Shown here piece after piece: positions 1 to 64,000 of a stretch of 64,000 bases of DNA. The first letter of the stretch is position 1, and every line of letters starts with the position of its first letter. Source of the DNA: Clostridiaceae bacterium (lineage in GTDB: Bacteria; Bacillota; Clostridia; Lachnospirales; Lachnospiraceae); NCBI GenBank assembly GCA_910574345.1, contig CAJSZV010000015.1, positions 1-64,000 on the forward strand. Direction: 5' to 3'. The position numbers and the translations under genes were made by a program. The notes below the pieces were generated by a model. It made no database searches. It worked only from the letters and a program-made list of their open reading frames with translations, and was not told the DNA's origin.

Positions 1-56
1 AAATTACTCTGGATAATTCACGGTACTTTGACTACAACTATATCTTGTATCTATAG

Positions 57-137
57 GCGGCTCCCAAGCATTAAAATAAGAACAGATTTCAGGTGGCTCT
101 CAAGCTTTAAATTAGTGGCTCCCAAGCTTTAGAATAA
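57..137. repeat. Three short direct repeats (GGCTCYCAAGC-TTAAA type)
   Basis: The motif GGCTC(C/T)CAAGCNTTA occurs at 59, 95 and 117, each time followed by an A/T-rich tail with TAA or TAG. Spacings are 36 and 22 bases, so this is not a regular tandem array. The copies fall in different reading frames and are interrupted by stops, so they are not a coding repeat. They sit directly upstream of the first open frame of the mobile element and could be protein-binding sites (iteron-like) or duplicated gene-end debris. Bases 1-56 show nothing else recognisable. Confidence 0.5.
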
Positions 138-167
138 TCAGAATATCAAGGACAGGCAGCAGATGAA

Positions 168-686
168 TTGGCCGCCGGAAAAATTAAGTCTGTTGATGAA
201 TTTCAGCCGGCAGAACTTTACAGACAACCTGAACCGATGCAGGAGGCTGAACAGCGGGGACACGGAATTATACAGCAGGCGGCTGAGGAAATCAAACCAG
301 AAGATAAAATTCAGCCATTGGCACCTCCCAGGCAGACCAAACCGGCGCAGGAGCCGGAACACCCCTCTGAGCCGGTCATAGAAGCGCCGCCCACTGTCCC
401 CTATTCGCTGGGCGACAAGCACTATGACACCTTGGAGGAATCCATAGCCGACCTGAAAAATCCCGACAAGGATTGCAGCTACACGCCGGATACGCTCCTG
501 GCAGACATTGACGGCTTTGTGCAGACCTTTCATAAAGGCTTCGCGTGGTATCACGACCCCTTTTGTACTATCGTGTTCCCCCACATCTCCAAAGTGCAGT
601 TTGAGTTTGTCCGGCAGCGTTTTGAAAGCATTTCTTCCGCAATGGCGGACTTATTAAATCAAATGGAAAGGACAATAAATGTATGA
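168..686 (+). CDS. Hypothetical mobile-element protein, possibly 5'-truncated
   Basis: Open frame of 172 codons starting at a TTG (168); an ATG lies at 237. The frame is already open from 138, after a TAA at 135-137, and there is no convincing ribosome binding site, so it may be the C-terminal part of a longer protein. The N-terminal half is rich in Pro, Glu and Gln and looks disordered. The C-terminal ~100 residues look folded, with an aromatic-rich stretch (GFAWYHDPFCTIVFPHISK) and a helical end. The stop overlaps the next gene by 4 bases, as in a co-translated operon. I do not recognise the family. Its company (ParB-like gene, TnpW-like gene, serine recombinase) indicates an accessory gene of an integrative element. 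Confidence 0.55.
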   Translation: MAAGKIKSVDEFQPAELYRQPEPMQEAEQRGHGIIQQAAEEIKPEDKIQPLAPPRQTKPAQEPEHPSEPVIEAPPTVPYSLGDKHYDTLEESIADLKNPDKDCSYTPDTLLADIDGFVQTFHKGFAWYHDPFCTIVFPHISKVQFEFVRQRFESISSAMADLLNQMERTINV

Positions 687-1546
687 GCAGTTATCGAAAA
701 AAACGCCGTCCGCCCGGTACGGAGCGCACGGAACAGCAGAACCTTTTAACAGAAACACAGTATGCGAACCCCGGCGTACAGCGCGACTTATCCAGCAACC
801 AGCTTACTTCCGGCCTGCCCTACCAGCGGCCCGTGGAGCCGGAGGACGTTGACCGCCTGATCGCCAAGTGGGACGACCGCCTGCTGACCCCTCTGGTAGT
901 CAGCTTCCGGGACGGCAAATTTAACGTAGTGGACGGGCAGCACCGGATCGCCGCCATGCGGAAGATGGCAGACGGCGGCAATGTAACCGTCCCCTGCCTG
1001 ATTTACACCGGTTTGAGTTACGAGCAGGAAGCCGAACTGTATTTCAAGCTGGATCAGTCCAAAGGCCGGCTGCGGCTCTCCCACGCCACAAAAGCCCTGC
1101 TGGAGTCCGGCACGGATGCCGAGGTGCTGGAAATCAAGCGGCTTGTGGAGGCGGCGGGTTTTGTGTGGGTGCTGGATAAGAAAAGCGGCGACGCTTATGA
1201 AATCCTCTCTACCCGCGCCATCATCAACGCCTACCGGCTGCTGGGCGGAGCGGCTTTTTCCCGCCTGCTGGTATTACTGGACAGCACATGGCACGGCGCG
1301 TCCATCTCCCTCCGTGCGTCTATGCTCTCCGGCATGGCGCTGTTTCTGAAAACCTATGAAACCGAACTGGACGACCGTTCTTTTATCAAGCGGCTGTCTG
1401 CGGTTGACCCGGAAGAAATCATCCGGCGCGGCAAGATGGACTTCTCCACCAATAAAGCCGCCCTCCGCTTTGCCCGCGTCATTCTGGAAAAGTATAACAG
1501 CCAGCAGCGCGGCGGGCGCAAGCTGCCCTACCGCTTCAAGGGCTGA
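683..1546 (+). CDS. ParB/Srx-fold (DUF6551-type) protein of integrative element
   Basis: 287 residues, beginning ATG at 683 and overlapping the previous stop. Residues ~40-95 form a ParB-N-like module: a YQRPV segment, then LTPLVVSFRDGKFNVVDGQHR with the ParB-like GQHR signature at residues 85-88. The C-terminal two thirds is helical and lacks an obvious ParB helix-turn-helix or dimerisation domain. Proteins of this size and layout (DUF6551 family) are common cargo in Firmicutes conjugative elements. ParB-N/sulfiredoxin folds bind nucleotides, and some are nucleases or CTPases, but the function of this family is not established to my knowledge. Co-transcription with the upstream gene is likely; a terminator-like hairpin follows 20 bases after the stop. 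Confidence 0.75.
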   Translation: MSSYRKKRRPPGTERTEQQNLLTETQYANPGVQRDLSSNQLTSGLPYQRPVEPEDVDRLIAKWDDRLLTPLVVSFRDGKFNVVDGQHRIAAMRKMADGGNVTVPCLIYTGLSYEQEAELYFKLDQSKGRLRLSHATKALLESGTDAEVLEIKRLVEAAGFVWVLDKKSGDAYEILSTRAIINAYRLLGGAAFSRLLVLLDSTWHGASISLRASMLSGMALFLKTYETELDDRSFIKRLSAVDPEEIIRRGKMDFSTNKAALRFARVILEKYNSQQRGGRKLPYRFKG

Positions 1547-1565
1547 TGGGAAAACGTACATAGGA

Positions 1566-1595
1566 GCCGCAGACTATCCCGTCTGCGGCCCTTTT
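1566..1595 (+). terminator. Terminator-like hairpin after ParB-like gene
   Basis: A 9-bp perfect stem GCCGCAGAC (1566-1574) pairs with GTCTGCGGC (1581-1589) around a 6-base loop and is followed by CCTTTTC. The T run is short, so termination may be partial. It separates the ParB-like gene from the small gene at 1615. Confidence 0.6.
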
Positions 1596-1614
1596 CATTG
1601 CAAGGGAGGTTTGT

Positions 1615-1794
1615 ATGGACACAGTAACGAAAGAGCCAAAATCCCCCACTGTGGAGCCGTCCGAGCAGGGCTACCAGCTTACCATCGGGCGCGACACCAT
1701 CCGGGTGGTCAGTGTTTTCAGCGGCACAAGGACGGCAAGCGAAGCCATCCACGAAGCCGCCGTAAAGAAAATCCTTTACGACACAAGCAGTTAA
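1615..1794 (+). CDS. Small TnpW-like transposon protein
   Basis: A 59-residue frame starting ATG at 1615, with a good ribosome binding site (AAGGGAGG at 1602-1609) and stop TAA at 1792-1794. The core GYQLTIGRDTIRVVSVFSG followed by a SEAIHEAAVKKIL helix has the layout of the TnpW family: a short beta-hairpin 'IG..T..V.V.FS' and then an amphipathic helix. TnpW-like genes sit just upstream of large serine recombinases in Tn4451-type and related elements, and that is the position here, 127 bases before the recombinase. The role of TnpW is unknown. The match is to pattern and context, not a verified alignment. Confidence 0.65.
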   Translation: MDTVTKEPKSPTVEPSEQGYQLTIGRDTIRVVSVFSGTRTASEAIHEAAVKKILYDTSS

Positions 1795-1921
1795 AATATG
1801 TGTGCAATATCGTCAGAAGCAGCAGGCTGTCAGCTTGACTTTAACGCTTTAATGTGGTATAGTATAGATGACAGACGAGCATAAACCCTGTTGTTTCTCG
1901 GACTGATAAGGAGGCAGTTTT

Positions 1922-3535
1922 ATGAGGGAACAACAGAATTACAGAGCCGCTATCTATTGCCGGCTTTCTTCCGAAGATGGGGCCGACCACGAATCTATGA
2001 GCATTGGGAACCAGCGGGCATTGCTGGCCGAGTATGTGCAGAAACAGGGCTGGGAGGTTGTCGATACCTATATCGACGACGGATTCTCAGGTACGAATTT
2101 TGATCGTCCCGGCTTTCAGCGGATGATTGCCGACATTGAAAAAGGGCGCATCAACCTGGTCATTACCAAAGACCTCTCCCGCCTTGGCCGTAACTACATC
2201 ATGTGCGGGCAGTACACCGAGATTTATTTCCCGGAGCGCCATGTACGCTACATTGCCCTGAACGATGGCGTTGACACGCTGAACCAGACCAGCAGCATGG
2301 ATATTACGCCGTTCAAGCACATCCTAAACGATATGTACGCCAAGGATATTTCCACAAAAATCAAGTCCACGCTCCATACCAAAGCAAGACGCGGTGAATA
2401 CCTTGGCGCACTCGACCCCTACGGCTACCTGCGGCATCCTGACGATAAGCACAAGCTGATTATCAACGAGGAAACCGCGCCGGTTGTCCGGCGGATGTTT
2501 GAAATGTGCGCGGCAGGGATTGGGGCAAGGAGCATTGCAACAACCCTGAACAACGAGGGTATCTTATCCCCCAAGGAATATACACGTTTCCGTAAGCACA
2601 ATCCTGAACGGGATGGCGAGTTTGAACGCCGCCACTTCTGGACACGGACTTATGTACATTTCATGCTTCAAAACGAAATCTATGTGGGGAGCATGGTGCA
2701 GGGGCGGCAGTACACGCCATCCTACCGAAGTAAAAAAAGGGAACCTATCCCTAAAGAAGATTGGGTAGTTGTTCCTGATATGCACGAACCGATCATATCC
2801 CGCGAATTATTTGATGAAGCACAAAAAAGACTGATTGCGCGGAAAAAGACCATTAAAGCCAAAGACGAGCCGGCGCTGTTTGCAGGACTGTTTTACTGCG
2901 AAGCCTGCGGAACATCCATGAAGTTGGGTGTCAGCCAGCAGAAGTATTTTTACTATATGTGCGGGCGCAGTCAGGCGATAGGGACAGTAGCTTGTTCCAG
3001 CCACTATATTAACCGTGACACGCTTTATCAGGTGGTTCAGGAGGATATTCAGCGCAATGCCAGACTGTTCAGCGAGGACACCGAGAAAGCAGCACAGAAA
3101 CTGATGGAACTGAAATGCGCCGATCAGCAGAAACAGACCGCGACAATGAAGCGCGACCTGGCATCAGCAAAGAAGCGGCTGGCTGACTTGGATATGAAGC
3201 TGAAACGCACCTACGAGGACAATATGAGCGGCAAGCTGCCCGACCACATCTTTACCATGTTTATCGCAGATTACGATACGGAACGGGCAACGCTGAAAGC
3301 GAACATTGCAGAGATGGAAAAGGCACTGGAAAAGGTTCGGGATACCAAGGCCGATATTGACCGCTTCGCTGACCTTATCCGAAAATACACCAGCTTTGAA
3401 AAACTCGACCGCTTCATGCTTCATGAACTGATTGACCGGATTACGATTTACGAAACGCCAGGTATGGGGCGCTGCCGCAAGGGTAAGGAAAAGCGCATTA
3501 CCATCTACTACAAATTTGTCGGGGCTATCCAATAA
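1922..3535 (+). CDS. Large serine recombinase (TnpX/TndX-like)
   Basis: 537 residues with RBS AAGGAGG 8 bases before the ATG. Residues 7-150 are the resolvase catalytic domain: IYCRLSSED with R14 and catalytic S16, and KDLSRLGRN with D84, R87 and R90 matching the catalytic arginine cluster. The central recombinase domain follows at ~160-300. A zinc ribbon begins at CEACGTSMKL (~326) and includes a later Cys pair. A long coiled coil covers ~370-470, and a C-terminal DUF4368-like region ends the protein. Enzymes of this type excise and insert integrative elements through a 5'-phosphoserine intermediate at a short core sequence. All catalytic landmarks are present, so it is probably functional. 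It reads toward the element end, with a bidirectional terminator immediately after its stop. Confidence 0.93.
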   Translation: MREQQNYRAAIYCRLSSEDGADHESMSIGNQRALLAEYVQKQGWEVVDTYIDDGFSGTNFDRPGFQRMIADIEKGRINLVITKDLSRLGRNYIMCGQYTEIYFPERHVRYIALNDGVDTLNQTSSMDITPFKHILNDMYAKDISTKIKSTLHTKARRGEYLGALDPYGYLRHPDDKHKLIINEETAPVVRRMFEMCAAGIGARSIATTLNNEGILSPKEYTRFRKHNPERDGEFERRHFWTRTYVHFMLQNEIYVGSMVQGRQYTPSYRSKKREPIPKEDWVVVPDMHEPIISRELFDEAQKRLIARKKTIKAKDEPALFAGLFYCEACGTSMKLGVSQQKYFYYMCGRSQAIGTVACSSHYINRDTLYQVVQEDIQRNARLFSEDTEKAAQKLMELKCADQQKQTATMKRDLASAKKRLADLDMKLKRTYEDNMSGKLPDHIFTMFIADYDTERATLKANIAEMEKALEKVRDTKADIDRFADLIRKYTSFEKLDRFMLHELIDRITIYETPGMGRCRKGKEKRITIYYKFVGAIQ

Positions 3536-3543
3536 TAGAAAAA

Positions 3544-3570
3544 CGGCATCCCTTATGGATGCCGAAAAAA
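3544..3570. terminator. Bidirectional terminator between convergent recombinase genes
   Basis: Perfect 8-bp stem CGGCATCC (3544-3551) with GGATGCCG (3557-3564), flanked by A runs on both sides (T runs on the opposite strands). It can terminate both the rightward recombinase (stop at 3535) and the leftward stub ending at 3572. Confidence 0.85.
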
Positions 3571-3571
3571 A

Positions 3572-3667
3572 TCACTTGGCTTTACGTCTATTTGTCATAT
3601 CATCATCATGGGACAATCTCTCATATAATGCCGTGATTTTCTCCTGCTCCAACCGCTTCTCGCTCAT
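3572..3667 (-). pseudogene. Serine recombinase N-terminal stub (gutted gene)
   Basis: A 31-codon leftward frame whose ATG overlaps the stop of the TnpW-like gene (ATGA). Its sequence runs MSEKRLEQEKITALYERLSH and then DDDMTNRRKAK. The first ~23 residues match the start of TnpX-type recombinases: ALYxRLS contains the positions of the conserved Arg and catalytic Ser, and the usual DDE follows. After about 24 codons the similarity stops and the frame ends next to the terminator. The simplest reading is an internal deletion that joined the N-terminus to the last few codons of a second recombinase gene, leaving no catalytic domain. A retained micro-ORF with its own function cannot be excluded. Confidence 0.6.
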
Positions 3668-3951
3668 AGCGAACTCCCTTCAAGCGGCTGGCTCGTTTGT
3701 GGTGTGCCTATTATACCACAGTCAGCACCGTTTGTCACGGCTTCGCGCTGAATTAAACGTAGAATTTTGTCATTGATTGTCTCCTGGGCGGTGTCGCTGA
3801 AATGCACCCGGACTTTGTAGGTGGTGGAACCGATACGACGGTAGATGATGGAGGTCTTTGCCTCTGCTGGTTGAATGATAGCTATTGTGTACCTTCCTTT
3901 CTTGCGGTAGGTCGCAACCCGTAGTATGATTTTGGTGGACATTCCAGGCAA
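3664..3951 (-). CDS. TnpW-family small protein, start codon uncertain
   Basis: The core IIYRRIGSTTYKVRVHFSD followed by a TAQETINDKILRLI helix is a clear TnpW-type signature. The longest frame (95 codons) begins at 3951, but a terminator-like hairpin lies at 3959-4000 with its T run reaching 3951, so translation probably starts further in. The best ribosome binding site (AAAGGAAGG) precedes codon ATA at 3883-3885, followed by GCT ATC ATT; a single G-to-A change of an ancestral ATG would explain this. From there the product is about 73 residues. It is translationally coupled (ATGA) to the recombinase stub, giving the same 'TnpW then recombinase' order as at 1615-3535 but in the opposite direction. 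Confidence 0.6.
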   Translation of the reverse strand: MPGMSTKIILRVATYRKKGRYTIAIIQPAEAKTSIIYRRIGSTTYKVRVHFSDTAQETINDKILRLIQREAVTNGADCGIIGTPQTSQPLEGSSL

Positions 3952-3958
3952 ACAAAAA

Positions 3959-4000
3959 CCAGCCCCCGGTTGCGTAATGTCGCTTGCAACCGAAAGCTGG
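3959..4000 (-). terminator. Hairpin with T run on minus strand
   Basis: Two-part stem CCAGC...CGGTTGC (3959-3973) with GCAACCG...GCTGG (3986-4000). On the minus strand it is followed by TTTTTGTTT (complement of 3950-3958). It would stop a leftward transcript entering from the non-coding region at 4.0-4.7 kb. Confidence 0.55.
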
Positions 4001-4251
4001 CTTGTATACCTGTCTACTTTTATCGTGAAAGGACGATGGTTTCACAGTGTCCAGATCATCCTCTCACTAATAGGAGAAAAACCGAGGGCAAAGCGGAACC
4101 ATTTTCAGAAAGATTTTGAAAAATTCTTCTTGCGCCCCAGTTTGTTCGCCTAATTCTATTATACGGTCAAATTAGGCCAGACCGAAAAAATATGGCGATA
4201 ATGCAAGATTGGCCTATGCTGACCCGGAAAATTGCAAAAATGCAAGATGAA

Positions 4252-4278
4252 ATCAGAACGCGCAAAGCGCGTTCTGAT
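4252..4278. repeat. Perfect 11-bp inverted repeat
   Basis: Arm ATCAGAACGCG (4252-4262), loop CAAAG, arm CGCGTTCTGAT (4268-4278). The arms are exact and the loop is 5 bases, a compact, GC-centred hairpin. No T run follows, so it is unlikely to be a terminator. Confidence 0.8.
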
Positions 4279-4557
4279 CCGCAACAAAACAACGCAAACC
4301 ACAGAACCACATCGAAAATTCTTCGTTCTGATCTTGGAACGTGCTGGCGGTCAAAATGTCCAGCACCACCATGCCGAAAATCAGAAGTGCAAAGTGCACA
4401 CTTGATTTTGTCGTAACGTGGCCGACATTTTGTCGCTCACGTTTTTGCCAAACGAATACCATCGTTCTTCCAAGTATATTATGGGCGAAATCGAAAAAAA
4501 CAGGCTAATGGCATGACAGCCCCATTTCAAAAAACATGACACCGCCCCTCGGATACG

Positions 4558-4584
4558 CTTCGAGCGACAATTTATCGCTCGAAG
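4558..4584. repeat. Perfect 10-bp inverted repeat
   Basis: Arm CTTCGAGCGA (4558-4567), loop CAATTTA, arm TCGCTCGAAG (4575-4584). It has about the same size and loop class as the repeat 300 bases upstream and no T run. Confidence 0.8.
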
Positions 4585-4649
4585 TTGTGCGGATGTTGCT
4601 ATCACCCCCTCCTATAGCACCCTCATTCACCACAAACGAGCAAGCCGAT

Positions 4650-4691
4650 ATGTTGTATTAGGTGAAATCTCAAATTCACCCTTTACAACAT
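4650..4691. repeat. 17-bp imperfect inverted repeat with competing hairpin
   Basis: Arms 4650-4666 and 4675-4691 pair over 17 positions with three mismatches around an 8-base loop. The right arm also begins CTTTACA (4681-4687), which can instead pair with TGTAAAG at 4699-4705. Two mutually exclusive hairpins of this kind are typical of attenuators, but no leader peptide or downstream gene on this strand supports that. Confidence 0.55.
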
Positions 4692-4747
4692 ACATCTTTG
4701 TAAAGCTGATAGGAACTTGTCTGGTCACTTCTCATGCAGACATAAGG

Positions 4748-4780
4748 AAGCCCTCGCTGTATGGCAGACAGTGAGGGCTT
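4748..4780. terminator. Hairpin downstream of cotJ operon
   Basis: Stem AAGCCCTCGCTGT (4748-4760) with ACAGTGAGGGCTT (4768-4780), 13 bp with one G-T pair, just beyond the cotJC stop at 4786. The T-rich side (ATTTTC) is on the plus strand, so it may also block rightward read-through from the mobile element. Confidence 0.6.
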
Positions 4781-4785
4781 ATTTT

Positions 4786-5397
4786 CTAGCGCTTTACAAA
4801 CTGCTTATCAAATTCCGGATTGAAATAATAGAAATTCTTTTCATCCAAGCTGTCCTTGATTTTTTCTAAGGCTTCTCCGAATCGTTGAAAATGAACGATT
4901 TCCCGCGCTCTCAGAAATTTCAGGGGCTTTCTTACATCCGGGTCATCGATCATGCGGATCAGGTTATCATAGGTGGCACGGGCTTTTTGTTCCGCAGCCA
5001 GATCTTCTGTCAGATCGGCTATGGCATCTCCCTTTGACTGAAATTCGCAGGAATTAAAAGGTACACCGGATGCCGCCGTTGGCCACAGGCCGGCAGTATG
5101 GTCGATATAGTAGGCATCAAAACCGCAGGCTTTGGCCTGTTCTACATTCATGTTTTTAGTGAGCTGATAGATAATGGCGCAGATCATCTCCAGATGGGCC
5201 AGTTCCTCTGTTCCAATATCCGTCAAAAGTCCGCCGGTTTCTTTGCATGGCATAGTGTACCTTTGGGAAAGATAACGCATGGAGGCCGACAGTTCTCCGT
5301 CAGGGCCGCCGAACTGGCTGATAATCAGGGATGCAGTCTTAGGGCAGGTGCTGGTAATGTGCACCGGAAATTGAAGACGTTTTTCATAACTCCACAT
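4786..5397 (-). CDS. cotJC: CotJC, manganese-catalase family spore coat protein
   Basis: 203 residues, leftward, third gene of cotJABC. It has the ferritin-like four-helix fold of manganese catalases. Metal-ligand-type motifs are visible in order: the SQRYTMPCKETGGLLTDIGT segment followed by EELAHLEM (Glu and ExxH ligands), then LAAEQKARATYDNL and later REIVHFQRFGEAL (second ExxH-like pair). CotJC is a structural component of the inner spore coat in Bacillus and is widespread in clostridia; catalase activity is possible. Only 3 bases separate it from cotJB, so the genes are co-transcribed. The hairpin at 4748-4780 follows. Its presence indicates that the organism can sporulate. Confidence 0.95.
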   Translation of the reverse strand: MWSYEKRLQFPVHITSTCPKTASLIISQFGGPDGELSASMRYLSQRYTMPCKETGGLLTDIGTEELAHLEMICAIIYQLTKNMNVEQAKACGFDAYYIDHTAGLWPTAASGVPFNSCEFQSKGDAIADLTEDLAAEQKARATYDNLIRMIDDPDVRKPLKFLRAREIVHFQRFGEALEKIKDSLDEKNFYYFNPEFDKQFVKR

Positions 5398-5400
5398 TAT

Positions 5401-5724
5401 TTACACACCTCCTTGCAGAAGGGAACTGTTGTTGGCGGCCGTGTCCCAAGGAATGGGGCCATCGCTCCAACTCCAATGTTTCTGGCCGGGATAACAGGTG
5501 TCCGCGGCAGAACTTCCATTAGAATCCAGGTTAATGCAATGGCAGGTCAGAGGTTCGAAGTCCTGGGAATACTGTTTGAGAAGCTCAAGACGTTTCTCGT
5601 GCTTTTCCTGGTAAAGATTAAGGGCATTGATGTCTAAAGGATGGGTATCCAGATACAGCCTCAGATCGTCTAAAAAGAAACTGACTTCATTGATTTCTTT
5701 TAAAAGAACATTGCGGTCACTCAT
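5401..5724 (-). CDS. cotJB: CotJB spore coat protein
   Basis: 107 residues. I place the start at the ATG at 5722-5724: AGGAGGTGA lies 5 bases upstream, and the in-frame GTG at 5731-5733 lies inside that ribosome binding site. The N-terminus (LKEINEVSFFLDDLRLYLDT, then HPLDINAL) and the C-terminal SDGPIPWDTAANNS are hallmarks of the CotJB family. It works with CotJA and CotJC in the spore coat. The gene overlaps the cotJA stop by 8 bases, consistent with translational coupling. Confidence 0.93.
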   Translation of the reverse strand: MSDRNVLLKEINEVSFFLDDLRLYLDTHPLDINALNLYQEKHEKRLELLKQYSQDFEPLTCHCINLDSNGSSAADTCYPGQKHWSWSDGPIPWDTAANNSSLLQGGV

Positions 5725-5893
5725 GGTTCTCACCTCCTGTCACATAAAAAGGGAGATCAAGACATGGAAATATGGTTCCCTGTTCCAGCGCTTTGCAGGC
5801 AGCGTAAGGCTCTTCCCATGGCTGCAAAGGAATCGTAGCTATGGCCAGAGGCAACCGGGGGATAGTATTCATTGATTGAGTATGACTGTCCAT
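5717..5893 (-). CDS. cotJA: CotJA spore coat associated protein
   Basis: 58 residues from the ATG at 5891-5893, preceded by AAAGGAGAA; an upstream in-frame start at 5923 lacks a better site. The core LPLAIATIPLQPWEEPYAAC followed by KALEQGTIFPCLDLPFY matches the CotJA family (IPxQxWxxxY...GTIFPELDLPF). It is first in the operon and is needed for assembly of CotJC into the coat in Bacillus. A sporulation-type -10 element lies about 40 bases upstream. Confidence 0.93.
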   Translation of the reverse strand: MDSHTQSMNTIPRLPLAIATIPLQPWEEPYAACKALEQGTIFPCLDLPFYVTGGENHE

Positions 5894-5931
5894 AAAAATA
5901 TTCTCCTTTCTCCATAGATTCAAGTGTCATT

Positions 5932-5939
5932 ATAGTATG
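5932..5939 (-). promoter_or_regulatory. Possible mother-cell sigma (E/K) -10 element
   Basis: On the minus strand, CATACTATA upstream of cotJA resembles the -10 elements of sporulation sigma factors (sigma-E CATACANT, sigma-K CATANNNTA). I see no unambiguous -35 at the right distance, so the call rests on the -10 and on gene function. Confidence 0.35.
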
Positions 5940-6041
5940 TGGAGAAACAGAGGATTTAGATTGGGAGATTGCTGTCAGGGCTTTGGCTGAGAAAGCGTTT
6001 TGTGTGATATTAATGCTCAGATATTCAGGAGGGCAGAAAGG

Positions 6042-6063
6042 TGTCCTCAAATATTTGAGGACA
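6042..6063. repeat. Perfect 22-bp palindrome
   Basis: TGTCCTCAAAT (6042-6052) is followed without a loop by its exact complement ATTTGAGGACA. It sits between tRNA-Gly and cotJA. A loop-less perfect palindrome is more like a dimeric operator than a terminator, although it could fold with a small loop downstream of the tRNA. No regulator gene is adjacent. Confidence 0.7.
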
Positions 6064-6111
6064 AAAAATAGGAAATCCTGAATCTGCCGGACTTCCCAAT
6101 GTATAATAAAA

Positions 6112-6183
6112 AGCGCGAGACGGGATTCGAACCCGCGACCCTCGCCTTGGCAAGGCGATACTCCACCACTGAGCCACTCGCGC
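6112..6183 (-). tRNA. tRNA-Gly (GCC anticodon)
   Basis: Reading the minus strand: acceptor GCGCGAG pairs with CTCGCGC, with discriminator T as usual for Gly. D-arm GCTC...GGAG, anticodon stem TCGCC/GGCGA with loop TTGCCAA (anticodon GCC), and T-arm with GTTCGAATCCC-type loop. The CCA end is not encoded; the next bases are a T run (complement of the A run at 6107-6111) that serves as terminator. All stems are closed, so the gene looks functional. A promoter is present upstream. Confidence 0.95.
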
Positions 6184-6200
6184 ATCAAAAAGATATGATT

Positions 6201-6229
6201 ATTCTACCATATCTTTTTTTTAAAATCAA
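6201..6229 (-). promoter_or_regulatory. Promoter of tRNA-Gly, embedded in an inverted repeat
   Basis: Minus strand: -35 TTGATT (6224-6229), 17-base spacer, -10 TAGAAT (6201-6206), 18 bases before the tRNA 5' end. The -10 lies in the loop of an 11-bp perfect inverted repeat (AAAAAGATATG at 6187-6197 with CATATCTTTTT at 6208-6218). That repeat could also terminate leftward transcripts from the antitoxin remnant. Confidence 0.7.
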
Positions 6230-6245
6230 TACTTTGTGGAAAGAT

Positions 6246-6398
6246 TTATTTTCCAATATTGATTTTAGTGAGTAAGTCTTCCTGCAGAACCTGAGAAAAA
6301 TTCAATCCCATAGAGATAGCCGCCTCATTAAGCCATTCGGGAATCGTAAGTGTTTTTTTAATATTTCCCTCTTTTAAATAGAGTGTTGGAGTTGTCAT
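6246..6398 (-). pseudogene. HicB-like antitoxin, C-terminal remnant
   Basis: A 50-codon leftward frame: MTTPTLYLKEGNIKKTLTIP, then EWLNEAAISMGLNFSQVLQE. The 'TIPEWLNEAAxxxGINFSQVLQExL' pattern is the DNA-binding C-terminus of HicB antitoxins. The ~70-residue N-terminal HicB fold is absent. The codon before the ATG is TAA, so this is not simply the end of a longer frame. No HicA toxin is recognisable. It looks like the residue of a decayed toxin-antitoxin pair; expression as a free DNA-binding peptide is possible. No ribosome binding site is evident. Confidence 0.6.
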
Positions 6399-6514
6399 TT
6401 ACTTAATTTCATGATGTTGGGGTCAAAAGGTTTTTTGACCCCTTTGATACCGGATTGCTTGATGATCTTACGGAGACATTCCGCCGCTGCTTTTTGATCT
6501 TCCAGAGAAGCCGG
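6395..6514 (-). pseudogene. Startless coding remnant overlapping the HicB-like gene
   Basis: A leftward frame of 39 codons between a TAA and a TGA that overlaps the next ATG (ATGA). It reads ...LEDQKAAAECLRKIIKQSG and then IKGVKKPFDPNIMKLSK. No usable start codon exists in frame. The GVKKPFDP part is contributed by the palindromic repeat at 6419-6442. I do not recognise the family; the position upstream of a HicB-like frame hints at a former partner gene. Bases 6515-6652 hold nothing I can identify. Confidence 0.35.
6419..6442. repeat. Palindromic interspersed repeat, copy A
   Basis: Arms GGGGTCAAAA (6419-6428) and TTTTGACCCC (6433-6442) around GGTT. On the minus strand it is followed by AACATCATGA, the same flank that follows copy C at 39649-39658. 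The other copies are at 10065-10088 and 39625-39648. Here it lies inside the coding remnant. Confidence 0.8.
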
Positions 6515-6652
6515 TTACAATGTTGCATGGATATAGTATATCATGTTTATCATGCAAAATCTATACCCTGCCATGTATCCCATCATGCAGCCATCCCATC
6601 ATGACGCCTGTTTTTATCCATTTTCTCCGGCCCCATGAATTGTACATGGATG

Positions 6653-7666
6653 TTACGGCTGGTCTTTTCTCCAATTATTGCTGAATGCCTTCTGTTCCGA
6701 CTCCACATGTCCTCTGTGTCCGTACACGGTGCACGCGTTCAAAGCACTCTCTAAAGCGGCAAACTCCTCATCTGTGAGGGTCACGTTACAGGCACCCAGG
6801 TTCTCAAGAATGCGCTCCTGGTTCTTGGAGCCGGGGATGGGAACCACATTGGGATATTTGTGGAGCATCCAGGCCAAGGAGATCTGTGCGGCCGTGGCAG
6901 CCTTGGTTTTGGCATACTCCCCAAGGATATCTAAAAGAGGTTGATTGGCCGCAAGATTTTCCTTAGAAAGCTGGGGCACGAATTTGCGGACGTCATCCCC
7001 TTCAAACTTAGTATCGACAGTTACCTTCCCTGACAATAACCCGCTTGCAATAGGTGAAAACGGAACAACGCCGATATGATTTTCGATACAGTATGGAAAA
7101 ATCTCTTTCTCACAGTCCCGCTCCACCATGGAATATAGGTTCTGAACCGCTGATACGGGAGTGATTTCATGGGTTTTTCTCAAGGTATCTACAGAGACCT
7201 GGGACATACCCCAGCCCCGGATCAGGCCTTTTTGGATCAGTTTTCCCATAACTTCGGCGATGGTCTCCACCGGGACCAGATCATTGGTTCTGTGGAGATA
7301 ATACAGATCCACATAGTCCGTTTTAAGCCGGTTCATGGAAGCGGTCAGATGATCTAAGACGGCGTCATAGGGTGTCCGGCCTTCCTCAAGCTCTTCGGGG
7401 CAAAGATGAAATTTGGTGGCAAGAACCACGTGCTTGCGAAAGGGAGCCAGGGCCTTTCCCACAAGTTCCTCATTGTGGCCCGGATAGAACATTTCCCTTC
7501 CATAAGTTTCCGCAGTGTCAAATAAGGTGCAGCCAAACTCATAGGCCTTCTCTATGGCATGAAGGGAATACTCCTCCTCCGGAACTTTTCCGTATCCATG
7601 TGAAAATCCCATACAGCCCATACCGATCTCAGACACTTCCAAAGTTCCCAGCAATCTTTTTTTCAT
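6653..7666 (-). CDS. Aldo/keto reductase
   Basis: 337 residues with an AGGAGG site before the ATG. It is an NADPH-dependent aldo/keto reductase of the YajO/AKR13 style. The catalytic tetrad is visible: D50 and Y55 in FDTAETYG, K85 in VVLATKF and H125 in DLYYLHR. The GWGMSQ strand and the IPGSKNQERILENL cofactor-binding segment near the C-terminus complete the (beta/alpha)8 fold. The physiological substrate cannot be told from sequence. It is divergent from a LysR gene 137 bases away, the usual arrangement for a regulator and its target. Confidence 0.93.
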   Translation of the reverse strand: MKKRLLGTLEVSEIGMGCMGFSHGYGKVPEEEYSLHAIEKAYEFGCTLFDTAETYGREMFYPGHNEELVGKALAPFRKHVVLATKFHLCPEELEEGRTPYDAVLDHLTASMNRLKTDYVDLYYLHRTNDLVPVETIAEVMGKLIQKGLIRGWGMSQVSVDTLRKTHEITPVSAVQNLYSMVERDCEKEIFPYCIENHIGVVPFSPIASGLLSGKVTVDTKFEGDDVRKFVPQLSKENLAANQPLLDILGEYAKTKAATAAQISLAWMLHKYPNVVPIPGSKNQERILENLGACNVTLTDEEFAALESALNACTVYGHRGHVESEQKAFSNNWRKDQP

Positions 7667-7736
7667 GATAATTCTTCCTCCTACTGTTTTTAAATTTAGT
7701 TCTTGAGTTTATGGTTTGATTGTAGCGGATAATTTC

Positions 7737-7765
7737 TTGACAAGGAAGTGCAGGAAAGTTAGAAT
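7737..7765 (+). promoter_or_regulatory. Promoter of the LysR gene
   Basis: -35 TTGACA (7737-7742), 17-base spacer, -10 TAGAAT (7760-7765), 38 bases before the LysR ATG. It lies in the divergent region shared with the aldo/keto reductase, where the LysR protein would be expected to bind. Confidence 0.75.
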
Positions 7766-7803
7766 GGTTTTAACTAAAAGTTTAAAGACAAGGAGGGGCA
7801 GAT

Positions 7804-8700
7804 ATGTACAATCCTTTGTTAGATACCATGATAACCGTGGCAGAGTGCGGAAGTTTTCTGAAAGCGTCAGAGAAACTTTACATTTCCCCCACTGCCATTA
7901 TGAAACAGATCAATCAGCTGGAAAGTCATATCGGGCTTCCCCTGTTTGTCCGTACCAGCAAAGGGGTGGTTCTTACCCAGGCGGGTGGGTCTGTGTATAA
8001 AGATGCTAAGGATATTATAAAGCAGTCCCGGGAGGCAGTATGGCGGGCTTACAAGGCGGAGAAGATAGATCAGATCCTTATCCGCGTGGGAACATTGATT
8101 CTTTATCCCTGTAAAGTTCTTATGGATCTGTGGAATGAATGCAGCGGTAGGTATCCGCAGTTTAAACTAAGAGTTGTTCCTTTTGAAGATACCAGCACGG
8201 AGACGGCATTCTCCAATGTGGGGAAGGCATATGATTTGATGACAGGCCCTTTTGATTCTGTTCACACGGCAAGATTTAACCGTTTTCAGGAACTGGGCCG
8301 GTATCATTTCTGCATTGCCATGCCGGGAGGGCACCGTCTTTCCGGGAAAACATCTCTGACTTACGAGGATCTTCATGGAGAGCGGCTTATGATACAAAAA
8401 GTCGGCAACAGCCCTATCAATGACCGGATCCGTGCCGACATAGAAAAAGGACATCCGGAAATTGCGATCCAGGATATCCCATGTCACTATGATCTGGAAG
8501 CATTCAACCGATGTGAAGAGGAAGGAACCCTGCTTCTAAGCCTGGAGAGCTGGGGGGATGTGCACCCGTCCCTGATTTCGGTTCCATTGAGGGTGGAGCA
8601 TACCATTCCTTATGGAGTGATCTATTCTGCGAAGGCAAGCCAGGAGACAAGGCATTTTCTCCAGATCCTTCAAAAAAATGCAGCCAGGGATATGGCATAG
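7804..8700 (+). CDS. LysR-family transcriptional regulator
   Basis: 298 residues, RBS AAGGAGG. Residues 1-60 form the winged helix-turn-helix (TVAECGSFLKASEKLYISPT, then QINQLESHIGLPLFVRTSKG). From ~90 on is the periplasmic-binding-protein-like effector domain. Family members bind T-N11-A dyads and respond to small effectors. Divergent transcription from the aldo/keto reductase suggests that it controls that gene and itself. The last ~30 bases overlap antisense a decayed membrane-protein end. Confidence 0.93.
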   Translation: MYNPLLDTMITVAECGSFLKASEKLYISPTAIMKQINQLESHIGLPLFVRTSKGVVLTQAGGSVYKDAKDIIKQSREAVWRAYKAEKIDQILIRVGTLILYPCKVLMDLWNECSGRYPQFKLRVVPFEDTSTETAFSNVGKAYDLMTGPFDSVHTARFNRFQELGRYHFCIAMPGGHRLSGKTSLTYEDLHGERLMIQKVGNSPINDRIRADIEKGHPEIAIQDIPCHYDLEAFNRCEEEGTLLLSLESWGDVHPSLISVPLRVEHTIPYGVIYSAKASQETRHFLQILQKNAARDMA

Positions 8701-8774
8701 GCGGCCATGACCAGAAAGACAGCGGTCCACAGCATCTGTTCCCGCCGGGTGAAGCCCACCTGAACTCCTTTTAC
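8670..8774 (-). pseudogene. C-terminal fragment of an unidentified membrane protein
   Basis: Leftward frame ending TGA at 8670-8672 and reading VQVGFTRREQMLWTAVFLVM followed by AAYAISLAAFF, i.e. a basic loop and one hydrophobic helix. There is no start, and it abuts the GH1 remnant, so it is the tail of a gene lost by deletion. It overlaps the 3' end of the LysR gene antisense. Confidence 0.35.
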
Positions 8775-9123
8775 GGCCCAGTATAGGAGCTGCCGGAAAA
8801 GTCGATACGGTAATCATCCTGAATCATGCCGGAGGGTTCCCGGTACTGGCTTTCGTTCTGAACACCCATACCGTTTTCCGCCACAAACCATTCTTTGCTG
8901 CCGTGCTCCTCCCGCATCCGAATGGCAAAATCATAGATGATTCTTGGATAAATCTACCAGCCGCGGAAAGGATTCATCTTCTTTCCGGGCATGTCAAACT
9001 CTTCATAATAAAAGGCTGGGATGGAAGGGGGCGCCCTCTCTGACCGCATTCACCCGGCCCGTATTCCTCATACCAGACATCCCGATGTGCTTTGTACCAG
9101 GCGTCCATAAAGGAATCCTGCAT
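8775..9123 (-). pseudogene. GH1 6-phospho-beta-glucosidase remnant
   Basis: Leftward fragments in more than one frame match the C-terminal half of family 1 glycosidases. FRGW-stop-IYP carries a TAG where the family has GWEIYP. It is followed by RIIYDFAIRMREEHGSKEWF and VAENGMGVQNE, which holds the ENGMG nucleophile motif, and then MIQDDYRI. The 5' part, from an ATG at 9123, is frameshifted against this. The N-terminal half of the gene and the C-terminal end are gone. It once hydrolysed phosphorylated beta-glucosides; it is not functional now. This accounts for most of the space between the LysR gene and the phosphatase gene. Confidence 0.7.
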
Positions 9124-9148
9124 TTCTTTTTAATAGATCATTTATGGT

Positions 9149-9925
9149 TTAATGCCGCTGTTCCTTATTGCTGAACACCTCACAGAACCTGGCTGCGAAG
9201 GAAGGAGGCTCCTGTCCGGCATAAAGATGAGAGATATCCCCTATGCGGAGGGCGCGGAAGGAAGCGATGCCCTGCTGGCGCTCTTCCGATACGATCTCTG
9301 TCACTGAAGTGGGGGCAAGTGCGATTCCGTGCCATAAGATGAAGGGGGACACATTCCACAGGTGAGAGAGAAGGGCGCAGATAATGCCAAAATGGCAGTA
9401 GCAGGCTATGGTCTTGGTATTCTCCTGAACTACCCGGTAGTGGCGGCTTTCCCTTACATATCCGTAGGTTTCTAAGAGGCTGTCAAACTCGCGGCATACA
9501 TGGTCATAGACAGAGACGGCGTCTCCGCTTTGGGCCACGGCAGACCGGCGCCAATCCTCCGGATCCATATATTCTGAATGTTTTGTCCAGTAAGAGGGAA
9601 CCATATCCCAGATCACATTGGGGGCTGAATACTGTTCCCCCTCTTTGGCGGCATTAGGAAAAGCGTCCAACAGTTCTTTAGAAAGGCTGGGATCGGTCTT
9701 TGCCGGAAACTCCATGAGCCAGTCAAGTACTTTGGCCTCTTTGCCCAATGCTTTAAGGGAGTAGGAGGCAGTATCTTTGGCTCTGCCTAAAGGTGACATA
9801 AAGCAGTCGTCAATCTTCATGGACGGGGCGGTCAGAGCTAAAAGAGCGGCTTCCCGGCGGCCTTTTTCGGTTAAGGAGTCATGGTCATAATCAGGATCTC
9901 CGTGTCGGATGAAAAGAATTCTCAT
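9149..9925 (-). CDS. Histidine phosphatase family protein
   Basis: 258 residues from the ATG at 9923-9925, preceded by GGAGA at suitable spacing; an upstream in-frame start adds 21 residues that break the family's N-terminus. MRILFIRHGDP puts the catalytic RHG at residues 7-9. DDCFMSPLGRAKDTA supplies the second arginine region, and CYCHFGIICALLSHL the second histidine. The family includes phosphoglycerate mutases and broad phosphatases. The enlarged insert (MVPSYWTKHSEYMDPEDW) is typical of a clostridial subgroup of unknown substrate. It is monocistronic. Confidence 0.88.
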   Translation of the reverse strand: MRILFIRHGDPDYDHDSLTEKGRREAALLALTAPSMKIDDCFMSPLGRAKDTASYSLKALGKEAKVLDWLMEFPAKTDPSLSKELLDAFPNAAKEGEQYSAPNVIWDMVPSYWTKHSEYMDPEDWRRSAVAQSGDAVSVYDHVCREFDSLLETYGYVRESRHYRVVQENTKTIACYCHFGIICALLSHLWNVSPFILWHGIALAPTSVTEIVSEERQQGIASFRALRIGDISHLYAGQEPPSFAARFCEVFSNKEQRH

Positions 9926-10064
9926 ATCGGTATCTCCATTCACTTTGTCATTGACATCTATCTTAGCAAAGGAAAAAAAGTGTGTCAAGAAGGCTTCAGA
10001 CGCTGTCTTCCCCTATTGCCATTTCGTCCTAAATTCTTTATAATTAGGGAGATTAAAAGATGCA

Positions 10065-10088
10065 GGGGTCAAAAGACCTTTTGACCCC
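10065..10088. repeat. Palindromic interspersed repeat, copy B
   Basis: GGGGTCAAAA (10065-10074), GACC, TTTTGACCCC (10079-10088). Intergenic, between the phosphatase gene and the TIM-barrel gene. Its core AAAAGACCTTTT is identical to copy C. The flanks (TGCA before, TGATGCC after) differ from A and C. Confidence 0.85.
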
Positions 10089-10150
10089 TGATGCCTGGGG
10101 ATTGCTCCTGGCATCATTAAAATTATGTAAGGTGAAAGACAGGTGATAAC

Positions 10151-11452
10151 ATGAATATAGTTTGTTCTCCCTCCGGTATCGTCAGCCCCTTCCGACCGGG
10201 CCAGGGAATCATGGATATAGCAGGCGCAGGCTTTGAAGGCATTTCCCTGGAGCTTGCCATGTGCTGCTCCGGCCATGAGCTGGAACATTTCGGCGAAGAA
10301 AGCCAAAAGGAGAAAGAAAAAGAAGAGCAGCAAAATGCTCTGGACAGAGGAATTAAGAAATTTCCTCCTATCTCGGAGCATCCTCAGGGAATGAGTCGGT
10401 TTTTTGAAAAAATGCTCGGTTCCTGCCGGGAAAAGAACCTCCATGTTTTTGTTATGACGGCTCCCTCTCTGCCCAGGGATACCAAGCGGGAAGACATGGT
10501 CCCTGTGCTTAAGAGTCTCCATGAGGAGGCCATAAGATATTGCAAAAGCCTTGGCTGCAGTTACCTGGTGATCCGCCCCCTGACATATGTCAGGGGAAGC
10601 GAGAAACTGTGGCAGCTGAACCGGGAGTATTACTTAGGGCTGGCGGATCTGGCTAAAGATCATGGAGTGATGATTCTTTTGGAGAACCAGTTTGTCCTGC
10701 GAAACGGACAGGCCGTGCGGGGAGCCTGTTCCGATGAAACCGCGGCGGCCCGGTGGGTTGATGAGTTGAACCGGGAGGCAGGAGAAGAGCGGTTCGGCTT
10801 CTGTATGAATGTGGGGGTATTAAGCCTATGCGGACAAAGCATGTATGAGTTTGCCGTTACCATGGGGCAGCGCATCAAGGCCGTGATCCTGGGGGACTGT
10901 GACGGATACCACGAGGGGTACATGCTTCCCTTTACCTCCGTCTGCTCCGGCCAGCCGAGAACCGACTGGCTCAGTCTCATCCGGGGCCTTAGGCGCATTG
11001 GGTTTGACGGACAGATGATTTTGAATATGTCGGACACGGCGGCGGTATTTTCGCCTCTTTTAAGGCCTCAGCTTATGGCTCTTGCAAAGGCGGTGGCAGA
11101 GTACTTTAAGTGGCAGGTCCAGATTGAAGAGCTCTTAAAGAAATACGATTCCATCGTGCTTTTCGGCGCGGGAAATATGTGCCGCAACTATATGAAATGC
11201 TATGGGGAGACCTATCCGCCTCTTTTCACCTGCGACAACAATGAGAGGATATGGGGGACAACCTTCTGCGGCCTTGAGGTAAAGCCTCCGGAGGCCTTAA
11301 AGGGCCTTCCTGAAACCTGCGGAATCTTTATCTGCAATATTTATTACCGGGAGATCGAGAAGCAGCTGCGGGATATGGGAATCAACCATATTGAGTTTTT
11401 CAATGACGAGTATATGCCCACATTTTATTTTGACAGGCTGAAGGGAGTATAA
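10151..11452 (+). CDS. Two-domain protein: sugar isomerase-like TIM barrel plus Rossmann-like domain
   Basis: 433 residues. Residues 1-320 form a xylose-isomerase-like TIM barrel: GAGFEGISLELAMC at the N-terminus, VMILLENQFVLRNG (metal-ligand Glu position) and FGFCMNVGVLSL. The usual Asp and His ligands of the FDTGH motif are replaced (FCMNVG), so metal binding may be altered. Residues ~325-433 form a separate Rossmann-like domain (VLFGAGNMCRNYM, FTCDNNERIWGTTFCGLEVK) of the type attached to sugar C-methyltransferases and glycosyltransferases. The next gene, 3 bases on, is a canonical barrel of the same family with intact ligands. The pair may act on one carbohydrate or cyclitol pathway; the substrate is unknown. 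Confidence 0.75.
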   Translation: MNIVCSPSGIVSPFRPGQGIMDIAGAGFEGISLELAMCCSGHELEHFGEESQKEKEKEEQQNALDRGIKKFPPISEHPQGMSRFFEKMLGSCREKNLHVFVMTAPSLPRDTKREDMVPVLKSLHEEAIRYCKSLGCSYLVIRPLTYVRGSEKLWQLNREYYLGLADLAKDHGVMILLENQFVLRNGQAVRGACSDETAAARWVDELNREAGEERFGFCMNVGVLSLCGQSMYEFAVTMGQRIKAVILGDCDGYHEGYMLPFTSVCSGQPRTDWLSLIRGLRRIGFDGQMILNMSDTAAVFSPLLRPQLMALAKAVAEYFKWQVQIEELLKKYDSIVLFGAGNMCRNYMKCYGETYPPLFTCDNNERIWGTTFCGLEVKPPEALKGLPETCGIFICNIYYREIEKQLRDMGINHIEFFNDEYMPTFYFDRLKGV

Positions 11453-11455
11453 GGG

Positions 11456-12394
11456 ATGCTTGAGATTGGCGTACAGACAAAGAATGCGGTGGAGGATCAA
11501 AACCCGGCGGAAGGATTCCGGATGCTTAAAAGGGCAGGTTTTTCCTGTGTAGATTTCAGCCTGAATTACTATTTGACCAACAAGACTCTCTACCGTATGG
11601 AGCAAAACCATTTTTTTGACAAGACCAGGGGAGAACTGGAGGATTATTTTACCCCTCACAAAAGGGAGGCCCAGGCGGCAGGCATCCGGATTCACCAGAT
11701 GCATATGCCCTATCCCATCTATATGCCTAACGGCAAGAAAGAGCTCAATGATTACCTGTGGAATGTCATGGCCCCAAAGAGCATGGAGCTCTGCTCCTTC
11801 TTTGAGTGTTCCTACATTGTGATTCACGGGTTTAAACTGGCTAAGAATCTGGGGTCCGAGGAGGCGGAGTGGAGTGAGACAGAACGTTTCATCCATTCCA
11901 TCGCCCCTATGGCAAAGGAGATGGGGATCACCATCTGTATTGAGAATCTTTACAGCAGCGTGGGCAAACATATCGTAGAGGGGCCTTGCTGCAATGTAGG
12001 CAAGGCCGTGGAGCGGATTGACCGGATCAATGACCGGTACGGGGCAGAGGTCCTTGGGTTCTGCTTTGACACGGGCCACGCCAATCTTGCCAGGCTGGAT
12101 TTTGAGGACTTTATGACAAGGCTGGGACACAGACTCAAGGTGTTCCATATCCATGACAATGATGGGGTGGGGGACCTTCATCAGATTCCCTTTACCTTTA
12201 CCAAGACCAGGGAGAATCAGCCTTCCACGGACTGGGAGGGATTTGTGAGAGGGCTAAGGGCTATGGGGTTTGACAAGGTCTTAAGCTTTGAGACAGCTCC
12301 GGTTCTCAGCGCCTTCCCTCAGGATATGAAGGAGGATGTGCTGTCTCTCATTGCAAAGATCGGGAAGCATTTCGCAGGGGAAGCCGGTTTGTGA
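11456..12394 (+). CDS. Sugar phosphate isomerase/epimerase (AP endonuclease 2 superfamily)
   Basis: 312 residues. A TIM barrel with the complete metal-site pattern: GITICIENLYSS (Glu), GFCFDTGHANLARL (Asp, His), VFHIHDNDGVGDLHQIPF (His/Asp) and VLSFETAP (final Glu). The family includes hydroxypyruvate isomerase, tagatose/psicose epimerases and IolE/IolI. DWEGFVRGLRAMGFDKVLSF matches the corresponding stretch in the previous gene (DWLSLIRGLRRIGFDG), so the two are probably diverged paralogues in one operon. Translation is likely coupled (3-base gap). Confidence 0.85.
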   Translation: MLEIGVQTKNAVEDQNPAEGFRMLKRAGFSCVDFSLNYYLTNKTLYRMEQNHFFDKTRGELEDYFTPHKREAQAAGIRIHQMHMPYPIYMPNGKKELNDYLWNVMAPKSMELCSFFECSYIVIHGFKLAKNLGSEEAEWSETERFIHSIAPMAKEMGITICIENLYSSVGKHIVEGPCCNVGKAVERIDRINDRYGAEVLGFCFDTGHANLARLDFEDFMTRLGHRLKVFHIHDNDGVGDLHQIPFTFTKTRENQPSTDWEGFVRGLRAMGFDKVLSFETAPVLSAFPQDMKEDVLSLIAKIGKHFAGEAGL

Positions 12395-12447
12395 TGTGAT
12401 TTTTAATATAAAACGCGGAAGCAAAAATAACTAAGGAGGACTACCAA

Positions 12448-13062
12448 ATGAAAATCCTAATCACAGGGTTTGCCCCCTTTGGCGGCGAATCCGTCAATCC
12501 GTCATGGGAGGCGGTGGGGGGTCTGCCGGATGAATTTCAGACTTTAAAGGGAGAGCAGGTGACTCTTGTAAAACATGAGATGCCCGTATCCTATGACCGC
12601 TGCGGCCAGATTATAAAGGAACTTATAGAACGGGAAAGACCGGACTGTACCATCTGTGTAGGGCAGGCAGGCGGCAGAATGAGTATTGAAGTGGAGCAGA
12701 TCGCCATCAATATAAAAGATGCCCAATCCCCGGACAATGACGGAAAAACATACAGGGGGGAGCCGGTTATTGCGGGAGGTCCGGACGGCAGGTTTGCAAA
12801 GCTTCCGGTGCGGGATATGGTATCCGCCTGCCGGGCGGCGCAGATTCCCGCAAGGGTCTCTTTCTCAGCCGGGGCTTACGTGTGCAATTGTCTGATGTAT
12901 CATGTACTGGAATTGTCTGAAAAGCGCTACCCAAATATGAGGGGAGGTTTTATTCATGTACCTTATGAGTGCGGACAGGCTGCAGTTCAGGAAAAAGCAA
13001 AGCCTTCCCTTCCCCTTGCCATGATTACAGAAGGAATTTTGGAATGCCTGAAAGCTTTGTAA
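12448..13062 (+). CDS. pcp: Pyroglutamyl-peptidase I (C15)
   Basis: 204 residues, RBS AAGGAGG. It removes N-terminal pyroglutamate from peptides in the cytoplasm. The catalytic triad is visible: E83 in EVEQIAIN, C146 in AGAYVCNCLMY and H170 in GFIHVPYE. The N-terminal GFAPFGGESVNPSWEAV is the substrate-loop signature. Length matches the family norm of ~200-215. It follows the isomerase pair by 53 bases and may share their transcript. Confidence 0.96.
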   Translation: MKILITGFAPFGGESVNPSWEAVGGLPDEFQTLKGEQVTLVKHEMPVSYDRCGQIIKELIERERPDCTICVGQAGGRMSIEVEQIAINIKDAQSPDNDGKTYRGEPVIAGGPDGRFAKLPVRDMVSACRAAQIPARVSFSAGAYVCNCLMYHVLELSEKRYPNMRGGFIHVPYECGQAAVQEKAKPSLPLAMITEGILECLKAL

Positions 13063-13119
13063 GAGCAGAGAATAAAAATCAGCAAAATACAGAAATTAAA
13101 AACGGCAGCTTTTTAAACA

Positions 13120-13148
13120 TGGACAAATTTGAAAAGATTGGTTATAAT
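13120..13148 (+). promoter_or_regulatory. Promoter of the ATP synthase operon
   Basis: -35 TGGACA (13120-13125), 17-base spacer, -10 TATAAT (13143-13148), 38 bases before the first gene of the operon. Confidence 0.75.
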
Positions 13149-13186
13149 GGTAACACATATGCAAAAATGGGAAATGGGGTGAAGAT

Positions 13187-13540
13187 ATGGGATACAAGAA
13201 ATCCGTGTTCCAAAGTCTGGCCATGGTGACTCAGCTGGGACTTTGTGTGCTGACGCCGATTCTGTTTTGTGTTTTTGCAGGCAGCTACATCGATTCCAGG
13301 TACGGAACGAAGACGCTGGTATTTCTTCTGGTTTTAGGAACCCTTGGAGGAGGGAGGGGCGCATACATGATGGCTAAGCGCCTGATCGATCAGGAGGAGA
13401 AGGAAAAGGAAAGGGAGCGGAAAGAACAGATCGAACGCGTACTGAACGATCAGGAACATTCTGTGACCAGACCCAAGACGCCAGGAAGGATCCGTTCCGC
13501 CAGGGAAAAGGAAGACATTGGTAGGGACAGGGAGGAATGA
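13187..13540 (+). CDS. AtpZ/AtpI-type leader protein of ATP synthase operon
   Basis: 117 residues. Two hydrophobic helices (LAMVTQLGLCVLTPILFCVF and FLLVLGTLGGGRGAYMM) are followed by a highly charged tail (EEKEKERERKEQIERVL). This is the PF09527 (AtpZ/AtpI) layout, a small protein at the head of many atp operons implicated in c-ring assembly or cation handling. The basic/acidic tail is longer than usual. The gene ends 1 base before the next start. Confidence 0.8.
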   Translation: MGYKKSVFQSLAMVTQLGLCVLTPILFCVFAGSYIDSRYGTKTLVFLLVLGTLGGGRGAYMMAKRLIDQEEKEKERERKEQIERVLNDQEHSVTRPKTPGRIRSAREKEDIGRDREE

Positions 13541-13541
13541 T

Positions 13542-14036
13542 ATGAGCAGCCATTTAAAACACCTTGTTCTGGAGATGTCCATAGGGATGTTTGCTTATGT
13601 GCTTATTCTGGGAGTTTTTGCGGCGATATTTCATAATGGCCTGGAACATATGGGCTTTGCTTTGGGCCCTGTGCTGCTGGGGCTTTTTCTTGGCTTTGCG
13701 GCAGATGTAGGGATGCTGGTTCATATGGCCTGTGTCACCGAGAAGGCTGCCGACAGCCAGGATGAGGTGTACGCCAACAAAACTACGGTGATACAGTCTG
13801 CTGTACGCAGAGTGGTGTTTGTCATCGTACTGTTTGTCCTGGGAAGCCGTCCGCAGATTGATGCGGTGGCTATGGTCATCGGGGCTCTTGGCCTCAAAGC
13901 CGGCGCGTTTTTACAGCCGGTTGTTCACAGAACTTTTTTCCGGGAAGAGGAACAAAGACCGGAAAAGGGTACCACGGAAGAAAGGAGGAAGGTGTATGGG
14001 AATGATGAAAATTCCGATGGTAGTCCAGGAACCTGA
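13542..14036 (+). CDS. ATP synthase subunit I-like membrane protein
   Basis: 164 residues from the ATG at 13542 (GGAGGA directly upstream); an earlier in-frame GTG is less well placed. Four hydrophobic segments: residues ~10-30, 38-60, 92-108 and 111-130. It occupies the place of AtpI, between the leader gene and atpB, and its size and helix count fit that diverse family. Its last 41 bases overlap atpB, with the atpB ribosome binding site inside it, suggesting tight coupling of the two membrane subunits. Confidence 0.7.
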   Translation: MSSHLKHLVLEMSIGMFAYVLILGVFAAIFHNGLEHMGFALGPVLLGLFLGFAADVGMLVHMACVTEKAADSQDEVYANKTTVIQSAVRRVVFVIVLFVLGSRPQIDAVAMVIGALGLKAGAFLQPVVHRTFFREEEQRPEKGTTEERRKVYGNDENSDGSPGT

Positions 14037-14715
14037 TTTTATGATTCATGGTGTATTAAAATTTGAAGCCTTTGGCCAGGAACTGTGGATTACAGACACG
14101 ACTGTAGGGTCATGGATCATTACAGCAGCATTGCTTCTTATAGGTTTTATTGCCAACAGGAAGCTGAAGGCAGCCGGGGACAACGACATTCCAGGCGCAT
14201 TTCAAAGCATGCTGGAGATGGGAATGGAAGCTCTTGAGAATATGGCTCAGGGGATTCTGGGCGGCAACGCCAGGAAATTTGTCAACTACATCGGAACCAT
14301 TTTTTTGTTCATTCTGTTTTGCAACTTGAGCGGCCTCTTCGGCCTGAGAGCTCCGACAGCAGATTATGGTGTTACCTTTTTACTGGGTATGTTCACATTC
14401 TTCATTGTAAATTATCAGGGGCTTAAGAACCGGGGATTCGGACATTTTACCAGCTTGTTCCAGCCGATTCCCGTTTTGTTTCCGATCAATGTCATCGGTG
14501 AAATTGCCAACCCCATATCTATTTCACTGCGTTTATTTGCAAACTTGCTTTCAGGCGTGATTATTATGGGACTTTGGTACGGCATGATGCCCTGGTTTGC
14601 CAAGATTGGTATTCCGGCAGCCCTGCATGTTTATTGTGATCTGTTTTCAGGATGTATTCAGACATATGTATTCTGTATGCTGACTATGGTTTATATTAAT
14701 GACAAGATGGAATGA
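13996..14715 (+). CDS. atpB: ATP synthase F0 subunit a
   Basis: 239 residues starting ATG at 13996 after AAGGAGGAAGGTGT; the frame is open further upstream, but those codons belong to the overlapping gene. GEIANPISISLRLFANLLSG carries the essential arginine that faces the c ring. The helices, including the C-terminal LFSGCIQTYVFCMLTMVYI, form the ion half-channels. It works with the c subunit below, whose ion site looks sodium-type. Confidence 0.95.
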   Translation: MGMMKIPMVVQEPDFMIHGVLKFEAFGQELWITDTTVGSWIITAALLLIGFIANRKLKAAGDNDIPGAFQSMLEMGMEALENMAQGILGGNARKFVNYIGTIFLFILFCNLSGLFGLRAPTADYGVTFLLGMFTFFIVNYQGLKNRGFGHFTSLFQPIPVLFPINVIGEIANPISISLRLFANLLSGVIIMGLWYGMMPWFAKIGIPAALHVYCDLFSGCIQTYVFCMLTMVYINDKME

Positions 14716-14765
14716 TGCCCAAATGGGCCATAAATAAGTTATTATAATAAGATATTTTATATTAG

Positions 14766-15032
<267 letters not shown>

Positions 15033-15078
15033 GCAGAACATATTAAATTATGATGGGAACAGGAAGGAGGCTTAAACC

Positions 15079-15600
15079 TTGGGTTTAGATCGTTTAATAG
15101 GATTTGACGCGCAGCTGCTTTCCGAATCATTCTTTACAGCGCTCAACATCTTTATTCTGTTCTTTGGGTTATCTTATCTGTTATTCAATCCGGTGCGGGA
15201 CGTGCTGGAAAAGAGAAAGAACAAGATTGCCGGGGAACTGGCCGATGCAGCAGAGGACAAGAAAAGCGCCGCTGCCATGAAGGCCGAGTATGAAGAAAAG
15301 CTTAAAAGTGTTTCCAAAGAGGCGGATGCGATTCTGGAAGAGGCGAGAAGAAAAGCCAAAGTCAGAGAGACGGAGATTGTGGACGAAGCCAGACAAGAGG
15401 CAGCCAGGATCATTGAGAGGGCTAACCGTGAGGTTGAGCTGGAGAAGAAGAAGGCTCTTGATGACATGAAGCAGGAGATTGTCACCATCGCTTCTCTCAT
15501 GGCTGGCAAAGTAGTGGCGGCTTCCATTGACACCACGGTTCAGGATGCATTGATTGATGAGACGCTGAAGGAGATGGGTGAGAGCACATGGCAAAGCTAG
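15079..15600 (+). CDS. atpF: ATP synthase F0 subunit b
   Basis: 173 residues starting at TTG (15079-15081), with AGGAAGGAGG 8 bases upstream; no ATG fits better. One N-terminal membrane helix (SFFTALNIFILFFGLSYLLF), then a long charged coiled coil (EKRKNKIAGELADAAEDKKS...) that forms the peripheral stalk, and a C-terminal delta-binding part. It overlaps atpH by 13 bases. Confidence 0.93.
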   Translation: MGLDRLIGFDAQLLSESFFTALNIFILFFGLSYLLFNPVRDVLEKRKNKIAGELADAAEDKKSAAAMKAEYEEKLKSVSKEADAILEEARRKAKVRETEIVDEARQEAARIIERANREVELEKKKALDDMKQEIVTIASLMAGKVVAASIDTTVQDALIDETLKEMGESTWQS

Positions 15601-16136
15601 TATCAAAAGTATACGGTGATGCGCTGATGCAGGCAGCCCGTGAGAAGGATAAGCTGGACGCTGTCTTTGAGGAAGCAAAGGACATCTGCCTGGTGTTTCA
15701 AGATCATCAGGACTTAATCCATCTGCTGGATCATCCCCAGGTGGTGAAGGAAGAGAAGATTCAGATCATCTCCAATGTTTTTCAGGGAAGAGTTTCTGAT
15801 GAGATGATGGGCTTTCTGGCAGCGATCGTTGACAAAGGGAGGCAAAATGAGATTCTTTCGATTCTGGATTATTTCATCGAACAGGTGAAGGAGGAGAAGA
15901 GAATCGGAAGAGCACAGGTGACTTCTGCCGTGGAACTGACTGAGGAGCAGAAGAAACAGGTAACAGATAAGTTGCTTACGACAACCCGGTATGTGGAATT
16001 TGAGATGAACTATATCGTAGACCCATCCCTGATCGGCGGCATGGTTATCCGCATCGGCGACAGAGTCGTTGACAGCAGTATTAAAACCCAGCTGTATGAA
16101 CTTAAGAAGCAGCTTCTTGAAGTGCAGCTGGCTTAG
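15588..16136 (+). CDS. atpH: ATP synthase F1 subunit delta
   Basis: 182 residues. Helical N-terminal domain (KVYGDALMQAAREKDKLDAV, HPQVVKEEKIQII) and a C-terminal segment with PSLIGGMVIRIGDRVVDSSI, the OSCP/delta signature. It connects the b stalk to the top of the alpha3beta3 ring. Its start lies inside the end of atpF. Confidence 0.95.
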   Translation: MAKLVSKVYGDALMQAAREKDKLDAVFEEAKDICLVFQDHQDLIHLLDHPQVVKEEKIQIISNVFQGRVSDEMMGFLAAIVDKGRQNEILSILDYFIEQVKEEKRIGRAQVTSAVELTEEQKKQVTDKLLTTTRYVEFEMNYIVDPSLIGGMVIRIGDRVVDSSIKTQLYELKKQLLEVQLA

Positions 16137-16145
16137 AGACTATAA

Positions 16146-17672
<1,527 letters not shown>

Positions 17673-17691
17673 GGAAAGCAGGTGAGAGATC

Positions 17692-18546
17692 ATGGCATCC
17701 ATGAGAGATATAAAACGCAGACGCGACAGCATCCAAAGCACTGAGCAGATTACGAAGGCCATGAAGCTGGTATCCACAGTAAAACTGCAGAAATCCAAAG
17801 GCAAGGCGGAAGCATCCAAGCCCTACTTTAATCTGATGTATGATACCATCAGTTCTATCTTAAGGAAATCGGAGAATTTGAATCACAAGTATCTGAAGCC
17901 GGGGGTATCAGAGAAGAAGGCAGTGATTGCCATTACTTCCAACAGAGGATTGGCAGGCGGATATAACAACAATATCGTAAAGCTGATAAACGGAGAACTT
18001 CCCTCAGGCGATACCCTGGTGTATGCCATTGGCAGAAAGGGGCGGGACGGGCTTTTGAGAAAAGGCTTTGAGATCAAAGCTGATTACTCCGAGGTCATAA
18101 ATGAGCCTCTTTACAGGGATGCGGCGGATATTACTCTGGAGCTTCTTGACGGTTTTACCAGAGGGGAGATCGGAGAGATCTATCTGGCTTATACTGCATT
18201 CAAGAACACCGTAACTCAAATCCCCAAGCTGATCAAACTCCTTCCGGTGGAGATGGAAGCCGGTGAAGAGCAGGAGAGCAAAGCTCACGCCCTTATGACT
18301 TATGAGCCGGATGAGGAAGAGGTTCTGGATTCCATTGTGCCTAAGTATATGAGCAGTCTTATCTATGGGGCTTTGCTGGAAGCGGTAGCCAGTGAGAACG
18401 GTGCCCGTATGACAGCTATGGACAATGCTACCAGCAACGCGGAAGAGATGATCGAGGCTCTGAGCCTGCAGTACAACCGTGCAAGGCAGGGCGCTATTAC
18501 TCAGGAACTTACCGAGATCGTGGCAGGCGCCAATGCCATATCGTAG
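17692..18546 (+). CDS. atpG: ATP synthase F1 subunit gamma
   Basis: 284 residues. The rotor shaft: N-terminal helix MASMRDIKRRRDSIQSTEQI and C-terminal helix ENGARMTAMDNATSNAEEMI form the antiparallel coiled coil inside the alpha3beta3 ring. SNRGLAGGYNNNIV is the conserved Rossmann-like core. 19 bases after atpA, same operon. Confidence 0.97.
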   Translation: MASMRDIKRRRDSIQSTEQITKAMKLVSTVKLQKSKGKAEASKPYFNLMYDTISSILRKSENLNHKYLKPGVSEKKAVIAITSNRGLAGGYNNNIVKLINGELPSGDTLVYAIGRKGRDGLLRKGFEIKADYSEVINEPLYRDAADITLELLDGFTRGEIGEIYLAYTAFKNTVTQIPKLIKLLPVEMEAGEEQESKAHALMTYEPDEEEVLDSIVPKYMSSLIYGALLEAVASENGARMTAMDNATSNAEEMIEALSLQYNRARQGAITQELTEIVAGANAIS

Positions 18547-18579
18547 GCAGGCGCCCGGACTTTGGAAAAGCGGCAAAAA

Positions 18580-18620
18580 AGCACGTATCAGCGTGCGGGC
18601 TGCCGGCGGAAGCCGGCGGC
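18580..18620 (+). promoter_or_regulatory. Paired hairpins between atpG and atpD
   Basis: Two consecutive hairpins lie in the only sizeable gap of the F1 part of the operon: GCACG/CGTGC (18581-18596, 6-base loop) and GCCGGC/GCCGGC closed by a GGAA tetraloop of GNRA type (18602-18617). There is no T run. They may mark RNA processing or tune translation of atpD relative to atpG; this is inference. Confidence 0.4.
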
Positions 18621-18639
18621 AAAGGATATGGAAGAATGA

Positions 18640-20046
<1,407 letters not shown>

Positions 20047-20057
20047 GAGGGCTGAAC

Positions 20058-20456
20058 ATGGCTGATGTGTTTAAGTTAAAGGTTGTCACGCCGGAACGTG
20101 TTTTTTACGAAGGCGAGGCAGGGATGGTGGAACTGTCCACCACAGAAGGGGACATAGGCGTTTATGCCAACCATATTCCCATGACTGCCATTGTGGCGCC
20201 GGGAGTTTTAAAGATCCATGAGGGCTCCGATGTCAGAAAGGCGGCTCTTCATTCGGGGTTTATCGAGGTGCTTCCTCAGGAGATCACCATTATGGCCGAA
20301 GTAGTAGAATGGCCGGATGAGATTGATGTAAAACGTGCTGAGGAGGCGCGGATCCGTGCGGAACGCCGGCTGAAGGATAATCAGGCGGAAATTGATGTTC
20401 TGAGAGCGAAACTGGCTCTTAAAAGGGCTATGGCCCGTCTGTCTGCGAAGCAGTAG
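20058..20456 (+). CDS. atpC: ATP synthase F1 subunit epsilon
   Basis: 132 residues. N-terminal beta-sandwich (FKLKVVTPERVFYEGEAGMV, STTEGDIGVYANHIPMTA) followed by a two-helix C-terminal domain (RAEEARIRAERRLKD..., LKRAMARLSAKQ), which in bacteria can inhibit ATP hydrolysis. Last gene of the operon; a strong terminator follows. Confidence 0.96.
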   Translation: MADVFKLKVVTPERVFYEGEAGMVELSTTEGDIGVYANHIPMTAIVAPGVLKIHEGSDVRKAALHSGFIEVLPQEITIMAEVVEWPDEIDVKRAEEARIRAERRLKDNQAEIDVLRAKLALKRAMARLSAKQ

Positions 20457-20472
20457 AGCGGGGCTGGGAATG

Positions 20473-20524
20473 AAAACCGGTTCCTATTATACACTTTTGC
20501 TGTATAATGGGGGCCGGTTTTTTA
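20473..20524 (+). terminator. Terminator of the ATP synthase operon
   Basis: Long stem: AAAACCGGTTCC...TATTATACAC on the left pairs with GTATAAT...GGCCGGTTTT on the right around TTTTGCT, ending in a run of six or more T. Classical intrinsic terminator. Confidence 0.92.
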
Positions 20525-20630
20525 TAAGATATAAAGGAATCATATTGGACAGGAACATAAGTATTTGCATAGTACATTGATGATGAGGGTATTTTGTAAG
20601 TGTATGAATGAAAAGCGGAGGGGAATACCT

Positions 20631-21977
20631 ATGCTTCAGGAAAGTAATCGAATTGAATGGAAATCTACATTAAATGATAAAATGGAAAAGGAGATTGTGG
20701 CCTTTCTAAATAATCGGGAAGGCGGAATCTTATATATTGGGATTGACGATGATGGAAGGCCCGTTGAGAATTTGGATATAGATTCTTCCCAGTTAAAGAT
20801 TGCAGATAGAATTAAAAATAATATTTTGCCATCAACACTTGGGTTGTTTGATATTGTGACGGAAATCATTGAAGGAATAGCAGTAATCAAGATCATTGTA
20901 TCCAGTGGACTTGAAAAGCCGTATTATATAAAGAGTAAGGGCATGTCGCCTAATGGCTGTTATATGAGGATGGGAGCATCCACGCAGCCTATGACAACAG
21001 CTTTTATAGATGAATTGTATGGGAAACGGATTCATACAACGCTTCGTAATATTACTTCTCCAAGGCAGGATCTTACATTTGCACAGCTTAAAATATATTA
21101 TCAGGAGCGGGGATTGGAACTGAACAAACAGTTCGCAAACAGCCTGGAACTTCTTACACCAGATGGGAAATATAATTATATAGCATATCTTTTGGCAGAT
21201 GAGAATGGTGTATCTATAAAGGTTGCAAAATACGCAGGGAAAGATAAGATAGATCTGAAAGAGAATGAGGAATATGGATATTGTTCTCTGATCAAGGCAA
21301 CGAATTATGTTTTAGAAAAAATGAAGATTGAAAATGTTACAAAGGCGAGAGTAACAAGCACAAGGAGAATAGAGAAAAATCTGGTTGAGCCGGTTCCTAT
21401 GAGAGAGGCATTGATCAATGCCATCGTGCATAATGATTTTTCAAAAGAAATTCCGCCGGTATTTGAGATTTTCAGTGATCGCATGGAGTTTACTTCTTAT
21501 GGCGGATTGATTCAGGGGCAAAGTATGGAAGATTTTTTTAGCTGTAGCAGTATGCCCAGAAACAGGGAATTGATGCGGGTGTTCAAAGATGTAGGGTTGG
21601 TTGAACAACTTGGTTCCGGGATGAGCCGCATCTTAAATTCTTATGACAGAACTGTGTTTGAAATATCCGAACATTTTATTAAAGTTATTTTTCCGTTTTC
21701 CTGGTCAGACGAAAGGGAAAGCGTTGTTATTACTAAGTGGGATGGCGATGATAATGGCGATGATAATGGCGATGATAATGGCGATGATATGACAATCCTT
21801 TTGTTGGTGGAAAAGGAACCTGATATAACAGCGAAAAAAATAAGCGAAAAAGTCGGCTTTAGTACCAGAAAGGTCAGCCGCATTATAAAGTCCCTTCGGG
21901 AATCAGGAAAAATTATTCGTATTGGTTCTGATCGGAAAGGATATTGGAAGGTCAATAAAGGAAGAGACATGGATTAA
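20631..21977 (+). CDS. AlbA/Schlafen-domain putative transcriptional regulator
   Basis: 448 residues from the ATG at 20631 (GGAGGGGAAT upstream); an earlier in-frame ATG at 20565 has no such site. Residues ~5-125 form the AlbA_2/Schlafen-like domain (ESNRIEWKSTLNDKMEKEIV, NNREGGILYIGIDDDG). The middle part contains an ATPase-like ALINAIVHNDFSKE motif and GLVEQLGSGMSRI, typical of this family. The C-terminus is a winged helix (ITAKKISEKVGFSTRKVSRI, then KSLRESGKIIRIG). Between them lies an acidic GDDN repeat (21744-21788). The ligand and targets are unknown. It is AT-richer than its neighbours and isolated between terminators, consistent with acquisition. Confidence 0.8.
   Translation: MLQESNRIEWKSTLNDKMEKEIVAFLNNREGGILYIGIDDDGRPVENLDIDSSQLKIADRIKNNILPSTLGLFDIVTEIIEGIAVIKIIVSSGLEKPYYIKSKGMSPNGCYMRMGASTQPMTTAFIDELYGKRIHTTLRNITSPRQDLTFAQLKIYYQERGLELNKQFANSLELLTPDGKYNYIAYLLADENGVSIKVAKYAGKDKIDLKENEEYGYCSLIKATNYVLEKMKIENVTKARVTSTRRIEKNLVEPVPMREALINAIVHNDFSKEIPPVFEIFSDRMEFTSYGGLIQGQSMEDFFSCSSMPRNRELMRVFKDVGLVEQLGSGMSRILNSYDRTVFEISEHFIKVIFPFSWSDERESVVITKWDGDDNGDDNGDDNGDDMTILLLVEKEPDITAKKISEKVGFSTRKVSRIIKSLRESGKIIRIGSDRKGYWKVNKGRDMD
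21744..21788 (+). repeat. 12-bp tandem repeat GGCGATGATAAT encoding GDDN
   Basis: Three exact 12-base copies plus 9 bases of a fourth, in frame within the regulator gene. The repeat length is a multiple of three, so copy-number change would lengthen an acidic linker rather than shift the frame. It joins the ATPase-like part to the winged helix. Confidence 0.9.
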
Positions 21978-22052
21978 AATACACACAAGGACTACCTCCA
22001 GGAGATACCTGAGGAACAGGGAAAGGAAAGAATTCAGAGATGGGGGATAAAA

Positions 22053-22949
22053 ATGGAATTGACCCAATTGCGTTATTTTTATCAGGTCTATCAGGCAGGG
22101 AGTATTCGTAGTGCTTCCGGGGATCTTAATGTAACCCAGCAGGCTATATCAAAACAGATTCAGAACCTGGAGGATGAGCTGGGCGTCAAACTGTTCCTTC
22201 GTAGCAAAAACGGAGTGGAGGCTACAGAATATGGTCATATGCTTGCAGAGAAGGCGGCTATGGTCTTGCCGGAACTGGATAGAGTGATGTATGCCATGCA
22301 GAAGCGCAGAAGCGGAATCTCCGGGGTGGTGAAGCTGGCAGTGCAGTGCTGGCAGATGACATGGGGAGACAATCTGCGCTATGAGGCTCTGGAACGGTTT
22401 AGAGAACTCTATCCTCAGGTTCGGCTGGTATATGAGAATTTGTCGCCAGCGGAGTGTTGCCAAAGAGTTCTGGAGGGAGGTATGGATCTGGCGGTGACAG
22501 TTCTGCCAGGGCAGACGGACGGGCTGGAATTTGTGCCCCTCAGAGATTTTAAATGGTATTTTCTTATGGCAAAAACTCACCCATTGGCGGACAAAAGATG
22601 CCTGTATGCAGAAGATCTGGCGGGGAAAAGGCTGATTTTGGCAGGGGAGGAGGCGGACTGTCAGAATCAGATAAAGATGGTTCTGGTGGGAAAGAGCATG
22701 CCCTGTTTCATTGATGTTAAGGATTTTATTTTTGACCTTCTAGGACAGGAAATTCTGGGAAATCAGGCTATGATGCTGACATGTACGGCTCAGCTTGAAT
22801 TTTTTAATCCGGAACTTTTTGTTATGGTGCCCTTAGAGGAGGGATTTTTCCGGTCAAGAATGTATCTGTGCTGCCCGGGGGGAAGGGTTCTGACGCCTGC
22901 GGCAGAGGCTCTTTACCGGTTCTTACTGGAAAACTGGACTAATTTGTGA
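22053..22949 (+). CDS. LysR-family transcriptional regulator
   Basis: 298 residues. The N-terminal helix-turn-helix (IRSASGDLNVTQQAISKQIQ, NLEDELGVKLFLRSKNGVEA) is followed by a LysR effector domain (TVLPGQTDGLEFVPLRDFKW...). It is co-directional with, and 129 bases before, a large flavoprotein reductase gene; an inverted repeat of LysR-site form lies in the gap. I infer that it controls that gene. Confidence 0.92.
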   Translation: MELTQLRYFYQVYQAGSIRSASGDLNVTQQAISKQIQNLEDELGVKLFLRSKNGVEATEYGHMLAEKAAMVLPELDRVMYAMQKRRSGISGVVKLAVQCWQMTWGDNLRYEALERFRELYPQVRLVYENLSPAECCQRVLEGGMDLAVTVLPGQTDGLEFVPLRDFKWYFLMAKTHPLADKRCLYAEDLAGKRLILAGEEADCQNQIKMVLVGKSMPCFIDVKDFIFDLLGQEILGNQAMMLTCTAQLEFFNPELFVMVPLEEGFFRSRMYLCCPGGRVLTPAAEALYRFLLENWTNL

Positions 22950-22958
22950 CAAGTTCAG

Positions 22959-22976
22959 ATTGTAAGGGATTACAAT
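22959..22976. promoter_or_regulatory. Candidate LysR operator
   Basis: Perfect dyad ATTGTAA-GGGA-TTACAAT, 103 bases before the flavoprotein ATG. It contains the T-N11-A form typical of LysR binding sites. No other dyad of this quality is seen in the gap. Confidence 0.5.
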
Positions 22977-23078
22977 AAAAAATCGTTATTCTCCTGATTT
23001 CGATTCTGTTAAAGTATAGGTATGAAAGACAGATAAATGCAAAGGTCTGGATACCAAAAGAAAGAGGGAGGTAATCAA

Positions 23079-25514
23079 ATGAAGAAATTGCTTTGTGCGC
23101 TTGTAACCGTCAGTATGGTCGCAGGCGCAGCAGGGTGTAGCAGCACGGCGACATCGCCCACATCAGATGGGGTTCAGGAGACAAAGACTGCTGAGACGGC
23201 TTTGCCGGAGACCGACGGGACAGAGAAAGAGACAGAGAAAGACAGTCTCTACACTCCGGGTACTTACAGCGCCTCAGCAAAAGGTTTCGGCGGCGATGTG
23301 ACAGTAACTATTACTGTAGATGAGGAGAAGATCACAGATTGTAAGGCTGAAGGCCCCGGTGAGACTGAGGGGCGGGGCTCTGTAGTCATCGCTCAATTTC
23401 CGGCAAAAATTGTGGAGACAGGAACAACGGATATAGACGCTGTCAGCGGAAGCACGGTGACCAGCCGGGCATTCCTGCAGGCAGCAGATGACGCCTTGGC
23501 TGAAGCTAGGGGAACGGGAAAGGCAGCTGTCAAGATGGCTCCAGGTACTTATACAGCCAGTGCTTACGGTTTCATCCAGATTGAGCCTTTAAGCGTGTCC
23601 GTCACTGTGGATGAGCATAAGATTCTCGATATTGAGGTGGACGGAAACAGAGACAGTGTGGCTATGGTCAGGTCTGTGAAAACTTATATGATCCCTCGAA
23701 TGCTTGAATTGCAGTCCATTGCTGTGGATTCCATTTCTGGGGCTACAGCCACAAGCTCTGCGGTGAAACTTGCTGCGGAGGATGCTCTGGCTCAAGCCCT
23801 GGAGGCGGGAGGTTCCGGGAAATCAGCTATTTCCGCATTCCAGACTCTGGAAACCAAGGAAGCCAAGAAGGAAGAGATTGACGTGGAAGTGCTGGTAGTA
23901 GGTTTGGGAGGTGCCGGATGTACAGCGGCTATGAGCGCTGCAGAGGCCCAGGCAGCCAAGGATCCCTCGGCAGTCAGCGTACTGGCTATTGACAAGGCCG
24001 GACGCTTCGGCGGCACATCTGCCTTCTGCGGAGAGCCTATGGCGGTCAATGCCCCTAGGTATAAAGAGGAATTTAACAACGGTGAAGATTACATGGACGG
24101 TGATGCACTGCTTGCCGCATGGACAGAGTACACGGAAGGCGATGCTAAGACAGACATTATCAAAAAATTTCTGGACAATTCCGGTGACACCATTGACTGG
24201 CTCTACTATGATCACGGTTTTTTGTTTAACAATCCTCTCACGGGATTTGGACCTGAGGATGTGTACCGCTGCAAGTACCAGTATGTCAGCAAGTTCAATG
24301 TGGAAGAAGGCCGTGATTACGGCGAGGAGATTGACGGAGGCCAGAATACCCAGACAGACAAATATTTTTCTCGTCTGATGGAGGACTACACTGAACTGGG
24401 TGGAAAATACATGCTTGAAACCGAGGCCACGGAACTTCTCTACGATAAGGAGGCCAATAAAGTAACAGGCGTTAAGGCTGTAGGCCATGACGGCACGGAG
24501 TACACCATCCACGCAGGGGCAGTGATTATGGCTACAGGCGGGTTTGCCGGCAATGGAGAGATGGAGAGAGCGTTCTTCTCTGAAAATCCCTATTACGAGG
24601 ATCTGGGCGGAGAGTGGAATCTCATCGGTATGGCTCAGAATGACGGAAAGATGATTGAGTCTGCCATTGACATCGGAGCCGGTACCTACAATATTGACAT
24701 GGTTCCTATGGTACATTTTGCTACCTCCGACGTAGTTCTTCATGACTATCCCTACCAGGTAGAGGATGGGGCAGCCATTGATCAGTGGTACGGCTGGGAG
24801 AAAGGCTGGTCTTTGAACAATGTGCCTGATGCCATGGTTCTGACTAATATGATTCCCTGGGTAAATACTCATGGGGAGCGCTTTGTGGCAGAAGGCGCCC
24901 TGTTCTCCTGGTGGCTCTCCGGACCGTCCTATTGGGCTGTGTGGTCTGAGAATTTGGTGAATCAGGTGGCTGAAAAAGGATTTCCGGCGGATATATTTAC
25001 CTATGCATCTACCAGCCAGGGCATTACTCCGGGAAATATGCCGATTCCCGAGATAAAAGAGATTGTCAATAAATTGCTGGATATGGGAGTCATGGTGAAG
25101 GCAGACAGCCTGGAGGAACTGGCAAAGCTTATGGAGGTTCAGGAAGATACCTTCAAAGCTGCCATGGACAGTTATGACAACTACTGCAGGAACGGTAAGG
25201 ATGAGCAGTATGGAAAGAATGCGGAAAGGCTCATTAGCCTGGGCGATGGCCCCTTCTATGCTATGAAAGGGTATTCTTCCACATTCAGCACTGTTGGAGG
25301 CGTGGATATTGACGAGGACTGCAATGTGCTTCTGACTGACGGAAAGACGAAAATTGGCGGATTGTACGCGGCAGGTAACGACAGCGGCGGTGTGCTGTAT
25401 ACCAATAAAAAGCCTTATGTGACATACGGAGGGGCGGCTCTGGGATGGGCGCTGACATCAGGAAGGCTATCAGGCAAAAATGCAGTGGAACATGCAGCGG
25501 CAGAGAAAAACTGA
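23079..25514 (+). CDS. Lipoprotein flavin reductase with two FMN-binding domains and a FAD domain
   Basis: 811 residues from ATG at 23079 (AGAGGGAGG upstream). A lipoprotein signal ends VAGAAGC with Cys20, followed by a Ser/Thr linker. Two FMN-binding (PF04205) domains follow at ~60-150 and ~155-245; each ends in a flavinylation-type motif, DAVSGSTVTS (~125) and DSISGATATS (~220), where ApbE-like transferases attach FMN to Thr. From ~268 is a fumarate-reductase-type FAD domain: VLVVGLGGAGCTAA, DKAGRFGGTSAFCGEP and YAAGNDSGGV near the end. The architecture is that of extracellular reductases that respire organic acceptors (fumarate, urocanate, cinnamates). The acceptor cannot be deduced. No ApbE or quinone dehydrogenase gene is nearby. 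Confidence 0.9.
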   Translation: MKKLLCALVTVSMVAGAAGCSSTATSPTSDGVQETKTAETALPETDGTEKETEKDSLYTPGTYSASAKGFGGDVTVTITVDEEKITDCKAEGPGETEGRGSVVIAQFPAKIVETGTTDIDAVSGSTVTSRAFLQAADDALAEARGTGKAAVKMAPGTYTASAYGFIQIEPLSVSVTVDEHKILDIEVDGNRDSVAMVRSVKTYMIPRMLELQSIAVDSISGATATSSAVKLAAEDALAQALEAGGSGKSAISAFQTLETKEAKKEEIDVEVLVVGLGGAGCTAAMSAAEAQAAKDPSAVSVLAIDKAGRFGGTSAFCGEPMAVNAPRYKEEFNNGEDYMDGDALLAAWTEYTEGDAKTDIIKKFLDNSGDTIDWLYYDHGFLFNNPLTGFGPEDVYRCKYQYVSKFNVEEGRDYGEEIDGGQNTQTDKYFSRLMEDYTELGGKYMLETEATELLYDKEANKVTGVKAVGHDGTEYTIHAGAVIMATGGFAGNGEMERAFFSENPYYEDLGGEWNLIGMAQNDGKMIESAIDIGAGTYNIDMVPMVHFATSDVVLHDYPYQVEDGAAIDQWYGWEKGWSLNNVPDAMVLTNMIPWVNTHGERFVAEGALFSWWLSGPSYWAVWSENLVNQVAEKGFPADIFTYASTSQGITPGNMPIPEIKEIVNKLLDMGVMVKADSLEELAKLMEVQEDTFKAAMDSYDNYCRNGKDEQYGKNAERLISLGDGPFYAMKGYSSTFSTVGGVDIDEDCNVLLTDGKTKIGGLYAAGNDSGGVLYTNKKPYVTYGGAALGWALTSGRLSGKNAVEHAAAEKN

Positions 25515-25535
25515 TAGGTGAAGACAGGAAAATGA

Positions 25536-25694
25536 TTATGGAACAACCATTATGACTCCGATATGAACTGCTTCCAGCCGATGATGGAGGAATTCCGGGG
25601 GAGATATGGGAAGTACCCGGAATATCCTGCGGTAAATGACAGGTATGGCCTAACTGCCTTGCACCCCATGGCAAACTATGATATACTTTCATAA
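25536..25694 (+). pseudogene. Degraded transposase fragment (IS1182-like)
   Basis: A 52-codon frame without a start reads MNCFQPMMEEFRGRYGKYPE and then YPAVNDRYGLTALH. Family transposases have 'M..F...YG.YPEYP.ADAGYG' around a catalytic Asp; here the ADAGYG-like part is degraded (AVNDRYG). Only this piece remains between the flavoprotein gene and the nucleotidyltransferase. Confidence 0.4.
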
Positions 25695-25738
25695 AAGCAT
25701 GGAACATGCACTATAATGTCAGAGGACGGGGAGAACAT

Positions 25739-26662
25739 ATGAAAGAAACAACGTTAGTGATTATGGCAGCAGGAATCGGAAGCCGTTTCGGCGGCGGAAT
25801 CAAGCAGCTTGAGCCCGTAGGCCCGGGAGGGGAGATCATCATGGATTATTCCATCTATGATGCCCTTCAGGCAGGTTTTAACAAGATTGTTTTTATTATC
25901 CGCAAAGATCTTGAAAAGGACTTCAGGGAGGTCATTGGCAATCGAATCGAGAAAATAGCCCATGTGGAATACGCCTTCCAGGAACTTGATGATCTGCCGG
26001 AAGGTTTTACAAAGCCGGAGGACAGGAAGAAACCCTGGGGAACAGGTCAGGCAGTGCTAAGTATCAGAGGCATGGTGGACGGACCATTCTTAGTGATCAA
26101 CGCAGATGATTATTATGGGAAAGAGGGATTTAAGAAGATTCATGATTATATGGTCAACCACATGAAAGAGGACAGTGAAGTCTATGATCTGTGCATGGGC
26201 GGATTTATGCTGGTCAATACCTTAAGCGAGAACGGAGGAGTGACCAGAGGCGTCTGTGAGGTTGGGGATGACGGGTATCTCAGAAGAGTAACAGAGACTT
26301 TTGAGATTCAGAGGTCAGGTGACGGGCTGAAGGCTGTGGATGAACAGGGAAATCCCGTTGACCTGGATATAAACTGCCATGTGTCTATGAATATGTGGGG
26401 GCTTCCGGCTTCTTTCTTAAAAGAGCTGGAGAAAGGATTCCCGGAATTCCTGGCAGGAATCAAGGAAGGGGATATAAAATCCGAATATCTGCTTCCAAGG
26501 ATTGTGGACAGGCTGGTCGAAGAAGGAAAAGCTAAGGTAAGAGTGCTGGAGACTCCGGACAAATGGTTTGGGGTGACTTATAAAGAGGACAAGCAGGCGG
26601 TAGTAGATTCCCTTCGGGCATTGATCGCAGGCGGAGCTTATCCGGAGAAATTATATGAATAA
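25739..26662 (+). CDS. Sugar-nucleotidyltransferase family protein
   Basis: 307 residues from ATG at 25739 (GGGGAG upstream); an earlier ATG at 25706 has no such site. The N-terminal LVIMAAGIGSRFGGGIKQLE is the NTP-transferase (GT-A fold) signature LxxGxGxRxG...K. FLVINADDYYGKEGF holds the metal-binding Asp. SLRALIAGGAYPEKLYE is typical of a clostridial subgroup of unknown substrate, distinct from GalU and RfbA. Likely transfers a nucleotide to a sugar phosphate. Monocistronic with its own terminator. Confidence 0.85.
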   Translation: MKETTLVIMAAGIGSRFGGGIKQLEPVGPGGEIIMDYSIYDALQAGFNKIVFIIRKDLEKDFREVIGNRIEKIAHVEYAFQELDDLPEGFTKPEDRKKPWGTGQAVLSIRGMVDGPFLVINADDYYGKEGFKKIHDYMVNHMKEDSEVYDLCMGGFMLVNTLSENGGVTRGVCEVGDDGYLRRVTETFEIQRSGDGLKAVDEQGNPVDLDINCHVSMNMWGLPASFLKELEKGFPEFLAGIKEGDIKSEYLLPRIVDRLVEEGKAKVRVLETPDKWFGVTYKEDKQAVVDSLRALIAGGAYPEKLYE

Positions 26663-26695
26663 TACAGTTTTATAGAACTTATAATGAAAGAAGCG

Positions 26696-26733
26696 GTGGC
26701 TGCTCTCAGTTTTTGAGGGCAGCCACTTTTTTT
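26696..26733 (+). terminator. Terminator of the nucleotidyltransferase gene
   Basis: Stem GTGGCTGCTCTCA (26696-26708) with TGAGGGCAGCCAC (26714-26726), one mismatch, followed by TTTTTTT. Confidence 0.92.
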
Positions 26734-26809
26734 CAGGCTGGAAAAATTTCATAGTTATATGGAAGAATAAGAGCATATATTTAGAAGAAAGAGAAAACAG
26801 GAGAAATGA

Positions 26810-27484
26810 ATGACAAGATATTCTCCCCAGTGGAAGGAAAGTCTGTCCCCAATGCCAAATAACACCAGGGATATAGAATACTTCCAGGGAATGTATCCAC
26901 AGCGGATAAAAGAGCTCCAGGCATATGTTATAAGGCATTGTGATCTCATGGATTATGCAGGAAGCCCGATTTATGATGAATATCCGGATCCGCTGATGCT
27001 GGACCGCACATGTACTGCGATCTGTCAAAGCCTTCCGCCTGATCTGCAGGCCGGCGCCACAGCAGTTTCCCCTGGCCCTGACTGGCTGGAGGAAGAGCAG
27101 ACAGAGACGTACGAGACAGATTCCCCTCAAATGGAAGCAATGCAATGGAGTCCGCCGCCTGGTCCCCGTCCGCCGGGAGGCCCGCCGCCATGGGGTCCGC
27201 CGCCCGGTTCTCGTCCGCCGGGAGGTCCGCCGCCATGGGGTCCGCCGCCCGGTCCCCATCCGCCGGGAGGCCCGCCGCCATGGGGTCCGCCGCCCGGTCC
27301 CCGTCCGCCGGGAGGTCCGCCGCCATGGGGTCCGCCGCCCGGTCCCCATCCGCCGGGAGGTCCGCCGCCATGGGGCCCACCTCCCGGCAATCCGCCTGTT
27401 GGAGGCAGTCTGATCCCTGATATTGTAAAGGTATTGCTGTTGAACGAATTACAGAGAAGGAGATGCCGTACAGGAAGATGCTGA
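26810..27484 (+). CDS. Proline-rich repeat protein, possible spore-associated
   Basis: 224 residues, AGGAGA before the ATG. Residues 1-80 are a small folded part (YFQGMYPQRIKELQAYVIRH, YAGSPIYDEYPDPLMLDR); similar short domains occur in several uncharacterised clostridial proteins. Residues 115-189 are five perfect-length 15-residue repeats, PPPGPRPPGGPPPWG, with only R/H/S varying at position 6 and its neighbour. A short tail ends in NELQRRRCRTGRC. No signal peptide or membrane helix. The repeat should form an extended polyproline rod. The function is unknown; spore coat or other structural use is a guess from composition and from the sporulating host. Confidence 0.7.
   Translation: MTRYSPQWKESLSPMPNNTRDIEYFQGMYPQRIKELQAYVIRHCDLMDYAGSPIYDEYPDPLMLDRTCTAICQSLPPDLQAGATAVSPGPDWLEEEQTETYETDSPQMEAMQWSPPPGPRPPGGPPPWGPPPGSRPPGGPPPWGPPPGPHPPGGPPPWGPPPGPRPPGGPPPWGPPPGPHPPGGPPPWGPPPGNPPVGGSLIPDIVKVLLLNELQRRRCRTGRC
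27152..27376 (+). repeat. Five 45-bp tandem repeats encoding PPPG-x-PPGGPPPWG
   Basis: Five contiguous 45-base units, nearly identical at DNA level (differences mostly at CGT/CAT codons and third positions). The strand is so G/C-biased that long stop-free frames also appear on the other strand; these are artefacts of the repeat. Confidence 0.95.
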
Positions 27485-27604
27485 CAGCATGTCTTGCTGT
27501 TTCCCTACAGCTGTAAAATCCATAACTTTATAAAAGATTAGGTTGTGCTTTTTCTGGTTAGCATTTACAATAGGAGAAAAACAGTTATAAAGGAAGTTTC
27601 CATA

Positions 27605-30082
27605 ATGGGTAAGATTATAAAAAGAACGATTATCCTGGCTGGTGTGTTTTTAATGGCTTTGGGTATTTATTTGATAATGGCGCAGAGAACGATGGATAAA
27701 TCAGATATGGTATATACAGTTATGGAAGACCCCTCTCTTCCTGTGGTATATGCCCGGATGTTTGCAGGGGAAGAAAACCGCCTGGCCGCTTACAGACAGG
27801 AGATGAGCCAGGCGGTCTCCAGAGAGACCTTAACGGTTTTGGCGGAGGACAGGCAGCTGGAGCTCCGCGTTGCTGAATGCTCATCAGCGATTACGGCAGC
27901 TCAGTATGAAATACGCAGCATGGATTTGGAGGGACTGGTGGAGCGGACTTCTGTGGAGACATGGGAGACCAGGGAAGGAGAGAATCGCATGGTTCTTCCT
28001 ATCCAGAATCTTTTGGCCAGGGATACCGAGTATCTTCTTCATCTGATGATTGAGGTGGAGAATCAGGGAGTGCTTCATTATTACACCCGGATTTTGTGGA
28101 CGGAACAGGACTATGGTTCCCAGATGATGACATTGGCCAGGGAATTCTCCACTAAGAGTCTGTCTGCATCTCAGGCAGGAGATTTGGTAACATATCTGGA
28201 GACATCCAGCACGGCTGACAATTCATCTCTGGGTCATGTTACTATTAAGTCCAGCTTTTCCCAGTTGACCTGGGCTGGTTTGGAGATGAACCTGGAAGGC
28301 GGCATGGAGGTGAGCCTCCGGGACTTGGACGGTATTATGGGACAAGTCCAGGTCAGGTATCAGGTAAGCCGGCAGTCCGAAAGCGGAGAGACAGAACGCT
28401 ATGAAGTGACGGATCACTATACCATGAGATGGAATTCCAAGAGGATTTATATGATGGCCTTTGACCGTGTGACCAATCAGATCTTTTCGGGAGATCAGGA
28501 TTTATATTCCGGCAGGCGTCTGATGCTGGGAATTGGCAACGATGAGGCTATTCAGGTGGAGAAGAGTCCCGACGGGAGATATCTGGGATTCGTGTTTAAC
28601 AGGGATGTCTGGTGTTATGATCAGGAAGAAGCAGAGATTGTCAAGATATTTTCTTTCAGAAGCAGTGAGGATACCAGCGGGCGCAGTGATTACGACCGCC
28701 ATAATGCTCAGATCGTATCGGTTAATAATGAGGGAGATGTGGAGTTTTTGGTATACGGTTACATGAACCGGGGGCGCCATGAAGGATTCCAGGGGATCAG
28801 CCTCTGCCGCTATGACCATTCTGGTGCTATTGAGGAGCGCTTTTTTATTCCTGCCATGGAATCTTTTGATGAAATCCGTCTGGATATAAAGAGACTTTCC
28901 TATCACAGTGAGGCAGGAATGCTGTATCTGTTCCGTGACCATGCCATATTTGGAATTGACTTGTCCAGTAATGAGTATATGATCGTGGCGGACGGTCTGG
29001 TGGAGGGTTATTATGCTATCAGCCAGAACGGAGGGAAAGTTGCATGGCAGGAGGGAACCGATATTCACGAGTCAACCATTATTCATGTGTTTGATCTGGC
29101 TACAGGCGTGACGCAGGAGATTCGTGCTCCTGAGGGGACAGTTGTCCAGTGTCTGGGATTTGTTCAGGATGATTTTGTGTATGGCCTGGCAGATGAAGGC
29201 GGAGTCTGGGTGTTGAATGGAAGGACAGAAGGGCTTCCCATGTACGCTCTGGAGATCGTAAGCAGTGATTTAAAACTGCAGACCCGGTACGAGAAAGACG
29301 GGTATTATATTACAAATGTAAACGTGGAGGATGCCAGAATTCATGTCGAGCGATACAGAAAGGAAGGCCAGCATAGCTACACCTATATTGATGATGACAC
29401 CATAGTCTGCAATACGCCTGCAGATGATAATTATATGGAAGGAATCGGTTGGTTCGCTTCTGAGATCCGCAGAAAATTGTATTTTGTGCAGTTGGATTTC
29501 GAGGTAAAAAGCAGCCAGAGAGTAAAGGTCACTGCGGCCAGGCAGATTACTTACGATAATTCGGAAATACTGGGTCTGAAATCGGCTGTCAAAACTCCGG
29601 GTATGAAATTCTACGCCTACGGTCAGGGAAAGCTTTTGGGAGTATATGGAGAATTTGATAAAGCAGTCAACGGCGCCTATGAGAGTATGGGTCTGGTAAC
29701 AGATGAGAATCAGAGAATCCTCTGGAACAGGGTGGACCGGGGCGGTGCCGTCACAATTCGCGACCCCCAGAGGGCGGCATATGAAATCCTCCGCAATCTG
29801 GAGTCTTTTATAGAAGAGACAGAGACGGAAGACGGAGTGATTCTTTTGGATGCACGGGGCTGCAGTTTGAGCCAGGTTTTATATTTTATAGGACAGGGAT
29901 ATCCCGTTCTGGCTTATACGGAAGAGAACCAATATGTACTGCTTAACGGTTTTGACCAGTATAATGTGTCGGTCTTCTACCCGGAGACAGGAGAAACGGT
30001 TAAGATGGGCCTTAATGACGGGGGAGAGTACTTTAAAAGCCGAAAAAATGACTTTATCTGTGCAGTGAATGTAGGGGATTGA
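27605..30082 (+). CDS. Membrane-anchored protein with propeller-like middle and C39-like end
   Basis: 825 residues from ATG at 27605; an earlier in-frame TTG-type start lacks support. One N-terminal helix (TIILAGVFLMALGIYLIMA) and a large outside part. Residues ~300-640 contain strand-rich segments with repeated 'GRYLGFV', 'VWCYD', 'VAWQEG' patterns like a beta-propeller. The last ~100 residues (DARGCSLSQVLYFIGQGYPV, LLNGFDQYNVSVFYPETGET) resemble the C-terminal half of C39-type papain-like domains. No complete catalytic Cys-His pair is evident, suggesting a binding rather than proteolytic role. It ends just upstream of murA, and the murA promoter overlaps its last codons. Function unknown; a cell-envelope role is inferred from topology and neighbour. 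Confidence 0.65.
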   Translation: MGKIIKRTIILAGVFLMALGIYLIMAQRTMDKSDMVYTVMEDPSLPVVYARMFAGEENRLAAYRQEMSQAVSRETLTVLAEDRQLELRVAECSSAITAAQYEIRSMDLEGLVERTSVETWETREGENRMVLPIQNLLARDTEYLLHLMIEVENQGVLHYYTRILWTEQDYGSQMMTLAREFSTKSLSASQAGDLVTYLETSSTADNSSLGHVTIKSSFSQLTWAGLEMNLEGGMEVSLRDLDGIMGQVQVRYQVSRQSESGETERYEVTDHYTMRWNSKRIYMMAFDRVTNQIFSGDQDLYSGRRLMLGIGNDEAIQVEKSPDGRYLGFVFNRDVWCYDQEEAEIVKIFSFRSSEDTSGRSDYDRHNAQIVSVNNEGDVEFLVYGYMNRGRHEGFQGISLCRYDHSGAIEERFFIPAMESFDEIRLDIKRLSYHSEAGMLYLFRDHAIFGIDLSSNEYMIVADGLVEGYYAISQNGGKVAWQEGTDIHESTIIHVFDLATGVTQEIRAPEGTVVQCLGFVQDDFVYGLADEGGVWVLNGRTEGLPMYALEIVSSDLKLQTRYEKDGYYITNVNVEDARIHVERYRKEGQHSYTYIDDDTIVCNTPADDNYMEGIGWFASEIRRKLYFVQLDFEVKSSQRVKVTAARQITYDNSEILGLKSAVKTPGMKFYAYGQGKLLGVYGEFDKAVNGAYESMGLVTDENQRILWNRVDRGGAVTIRDPQRAAYEILRNLESFIEETETEDGVILLDARGCSLSQVLYFIGQGYPVLAYTEENQYVLLNGFDQYNVSVFYPETGETVKMGLNDGGEYFKSRKNDFICAVNVGD

Positions 30083-30107
30083 CGTGTCCATTCCAATAGA
30101 GTATAAT
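30079..30107 (+). promoter_or_regulatory. murA promoter
   Basis: -35 TTGACG (30079-30084), 17-base spacer, -10 TATAAT (30102-30107). The -35 overlaps the stop codon of the preceding gene. It gives a ~60-base leader before murA. Confidence 0.8.
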
Positions 30108-30173
30108 ATAATTTACCATAACGAAAGAAAAAAGTAATCAGTTTGTAACAAAACGATAATATAGAGGTGTGGA

Positions 30174-31466
30174 ATGGAACAGTATATTATGAAAGGCGGC
30201 AATCCGCTGGTTGGTGAAGTAACCATCGGCGGAGCGAAGAATGCTGCACTCGGCATTTTAGCGGCTGCGATTATGACAGATGAAGATGTCCTTATAGACA
30301 ATCTTCCGGATGTCAGAGATATTAATGTTCTTCTGGAAGCCATTCAGGAGATTGGCGCCAGGGTAGAGCGGATTGACAGACACACTGTAAAGATAAATGC
30401 AAGAGACATACATGAAGTGGCAGTAGACGACGAGTATATACGGAGAATCCGGGCATCCTACTATTTTATAGGTGCCCTTCTGGGAAAGTATAAGAGCGCC
30501 CAGGTTCCCCTTCCCGGCGGCTGCAATATCGGAAGCAGACCCATAGACCTTCATCTGAAGGGATTCAGGGCGTTAGGAGCAAAGGTGGATATTGAGCGGG
30601 GAGCCGTTATGGCCCATGCCATTGATCTGGTGGGAAGCCATATATACCTGGACAAGGTGTCCGTGGGTGCTACGATCAATATCATGATGGCGGCGTCCTT
30701 GGCGGAAGGGCAGACGATTATAGAGAACGTGGCAAAGGAACCCCATGTGGTGGATGTTGCCAATTTCCTGAACAGTATGGGGGCCAATATCAAGGGGGCC
30801 GGTACGGATATTATCAGAATCAGAGGCGTGAGGAGGCTTCACGGTACGGAATATTCCATTATTCCGGATCAGATTGAGGCAGGTACGTTTATGTGCGCTG
30901 CCGCTGTAACCAGAGGCGATGTGACGGTCAAGAATGTGATTCCCAAGCATCTGGAGGCGATCTCCGCCAAACTGCTGGAGATAGGCTGCGAGGTGGTGGA
31001 ATTTGATGATGCCGTCCGGGTAGTAGGCAAGCCCCGTCAGAGGCACACCAACATCAATACCCTTCCCTATCCGGGATTTCCCACGGACATGCAGCCGCAG
31101 ATGGCAGTGACTTTGGCTTTGGCCGACGGAACCAGCATTGTGACGGAAAGTATTTTTGAGAATCGATTTAAATATGTGGACGAGCTGGCCCGTATGGGCA
31201 GCAGCATTAAGGTGGAAGGCAATGTAGCCATTATTGACGGCGTTAAGGGCTTCAGCGGCGCTTCCGTCAACGCGCCTGATCTGAGAGCCGGAGCGGCGCT
31301 GGTCATCGCCGGATTGGCTGCTGACGGTTACACGGTGGTAGATGAGATCGGGTACATCCAGCGCGGCTACGAGTATTTTGAGGAGAAGTTAAGAGGACTG
31401 GGAGCCATGATTGAACGAGTGGATTCCGACAAAGAGCTGCAGAAGTTTCGTCTGAAGATCAGTTAA
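30174..31466 (+). CDS. murA: UDP-N-acetylglucosamine 1-carboxyvinyltransferase
   Basis: 430 residues. First committed step of peptidoglycan precursor synthesis: transfer of enolpyruvate from PEP to UDP-GlcNAc in the cytoplasm. The N-terminal GGAKNAAL contains the essential Lys. C117 in PLPGGCNIGSRPID is the active-site Cys that fosfomycin alkylates, so the enzyme should be intrinsically fosfomycin-sensitive. IPDQIEAGTFMCAAAVTRGD and NALPYPGFPTDMQ-type segments (NTLPYPGFPTDMQPQM) are canonical. Whether this is MurA1 or MurA2/MurZ cannot be told here. Confidence 0.97.
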   Translation: MEQYIMKGGNPLVGEVTIGGAKNAALGILAAAIMTDEDVLIDNLPDVRDINVLLEAIQEIGARVERIDRHTVKINARDIHEVAVDDEYIRRIRASYYFIGALLGKYKSAQVPLPGGCNIGSRPIDLHLKGFRALGAKVDIERGAVMAHAIDLVGSHIYLDKVSVGATINIMMAASLAEGQTIIENVAKEPHVVDVANFLNSMGANIKGAGTDIIRIRGVRRLHGTEYSIIPDQIEAGTFMCAAAVTRGDVTVKNVIPKHLEAISAKLLEIGCEVVEFDDAVRVVGKPRQRHTNINTLPYPGFPTDMQPQMAVTLALADGTSIVTESIFENRFKYVDELARMGSSIKVEGNVAIIDGVKGFSGASVNAPDLRAGAALVIAGLAADGYTVVDEIGYIQRGYEYFEEKLRGLGAMIERVDSDKELQKFRLKIS

Positions 31467-31474
31467 GGTTCCTC

Positions 31475-31503
31475 TTGACAGCCATATAAGAGAAGGCTAT
31501 AAT
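31475..31503 (+). promoter_or_regulatory. Consensus promoter of the metK transcript
   Basis: Exact consensus TTGACA (31475-31480), 17-base spacer, TATAAT (31498-31503), about 40 bases before the riboswitch. Confidence 0.92.
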
Positions 31504-31542
31504 TTATTTTGTAAATATAACAATTGAAAAGTGCGTATATCC

Positions 31543-31722
31543 CTTATTCAGAGTGATGGAGATACAAAGGATCTGTGAAGTCACGGCAACCCCGGCTTGG
31601 AGACATGAGGCTATAATTTGTGGAATCAGAAGACGGAAGGTGCCAACCTGAGCGAGTAATCGAACAATAAGAGGATTTGATGTCAGATTGTCAAGTCCGC
31701 AGTTCGTGCTACGGACTTTTTT
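31543..31722 (+). ncRNA. SAM-I riboswitch (S-box) with terminator
   Basis: Aptamer 31543-31671: P1 CTTATT/AATAAG closes the structure. Conserved blocks follow in order: GAGTGATGGAGATACAA, GAAGTCACGGCAACC, AAGGTGCCAACCTGAGCGA and TCGAACAATAAG. Downstream AAGTCCG (31693-31699) pairs with CGGACTT (31712-31718), followed by a T run ending at 31722; this is the SAM-stabilised terminator. High SAM should stop transcription before metK, whose product makes SAM, so this is direct feedback control. Confidence 0.95.
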
Positions 31723-31752
31723 AATTGGAAAAACTAAGGAGGAGAATAAGAC

Positions 31753-32943
31753 ATGGAGAAATTATTATTTACATCTGAATCCGTAACCGAAGGACATCCG
31801 GATAAGATGTGCGACCAGATCTCAGACGCGATTCTGGACGCACTGCTGAGGCAGGATCCCATGAGCCGTGTGGCATGCGAGACAGCGGTGACTACAGGTC
31901 TGGTCATGGTTATGGGAGAGATTACCACCAAAGCCTATGTGGATATTCAGAAGATTGTGCGCAAAACCGTCTGCGATATCGGATACGACAGGGCAAAGTA
32001 TGGTTTTGACGGCAATACCTGCGGTGTTATCACTGCTATTGACGAGCAGTCTACGGATATCGCCATGGGTGTGGACAAGGCTCTGGAAGCAAAAGAGAAC
32101 AAGATGAGCGATGAGGAGATCGAGGCCATCGGCGCCGGTGATCAGGGCATGATGTTCGGTTATGCCAGCAACGAGACGGAGGAATATATGCCTTATCCTA
32201 TCGCCCTGGCTCACAAACTGGCTCTTCAGCTGACTAAGATCCGCAAGGACGGTACTCTGAAGTATCTTCGTCCCGACGGCAAGACCCAGGTGACTGTGGA
32301 ATATGATGAAGCCGGCAAGCCTGTCCGCCTGGATGCGGTTGTCTTGTCTACTCAGCATGATGATGAGGTGACTCAGGAGCAGATTCATAAGGATATCAAA
32401 AAATATGTGTTTGATGCTGTTTTACCTGAGAACATGGTGGATGAGAATACGAAATTCTTCATCAATCCCACGGGGCGTTTCGTTATCGGAGGGCCTCACG
32501 GAGACAGCGGCGTAACGGGGCGTAAGATTATCGTAGACACCTACGGCGGATATGCCCGTCACGGCGGCGGCGCATTTTCCGGCAAGGACTGCACCAAGGT
32601 AGACCGTTCCGCTGCCTACGCTGCACGGTATGTGGCGAAGAATATTGTGGCTGCAGGACTGGCGGACAAGTGCGAGATCCAGCTGTCCTATGCAATCGGC
32701 GTGGCTCAGCCTACATCTGTTATGGTGGATACTTACGGAACGGGACATCTGAGCAATGAGAAGTTAGTGGAGATTATTCGTGAAAACTTTGACTTAAGAC
32801 CTGCAGGAATTATTAAGATGCTGGATTTGAGAAGACCGATTTACAAGCAGACTGCCGCATACGGACATTTTGGAAGAAATGATCTGGATTTGCCCTGGGA
32901 GAAGCTTGACAAGGCGGAATTACTGAAAGGATATCTGAAATAG
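31753..32943 (+). CDS. metK: S-adenosylmethionine synthetase
   Basis: 396 residues, AAGGAGG upstream. Makes SAM from methionine and ATP. Motifs: [20 protein letters not shown] at the N-terminus, [12 protein letters not shown] (signature 1) and [19 protein letters not shown] (signature 2, ATP/phosphate site). Canonical length. Controlled by the S-box immediately upstream. Confidence 0.98.
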
Positions 32944-32955
32944 GAGAATACGAAT

Positions 32956-34392
32956 ATGAAGCAGGTCTTAGATTGGTCAAAGGCGCATCAGAGATATTTT
33001 GAGGAAATGACCCGCATTCCCCACGGTTCTTACCATGAGAAGCAGTACAGCGATTATCTGGCGGAGTTTGCAAGGAGCCACGGACTGCGGTATAAACAGT
33101 ATGATATCGGCAATGTAATTATTTACAAAGAAGCGTCAAAGGGATATGAAGATCATCCCGCAGTGGTGATTCAGGCCCACATGGACATGGTCTGTGAAAA
33201 GACGCCGGAATCATCCCATGATTTTGAAAAAGATCCTCTAAAGCTTTACATTGAGGACGGCTGGCTTTGCGCTGAAGGTACGACTCTGGGGGCGGATGAC
33301 GGAACGGGTGTTTCCTATATGCTGGCAATTCTGGAGGATAATACTCTGGCTCACCCGGCTCTTGAGTGTGTATTCACGGCTATGGAGGAGATCGGTCTGG
33401 ACGGAGCCCTGGCTCTGGAACCGGAAGACATAAAGGGACGCCGTTATATCAATCTGGACGGAGGCGGAGGCGGAGTGGAGACAGTAACCACTGCCGCCGG
33501 AGGGCTTCGGTGGAACGGAAGCATGAATCTTCATCGGGAAGCCGCAAAGGCAGCGGGATACCGGCTGATTGTAGGAGGGCTGGAAGGCGGCCATTCCGGC
33601 GGATGCATCCATCTGGAGAAGGGCAACGCCATTAAACTGTGCGGGAGGATCCTGAAAGAGCTTCAGAAGGAAGGGTCTCTTGTCTTGTCGGCTGTGGACG
33701 GCGGCTCCAAGGATAATGCAATCCCCCGGGACTGCTGGGCGGAATTTGTGACAGATATGGATGAGGATGTATTGAGAGAGAAGATCCGTATATTTGCCGG
33801 TCTTTTGAGAGACGAGCTTCGTTACAGTGACAGCGGCCTCACAGTAGTTCTTGAGAAAGTGCAGGTGCCGGAGACCTGGAGCCGGGAGGAAAGCGACAGA
33901 TTGGTGGATTTCCTCTTTATCTGCCCCACAGGACTGCGTCACAGAAATATGAACATTAAGGATCATACCATTGCATCAGAGAATCTGGCCGTTGTCAAGA
34001 CATCCGGATGCCAGGTTAAGATATCCGTGTCCATGCGCTCAGCCTTTGAATCCTTCATTGAGGAGATGGCGCAGGAACTGCGGATCCTGGGGAATCTTTA
34101 TGGATTTGATCAGGAGGAAGCAGGCAGATATCCGGCGTGGGGTTATGAAGAGAAATCAAGTCTCAGGGAGGCCATGAGAGCTGCGGTAAAACGCTGTACA
34201 GGGACGGAACTGGTGGAAAAGGCAGTTCACGGAGGACTGGAATGCGGCGTGGCTAAGAATAAGTGGCCGGATATGGATATTATTACCATGGGTCCCACAG
34301 CAGAAGCGGTTCATTCGCCGGATGAAAGACTTGACCTTCAGTCCTTTGACAACTGCTATAAAGTACTTTGTGATTTGCTTGAGAATCTGTAA
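32956..34392 (+). CDS. pepD: Aminoacyl-histidine dipeptidase (M20, PepD-like)
   Basis: 478 residues. M20C metallopeptidase. Zinc ligands are visible: H75 and D77 in AHMDMVCEK, the bridging Asp in LGADDGTGVS, and Glu-Glu in TAMEEIGLDGA. GLEGGHSGGCIHLEKGN begins the lid/dimerisation domain, and VHGGLECGVAKNKWPDMD supplies the last His and Glu. It hydrolyses Xaa-His and other dipeptides in the cytoplasm. 12 bases after metK, so it may be co-transcribed under the SAM riboswitch. Confidence 0.95.
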   Translation: MKQVLDWSKAHQRYFEEMTRIPHGSYHEKQYSDYLAEFARSHGLRYKQYDIGNVIIYKEASKGYEDHPAVVIQAHMDMVCEKTPESSHDFEKDPLKLYIEDGWLCAEGTTLGADDGTGVSYMLAILEDNTLAHPALECVFTAMEEIGLDGALALEPEDIKGRRYINLDGGGGGVETVTTAAGGLRWNGSMNLHREAAKAAGYRLIVGGLEGGHSGGCIHLEKGNAIKLCGRILKELQKEGSLVLSAVDGGSKDNAIPRDCWAEFVTDMDEDVLREKIRIFAGLLRDELRYSDSGLTVVLEKVQVPETWSREESDRLVDFLFICPTGLRHRNMNIKDHTIASENLAVVKTSGCQVKISVSMRSAFESFIEEMAQELRILGNLYGFDQEEAGRYPAWGYEEKSSLREAMRAAVKRCTGTELVEKAVHGGLECGVAKNKWPDMDIITMGPTAEAVHSPDERLDLQSFDNCYKVLCDLLENL

Positions 34393-34407
34393 AAGGACGA
34401 CGGACAT

Positions 34408-35331
34408 ATGATTGCTATTATCTTAGCAAAAAAAATCCTGTCCCTCTTTTTGATTATGATTATGGGGGCGGCTCTGGTAAAGAGTAAAGTGTTAAAGGCC
34501 AGGGACAGTAAGAGTATTTCCATCATTACCTTGTATCTGGTTATGCCCTGTGTGATTATTTCCTCCTTTCAGGTGACTTACACTCAGGAGATACGGGATG
34601 GTCTTATACTGGCTTTGATTGCGGCTGTGCTGGTTCACATTATTTTGATTGTGCTGACTGAGATTTTGGGAAGAATGTTCCGCTGGGATCCAGTTGAGCG
34701 GGCATCCTCCATCTATTCCAACGCCGGGAATCTGATTATTCCTATTGTGACAGCACTTTTGGGGAAGGAATGGATTATTTATACCAGCGCCTTTCTGTCA
34801 GTACAGCTGATTCTCCTCTGGAGCCATGGGAAGATGACTCTCTGCGGGGAGAAAAAGATTGAGTTTAAGAAGATTGCCACCAACGTGAACATGATTTCTA
34901 TTTTCATAGGTATTCTGTTCTTTATCTGCCGTATTCAGCTGCCGGCAGTGCTCCAGGATTCCATAGATACTGTGGGAAGCATGGTAGGTCCCGCGGCTAT
35001 GATTGTGACGGGAATGCTTATTGGCAATATGGATTTAAAAAAGCTGGCTTCATATAAGAGGCTGTGGCTGATGGTGGTGATCCGTCTGATCGCCTACCCT
35101 GTTCTGAATATTGTATTATTGAAATACAGCGGACTGGCGGCAATGGTTCCTGCCGGAGACACGATTTTGATGATCACGCTGCTGGCAACCATTACTCCGT
35201 CGGCCTCTACCATTACTCAGATGGCCCAGGTTTACGGTAAAGATGCGGATTATGCCAGCGCCATCAATGTGGCTACAACCTTGCTGTGCATTGTGACCAT
35301 GCCTTTGATGGTGATGATATACCAGTTATAA
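34408..35331 (+). CDS. AEC-family (auxin efflux carrier-like) transporter
   Basis: 307 residues with about ten membrane helices in two inverted halves. LYLVMPCVIISSFQVTY and SIYSNAGNLIIPIVTALLGK are the family's conserved broken-helix regions, and LLATITPSASTITQMAQVYG matches the second half. Bacterial members export or import small organic acids such as malate; the substrate is not predictable. It ends at a terminator shared with the convergent lepB. Confidence 0.9.
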   Translation: MIAIILAKKILSLFLIMIMGAALVKSKVLKARDSKSISIITLYLVMPCVIISSFQVTYTQEIRDGLILALIAAVLVHIILIVLTEILGRMFRWDPVERASSIYSNAGNLIIPIVTALLGKEWIIYTSAFLSVQLILLWSHGKMTLCGEKKIEFKKIATNVNMISIFIGILFFICRIQLPAVLQDSIDTVGSMVGPAAMIVTGMLIGNMDLKKLASYKRLWLMVVIRLIAYPVLNIVLLKYSGLAAMVPAGDTILMITLLATITPSASTITQMAQVYGKDADYASAINVATTLLCIVTMPLMVMIYQL

Positions 35332-35344
35332 AATCGAATAACAG

Positions 35345-35383
35345 GAAAAACTCCCTTCGGATATTGGCCGGAGGGAGTTTTTT
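35345..35383. terminator. Bidirectional terminator between AEC transporter and lepB
   Basis: AAAAACTCCCTTCGG pairs with CCGGAGGGAGTTTTTT around ATATTGG, with A and T runs on both sides. It serves both convergent genes. Confidence 0.92.
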
Positions 35384-35968
35384 CTACTCAATCTTTCCGA
35401 TACTTGGGAAATAGCGGAACAGTACTTTGGCAATAATTTTTTCTTTTTTTACAAATGTGTTCTGCCAGGAGCGGGAATCGGCGGAATAGTTGCGGTTGTC
35501 GCCCATCATAAAATAGGAGCCTTCCGGCACTTCATAGTGAAGTTCTTCTGTGGGATCCATGGGTTCTCTGATATATGGTTCATCCAAGGGGCTATCCGAA
35601 CCGTTCAGGTACACATGGCCGTCATGAATGTCAACTGTATCCCCAGGCATTCCGATAATGCGCTTTACAAAATAAGTCTTTTCTGTCACATCATCAGGAA
35701 AATAGAAGATAACCACATCGCCTCTTTGAGGATCGCTGAAATAGTAGGAAAGCCGGGAACCGATGACCCGGTCTTTGGTCATAATGGTATTCTCCATGGA
35801 GGCAGTTGGAACTCTGCTGTTGGCGATAATAAATCTATTTAAGACAAAAGCAATCAAAGCAGCGATGACCAGAATCTGGATCCAACTGATAATCTCCTCC
35901 TTTAAATTGAATTTTTCTTTTGTTGTGTCGTTTTTGTTATCTGTGTTGGGTGTTGAATTGTCTTTCAT
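35384..35968 (-). CDS. lepB: Signal peptidase I
   Basis: 194 residues, leftward. A single N-terminal membrane helix (WIQILVIAALIAFVLNRFII) is preceded by a hydrophilic cytoplasmic tail. Catalytic S57 lies in SRVPTASMENTI and K102 in TYFVKRIIGMPGDTV; box E is FMMGDNRNYSADSR. It cleaves signal peptides from secreted proteins outside the membrane. It is relevant to the large secreted proteins further along, though not in their operon. Confidence 0.96.
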   Translation of the reverse strand: MKDNSTPNTDNKNDTTKEKFNLKEEIISWIQILVIAALIAFVLNRFIIANSRVPTASMENTIMTKDRVIGSRLSYYFSDPQRGDVVIFYFPDDVTEKTYFVKRIIGMPGDTVDIHDGHVYLNGSDSPLDEPYIREPMDPTEELHYEVPEGSYFMMGDNRNYSADSRSWQNTFVKKEKIIAKVLFRYFPSIGKIE

Positions 35969-36138
35969 AATGGACCTTCTTTCTGCATTATCCCTTTAGT
36001 GTAAATGACTTCACGGATTTGTGCAAGGACTTTTACAAAAAGGTAAGAAAAATTTTGTGTATTATGGCATGAGATTATGATATGATTTATGTAAAGCAGT
36101 ATATGACCAATGGGAAGAAGACAGACGAAGGAGCACTT

Positions 36139-37170
36139 ATGAAGAATCTGAACCAAACTCTGACATTGACAGGCTTTTTTTTGCTGGCAGCGGCGGCAGC
36201 CGGACAGTTTGCGGCCAGAACGTTTGAGAATTTCGGCAGCTGGTATTCCACCCATGTATATTCCGGTATCGTGGCAGTTGTGGGAAGGCTCTGGGGCCTG
36301 TTTCCCGTATCTGTGGCGGAGTTTGGGATCTATGGCCTTGGTATAGTGTGTCTGTGGTATGTCATCCGGCACAGAAGCGACTGGCGGTCCGTAGCCTCCC
36401 GGGCATTTTTTATATTGGGAGGACTGGCATTTCTGTATACATATCAGTGCGGAATCAACTATTACCGCAGGCCTTTTTCCGCCGAACTGAGTCTGGAGGT
36501 CAGAAAGTCTTCCACAGAAGAGTTAAGGGAGCTTTGTCAGTTTCTGACGGAGAAAGTCAAAGAGAATGCCGACAGTTCAGAATATGACAGGGACTGGGCT
36601 CTTATGGGACGCCGGGCGATGATAAAACTTGGCAGGGAGTATCCGGGGCTTGCAGGATATTATCCGAAGCCAAAAGGAGTCGCCGTATCATGGATTCTGT
36701 CAGTGCAGCAGCTTTGCGGGATCTATTCTCCTTTTACAGTGGAAGCCAATTATAATCAGGAGATGACGGACTATAATATTCCCCACACAATTTGCCATGA
36801 ACTGTCTCATCTGCGGGGATATATGAGAGAGGACGAGGCGAATTTTATCGGATATCTGGCCTGTATTAAGTCTGAGGAGAGACCGTTTATGTACAGCGGC
36901 TATCTTACAGGCTGGGTTTATGCTACCAATGCGTTAGCCGGTCAGGACATGGAAAGCTACAGGGAGCTTTATGAGCAGCTTCCGCCTCAGGTGATTCAGG
37001 ATCTGAGCGACAATAATGCTTTTTGGAATCAATATGAAGGAAAGATTGCTGAAGTGTCAAACCAGATGAATGATACATACTTGAAGATGAACGATCAGGA
37101 AGAAGGAGTGAGAACTTATGGAAGGATGGTGGACTTAATGCTGGCATATCATCGGGATAGTGAAAAATAG
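36139..37170 (+). CDS. DUF3810 membrane protein with HExxH motif
   Basis: 343 residues from ATG at 36139 (GAAGGAG upstream); an ATG 57 bases earlier is in frame but without such a site. Three N-terminal membrane helices (LTLTGFFLLAAAAAGQFAAR; IVAVVGRLWGLFPVSVAEFG; AFFILGGLAFLYTY) precede a soluble part. IPHTICHELSHLRGYMREDE has HELSH at residues 220-224 and a downstream Glu, the zinc-binding pattern of gluzincin-type peptidases. DUF3810 proteins are usually annotated as putative metalloproteases; substrates are not known to me. Confidence 0.85.
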   Translation: MKNLNQTLTLTGFFLLAAAAAGQFAARTFENFGSWYSTHVYSGIVAVVGRLWGLFPVSVAEFGIYGLGIVCLWYVIRHRSDWRSVASRAFFILGGLAFLYTYQCGINYYRRPFSAELSLEVRKSSTEELRELCQFLTEKVKENADSSEYDRDWALMGRRAMIKLGREYPGLAGYYPKPKGVAVSWILSVQQLCGIYSPFTVEANYNQEMTDYNIPHTICHELSHLRGYMREDEANFIGYLACIKSEERPFMYSGYLTGWVYATNALAGQDMESYRELYEQLPPQVIQDLSDNNAFWNQYEGKIAEVSNQMNDTYLKMNDQEEGVRTYGRMVDLMLAYHRDSEK

Positions 37171-37191
37171 TGCGAATAATGTGTGTTATTC

Positions 37192-37220
37192 TTGTAATAG
37201 TCTTGAAATAATGGTAAAAT
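37192..37220 (+). promoter_or_regulatory. glgB promoter
   Basis: -35 TTGTAA (37192-37197), 17-base spacer, -10 TAAAAT (37215-37220), 34 bases before the glgB start. RBS AGGGGGAAC follows. Confidence 0.65.
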
Positions 37221-37253
37221 GAAAGGTAAGAAAATTTACTAGGGGGAACATCT

Positions 37254-39644
37254 ATGGATAAAATACTATATGACATGATGGACTGGGCGGGTATTGAGGA
37301 ACTGGTATATTCGGAGGCATCGAATCCTCATGGAATGCTGGGGCCTCATGTGACGGAGCAGGGGCTGCTGATACAGGCATTTATGCCTACTGCGGAAAAG
37401 GTGTCAGTAAAATTAAACGGCAAAAAAGAATACCCTATGAGCCTTATGGATGATCCGGGTTTCTTTGCAGTGTTGATTCCGCGGAAAACCGTGACGGAAT
37501 ATACACTAGTCGTCGCCTATGACAACGGCGCCACAGAGGAGATTCAGGACCCCTATGCATATGGGCCGCAGTTTAAGGAAGAGGAACTGAAAAAGTTTGA
37601 AGCGGGCATTTATTATGATGTCTATGAGAAGATGGGCGCGCATACAATGGAGATAAAGGGCGTGAAGGGAGTATATTTTGCAGTATGGGCTCCCTGTGCT
37701 ATGCGTGTCAGCGTTGTGGGTGATTTTAACATGTGGGATGGACGGCGCCACCAGATGAGAAAACTGGGAGATTCGGGAGTATTTGAACTGTTTATTCCAG
37801 GGCTGGATGTGGGCACCGTTTATAAATATGAGGTAAAAGCAAAGAATGGTGATGCCATGCTGAAGGCGGACCCCTATGGCAATTACGCTGAGCTGCGTCC
37901 GGCCAATGCCTCTATTGTCTGGGATATCAGCCGTTATCAGTGGAGTGATGATGTGTGGATGAAGAACCGGGCAAAAGAAGATAAAAAAGATAAGCCCATG
38001 TCCATCTATGAGATGCATCTCGGTTCTTGGATCCGCAAGCCCATAGAGGTGGATGAAGACGGGAAAGAGATTGCCGGGAGCGAATTTTATAATTACCGTG
38101 AGATTGCCGTGAAGCTGGCGGATTACGTGAAAGAGATGGGGTACACTCATGTGGAGCTGATGCCGGTGATGGAACATCCTTTAGATGCATCCTGGGGGTA
38201 TCAGGTGACCGGTTACTATGCGCCTACCAGCCGCTATGGAACACCGGATGATTTTCAGTATTTCGTGGATTATCTTCACGGACAGGGAATCGGCGTGATT
38301 CTTGACTGGGTGCCGGCTCATTTTCCAAGAGATCTGGTGGGACTGGCCTGTTTTGACGGAACCTGTGTCTATGAGCACAAGGATCCAAGGCAGGGATCTC
38401 ATCCGCACTGGGGAACCTTGATCTACAATTACGGCAGGCCTCAGGTGTCCAATTTCCTGATCTCCAATGCTCTCTACTGGGCTAAGAAGTACCATGCCGA
38501 CGGAATCCGTATGGATGCGGTAGCTTCCATGCTGTATCTTGATTACGGCAAGAATCCCGGCGAGTGGGTGGCCAATATCTATGGCGGTCATGAAAATCTG
38601 GAGGCAGTGGAATTCCTAAAGCATCTGAATTCTATTTTCAAGAAGCAGTCCGGCGGCGCTATGCTCATAGCCGAGGAATCTACGGCATGGCCGCAGATCA
38701 CAGGAGATGTAAACGAAGGTTCCGTGGGATTTGATTACAAGTGGAATATGGGATGGATGAACGATTTCCTGGGATATATGCAGTGTGATCCTTATTTCCG
38801 GTGCGGCCACTACGGAGAGCTGACCTTCAGTATGCTCTATGCCTACAGTGAGAACTTTATTCTGGTGTTATCCCATGATGAAGTGGTGCATGGCAAGGCT
38901 TCTATAGCAGGCAAGATGCCGGGCGAGACATTTGAAGCGAAATTTTCCAATCTGAGAGCCGCCTATGGATTTATGATGACCCATCCGGGCAAGAAGCTTT
39001 TGTTCATGGGACAGGAGATGGGGCAGCTCTCCGAGTGGAACGAGAATGAAAGTCTGCCCTGGAATCTGCTGGAATATGATATTCACAAACAGACAAGGGA
39101 ATATGTGAAAGCGTTAAATCATCTGTATAAGAGCAGTCCGGCTCTTTATGAGATGGATTATGATCCGGAAGGATTCCAGTGGATTGACTGCACCAGCGGC
39201 CAGGACAATATAGTCACCTTCATAAGAAAGACACGTAAGCCGGAAGAGACTCTTCTGGTGGTATGCAACTTTGCACCGGTACAGCATGACAACTATCAGG
39301 TCGGCGTGCCTTTCCACGGCAGGTATAAAGAGATATTTAACAGTGAAAGTACGGTTTTCGGCGGCTGCGGCACAGGGAATCCCAGGGCGAAGACTTCGAA
39401 GGCAGAAGAGTGGAACGGACGGGATGAGTCTATTAAGATTCAGCTGGCCCCCCTTGGCGTGCACATCTTCAGCTGTACTCCGGTGAAGGAAGCGAAGAAG
39501 GCTCCCGAACCCCCAAAAGCGGCGGAAGCGAAGAAAGGGGCCGAATCGAAAAAAACCCCGAAACCGAAGGCAGCGGAGGAACCGGATGCAGGTAAAAAGC
39601 CGGGCAGAAAGGGAAAGGCATCAGGAGGTCAAAAGACCTTTTGA
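37254..39644 (+). CDS. glgB: 1,4-alpha-glucan branching enzyme with extended tail
   Basis: 796 residues. Introduces alpha-1,6 branches into glycogen. N-terminal carbohydrate-binding modules: the CBM48 part contains YFAVWAPCAMRVSVVGDFN. A GH13 barrel follows, with VILDWVPAHFP, nucleophile D421 in GIRMDAVASMLYLDY, acid/base Glu in LIAEEST (474/475) and LSHDEVVHGK. From ~745 is a family-atypical, Lys/Ala/Pro/Glu-rich tail of about 50 residues (EAKKAPEPPKAAEAKKGA...), low complexity and probably disordered. The final codons GGQKTF-stop come from palindromic repeat copy C, so the C-terminus was probably changed by insertion of that element. Confidence 0.95.
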   Translation: MDKILYDMMDWAGIEELVYSEASNPHGMLGPHVTEQGLLIQAFMPTAEKVSVKLNGKKEYPMSLMDDPGFFAVLIPRKTVTEYTLVVAYDNGATEEIQDPYAYGPQFKEEELKKFEAGIYYDVYEKMGAHTMEIKGVKGVYFAVWAPCAMRVSVVGDFNMWDGRRHQMRKLGDSGVFELFIPGLDVGTVYKYEVKAKNGDAMLKADPYGNYAELRPANASIVWDISRYQWSDDVWMKNRAKEDKKDKPMSIYEMHLGSWIRKPIEVDEDGKEIAGSEFYNYREIAVKLADYVKEMGYTHVELMPVMEHPLDASWGYQVTGYYAPTSRYGTPDDFQYFVDYLHGQGIGVILDWVPAHFPRDLVGLACFDGTCVYEHKDPRQGSHPHWGTLIYNYGRPQVSNFLISNALYWAKKYHADGIRMDAVASMLYLDYGKNPGEWVANIYGGHENLEAVEFLKHLNSIFKKQSGGAMLIAEESTAWPQITGDVNEGSVGFDYKWNMGWMNDFLGYMQCDPYFRCGHYGELTFSMLYAYSENFILVLSHDEVVHGKASIAGKMPGETFEAKFSNLRAAYGFMMTHPGKKLLFMGQEMGQLSEWNENESLPWNLLEYDIHKQTREYVKALNHLYKSSPALYEMDYDPEGFQWIDCTSGQDNIVTFIRKTRKPEETLLVVCNFAPVQHDNYQVGVPFHGRYKEIFNSESTVFGGCGTGNPRAKTSKAEEWNGRDESIKIQLAPLGVHIFSCTPVKEAKKAPEPPKAAEAKKGAESKKTPKPKAAEEPDAGKKPGRKGKASGGQKTF

Positions 39645-39648
39645 CCCC
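39625..39648. repeat. Palindromic interspersed repeat, copy C, at the end of glgB
   Basis: GGAGGTCAAAA, GACC, TTTTGACCCC: one mismatch (A at 39626) against copy B. It is followed by AACATCATGA, as is copy A on its minus strand. The glgB stop TGA lies inside the right arm. Confidence 0.85.
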
Positions 39649-39682
39649 AACATCATGACATGGTATAGGAGAGACGGATCAC

Positions 39683-40579
39683 ATGATATGGAATGAAGCG
39701 GCAGGTCTGACAGAAGAGACAATGGAATTAGTGCAGGAAGTACAGCAGGATCTGGAGCAGTTAAAGCCAAATGTGATACTGGATACCATGAAAAGCTGGA
39801 TACCGGGACTTATGACTTTGGGATACCGTCTTTTGATGGCAGCCCTTATCCTGATCATAGGCTTTCGCATTGCCAAAGTAGTGAGAAAGATGCTGGGGAA
39901 GACATTTACCCGCATGGAGATGGAAGTTTCTTTGAAGAAGTTTCTTCTCTCAGCAGTATATGTCTGCATCTGCGGTCTGACAGTTTTTGCAGCGGCAGAC
40001 AAATTCGGATTCAATTCCGCATCTATCATAGCGATCTTGGGCTCCGCAGGTCTGGCTCTCAGTTTGTCTCTCCAGAATATATTGGGGAATTTTGCAGGCG
40101 GCGTCACACTTTTGATATTAAAGCCTTTTAAGATAGGGGACTATATTATCTGCGGCAGCGAGGAGGGAACCGTATCAGCTATCGGTCTGGTGTATACCAC
40201 GCTGAACACCATGGATAACCGTCAGGTGATCCTCCCTAACGGTTCCCTCTCCAACAATAACCTGACCAATGTGACAGCCCAAAAGCGGCGGCGCCTGGAG
40301 ATTAAGGTGGGGATTAGCTATGATTCCGACTTAAAGAAAGCAAAGGAGATTCTGGGACAGCTGTTTGAGAGCCATCCTTTGATTATTCAGGGGGAAGGAG
40401 TTCTGGTTTTCGTTGACAGTCTGGGAGACAGTTCTGTGCTCCTGGGAGCCAGGGGATGGACGGCTACAGAGGATTACTGGAATGTAAAGTGGGAATTGAC
40501 GGAGAAGCTGAAACTGGCATATGATGAGGCAGGGATTGAGATTCCTTATAAGCAGATTGACATTCACCAGAAAAATTAA
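39683..40579 (+). CDS. mscS: Small-conductance mechanosensitive channel (MscS)
   Basis: 298 residues. Membrane helices at ~35-60 (TLGYRLLMAALILIIGFRIA), ~75-100 and the pore-lining TM3 (ILGSAGLALSLSLQNILGNF, AGGVTLLILKPFKIGDYI), with the Gly/Ala packing ridge of MscS. The beta domain contains VILPNGSLSNNNLTNVTAQ, and the alpha/beta cytoplasmic domain follows. Gates in response to membrane tension in osmotic downshock. GGAGAG upstream. Confidence 0.94.
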   Translation: MIWNEAAGLTEETMELVQEVQQDLEQLKPNVILDTMKSWIPGLMTLGYRLLMAALILIIGFRIAKVVRKMLGKTFTRMEMEVSLKKFLLSAVYVCICGLTVFAAADKFGFNSASIIAILGSAGLALSLSLQNILGNFAGGVTLLILKPFKIGDYIICGSEEGTVSAIGLVYTTLNTMDNRQVILPNGSLSNNNLTNVTAQKRRRLEIKVGISYDSDLKKAKEILGQLFESHPLIIQGEGVLVFVDSLGDSSVLLGARGWTATEDYWNVKWELTEKLKLAYDEAGIEIPYKQIDIHQKN

Positions 40580-40596
40580 GAGAATCCGAAGAATCA

Positions 40597-40637
40597 TACT
40601 GTGGTGCAGGGAAGAGAAAATCTTTGCACCGCAGTAT
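40597..40637 (+). terminator. Hairpin after mscS
   Basis: ATACTGTGGTGCA pairs with TGCACCGCAGTAT (one G-T type mismatch) around a purine-rich loop. The T run after it is poor (TGTTGTG), so termination may be weak or Rho-assisted. Confidence 0.55.
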
Positions 40638-40732
40638 TGTTGTGTGTGGAGTTTTACAGCACCAGACTATTGGTATAAATCAAAAAACCATGGCTCAAAT
40701 TCACATTTTTCAAACTTTTGAAGGTATCGGCC

Positions 40733-40761
40733 TTGTAATTCACCAGATTCTATGCTATGAT
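40733..40761 (+). promoter_or_regulatory. Promoter of the cell-surface locus
   Basis: -35 TTGTAA (40733-40738), 17-base spacer, -10 TATGAT (40756-40761). It predicts a ~110-base leader before the first surface gene. Upstream bases 40640-40730 show no gene. Confidence 0.6.
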
Positions 40762-40773
40762 AGGAGCACATTC

Positions 40774-40841
40774 CAGGAAGTTCTTTCCTGATTGTTTCTG
40801 TGGTATGACCAGGAACCATACCATATAGGGCCGGTTCGGCC
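40774..40841 (+). promoter_or_regulatory. Structured leader of the surface locus: three hairpins
   Basis: Consecutive stems: CAGGAA/TTCCTG (40774-40790), TGGTATG/CATACCA (40801-40823) and GGCC/GGCC (40829-40841). The CCAGGAA of the first and ACCAGGAAC in the loop of the second are alike. No T run follows the last stem, and no known riboswitch core is recognised. The leader then runs to AAAGGAGG and the start at 40880. A regulatory RNA element is possible but unproven. Confidence 0.4.
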
Positions 40842-40879
40842 AGTATTTTCCTAAGCATGATAAAAGAAAAAGGAGGACT

Positions 40880-42973
40880 ATGAGAAGAAAAGTATGTAAA
40901 ACAGCGGCGGCTTGTTTCTGCATGGCCGGAATAACCCTTTGTCAGCCTTTTATGTCCCACGGGGCCTGGCAGCTAAGGGGTTCTAAATGGCAGTATAAGC
41001 CGGAAGGAAGCAGTGAAATGCTGAGATCTGTCTGGCATCAGACAGATCACGAATGGTATCGTTTTGACAGTTCAGGTTTCATGGCAGAGGGATGGTATCT
41101 GGACACCGACGGCAGATGGTATTTTCTAAATCCCATATCAGACGGAACAAAGGGGAGGATGATGACAGGCTGGCAGTGGATTGACGGCTACTGCTATTAT
41201 CTGAATCCAAAGAGCAGCCGGTCTCATCCCCTGGGAGCCATGTATGCCGGTGAGAGAACGCCTGACGGTTACCAGGTAGACGAAAGCGGGGCCTGGACAG
41301 ACGAAAACGGAATACCTGTTTTCATTTCGGGAAAAGGAATTATTACAAAGGCACAAGGAAACAGAAAGATTTCCGAAAGTACCGGGAAGACCTCCGGCAA
41401 CAGCGGTTCGGGAAGTGTCAGACGCAGCAGCGGCAAAGGAAGTCCGACCGATATGAACGGCAGCGGCACCACCACTGCCGGGAATGAAGAAAACAGAAAG
41501 AATGACAACAAAATTCAATCCGATGAATCCTGCGGGGACACGGAAAACACAAATCATACAGGTGAATCAGCAGGTACGCCGTCCAACACGGAGACTTCTC
41601 CTCCGGTTCAGACAACAGACAAATCTTCAGAAAAAGTCAGCTGGCAGGTACATTTCACGGATGCATCCGCCCATCAATTACATCTGGCGCCATCAAGATC
41701 GGGAAATGCCGAGGATGGCAGCTCTCTGACAATCTATTTTCAAACACAAATCACAGATGCCCAAGGGCACATCTGGAAATCTTTACAACAATCCCCTTAT
41801 ATTGCCGCCGTCACAGGTCCTGAAAGCAGGATATTCTATGTGGAATACATCCGGACAGGCGAGACGGACACAGAACCGGAACAGGAAGAACAGGAGATAC
41901 TAAACTCCTATATGGAGCTTGCCAGAGAGGAGGAAGCCCATTTCCTTGGAGTGAAACCGGAGGAGGTGCCGGATTCCAGATTTATAGTTTCCCATAAAAC
42001 AGGATGCGACCGCCGTCTCCAGTCTGCGGCAAGCAGGTTGGAGACGGGAGAAAGCAGGACATGTTATGTCATCGGCAGGAATTATGTGCCGGAAGGGACA
42101 GGGATAAAAGAATATTACGGTGATGAGATGGAGTATTCCCACAGCACAGAGGGAATCGTTGTTCTGGAAGATGACACTTACACAGTGGTCAGGTTCCGGA
42201 TATCCAGAAATTCCCAGGAGACGGCAGAGGAACACGTGTGGACAGGCAGTGAGAAACGCCGCTGGAACATAGGAGATGTGCAGGAGCGGACATTGGACGG
42301 CGTGGCATACCGCTTCCGGTGCATTGACCAAAATTACGGCGATGAGACGGACAGAAGCAGGCAGAAAGCACTGTTTCTATGTGATACCGTAATCGGAGCG
42401 GATACAGGTTCTGAATATGTGTATGAAAAGATGGAAGACGGTACTTACGGATACCGGTTTTACCCAGGCCCTGTGGTTTCCTTTGGAGACACGGATTCCT
42501 ACAAATATTCTGCTGTTCGAAGATGGCTGAATGCATCCGAAGAAGAGTTCGGAGAAAGTTTAAAAATCCCCACAGGGGTGACTTACGGGTATGAAGGCAG
42601 TACGGAACCAGAGATGGGAGAAAAACTGCAGAGCGGCAGCCTGAAATCCCACTATATAGGAAGCCAAAACATGTCAGACGGTCTGTTTATCCTGTCTGTG
42701 GACGAGGCATTAAAGTACAGGCAGTGGCTTTGGAAATTCCAGGGTTCCGAAGAAGAAAACCCCGAAAGTCAGTACAGCACATTCTGCAAAAGCTATTGGC
42801 TGAGAACGCCGGAGTGGAACAGGGAAGAGAGAAATCATGTGTATGTGGTGGATTTGGTTTTAAAAAATATTCATCCCCGCACAGTAATGGAGGAAGAGAA
42901 TTCCGGGGATGTGGAACTGGGAAGTACGGCGAGCACAGGCCTAAGGCCGGCCTTTGCAGTACAGCAGTATTAA
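40880..42973 (+). CDS. Secreted cell-wall-binding protein with DUF6273-like domain
   Basis: 697 residues, AAAGGAGG upstream. Signal peptide (KTAAACFCMAGITLCQPFMS) ending near SHGA. Residues ~30-140 are choline-binding-type wall repeats: WYRFDSSGFMAEGWYLDTDG, RWYFLNPISDGTKGRMMTGW and GYQVDESGAWTDENG. A long Ser/Thr/Gly/Glu-rich linker (~155-255) spans the wall. From ~255 there are folded segments, and from ~470 a DUF6273-like domain (WNIGDVQERTLDGVAYRF, YSAVRRWLNASEEEF, KSYWLRTPEW, STGLRPAFAVQQY at the very end). DUF6273 occurs in gut Firmicutes surface proteins of unknown role. First gene of the surface locus; it carries the wall module at its N-terminus, whereas the next gene carries the same module at its C-terminus. 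Confidence 0.85.
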   Translation: MRRKVCKTAAACFCMAGITLCQPFMSHGAWQLRGSKWQYKPEGSSEMLRSVWHQTDHEWYRFDSSGFMAEGWYLDTDGRWYFLNPISDGTKGRMMTGWQWIDGYCYYLNPKSSRSHPLGAMYAGERTPDGYQVDESGAWTDENGIPVFISGKGIITKAQGNRKISESTGKTSGNSGSGSVRRSSGKGSPTDMNGSGTTTAGNEENRKNDNKIQSDESCGDTENTNHTGESAGTPSNTETSPPVQTTDKSSEKVSWQVHFTDASAHQLHLAPSRSGNAEDGSSLTIYFQTQITDAQGHIWKSLQQSPYIAAVTGPESRIFYVEYIRTGETDTEPEQEEQEILNSYMELAREEEAHFLGVKPEEVPDSRFIVSHKTGCDRRLQSAASRLETGESRTCYVIGRNYVPEGTGIKEYYGDEMEYSHSTEGIVVLEDDTYTVVRFRISRNSQETAEEHVWTGSEKRRWNIGDVQERTLDGVAYRFRCIDQNYGDETDRSRQKALFLCDTVIGADTGSEYVYEKMEDGTYGYRFYPGPVVSFGDTDSYKYSAVRRWLNASEEEFGESLKIPTGVTYGYEGSTEPEMGEKLQSGSLKSHYIGSQNMSDGLFILSVDEALKYRQWLWKFQGSEEENPESQYSTFCKSYWLRTPEWNREERNHVYVVDLVLKNIHPRTVMEEENSGDVELGSTASTGLRPAFAVQQY

Positions 42974-43016
42974 AAACAGTTGTACGAAGGAAGAAAGATG
43001 AGAGAGGAGCAGATTG

Positions 43017-46000
43017 ATGAAGAGAATAAAAAAGAGAAAAAAACTCCTGGTTTGGTCTATGGCATCAGCCATGGCGCTTCAGGGGATAACCCCTGCTGCA
43101 GCGGTCTGCGGTGCAGTGGAAACCAGCGGACAGGGACAGAAAACCTGGGTATCAGCTACCTTGTCAGACGCCGTGAAAGGAGAACCGGCCACACCAGGTA
43201 ATGCATGGGAGGGATTACCCATAGTATCCGCTTTGAAGTCTAAGGCAGCAAAAACCTTAGGTCTAAGAACCTCAGCCACAGGTGATCTGTGGAATGAATG
43301 GAAGGGCAATATGGATTTTCCGGGATCAGGGACACAAAAGGAACCTTATCAGATTCTTGGACTGGCCCATTTGATGGGATTGTCCGAGGCAGTGGCGGCA
43401 GGAATTGATTTTGAGGGAAAATATTTTGAACTGGCTCAGGATATTGACCTGGAGGGTCTGGATATTAACAACGGAAGCTGGAATCCCATTGGCTGGTATC
43501 AAAATGAGGAGGAGCTGGGAGAACCGGTTTCTCACGGATTTTCCGGTACTTTTGACGGATGCGGCAATACCATATGGGGACTTAAGATCCACCGGGCAGG
43601 GACAGATGCGGATTACGCCGGGCTGTTCGGGCTTATTGACGGGGGCTGCGTCCGTAACTTAAAGATCGAAAACGCACAGATCTACGGAGGAGATAAAGCG
43701 GCGGTTTTGGCAGGAGCGGTGACAGGCAAATCCTATATCTATGATGTCTTTGTATCAGGATATGTGAGAGCATCAGGAGATGCAGGAGGAATAGCCGGAA
43801 CCGCAGAGGGAAAAGGAGACCGTGTTCTTATAGAAAATTGCCGGGCAGAAGGGATCTCTGTCCTGTCGGAGGGAGGTAGCAGTTATACAGGCGGAATAGC
43901 CGGACAGGCAGCAGAGGCTGACCTTATAGATAATGTGGTCATAACCCAGGACGGGAGCGGAGACAGAATCCGGGGCAAGGGTTATACAGGCGGTATAGCA
44001 GGACGCATGAAGCAGGCAGGAATCTATAATTCTTATGTGGACGGCACCATAGGGGGCAATGGGGCAAAAGCTGTGGGAGGAATCGCAGGACTGTATGAGG
44101 GCGGCGATTTGATTCTGGCCAGATTTGCAGGTGATATCGGCAGAACGAACAACGGTTCCATGGCAAGAGAGGGAACTTTTGTGGGTATGCGCAAGGGAAC
44201 TTTCACCTATGGCACAGAGAAAGATAATAATCTGTCCTATCTGTTCACCAATACGGCGGGAAAGGCGAAGACTGTCTTTGGCTCTTCCATGGATGGCGAC
44301 AATGTTTTTACCAAATATGCCCACATCGGATATTGGACAGACCATGGGACAAAGTATGTCACAGTGGCAGGCGTGACAGAGACCGGATGCGGGGACAGAT
44401 ACTTCTATGAAGAACTGGAAGAGGGAGTGCGCTATCTCATGACTCAGAAACTGGAAGACGGATTTGAGGGAGATTTGGACCATTATGCTCCGGGATACCA
44501 GGGAGAACCGGTAAGAGGTTATCTGCTCTCCATACCAAGAATTGATGCCCTGAATGCCAACGGAACTTATGACACGGACGTGGCCTCTCTGTCCGCCATT
44601 CCCACAGGCGTCAATACCTATTACCGAACCATGGACAAGGACCACAGCGGCGCCGTGGCTCCCGGCGCCACAGTATCCGTAGCCACCTCTGCCAGGAATA
44701 ACGGAAGAAATCGGTATCAGATGGTTATGGATGATATGGAGCCGGGAGGCGTCGTGCCTCCTTCCTATCTCAATGAGGATGGTGAGGCTGTGCCCATGAC
44801 CTATGTCAATGGAGGAAGCTACAGTTTCCAGATGCCTTCCTGCGATACGGAGATCAACGCAGAGTATGTGAAAGTGACCACCAAGCTGGAGCTGGATCAT
44901 GAGGAGACCGTCATTGCTGTGACCCAGACAAGGAGCGGAGACAGAAAAAATCCTCAGATTGTCACAGAAGTCCGAAATCAGTCCGGGATTCTGGTTGCCA
45001 GATACATCAACGGCAATCAGGACACGGCTGTAGAAGTACAGCCCATACGGATTCATGCGGAGCATAATCAGGCAGGAAGCACGGCGGACAGAACCATCAT
45101 GTGGTCAGTGGACGACAGCGACCTTCTGCTGCATACCTCCGCCCAGGGCTATACCCTGGAGGATGCCAGAATTATGCCGAATCTTGAGGGGACCTTTATT
45201 CAGGGAATCATAAACCGGGAAGTGAAGAAACAGGCGGACAGTCAGTATATGGAAGCCATAAGCCCTGTCATATATGAACAGACAGCAGTATTGACAGCCG
45301 CGTCCAATCCGGCCACATCGGCGGACAACATACCGGTGTACGGCAACTGCAAGGTGACGGTCACAATGCAGATCCTTGATCAGACCACCAGGAGAGTAGA
45401 AGGTCTGAGCTTGAATTATGCCAGCCTGGACTGCAGGATTACAAGGACATTGCAGGGAGACCGGAAGAATCCTACAGAGACCATTACAGCTGAGGTTCCT
45501 TCCATTTTAGCAGCAGACTTGTTTCCCAAACAGCCCTTTTATAAAAACGTATCCTGGAAAGATGAGGAAAGCGGGCAGATTCTGGTGCTTTCCCCCAGCG
45601 GCGCTCATCAGGAAAACTTAACAGTTGGTCTGCGGTTTGACCCGGAAGGAAAGGCTAATCCGGCCTGGATTCAAAATGTGATACAGGCCGATAACCAGAT
45701 CAAGAAGACAGATCCTTACAAAAAGCTGGAGGGCAGTGCAGTTTATCAGGAGACCATTACGGCTGTGGCGGAAGACCAGACTCATGGAGTCGTGTCGGCA
45801 GCATGCAATGTGACCATACATTTTGAGACAGACGATCAGACCGTTATTGTTCCGGAGCAGGTGAGGGCGGAGCATACCAGGACCGAGTATGAACTTTCTG
45901 TAACCAGAACAGGTGACGACCGGACGCCGGCCTTGCGCTATGAAGGATTTGAAGAGATGGCTTTGAAAGCGGATGTCTATCCTGATTGTCCCGCAGAAGC

Positions 46001-46820
46001 CGGTTACACGCCCTATGACAGGGGGGTGGTCTGGAGCACAGACGACATAGGCACCTTGATTGTACGGGAAAACGGAACCGTTCTGCCTGTGAAAGATTCC
46101 GCCTGGATCTGGGAGGCAATGAACGCGGCATCCCGTTCTGGGGACAAAAAGGCGGAGGCCGCAAAGACCATAAAGGTACGGGCGAAGGCTGTCGGAGGGC
46201 AGGCTGAGGATACGGTGGAGGTAGTGCTTCATCTGACTGCAAGAGACCAGGCCGTACCATATAGAAGTTACGGATCAGGAGGCAGTTCTGGAAGGGGGTC
46301 CGGTTCTTCGGGAAGTTCTTCCGGCGGGCCGGGGGTAGAGGGAGTTTATATAGGCAGCAGTGTAAACATTCCCATGGCATCTGCGTCGGGGTTGAATATA
46401 GGTGAAGGACAGGGAAAATGGAACAGGACAGCAGAAGGATATTGGACATTTGCCATGAACGGGCGTGAACTCAAGGATGAATGGGCCTATATCCAGAATC
46501 CCTATGCAGATACAAAAAAAGGGCAGAGCGCCTTTGATTGGTTCCGCTTTGACGAAAAAGGCCATATGGTAACCGGGTGGTATACGGATAAAGACGGGCA
46601 TCAGTATTATCTGAATCCTGTTTCGGATAACACCAGGGGGCGGATGATGATTGGCTGGAACTGGATTTCAGGCAATGACAGTCTCAAACGATGCTATTAT
46701 TTCCAGGAAAAATCAGATGGCTATAAAGGTTCTCTGTTTAAAAATCAGATGACGCCTGACGGCTATGCAGTGGGCGGAGACGGGGCCTGGACCGTTCAGA
46801 ATGAGGTACAGACCAAATGA
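43017..46820 (+). CDS. GLUG-repeat surface protein with C-terminal wall-binding repeats
   Basis: 1,267 residues from ATG at 43017 (GAGAGGAG upstream; a TTG one codon earlier is possible). Signal peptide after a basic start (KRIKKRKKLLVWSMASAMAL). Residues ~100-150 (SGTQKEPYQILGLAHLMGLS, ELAQDIDLEG) lead into GLUG repeats at ~195-385: AGGIAG, TGGIAGQ, TGGIAGR, VGGIAGL, as in M26/IgA-peptidase-type beta-helical adhesins. The middle (~620-1085) holds strand-rich, Ig-like repeats, each opening with a 'RTLQGDRKNP' or 'RTRSGDRKNP' or 'VTRTGDDRTP' phrase. A Ser/Gly linker (~1085-1105) precedes wall-binding repeats (WFRFDEKGHMVTGWYTDKDG, YYLNPVSDNTRGRMMIGW, TPDGYAVGGDGAWT). No peptidase motif was seen. 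Its stop overlaps the next start (ATGA). Confidence 0.87.
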   Translation: MKRIKKRKKLLVWSMASAMALQGITPAAAVCGAVETSGQGQKTWVSATLSDAVKGEPATPGNAWEGLPIVSALKSKAAKTLGLRTSATGDLWNEWKGNMDFPGSGTQKEPYQILGLAHLMGLSEAVAAGIDFEGKYFELAQDIDLEGLDINNGSWNPIGWYQNEEELGEPVSHGFSGTFDGCGNTIWGLKIHRAGTDADYAGLFGLIDGGCVRNLKIENAQIYGGDKAAVLAGAVTGKSYIYDVFVSGYVRASGDAGGIAGTAEGKGDRVLIENCRAEGISVLSEGGSSYTGGIAGQAAEADLIDNVVITQDGSGDRIRGKGYTGGIAGRMKQAGIYNSYVDGTIGGNGAKAVGGIAGLYEGGDLILARFAGDIGRTNNGSMAREGTFVGMRKGTFTYGTEKDNNLSYLFTNTAGKAKTVFGSSMDGDNVFTKYAHIGYWTDHGTKYVTVAGVTETGCGDRYFYEELEEGVRYLMTQKLEDGFEGDLDHYAPGYQGEPVRGYLLSIPRIDALNANGTYDTDVASLSAIPTGVNTYYRTMDKDHSGAVAPGATVSVATSARNNGRNRYQMVMDDMEPGGVVPPSYLNEDGEAVPMTYVNGGSYSFQMPSCDTEINAEYVKVTTKLELDHEETVIAVTQTRSGDRKNPQIVTEVRNQSGILVARYINGNQDTAVEVQPIRIHAEHNQAGSTADRTIMWSVDDSDLLLHTSAQGYTLEDARIMPNLEGTFIQGIINREVKKQADSQYMEAISPVIYEQTAVLTAASNPATSADNIPVYGNCKVTVTMQILDQTTRRVEGLSLNYASLDCRITRTLQGDRKNPTETITAEVPSILAADLFPKQPFYKNVSWKDEESGQILVLSPSGAHQENLTVGLRFDPEGKANPAWIQNVIQADNQIKKTDPYKKLEGSAVYQETITAVAEDQTHGVVSAACNVTIHFETDDQTVIVPEQVRAEHTRTEYELSVTRTGDDRTPALRYEGFEEMALKADVYPDCPAEAGYTPYDRGVVWSTDDIGTLIVRENGTVLPVKDSAWIWEAMNAASRSGDKKAEAAKTIKVRAKAVGGQAEDTVEVVLHLTARDQAVPYRSYGSGGSSGRGSGSSGSSSGGPGVEGVYIGSSVNIPMASASGLNIGEGQGKWNRTAEGYWTFAMNGRELKDEWAYIQNPYADTKKGQSAFDWFRFDEKGHMVTGWYTDKDGHQYYLNPVSDNTRGRMMIGWNWISGNDSLKRCYYFQEKSDGYKGSLFKNQMTPDGYAVGGDGAWTVQNEVQTK

Positions 46821-49800
46821 GAAAATTGTTTCGCAGAAGTACAGGATTGATTCTGTCAATAGCCTTGCTGTGCGCCATGATTTTTCCCCATCTTCCAGCA
46901 AAAGAGGTTTTGGCGGATACAGGAGTGGTAGAGGCATGGGGAGAGGGCTGGCATTATTATTGTATTGACGGATTCGGATATGCATCCAACGGAGTTTGTT
47001 CCAATGGAGACAAATACAAGAGGGTCAGCACGGAAGCCGAATTGAACTCCAGAGAACGTGCTGTTGTATTCTGGTCCCTTTTGTCATTCATGTCAGCTTA
47101 TGTTCATCAGGAGGCAGCGGCGGCAGCCGTTGCTTCCATCAACCAGGGAGCCTCTGCGGCAGGGCTTAGGAGGATCGAAAGGGCTGTGACGGAGGAGGAC
47201 TTAAAAGCAGTGATTCATTCCTCATCTGTGAGAGCCCGATATGACTGGCTGGATTACGCGGCGGACCACGGAGAAGAATATCTGAAGCTGGCAGGTCTTT
47301 TAGGCGGCAGCAGCCAGACAGGAGGGAGAGGGGAGATACCGGCCATTCTCAAAAGCGCGACTTCTCTGTCCGCGGCTGTCCGGGCGGTGGATCAGGACGG
47401 GACGCTGGTTTTGGAATTTGATTCGTCAGGGAAAGACGGAGATTTTATTGAGAAAGTGCCTCTTAAACTGTCTGCGGACGGAGAAAACTGGCAGGAGGAA
47501 AGCGTTAATGGCTGGAATGTGGAAAAGAGTTCGACCCAGATACGCCTTACCAATCCCAATCCCGATGCAGGAGCCATATACCTGAAATTTGATCCTGCAG
47601 GCACGGACTATGCCTTATCATCAGGAGGATATGGTTCTGCAGATGAATGTTATACCTCTTCCGTGGAAGTGTGGAAATGCGTGGAATGCTGCAGAACCCA
47701 TTTTGCAGGGGGAAAAGAGCACCCCTTAGCAGAGCATCAGAGGAATGCATGGCTGGAACTGAAACAGGTTCCGGCAGTATATTATGCCATGGCAGGAGAC
47801 GGCAAAGGCTCTCTGGCAGGCGAAGCGGAAGGGGAACTGCATTTTCAGATATACCGCCATGAAGAAGAGATGGAAGCAGATTATCTGGTTCAGCTTTACA
47901 AGTACGATTATGAGACGGGTAAGCCCTTGGAAGGAGCGGGATTTGACCTGTATGAACGGTTCGACGATAAGGAAGAAGTGAACAGGGAACAGGACGGCAG
48001 AGGCCAGATCTACGAAGGGGAGATCAGGCACAGCCCGGTTATATGGGACGGCTTCCGTCTGGTGGCTTCCCTCCGCACAGACAGCGCCGGTCGTGCCGCA
48101 TACAAGTCCGAAAAACAGTATCACTATGACAAGACTTTCTGTGACGGCCATCCAGCTCCGGTATTTGCCGCAGTCCCGGAGGAGATCGTAAATGATGAGA
48201 CAGGGGAGGTGATCAATGAGGGAGAGATAGAAAGTGCAAAAGCGGCTAACGGGGAATTAGCAGAGCAATGGCTGGCGTGCGTGGCTTCCTGTGAGGAAAA
48301 GACACAGGAGGGCAGTCATTTCCACTGGATCATGGACGAAGTGGATGCAGGGGCCATTGAAGATTCGGCGGGCTTTGGAGAGTGTACCTATGCCGGCGTT
48401 ACAGAAAGCGCGGATCCAGAGAAAGCTTATGAAAGCTCAGGCTGTCAGGCGGACTGCCGGGAGACTTATGAGCGGTTTGTTTCCATGAAATACAGCTATA
48501 CCTTTATGGAGACAACAGCACGGGAGGGCTATGTTCTTCATGGCAGCCACAATGATGACATCCCCATAGAGATCATCACCACAGATGCTTCCCAGAACGG
48601 AGCCCACGGAGCCTTTGGAGGGGGATACAGTAAGGATATTACAGGCAGTATCCTGTTTACTGGGGCTCAATGGGAGCAGGAAGATTCCCCGGAGAAAAGA
48701 AATGTATCGGAGGGACAGGCAGAGACCGGAGGCTATTACACGGAAGAGATAAAGAGAAAAGCAGAACAGATCATGTCCAAAGCCCTTATAGGCTATGAAT
48801 CGAATGAAGAGGAAAGCCGGGAAGAGACAGATACCGGTTCTGATGAAGAAAGGGAAAACAGGGCAACAGCCTTAAACGGGGAAAGGAAAAACAGGGCAAC
48901 GGTTTTAAACGGAGAGAAGGAGGAAAGGGCGGCTGCATCAGGCGGGAATCGGGAAAACACAGCCACTGTTTCCGACGGAGAGCGGGAAAAAGCAGGGAAA
49001 GCCACATCCTCCGAAGGAATCAGGAAACGCTCCTTTTTATTTCGCTTTGCAGAGAACCTTGCAGGAACCTTAGGCAGGAACCAAAGGGACGGGGCGAGGG
49101 ATGAAGGACGCTCCGGCAGAGGGACTGAGCTGTTTGCCAGAGCATACGCGGAGGCCCTTCATTCCGCCAGCAAGGGAGAGGAGGCGGAGAAAGGGCCGTC
49201 GGACCGTTACTCCCACAATAACGGCCAGGACGGAAGGGAAGAGGCCTGGAGAATCTACGACCACAGGACAGAAGGGGAAATTCATATTAATAAAAAGGAT
49301 ATGGATTTGTCCCGCGGAGAGACTCAGGGCGACGGTACGCTGGAAGGAGCGGTCTATGGGCTGTTTGCCGCCCAGGATCTCATCCACCCGGACGGAGCCA
49401 CAGGAGTAGTGTTCCGCCAAAATGATCTGGTAGCCATAACGGCTACAGATAAAGAGGGAGACGGGTCTTTTATGGCCATTACAGAGATGCCGGGCTGTAC
49501 TTATGATTATAAAACCGGCCAGGTTATCCGGACAGACGACGGATGGACAGGCCAGGCTCCATCCAATCTGTATGTGAGTGACAGCCGGATTGATGATTAC
49601 AGCGGAGATCATGCCTATGTGCGTTCCTACACGGATTATCAGTCACAGAACGGAAACTGCTGGATAGGCAGACCTCTTTTGTTAGGCAGTTATTATGTAA
49701 AAGAGCTGAGCCGGTCTGAGGGCTATGAACTTTCTGTAAACGGGCGCAGTGACAAGGTCAGCAATTACGGATACAGTACAAAAGTCGCCATTCCACGGGG

Positions 49801-52800
49801 CCGGGGTTCCGTGGCAGTTGTCAGGGCTCCTTATGTGGAGCCTCAGTCCTCAGGCAAAGAGGAAGACACCATGCCGAATGTGGTGAATTTTGTCATCAGG
49901 TCTCAGGGAACAGGAGAGCAAGGTTATGATATTGCTCTGCCGTCATTTCCGAGAGGAACCAGGCTGTATCGGAAAGATATGTCTCAAAAGGAGACAGAGC
50001 TCCAAGTGCCTGCAGGCGAAAAGGTAAAAAAATATCTCTTTGACCAGTCAGGACAGCCCGTCTATCAGAGAGCGGATGCAGATCACACCTACGCCAAACG
50101 GAATCCTGACGGCACATTTGTGACAAGGGATGTGGCTGTCAGCGCAGTAGTGCCGTCTATGGGAAAGGCCGCCGTCCAGACCATTGACGAGGAGACGGTA
50201 AAAGAAGTTTTGGATGAGGACCCAGACGGTGAAAACAGCAAAAAACTAAATCTTGACGGACAAGACAAGAAACAGTTTCTCTACGTGAAGATGAAAGTGG
50301 AACAGGCACTGCGGGCCTGCGGATATCAGACGCCCCGTTATTCTACTGAGACAAAGGGAGTCTATGACAGAGGGGTCCGGCAGGGCGAGACAGACCATAA
50401 GGGTTTATCCGGAGTCCTTCCGGGTGAGCCGGCGTCAAAGACCGTTTATGGTTATCCGGTTATAAAGGTAGAGATTCCGAAAAAGACCGGGGATAACCGT
50501 CCGGTGACAGTGATGGAGGCCATCCTCACCTTGTTAGACTTTTACAGGGAGAATCCGTGGTACAGTTTTGGAGGAATCGACAGTTACAGAGAGTCGGAGA
50601 GTAATTGGCAGTTTTCGCTTTATGCCGGAGTTGCAGGCAATCCGGCAAATTATATTGTACTCACAGACAGTGAGGAAGAAAGTATGATATATCACAGGCT
50701 GCCGTGGCTTCCTGACGACGGGGATGAAAGTCCCAGATGGATCTATGCCCTTTATACCAATGTGCCTGATAAACAGGCATTCGGAACCTATGAAAATTTT
50801 CGTTCCTGGCAGATTCTGGGCAGTTACCGATGCAGTGCGGTATTGGTCAGTGACGCAGTGGCAGAGGGGGACGGGACCCTGTGTTCCAAGACCCAAAAAC
50901 AGAATGTCTACTATGAAAAAGGGGAAATACTGAGGGACCCTGACGGAAATCCCCTTCAGGCCTACGAGTGGACAGATGTTATGGTTCCGGTTACTCAATA
51001 TCAGCAGGTATATACCTGGACGGAAATTCCTGTAAAGGACAGAAAAGGACAGCTGACAAGCCATGGCAGCGGAAGTTATACGGATGCCTATGGAGTTCTT
51101 CAAAAGGACACGGACGAAGCCATGAATACTGCATATAAGCTGGTTCTTCCACAATCTTCAGTCACATTGACCAGGGAAGACATAGGAAAACTTCCGGCTT
51201 CCTACGGGTATCAGGCCGGTGAAACCATGGGGGCCGGCGATTATGCACTGACCGTGCTGGGAGCGGGAGTTTTGACGTATCTGGACTACGATACCCAGAC
51301 ATTGACCGGAGACAGTCTGTATGTGCGGCCTGTAAGCCTGACTTATCCCGGACAGGATTCCCATTATCAGGACGGAGACGGGGCGCCGGGACAGGGAACA
51401 CGGAAAAATCCTGTGGAGGTGGAAGAGCGGATCATCCGCCAGTCAGCCAAGATCCTTAAGACGGTGAAAGAAGATTCGGCTGTCAAGGCCATAGATAATT
51501 TTCGGTTTAAAATTTATTTAAAAAGCAATCTTGAACGACTGTATCGGGATGAAGAGGGCAATGTTCTATGGGTAGACCGGAAGGGAAAGACAGTGGTGCC
51601 CCAGGAGGTTCTCAGAGAATATCCGGCCCTTGTGCCTAAACTCTATACAAAGGTAACTCATAACACAGCTCCTTTGTACAAGGATTCCCTGGAGTCTGTC
51701 AAAGCCAATAAAGCGTTATATGGTTTTCGTAACGGTATCATCAATGACAGTTCCAATCCAGGATATACAGCCATTCTTGAGACGGATACGGCTTCTTCCC
51801 TGGGGGAAGGGAGAAACTATAATTACGAAAAATTTTTTGATGCCATTCTGACAGCGAACATAGACAAATGGAAAAATCCCTCTCCTTCTCACACCTCTCA
51901 CAGACCTTTGGGCAATGAAGCAAACCGTTCCGGGGAGGCAGAGGAAAATGCAGAAGTGACAGACAGTGTGAGGCAGTTTGCTGTTAACTGGTATCTGGAT
52001 GAGGAAGTAAAAAAGCTGAAGAAAGCGGACAAAAAAAGTGATTCAGGCAATGATGCCGCATACAGTGATGAACTCTATGATTCTGCACTGTGGGAAGCCA
52101 TAAAAAAGAGTGAAAACTATTTAAAGCCGTTTTTTGCTTATAATATTGACCAGCTCTATGCCATTGAGTGGGATGGCGAGAAAGACGGAGGAAGGGACAA
52201 AGACAAGACTACATTAAGTACAGATCAAAAGGAAGGAAACCAGTGCTTTGCCCTTTCTCAGTATTTGCCTTACGGAACTTATGTTGTGGTGGAGCAGCAG
52301 CCTATGTATGCAGAACTGGGAGACTTTAGAAACCGCCATTATGATATAGATAAACCAAAGGAGATGGAAGTTCCTGCAGCATACGAAAGCCGTGAAGGGG
52401 CATTAACAGATCCGGAAAAGATGAATCATTTTTATGATTATAATCAGGAAGACAGTCCTGAGGAGCAGGCCGGGAAATATAAGATTCGGTTCCATGAAGA
52501 GAGCCATGTGATAAATGCTCATAATCACTATGGAGATTTTCAGATTTATAAATATGGAATGGACATAAAGAATATTGCCAACGGTGTGTCGAAGGAGGCG
52601 GGAAAAGGGGATTACTTTGCTTTGACTCAGAGCCTTTATAAACCCTATCAGAATTATTATAACGAAGAAGACGACCGAACAACAAAAGATGTGCCGTATT
52701 ACCTGACGGAAGGTATGAGCGGAAGAGAGAAAGTCTCGGCAGTTTACAGGTTTAGTTCTGTATCTGAGAACGGCAAAGCTGGGGCCATGACCGGGGTGTC

Positions 52801-55800
52801 CACAGCTTATGACGGCAGGTATGCTTCTGCCCTTGTGCCGTGGACCATGGCAGTGCCGGCAGATGAATCATCAAGTCTTAAGCCCCTGCCGGACGGTGAG
52901 AGCAGTTATAAAGGATTGGCATACAAAGAATTTACCAACGTTCCTTATAAAAGCAGACTGAGAATCGAAAAACTGGACTCCGAGACACATGAAAACCTTC
53001 TCCATGACGGAGCCATGTTCCGCATCTACAGAGCGCAGAGGGAGGAATCCCCCTATGGGGACGGAGCGGTAAAAGTCTGTCAGGAGGAAACTCTCATGGT
53101 AGGAAGCCGGGAATTTCTTATGGGGATGGGAGCGGCAAACATTACGAAGGTAGCCAGAGGGTCTCTGACTGCGGGGCTTTTATACAGCGGATTTGTGCCT
53201 GCCGGGACTCCTGTGTGTCAGGAGAAGGATCAGGTGGTTTTTTATGACCAGTATGGCGCCAAGACGGGAGAGTTTAAGGCCTGTACAACGACGAGGGACG
53301 GACTGTTGGAAAAGGGAAGCGGCCAGGAGTACGGTGATCAGAACGCCGGATATCTGGAGACACCGGAAGAACTGGAGGCAGGAGTCTATGTGCTGGCGGA
53401 GGCAGCGCCTCCTTCGGGGTATACAAGGACAAAGCCAGTAGCAGTGGAGATCTACAGTGACAACGTGGCCTACTATAAAGAAGGCAATCCCAGGACAAAG
53501 GTGTTATCCGTGATTTATGAGAAGCTAAAGGACTTAAAGTCTCATACCGCCAGAATTTATGTGGAAAATGCGCCCATCAAAGTCAGGATTCACAAGAAAA
53601 AGAAATCTGCCGATACTGTGACCTATCTGTTAAGCGGAAGAATTGACGGGAGTCTGTCCGAGATCGGAGGCGATCCATCCTGCGAATATGCTTACAGCCA
53701 GGGCGATTATCTGGGATATGGCTGGAAAAAAGGTATTTTGGAGTATTTGCAGCAGAGAAAAGAAGCTGGCGATCAGGTGGATATTATCTATCATCAAGGC
53801 GTTTTTGCCGGTTATGGCTACATTACAAAGAGGCTGGAAAAGAAGGAGCATGAGAATCCTTATGTGGCAGGGGCTGCCATGGCCTTGTATGAGGGGATAG
53901 AGCTCAAGCCCTCTGGCGACAGGGAAGATTATGGATATGAAGGACTGACAGTTGAAAGAAGCCTGACGGGCAATGTGACCCGAATGTATGTGAAAGAGGG
54001 GTATGCAGGAACCCGAATTGAATTCAGGCAAACGACTGACGGGAATCAGGAATCTTATTGGGATGCAGTGACAGTGGAGAGGCAGGACACGGATATTCTG
54101 TATTATGACCTTGGAGATCTTGATATTTTCGCAAAACGAACCATAGGCGGACACGTGATTTCCTACGGCTATGACAAGGATCACCATCTGGTTAATTTAG
54201 AGCATCTGGAGGAGGACAGAAAAAACGTTGCCAGAACGGACAGGGAGCATTCCATCTTTGCTTTTAAAGGAGGGATTCCCTATCTGGAATTGACAGGAGA
54301 CGATTTTACCGGAATGTCTTATGATGCGTCGGACCATATTCTTACACTTCCCTCCCGCGCTGTTGTCTATCACCTGGATCGGGATGGCAACCGGGACGCC
54401 ATGGTGGATCCCATAACCGGTATGGCTTATGTCATGGAAGAAGGAAGAGGAAAGATCTATGTGTGGCCTGTGAAGGTAACAAAGGGCAGTGACGGAAGAA
54501 CCATTGCTGCGGATAAGATTGTCACCTGCCGGGTGGCGACCATAGGGGAAAATCCGGAGAAACAATCAGAAGAAAACAGTCAGGAAGAAGGATATGTGAC
54601 GGGAACATGGAGACAGGAAGGCGGGGAAGAAAGTCATTCCATGTATACGATAATCTCCAATGAGAGAGGAGACAATATGGAGGGGGAAGCCATTCTTCAC
54701 CATAATACAGGGAACTTTGAAAAATATCTGCGTCCTGTCCTGGATGAACACGGACTCCCCATATATTACAAAGCAGGCGGCGGTGTCTATGCACAGAAGA
54801 CGACCCTCTGTGACCGCGACGGGGATTTTGTCAGAAGTAAAAGAACGGATTTGCTTGAGGATTTTAAAAGGGCATCCTATGTCATAGGGGGCAGCGATAC
54901 TAAAGATGAGCCCGTAACTCACAGACTGGGAGAAAGTTATCTCTTGGAAAATACATGGATAACCGGGGAAGGAACACCCAATGATCCCTTTGATTTTTCC
55001 ATGACAGAGGGACAGCCGGACCTTTTAAAGCGAGTGCCTGCCGGGAGCTATATCATGGAGGAGATAAAGGCGCCGCCTGGCTGTATAAAAGGTCTGCCTG
55101 TGGGGATGACCATAAAGGAGACGGCTGCAGTTCAGACAGGGCAGATGACAGACGACCATACAAAGATTCTCTTCCAAAAGCGCGACACCTCAGAAAATTA
55201 TGAATATGAAGTGCTGGATATGGGACTTACTCATAAGACCGGAGCCCATAAGGTGATTGGCACCGTGAAAGAAGGCAAAGGAAGTTTTAGCCATGGTCAG
55301 ATATCCGGTGCGGGTTTGGTTCTCTGTGATGAAAAGGGGAAGGAGATTCTCGCCTGGGAGACCACGAAGACGCCTTATTACCTGGAAGGTCTTGCTCAGG
55401 GCAAGTATATGGTAAAAGAGAACAAGACGCCGAAAGGGTTTGTCGCCTGTGATCCTGTACATGTGGAGACGGATGATACCGGCCAGGTTCAGGTGGTGGA
55501 TATTGTCAATGATCACACCAAAGTAGAAATTGAGAAATACTCCCTTGACGGTACTCAGACCGTGCCGGTGGAAGGCGTGGGCTTTGCTCTTTATGAGGCG
55601 GATAACCATACCCTTTCCTATGACCGGGAAAAACAGGTGGATACATGGGAGACTGGCGACAGAATTGTTTATCAGGAATTTATCAGGGCTTTTGAAAAAA
55701 TGTATGGGGAGTACGGAACCAAGGGACGAAAGGTGTCATGGAGTGCAAAGGGGAAAGATTATACTGCTGGTTATGTATCCCATAAGCAGATTGATCCTGT

Positions 55801-58800
55801 GGAGGGGAATACGGCTTTTCCGGCCAGTGCAGAAATGATATTTTCCACAGAAGAGGGGAAAAGAATCCGCATTGTTGCCTGTGAGCAGCATGACAATGGC
55901 CAGGGCAGGGATTTTACTTACGAATATCAGTTTGATTATAAAAAACTTCCTGTAAGTGATTATGCCGTCTCTTTTGAAACGGTGGAAGGGATTCGCCGTT
56001 TTGACTATCTTCCTGCAGGAAAAAGTTTTGTTCTGGTGGAGGAAAAGACGCCGGCAGGTTATGGGAAGGCGCCGGACCGGTTAATCACAGTGGAGAATAC
56101 AGCCGATATACAGAGGCATCGGGTATTAAATCAGGACAGCAGACTTCTGATTTCCAAATGTGCAAAGAGAGAAGGGGATCAGGAAGAAGACATAAAAGAA
56201 CTTCCGGGCGCAGAGCTGGCGCTTTACCGGGCGGACGACAGAGGCGAACTGTCTCAGGATGACAGCCATCTTGCAGCACAGTGGATCAGCGGTACAGACG
56301 GTATTTATACGGAGGAAGACTGGGTCAACGGGAGAATCCCCAAAGGCTATGAAGCAGGGGATTTAAAACCACATGAATTAAAGAAGCTGCCTGCCGGAAT
56401 TTATTATCTGGCGGAACTTAAGAGTCCGGCTTATTACAGCCTGATGGAACCTGTCCGAATCCAATACAGCCAGGAAGAGCAGATTCAGATTATCAGAGCC
56501 TTTAACGAGGCGGTGAAAGGAGAGCTTGAGGTTGCAAAGAAGGACGGACAGGGACAAATGCTTAAGGGGGTACTGTTCGAACTTGCGGCATACAAGGAAT
56601 CTCAGAAGAATACCCCGGTCTTTACCATGAAGATCAGTGATCACGAAGGAAAGATTGCAGTATCCGATCTTCCCGTAGGGGAGATACAGGAAGACGGGAC
56701 CATAGTTCCATACCAGTACCGCCTGAAAGAGATCACGCCGCCGGAAGGATATGCATCGGATATGGAGATTCATACCTTTCAGTTTCAGCCTGATGTTCAT
56801 GGCGTTTCCTATACATATGGCCAGAAGGCGGAAGAAACATTCAATATTGTTAATGAAAAGACAAAGATTGCCATTGGCAAAAAAGAATTTGGCTCACCTG
56901 ATCAATGGGTTGCCGGAGCCGTAATGGCAGTATATGAGGGAAAAGGAAGAGACGAGAAAGGGGAATATATTTATGAAGAAACACCCATAGACACATGGAT
57001 ATCAAAAGAAGAGGAACCCCATATATTAGAAGGGCTTACAGCAGGCAGGACCTATCTTTTGACGGAACAGAAGGCTCCAAATGGCTATGAACTTATGAAC
57101 CCTCTGGCCTTTGTGTTGTCGGCAGACGGAAGAAAGATCTGTGCCGTGACCGGTCAGACCGGACAGATTCTGGTTCATCCCTATGAAGGAAGTGATATCA
57201 TTCGTTCCGTAGAGATACAGGGACGATATGGAGTGAAGGTGGAGATGGAGCTTGAGAACCAGAAAGGAGAAGTCATCGCTTCCTGGACAGCCGGAGGTTA
57301 TGGTCATGAACTGAGAGAGGCTGACGGAATCCGGGACGGTGAGCTGTGCCGTCTCACAGAGACGACGGTTTACAGCGACGGAACCAGAGAGGTGACAGGA
57401 CGTACTACAAGAAGAGTTCATCTGTCAGAGAAGGGCGTGTGGAAGGTTCCCGACCGAAATGTGGAAAAAGTAAATCTGGAACTGGCTCATGAGGACGGAA
57501 TGGTCATCAAATCATGGAATCCGTCGGAGATGATTCAAGTCATGGAGGTGGACAACCCTGCAGCACCTGAAAATCCTGAGATTACCATAGATTATGTCAG
57601 TCCTCAAAAGGCTGTATGGGTAACTGTCGCCTGCAGCAACACGACTCATTATCCTGCAGATATCACTTTGACAGCAAAGCCGGGAGCGGAGTCTGTGGTG
57701 ATTGACTCCGGAGAAGGTCTGGCGGAGAACGGGCGGATTCGGTATACATTAAAACAGGTGAAACCAGGAGAACGAAGGACAGTCCGGTATGCCTGCCAGC
57801 TGGAGCCAGGGGCGAAAGAGATATCGGTGTCAGTCGCCAGCCAGTGTGCAGGAATCCGCGCCCAGGAGGAAAAGAGAATCCCCTTGCATCAGAAGAATCG
57901 TCTCACCGTCTTTTATCAGGTGACAGGTACAGGAAAAAGAACAGAAACCGGCCAGGACCGGGAATTCCAGGTGTTCTTGTACAGCGAAGAGGGAGAAGAG
58001 CTGAAAGGAAGTTATGAGTACGAGGGAAGCAAAAAGGGAAACATCCGAAGCGGTGATGTGATCTCCCTTTCAGCCAATGATTATATCGTAATTAATCCGG
58101 GCAGCATTTACAGGAATATACGATACCAGGTCCGATACCTCTCGGAAGATGAGGCAAAGGTTCAGAATGGATCGGGTCAGGCAGCGGCGGACACAGGGGC
58201 CATAGCAGTCTTTTCCAGGGAAGTGACAGATCATACGCAGGCAGCGGTTTTCCAAAAAGGAAATGCCTATGAGATCACGGAGACAACCCGTTACAGCGAC
58301 GGTACTGCAAGGGAGAGTCATAAGTTACGGTTTATTCTTGACGATCAGATTTCCATAGAGGGAGTCCAGGTTATGGACCGCAGACAGGAGATAAGGGTCA
58401 GTAAGCTGGAGATAAGGGGGCAGGAAGAACTGGAAGGCGCCCATATGCAGATCATGAAAGAGGACAGGACTTTAGTGGAGGAATGGATCTCAGGAAAAGC
58501 GCCGTATCGGGTTCAGTCTGTATTGGAGCCGGGAAAAACATACATTCTTCGGGAAGAAGGGCCGCCGGAGGGATACAGCTATGGGGAAGAAATTGAATTC
58601 CAAGTGGAAGAAGGGGAATGCGTCAATCAAATCATAATGGAAGACTATATGACGGAAGTGATTGTAAGCAAAAAGACACTGACAGGAGAGGATGAACTGC
58701 CGGGAGCTTTCATGCAGATAATCAGCCGGGACGGTCAGGTGGTCGAGGAATGGATTTCCGATACAAAGCCCCATAAGATTCGGGGAAAACTGAAAGCCGG

Positions 58801-60652
58801 GGAGACTTATATCCTCCATGAGGAAGGAACACCGGAGGGATACGCTTATGCCGCGGATCTGGAATTTACAGTATCCAAGAACAGAGAACCAGTCAGGGCA
58901 GAGATGAGGGACGGTCCTACTTGTGTGGAGATCACCAAGACTGATATGACAGGCAGTGAAGAACTGGAAGGGGCTGTTCTTCAGGTGATTGATAAAAACG
59001 GGCAGGTGATAGAAGAATGGGTCTCAAAGAAAGAACCTCATAAGATCACAGGCGTTCTAAAGGCCGGAGAGACTTACATACTTCGTGAAAAAGCCGCACC
59101 GGAAGGTTATGGGTACGCTGCAGATGCGGAGTTTACGGTTTCTCTGGATGGCAGTGTCTGTAAGACTGTCATGAAGGATGATATAACCAGAGTGGAGATT
59201 ATAAAGGCGGATCAAGGCACAGGGCGTCCATTATCCGGCGCCGGGTTCAAACTTCAGACTTTGGACGGCAAAGTCGTGGAGGAATGGGTCAGCAGCGAAG
59301 AACCCCACAAGATTGAAGGAAGGCTGAAGGCCGGGGAAACTTATCTTTTAAAGGAGACAAAAGCGCCGGCGGGATACAGAAGTGAGGAAAAGGAACTGCA
59401 GATTACGGTTCCGAAAGAACCGAAGACTCTGACCGTAAAAGTAGAAAACCGCAGAAAGACTACAACTTCAAAAGTTCCTCCCGGTCCCGATAAAAAGGAG
59501 AAGAAAATAGGAAAAGTGTATGCGGGGTACTGGTCAGAATTAAGAGCCCATGGGGAGAGGGATACCTTCCAGACATTCACGAATCTGGAACTCCCCAAAG
59601 TCGGAGACAGTCCCAGGATATTATGGGTATGGATCATGGGAATCTTAAGCGCGTGTCTCACAGCAATCCTTGCGGCAAAGAAGAGAAAAACCGGAAAATT
59701 TCTTATGGGCTTAGGCTTATGTATGCTTATGGGAATTTCCTTCCCTGCCGCCGCAAAAGCAGAGACGGTTGAAGCAGACGGGGAAGGACGGATTATTGTA
59801 ACAGGGGAAGTATGCGGGGAGAAAAACAGTGAACCAAAGCAGCTGCCGGAGACTTATTATTACAAGAGCACGCAATACCGGCGGCAATCCTGCCAGATTG
59901 TGGAGGCCATGACAGAGGCAGGGACAAAAGAAGTCAGAGACGAGATTATCTATGAGGAGGTGGAGCAGACAGATTCATTGCCTGAGGAGACGGATATCCT
60001 TGTGACAGACCAGAGATACGGGACGGAATATGTCCGCAGATTCCCGGTGTTGGATGTAGAATTTTATAATTGGCGGTGGATAAGCGGGTTTGAATTCCCT
60101 GTTATTGTGGAAGAGGCGGATGCACAAGTCTACGACCTGAACGGTATACAGGTTCCGGCCAGAGAGGAGAAGCCCTTTCAGGGATATGAAGATGCGCTGT
60201 TAAGCCTGGCACAGGTGAATCCGGAATATTACCGGATTTTGGAAGTTACCTGGGCGGGAGAACCGTGGATTGATGATAACGGAAAGGTATACAGAGAGGC
60301 CGTGGCGGCAGGGGAGAAATATGTGGCGGACTGTAAGGCGGTTTATGGAGGAACCGCCGTCATAGAGCCGGTGAAAGGCACGGCATGGCAGGCTGTCTAT
60401 GAACGGGTGCCTCAGGAAACAGAACCCCCGGAGGAAAAGAAACCGGAGCTGGAGACAAAAGAATCCAGGGCTTTGGAGGAGACTGTGCAGAATAAGGCAG
60501 AAGAATCCAGACCTCTTTCGTGGTATCAGACACGCATAGGCCGAATCGTGATCTCCATAGGGCTTTTCTTTCTCTTTCTGCCCATATTTATATGGATAGT
60601 CATAAGACGTAAAAGAAGCAAGGAAAAGCAGCGGAAGTCTTTTAAAAAATAG
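46817..60652 (+). CDS. Giant SpaA/Cna-B adhesin fused to a second membrane-anchored domain
   Basis: 4,611 residues. Signal peptide (TGLILSIALLCAMIFPHLPA). The N-terminal domain contains GWHYYCIDGFGYASNG, reminiscent of a thioester domain, but I cannot place the partner Gln. SpaA/Cna-B-type domains (start 'K.D..G..L.GA.F.L', end 'Y.L.E...P.GY') lie near residues 355-590, 820-970, 2048-2195, 2813-2880, 2902-3080, 3110-3200, 3234-3305 and 3350-3415, then four ~89-residue copies at 3859-4210. A charged low-complexity stretch spans ~658-738; a DUF11-like part lies near 3590-3690. LPKVGD (4259-4264), a membrane helix and KKRKTGK form a complete sorting signal. The frame continues without stop into a signal-peptide-like helix ending AKA (4295-4315), ~260 more exposed residues, a final helix and a basic tail. 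No sortase gene is in the window. Confidence 0.9.
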   Translation: MRKLFRRSTGLILSIALLCAMIFPHLPAKEVLADTGVVEAWGEGWHYYCIDGFGYASNGVCSNGDKYKRVSTEAELNSRERAVVFWSLLSFMSAYVHQEAAAAAVASINQGASAAGLRRIERAVTEEDLKAVIHSSSVRARYDWLDYAADHGEEYLKLAGLLGGSSQTGGRGEIPAILKSATSLSAAVRAVDQDGTLVLEFDSSGKDGDFIEKVPLKLSADGENWQEESVNGWNVEKSSTQIRLTNPNPDAGAIYLKFDPAGTDYALSSGGYGSADECYTSSVEVWKCVECCRTHFAGGKEHPLAEHQRNAWLELKQVPAVYYAMAGDGKGSLAGEAEGELHFQIYRHEEEMEADYLVQLYKYDYETGKPLEGAGFDLYERFDDKEEVNREQDGRGQIYEGEIRHSPVIWDGFRLVASLRTDSAGRAAYKSEKQYHYDKTFCDGHPAPVFAAVPEEIVNDETGEVINEGEIESAKAANGELAEQWLACVASCEEKTQEGSHFHWIMDEVDAGAIEDSAGFGECTYAGVTESADPEKAYESSGCQADCRETYERFVSMKYSYTFMETTAREGYVLHGSHNDDIPIEIITTDASQNGAHGAFGGGYSKDITGSILFTGAQWEQEDSPEKRNVSEGQAETGGYYTEEIKRKAEQIMSKALIGYESNEEESREETDTGSDEERENRATALNGERKNRATVLNGEKEERAAASGGNRENTATVSDGEREKAGKATSSEGIRKRSFLFRFAENLAGTLGRNQRDGARDEGRSGRGTELFARAYAEALHSASKGEEAEKGPSDRYSHNNGQDGREEAWRIYDHRTEGEIHINKKDMDLSRGETQGDGTLEGAVYGLFAAQDLIHPDGATGVVFRQNDLVAITATDKEGDGSFMAITEMPGCTYDYKTGQVIRTDDGWTGQAPSNLYVSDSRIDDYSGDHAYVRSYTDYQSQNGNCWIGRPLLLGSYYVKELSRSEGYELSVNGRSDKVSNYGYSTKVAIPRGRGSVAVVRAPYVEPQSSGKEEDTMPNVVNFVIRSQGTGEQGYDIALPSFPRGTRLYRKDMSQKETELQVPAGEKVKKYLFDQSGQPVYQRADADHTYAKRNPDGTFVTRDVAVSAVVPSMGKAAVQTIDEETVKEVLDEDPDGENSKKLNLDGQDKKQFLYVKMKVEQALRACGYQTPRYSTETKGVYDRGVRQGETDHKGLSGVLPGEPASKTVYGYPVIKVEIPKKTGDNRPVTVMEAILTLLDFYRENPWYSFGGIDSYRESESNWQFSLYAGVAGNPANYIVLTDSEEESMIYHRLPWLPDDGDESPRWIYALYTNVPDKQAFGTYENFRSWQILGSYRCSAVLVSDAVAEGDGTLCSKTQKQNVYYEKGEILRDPDGNPLQAYEWTDVMVPVTQYQQVYTWTEIPVKDRKGQLTSHGSGSYTDAYGVLQKDTDEAMNTAYKLVLPQSSVTLTREDIGKLPASYGYQAGETMGAGDYALTVLGAGVLTYLDYDTQTLTGDSLYVRPVSLTYPGQDSHYQDGDGAPGQGTRKNPVEVEERIIRQSAKILKTVKEDSAVKAIDNFRFKIYLKSNLERLYRDEEGNVLWVDRKGKTVVPQEVLREYPALVPKLYTKVTHNTAPLYKDSLESVKANKALYGFRNGIINDSSNPGYTAILETDTASSLGEGRNYNYEKFFDAILTANIDKWKNPSPSHTSHRPLGNEANRSGEAEENAEVTDSVRQFAVNWYLDEEVKKLKKADKKSDSGNDAAYSDELYDSALWEAIKKSENYLKPFFAYNIDQLYAIEWDGEKDGGRDKDKTTLSTDQKEGNQCFALSQYLPYGTYVVVEQQPMYAELGDFRNRHYDIDKPKEMEVPAAYESREGALTDPEKMNHFYDYNQEDSPEEQAGKYKIRFHEESHVINAHNHYGDFQIYKYGMDIKNIANGVSKEAGKGDYFALTQSLYKPYQNYYNEEDDRTTKDVPYYLTEGMSGREKVSAVYRFSSVSENGKAGAMTGVSTAYDGRYASALVPWTMAVPADESSSLKPLPDGESSYKGLAYKEFTNVPYKSRLRIEKLDSETHENLLHDGAMFRIYRAQREESPYGDGAVKVCQEETLMVGSREFLMGMGAANITKVARGSLTAGLLYSGFVPAGTPVCQEKDQVVFYDQYGAKTGEFKACTTTRDGLLEKGSGQEYGDQNAGYLETPEELEAGVYVLAEAAPPSGYTRTKPVAVEIYSDNVAYYKEGNPRTKVLSVIYEKLKDLKSHTARIYVENAPIKVRIHKKKKSADTVTYLLSGRIDGSLSEIGGDPSCEYAYSQGDYLGYGWKKGILEYLQQRKEAGDQVDIIYHQGVFAGYGYITKRLEKKEHENPYVAGAAMALYEGIELKPSGDREDYGYEGLTVERSLTGNVTRMYVKEGYAGTRIEFRQTTDGNQESYWDAVTVERQDTDILYYDLGDLDIFAKRTIGGHVISYGYDKDHHLVNLEHLEEDRKNVARTDREHSIFAFKGGIPYLELTGDDFTGMSYDASDHILTLPSRAVVYHLDRDGNRDAMVDPITGMAYVMEEGRGKIYVWPVKVTKGSDGRTIAADKIVTCRVATIGENPEKQSEENSQEEGYVTGTWRQEGGEESHSMYTIISNERGDNMEGEAILHHNTGNFEKYLRPVLDEHGLPIYYKAGGGVYAQKTTLCDRDGDFVRSKRTDLLEDFKRASYVIGGSDTKDEPVTHRLGESYLLENTWITGEGTPNDPFDFSMTEGQPDLLKRVPAGSYIMEEIKAPPGCIKGLPVGMTIKETAAVQTGQMTDDHTKILFQKRDTSENYEYEVLDMGLTHKTGAHKVIGTVKEGKGSFSHGQISGAGLVLCDEKGKEILAWETTKTPYYLEGLAQGKYMVKENKTPKGFVACDPVHVETDDTGQVQVVDIVNDHTKVEIEKYSLDGTQTVPVEGVGFALYEADNHTLSYDREKQVDTWETGDRIVYQEFIRAFEKMYGEYGTKGRKVSWSAKGKDYTAGYVSHKQIDPVEGNTAFPASAEMIFSTEEGKRIRIVACEQHDNGQGRDFTYEYQFDYKKLPVSDYAVSFETVEGIRRFDYLPAGKSFVLVEEKTPAGYGKAPDRLITVENTADIQRHRVLNQDSRLLISKCAKREGDQEEDIKELPGAELALYRADDRGELSQDDSHLAAQWISGTDGIYTEEDWVNGRIPKGYEAGDLKPHELKKLPAGIYYLAELKSPAYYSLMEPVRIQYSQEEQIQIIRAFNEAVKGELEVAKKDGQGQMLKGVLFELAAYKESQKNTPVFTMKISDHEGKIAVSDLPVGEIQEDGTIVPYQYRLKEITPPEGYASDMEIHTFQFQPDVHGVSYTYGQKAEETFNIVNEKTKIAIGKKEFGSPDQWVAGAVMAVYEGKGRDEKGEYIYEETPIDTWISKEEEPHILEGLTAGRTYLLTEQKAPNGYELMNPLAFVLSADGRKICAVTGQTGQILVHPYEGSDIIRSVEIQGRYGVKVEMELENQKGEVIASWTAGGYGHELREADGIRDGELCRLTETTVYSDGTREVTGRTTRRVHLSEKGVWKVPDRNVEKVNLELAHEDGMVIKSWNPSEMIQVMEVDNPAAPENPEITIDYVSPQKAVWVTVACSNTTHYPADITLTAKPGAESVVIDSGEGLAENGRIRYTLKQVKPGERRTVRYACQLEPGAKEISVSVASQCAGIRAQEEKRIPLHQKNRLTVFYQVTGTGKRTETGQDREFQVFLYSEEGEELKGSYEYEGSKKGNIRSGDVISLSANDYIVINPGSIYRNIRYQVRYLSEDEAKVQNGSGQAAADTGAIAVFSREVTDHTQAAVFQKGNAYEITETTRYSDGTARESHKLRFILDDQISIEGVQVMDRRQEIRVSKLEIRGQEELEGAHMQIMKEDRTLVEEWISGKAPYRVQSVLEPGKTYILREEGPPEGYSYGEEIEFQVEEGECVNQIIMEDYMTEVIVSKKTLTGEDELPGAFMQIISRDGQVVEEWISDTKPHKIRGKLKAGETYILHEEGTPEGYAYAADLEFTVSKNREPVRAEMRDGPTCVEITKTDMTGSEELEGAVLQVIDKNGQVIEEWVSKKEPHKITGVLKAGETYILREKAAPEGYGYAADAEFTVSLDGSVCKTVMKDDITRVEIIKADQGTGRPLSGAGFKLQTLDGKVVEEWVSSEEPHKIEGRLKAGETYLLKETKAPAGYRSEEKELQITVPKEPKTLTVKVENRRKTTTSKVPPGPDKKEKKIGKVYAGYWSELRAHGERDTFQTFTNLELPKVGDSPRILWVWIMGILSACLTAILAAKKRKTGKFLMGLGLCMLMGISFPAAAKAETVEADGEGRIIVTGEVCGEKNSEPKQLPETYYYKSTQYRRQSCQIVEAMTEAGTKEVRDEIIYEEVEQTDSLPEETDILVTDQRYGTEYVRRFPVLDVEFYNWRWISGFEFPVIVEEADAQVYDLNGIQVPAREEKPFQGYEDALLSLAQVNPEYYRILEVTWAGEPWIDDNGKVYREAVAAGEKYVADCKAVYGGTAVIEPVKGTAWQAVYERVPQETEPPEEKKPELETKESRALEETVQNKAEESRPLSWYQTRIGRIVISIGLFFLFLPIFIWIVIRRKRSKEKQRKSFKK
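48790..49030 (+). repeat. Low-complexity degenerate repeat in the giant adhesin
   Basis: Imperfect ~11-codon repeats: ERENRATALNG, ERKNRATVLNG, EKEERAAASGG, NRENTATVSDG, then EREKAGKATSSEG. Strongly charged, probably an extended linker. The DNA copies are close enough (AACAGGGCAAC...TTAAACGG) to permit slippage or recombination. Confidence 0.8.
58391..59446 (+). repeat. Four ~267-bp repeats encoding terminal SpaA domains
   Basis: Four consecutive domains of about 89 codons, starting near 58391, 58658, 58925 and 59192. Each has a Lys-bearing first strand (VSKLE, VSKKT, ITKTD, IIKAD), LxGA, VxEEW(I/V)S, a KAGETYxL(R/H/K)E segment and PEGY or PAGY. These are the Lys and Glu positions used for intramolecular isopeptide bonds in this fold. 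The second and third copies are the most alike. Confidence 0.85.
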
Positions 60653-60702
60653 TTTTTTTTGGTATGATAGGGGGAGTAAAATAAGACAGGAGGAATTGGG
60701 GC

Positions 60703-62196
60703 ATGAGAGAGTGCGGCGTATTATTGCCCATAGCCAGTCTGCCGTCAAAATATGGGATCGGGGCATTTTCAAAGGAGGCTTATGAATTTGTAGATCAGCT
60801 GAAGGCGGCGGGGCAGAGCTATTGGCAGATATTGCCTTTAGGGCCTACGGGTTACGGGGATTCTCCCTACCAGGCATTTTCGGCTTTTGCAGGCAATCCA
60901 TACTTTATTGATCTGGAGCAGCTGATAGAAGAGGAACTTCTGACCCAGAAGGAATGTGAGCAGGAGGATTTTGGAGACGACGACAGATATATTGATTACG
61001 GAAAGCTGTATACATATCGTTTCCCTCTTCTGAAAAAGGCCTTTGTGCGGTGGAAGGAAATGATGCAGCAGAAAGGAAAAAAGATACAAAGAATATTCCT
61101 AAGAGAGCTGGGAGAAGAAACCAGGGAATACTGCTTTTACGCTGCCCTTAAGAAACACTTTGAAGGGAAGAGCTGGGCGGAGTGGGATGACGATATCCGG
61201 ATTCGGCAGGAGGAAGCAGTGGAACGGTACAAGAATCTTTTGTCGGAAGAGATCGAATTCTATGAGTTTCAGCAGCTTATGTTTGCGAGGCAGTGGAAAA
61301 AGCTGAAAACCTATGCCAACAAAAAAGGGATCCGTTTTATCGGTGATATCCCTATTTACGTAGCCATTGACAGCGCCGACAGCTGGAGCAGGCCGGAATT
61401 GTTCCAGTTTGACAGCAACCGACAGCCCAAGGCCGTAGCCGGATGTCCTCCCGACGCTTTCTCCGACACCGGGCAGCTTTGGGGCAATCCGCTGTATGAC
61501 TGGGCTTACCATAAGAAGACAGGGTATGACTGGTGGATGAGAAGAATGAAGTATTGTTTTGCCTTATACGATGTGGTGAGAGTAGATCATTTCCGCGGAT
61601 TCGATGAATATTACGCGATTCCCGCTGAAGATGAGACCGCGGTTAACGGCAGCTGGAAGAAGGGGCCGGGGATTTCGCTTTTCAAAAAGATGAAGGAGAC
61701 CTTTGGGGAATTGAATATTATTGCAGAGGATCTGGGATATCTGACCCCAAGCGTTCATAAACTTTTGAAAAATACGGGATTTCCGGGAATGAAGGTCCTT
61801 CAGTTCGCATTCAGCACAGGTGAGAGAAGTACTTATCTGCCCTATTTCTATCCCCATAACTGTGTGGTTTACACAGGGACCCACGACAATGACACCACCC
61901 GCGGCTGGTATGAGACCATGGACGAAGAAGAGAAGAAATTCACAAAAAAATATCTGAATAATAAGGATACGCTGCCGGAAAAGATCTCCTGGGATTTCAT
62001 CCGTCTGGCAGTGGCCAGTGTAGCTGATCTTGCCATCATACCTATGCAGGATTATCTCTGTGTGGGAAAAGAGGGAAGGATCAATACCCCCTCAACCCTT
62101 GGAAATAACTGGACCTGGCGGATGCAGAAGGGAGAGTTTACCAAAAAGATCATCAAGCGTTCAAGGAAACTGAATCAGATATACGGAAGATGCTGA
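60703..62196 (+). CDS. malQ: 4-alpha-glucanotransferase (amylomaltase)
   Basis: 497 residues, AGGAGG upstream. GH77 disproportionating enzyme of glycogen/maltodextrin metabolism. N-terminal GVLLPIASLPSKYGIGAFSK, VRVDHFRGFDEYYAIP (catalytic Asp region), IIAEDLGYLTPSV (acid/base Glu) and TGTHDNDTTRGW are all present. Functionally linked to glgB, which lies 21 kb upstream on the other side of the surface locus. Confidence 0.97.
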   Translation: MRECGVLLPIASLPSKYGIGAFSKEAYEFVDQLKAAGQSYWQILPLGPTGYGDSPYQAFSAFAGNPYFIDLEQLIEEELLTQKECEQEDFGDDDRYIDYGKLYTYRFPLLKKAFVRWKEMMQQKGKKIQRIFLRELGEETREYCFYAALKKHFEGKSWAEWDDDIRIRQEEAVERYKNLLSEEIEFYEFQQLMFARQWKKLKTYANKKGIRFIGDIPIYVAIDSADSWSRPELFQFDSNRQPKAVAGCPPDAFSDTGQLWGNPLYDWAYHKKTGYDWWMRRMKYCFALYDVVRVDHFRGFDEYYAIPAEDETAVNGSWKKGPGISLFKKMKETFGELNIIAEDLGYLTPSVHKLLKNTGFPGMKVLQFAFSTGERSTYLPYFYPHNCVVYTGTHDNDTTRGWYETMDEEEKKFTKKYLNNKDTLPEKISWDFIRLAVASVADLAIIPMQDYLCVGKEGRINTPSTLGNNWTWRMQKGEFTKKIIKRSRKLNQIYGRC

Positions 62197-62216
62197 CAGG
62201 TTTTTGTTCCGGTACG

Positions 62217-62254
62217 AAAAAAGCAGGCATATTGTTTCCTATATGCCTGCTTTT
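62217..62254. terminator. Bidirectional terminator between malQ and the convergent membrane protein gene
   Basis: AAAAAAGCAGGCATAT (62217-62232) pairs with ATATGCCTGCTTTT (62241-62254) around TGTTTCCT. Confidence 0.93.
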
Positions 62255-62257
62255 CCA

Positions 62258-62950
62258 TTAGGCAGTATCTCCTGTCTGTCCGCCGGCCCCGGAGGGAACA
62301 TCGGAAGCCTCCTTTTCGTTCAGAGAGAAGGTAGTCAGAAATTCATTGCCCGACATGTCTTTGGCAGTTACCGTCAGACTATCGGAATTCATCTGGAAAG
62401 ACACCCTTCCGCTGGCTTTGTCAGCTGTCAGAGGCAGCAGATACTCACCTGTAGGAGTGGTGGCGCTGATGGAAGAGAAATCTACTCCTGACTGGGTATC
62501 GACAATGGTGAAAGAAAGAATCCCGTCCTCCGAGATATAATCTTCAATGGTAGGCGGCTCATTGTCCAGAATATCAATGTGTTCGTAGCCTAAAACTGCC
62601 ATGCGGTTAAAATTCACCATATAGATTTCCAAAGAACCGTTATGGTCAATGGTAGTCCGATATGTCTTTCTCCCTACCTTAACCAGATCCACAGGTTCCG
62701 AATCCATCTTAATGGTTACCTCCTTAAGGGGCATAATCGACTTAATCGTAAAGGTAACATCCGTGGTACGATAATCGTTGGTGCCCTCAATTACCACCTC
62801 ATATTTCGGCTTTGTTGTGACCAGGAAAAAGATAAGCCCGTTAATCACAATAAAAGGCAGGATGTAAAATAACAACAATTGAACAATATCCGAGTCAAAA
62901 GTATTCTTATACTTATAAGGACGCGTGCTGCGGTATGTATGCCGATTCAT
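62258..62950 (-). CDS. Uncharacterised single-pass membrane protein with Ig-like exterior
   Basis: 230 residues from the ATG at 62948-62950 (AAGGAGG upstream); an upstream in-frame start overlaps that site. Short basic cytoplasmic start (MNRHTYRSTRPYKYKNTF), one helix (VQLLLFYILPFIVINGLIFF) and a strand-rich exterior (YEVVIEGTNDYRTTDVTFTI; DNEPPTIEDYISEDG; GEYLLPLTADKASGRVSFQM; DMSGNEFLTTFSL) resembling bacterial Ig-like domains. No enzyme motif. Function unknown; perhaps an envelope-binding protein. Confidence 0.75.
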   Translation of the reverse strand: MNRHTYRSTRPYKYKNTFDSDIVQLLLFYILPFIVINGLIFFLVTTKPKYEVVIEGTNDYRTTDVTFTIKSIMPLKEVTIKMDSEPVDLVKVGRKTYRTTIDHNGSLEIYMVNFNRMAVLGYEHIDILDNEPPTIEDYISEDGILSFTIVDTQSGVDFSSISATTPTGEYLLPLTADKASGRVSFQMNSDSLTVTAKDMSGNEFLTTFSLNEKEASDVPSGAGGQTGDTA

Positions 62951-63124
62951 AAAAAGTGAAACCTCCTTGTTTGAAAATGACAACTATTAGCATACCAGAA
63001 AATAGTCCTTCTTACAAGTTTATCTTCTAAATTCCCGGAACTTGTGTTATGATGAAACCATAGTTTTGAACCGCTGGGGAAATACTGTGGCCCATGCTGA
63101 AAACGAAATAAAGAGAGGAGTCCT

Positions 63125-63685
63125 ATGATCAGGAAAGCAGCAGAATTTGCCGCCCGAGTTCACGAAGGCGCCGTTAGGAAAGGAACTCAGATTCCCTATA
63201 TCTCCCACCCCATGGAGGTGGCTATGATCGTAGCCATGATGACAGATGATCAGGATCTGATAGCCGCCGCATACCTTCATGATGTGATTGAAGATGCAGG
63301 GGTAGCCTATGAGGAATTGGAGCAGGAGTTTGGAACCCATATTGCAGAGTTGGTCAGAAAGGAAAGTGAGGACAAGTCCAAAAGCTGGATGGAGAGAAAG
63401 CAGGCGACCATTGATCATCTGGCATGTGCCGGAAGGGAGGAGAAGCTTCTTGCCTTTGGGGACAAGCTGAGCAATCTTCGCAGTACCGCGAAAGACTATC
63501 TGGTGATCAAGGATGAGATCTGGAAGAAATTTCGTGCCAAGGACAAAGGGCTTCATGCATGGTACTATGAGAGCATGGTGGATATTTTCAGAGAATTTAA
63601 GGAATGTCCTTTTTATCATGAATATCTGCGGCTTTTAACTCTGGTGTTTGGCTGGGAATGCCCGGAAACTGACAGGATAGGATGA
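63125..63685 (+). CDS. HD-domain protein, small alarmone hydrolase-like
   Basis: 186 residues. Resembles the hydrolase domain of RelA/SpoT: H28 in YISHPMEVAMIVAMM, H52-D53 with E56-D57 in AAYLHDVIEDAG, and a later Asp in LLAFGDKLSNLRS. There is no synthetase or TGS domain. Such stand-alone proteins (MESH1/SAH type) degrade (p)ppGpp or related nucleotides using Mn2+. Activity here is inferred. Has its own terminator. Confidence 0.87.
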   Translation: MIRKAAEFAARVHEGAVRKGTQIPYISHPMEVAMIVAMMTDDQDLIAAAYLHDVIEDAGVAYEELEQEFGTHIAELVRKESEDKSKSWMERKQATIDHLACAGREEKLLAFGDKLSNLRSTAKDYLVIKDEIWKKFRAKDKGLHAWYYESMVDIFREFKECPFYHEYLRLLTLVFGWECPETDRIG

Positions 63686-63700
63686 ATAGAAAAAGAATAG

Positions 63701-63745
63701 AAAAAGAACTGGCTGTCAGCTGTAAAGCACAGTCAGTTCTTTTTT
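63701..63745 (+). terminator. Terminator of the HD-domain gene
   Basis: AAGAACTGGCTGT pairs with ACAGTCAGTTCTT, one mismatch, followed by TTTTT. Confidence 0.85.
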
Positions 63746-63747
63746 AT

Positions 63748-63821
63748 GCGCAGGCCTTTAGAGAGGAATATGCCTCTAAGTTACGCGCAGACCTGCAAAG
63801 AGGAATATGCCCTTAAGGCGG
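63748..63821. repeat. Imperfect 37-bp direct duplication
   Basis: Two adjacent copies beginning GCGCAG at 63748 and 63785, both containing AGAGGAATATGCC. Non-coding as far as I can tell. Confidence 0.55.
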
Positions 63822-63882
63822 TGTCCGGCCATAGGGCGGGCAAGGAGGAAAACCCCTGCTTGATTGCCTGAGAACGCCGAAG

Positions 63883-64000
63883 CTACTCCGCCGCATCATA
63901 CATGGCCTGGGCCATAGCGGCAGCCTCTTGGGGGGACATCAGTCCCGCTGCTAAGCTGCGCACGGCAGTTCCCAATGCGAATTCATAGTGATGAATGGAG
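63883..64000 (-). CDS. C-terminal end of a leftward gene, cut by the window
   Basis: 38 codons are visible, ending at a TAG (63883-63885): SIHHYEFALGTAVRSLAAGL, then MSPQEAAAMAQAMYDAAE. Helical, Ala-rich; no family recognised from this piece. The start lies beyond 64000. Confidence 0.6.
   Translation of the reverse strand, partial: SIHHYEFALGTAVRSLAAGLMSPQEAAAMAQAMYDAAE

Follow-up and report, generated by a model that had tools for sequence, protein, structure and literature searches.

An in-frame fusion of a giant SpaA-type adhesin to a second membrane protein in Lachnospiraceae, a predicted bacterial surface polyprotein

In a 64,000-nucleotide stretch of DNA from a Lachnospiraceae genome (hereafter the window; contig CAJSZV010000015.1, or C15), it was found that one frame joins a giant SpaA-type adhesin to a second, putatively secreted protein, the tail domain (TD). 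At the junction lie a sorting-motif-like hexamer, a hydrophobic segment, a loop, and a second hydrophobic segment, which together would form a hairpin. All four elements are present in 34 of the 35 fused copies compared, despite TD identities to the window TD as low as 18%, and the arrangement thus exceeds chance. The fusion is probably a natural bacterial surface polyprotein. Signal peptidase would cleave it, as would sortase in most lineages.

Anatomy of the fused frame

Re-reading of the sequence bore out the unbroken 4,611-codon frame of the original prediction, and the elements of its junction lie where they had been placed. The features of the frame and its two upstream neighbours are as follows.

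40880..42973, + strand: CBP1, upstream neighbour with choline-binding repeats and DUF6273
43017..46820, + strand: CBP2, weak choline-binding-repeat matches; stop codon and giant-gene start overlap (ATGA)
46817..60652, + strand: whole fused frame, 4,611 aa; ATG at 46817, stop ends at 60652
46817..46918, + strand: N-terminal signal peptide, residues ~1-34, from the hydrophobic profile
46958..47077, + strand: thioester-domain-like region with the Gln replaced (YCIDG ... ERAVVFW)
47888..59452, + strand: SpaA-containing stalk with 10 PF17802 stretches; outer limits seen at residues 358-4212
59591..59608, + strand: LPKVGD, sorting-signal-like motif, residues 4259-4264
59612..59683, + strand: hydrophobic segment 1, residues 4266-4289, from hydrophobicity
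59678..59698, + strand: KKRKTGK basic loop, residues 4288-4294, predicted cytoplasmic
59699..59761, + strand: hydrophobic segment 2, putative internal signal peptide with AKA at its end; cleavage predicted at 4315/4316
59762..60529, + strand: TD, predicted extracytoplasmic, undescribed family
60530..60649, + strand: hydrophobic segment 3 (residues 4572-4599) and basic tail

PF17802 (SpaA) matched the window protein in ten stretches (E 2.7e-103), which gives it the repeated domains of a SpaA/Cna-B adhesin. As in sortase-anchored proteins, LPKVGD is followed by a helix and basic residues, and that part of the full sorting signal claimed originally stands. The motif itself is noncanonical, LPxVGD and not LPxTG, with V in place of the usual Thr (P1), and it is not C-terminal, as the same frame continues for 347 residues past it. 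On a simple hydrophobicity scale, used here instead of a trained predictor, residues 4293-4314 are hydrophobic and lie inside a stretch ending AAAKA, after which about 256 residues precede the third helix. With the basic KKRKTGK, the core of segment 2, and AKA directly followed by ET, the window has the features of a candidate signal peptidase I substrate.

At the N-terminus, the thioester-like region of the window keeps its Cys region and has no thioester Gln motif, and Pfam TED has no match in the first 600 residues. A QxxxW motif was seen in this region in 14 of the 33 fused N-termini scanned, and TED matched one (L115) of five proteins tested. The gene downstream of the giant gene encodes a 4-alpha-glucanotransferase (malQ). 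Relatives of CBP1, CBP2, or both lie beside adhesin or TD genes in many of the fetched loci.

Distribution of the fusion

The last 324 residues of the window protein were searched alone, as had been proposed, and relatives were found fused, as separate genes directly after SpaA-type genes, and elsewhere. Within the genus, 23 of 26 genomes have a relative; 21 of these have a fused copy, and two (G014 and G023) have an overlapping gene pair. The fused frames of the genus are mostly 3,800-4,760 aa in length, and the G020 copy (L068) ends at a contig end. A sample of the family gave matches in 35 of 397 genomes. Ten genomes of eight genera besides that of the window have a fused copy (G071, G084, G086, G136, G143, G229, G236, G307, G385, and G393), so that the fusion occurs in nine genera among the genomes searched; the G307 copy is without the hairpin. 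In the order sample, 14 of 295 genomes matched. Five of these matches are strong and all belong to the window's family; the other nine are short and weak (E 2e-6 to 1e-3), five of them in other families. Only the window's own genome matched among the 299 genomes of the phylum sample.

The circular plasmid NZ_CP022465.2 of Enterocloster bolteae encodes a fused protein of 3,925 aa that has the same hairpin and carries the annotation "SpaA isopeptide-forming pilin-related protein". A second plasmid record has an identical tail (100% identity), and in a third the tail is cut at the end of the record. The fused gene of NZ_CP022465.2 has a class B sortase gene nearby, as well as genes with TcpD and TcpE annotations. 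On this plasmid (L054:14506-16073), the fused gene is followed by genes for a small P-loop-like protein, a small membrane protein, and the class B sortase, and similar genes come after the fused gene in L083.

For comparison, 60 loci were fetched, namely all 27 other places in the genus and 33 of the 38 new places from the family sample. Adding the window and the E. bolteae plasmid brought the total to 62 copies. A copy was called fused if its TD is held in a frame of more than 480 aa; the fused set includes the short or contig-end-cut frames of L068, L084, L103, L105, L106, and L115. By this definition, 35 copies are fused and 27 are not, the latter comprising 13 adjacent pairs and 14 TD genes found elsewhere. 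Thus, the possibility raised with the original prediction, that the two parts are always separate genes in relatives, does not hold. The other doubt raised there was a stop removed by a sequencing or assembly error. The window does come from a draft assembly of 106 contigs, but fused frames in 21 of the 23 matching genus genomes, in eight further genera, and on E. bolteae plasmids leave such an error scarcely credible and exclude it as the source of the fusion.

The junction hairpin

The one exception to the hairpin among the fused copies is L105, in which a short SpaA-like part is joined straight to the TD. The net charge of the loop is positive in all 34 fused copies measured (+1 to +14). 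The motif hexamers were picked by eye and measured afterwards. Most fused copies other than that of the window have xPxTG, and the motif of L077 is degenerate (SPYTHD). In the window's own clade, seven of eight members have V, M, or L at the Thr position.

A signal-peptidase-like pattern, defined after the sequences had been inspected, follows segment 2 in 31 of 34 fused copies and segment 1 in two of 34. When the segment-2 windows were shuffled in 2,000 rounds, the pattern was found in 19.8 of 34 on average and in 28 at most, a high mean because these windows are rich in Ala and Glu. Since the pattern is also post hoc, the difference between the two segments carries more weight than the shuffling. 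L060, L079, and L081 (3/34) have no match, and among the 31 matching copies at least two (EBOL and L103) match only away from the likely site. A first-pass version of the pattern matched the signal peptides of 18 of 27 separate TD genes, which is below the rate of the fused copies. When the junctions were simply aligned, no column at the cut site stood out as sharply conserved.

The selection pattern was compared in three pairs of fused relatives. The dN/dS values are 0.18, 0.20, and 0.17 for the adhesin part and 0.17, 0.19, and 0.18 for the TD, while those of the junction are 0.69, 0.67, and 0.33, or about two to four times those of both flanks. Both flanking proteins are constrained and the junction is looser, a pattern that would suit signal and anchor peptides thrown away after processing. 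It supports the polyprotein reading without proving it, since a plain membrane linker would also fit.

Split forms, synteny, and the TD tree

In 13 of the 27 non-fused copies, the gene immediately before the TD gene is of SpaA type and ends in a sorting signal. Twelve of the 13 overlap the adhesin gene by a few bases, and the remaining one (L111) is separated from it by a gap of about 150 bases. The split forms break within the predicted cytoplasmic loop. In ten of the 12 overlapping pairs, a ribosome-binding-like stretch precedes the likely TD start, inside the last codons of the adhesin gene. The same kind of signal bears on whether the TD of fused genes is also, or mainly, made from an internal start codon within the loop. 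An ATG, GTG, or TTG does occur in or near the loop in 24 of 34 fused genes, with a ribosome-binding-like match of at least four nucleotides in ten of 34 and of five nucleotides in five of 34. However, a start codon is missing there from the other ten, and the single loop ATG of the window lacks a ribosome-binding-like match. Compared with the overlapping pairs, internal initiation is therefore quite improbable.

Among the other 14 non-fused loci, five (L086, L088, L089, L094, and L095) have the TD gene first, then CBP1- and CBP2-like genes, and then a giant SpaA gene. In three TD-first loci whose adhesin end was read (L136, L137, and L140), the adhesin terminates with a normal sorting signal, and its gene overlaps the following class B-like sortase gene; in L138 and L139 the adhesin extends beyond the fetched stretch. 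For the remaining nine TD copies, no SpaA gene was found within the stretches fetched when these were searched by BLAST with the adhesins of the window and E. bolteae. Thus, the TD may also function without an adjoining adhesin gene. Four loci with a TD and no SpaA gene found nearby (L100, L104, L109, and L110) have a malQ-HD chromosomal neighbourhood resembling that of the window cassette.

Fusion and splitting recur on the TD tree. Nine changes between the fused and non-fused states are needed, of which three are forced by starred branches, on a tree with 24 weak inner branches out of 59 and several uncertain long rows. The split pairs of L074 and L076 sit within the fused genus clade. The window genome itself has both forms, the fused copy on C15 and a split copy on C21 (L082). 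The latter is an adhesin-TD pair of 3,545-aa and 471-aa frames with an 8-base overlap.

The TD family

No relative of the TD was found by sequence in the PDB, and the matches to Pfam, NCBIfam, and PHROGs were weak, each in only one of 53 members. The weak matches to DUF4131, DUF3792, and EF0750, which all fall below the cut-offs and over the hydrophobic stretch, were therefore set aside. A viral or phage origin was also considered and rejected, as two scans of viral contigs and phage records gave no relative. The TD recurs as a partner at giant SpaA adhesin loci. Since it accompanies the adhesin frequently, it may be an accessory to its assembly or anchoring; such a role on the membrane side is probable, and it is the weakest step of the argument.

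Proposed processing and alternatives

From the sequence features, the following route may be proposed. One chain would be translated with a secreted adhesin, a sorting signal with a stop-transfer helix, a basic cytoplasmic loop, an internal signal peptide, a secreted TD, and a C-terminal membrane anchor. Signal peptidase I would cut past the AxA of segment 2 and free the TD as a single-pass membrane protein. In most lineages, sortase would cleave the xPxTGD-like motif and move the adhesin to the wall, and the hairpin between the two cuts would be discarded. In the window's lineage, with its drifted motif (V, M, or L for T), the sortase step is less sure and may have been lost or may depend on an unusual sortase. 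A more specific version of this proposal has about an even chance of being right: that the back-to-back sorting signal and internal signal peptide form an excisable hairpin, which would yield a wall adhesin and a membrane partner at a fixed 1:1 ratio, and that the gene has been repeatedly fused and split across Lachnospiraceae because processing restores the same products. Identical mature proteins from fused and split genes would explain why the two forms interchange.

The original prediction had offered two products, a polyprotein and a three-pass membrane protein that displays the adhesin and the TD together. In the latter, the two would stay covalently joined via an uncut hairpin. The polyprotein is favoured by the segment 2 pattern, the junction dN/dS, and the position at which the split forms break. 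The uncut protein would have the same predicted topology, and the direct joining of L105 and the missing P1 Thr of the window are in its favour. However, signal-peptidase-like patterns are rare after segment 1, repeated splitting and a looser junction suit two separate products, and in the five loci where the TD gene lies upstream of the adhesin gene there is no covalent link. The uncut form is thus unlikely. A stronger competitor, although still the lesser possibility, is partial processing, in which signal peptidase would free the TD while the adhesin of the window clade stays anchored in the membrane via segment 1, its sortase step being inactive. It is a variant of the polyprotein reading, and the probabilities of the two overlap. 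The clade has kept the signal-peptidase-like site while the Thr has drifted, and C15 carries none of the five sortase genes of the window genome. On the other hand, the clade retains the rest of the motif, the helix, and the basic stretch, and the sortases encoded elsewhere in the genome could act on them.

Known systems and implications

The signal peptide, SpaA repeats, xPxTGD-like motif, helix, and basic stretch resemble those of SpaA/Cna-B LPXTG adhesins and thioester-domain adhesins, the latter also through the QxxxW motifs and the TED match of L115. The difference is that the sorting signal is internal here and a second secreted protein lies in the same frame. Sortase-assembled pilus loci that include an accessory protein, such as SipA of Streptococcus pyogenes (PMC4049620), likewise group a surface protein, a sortase, and an accessory membrane protein. 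The TD, in contrast, has no match to signal peptidases or to any other family, and it is often fused to the substrate.

Among the matches listed from the open PMC literature, there was no description of such a protein.

Viral polyproteins have internal signal peptides that are cut by signal peptidase. The fused protein resembles them in its internal signal peptide, for which the same kind of cut is predicted, but it comes from bacteria, and the other side is the predicted site of a sortase. If processing proceeds as predicted, a bacterial cell would encode its own equivalent of a viral polyprotein and mature it with enzymes of general secretion. Giant adhesins of gut bacteria gain a partner protein in the TD, and the naturally occurring range of arrangements, from fused through overlapping to separate genes, would be useful for studying why genes fuse or split.
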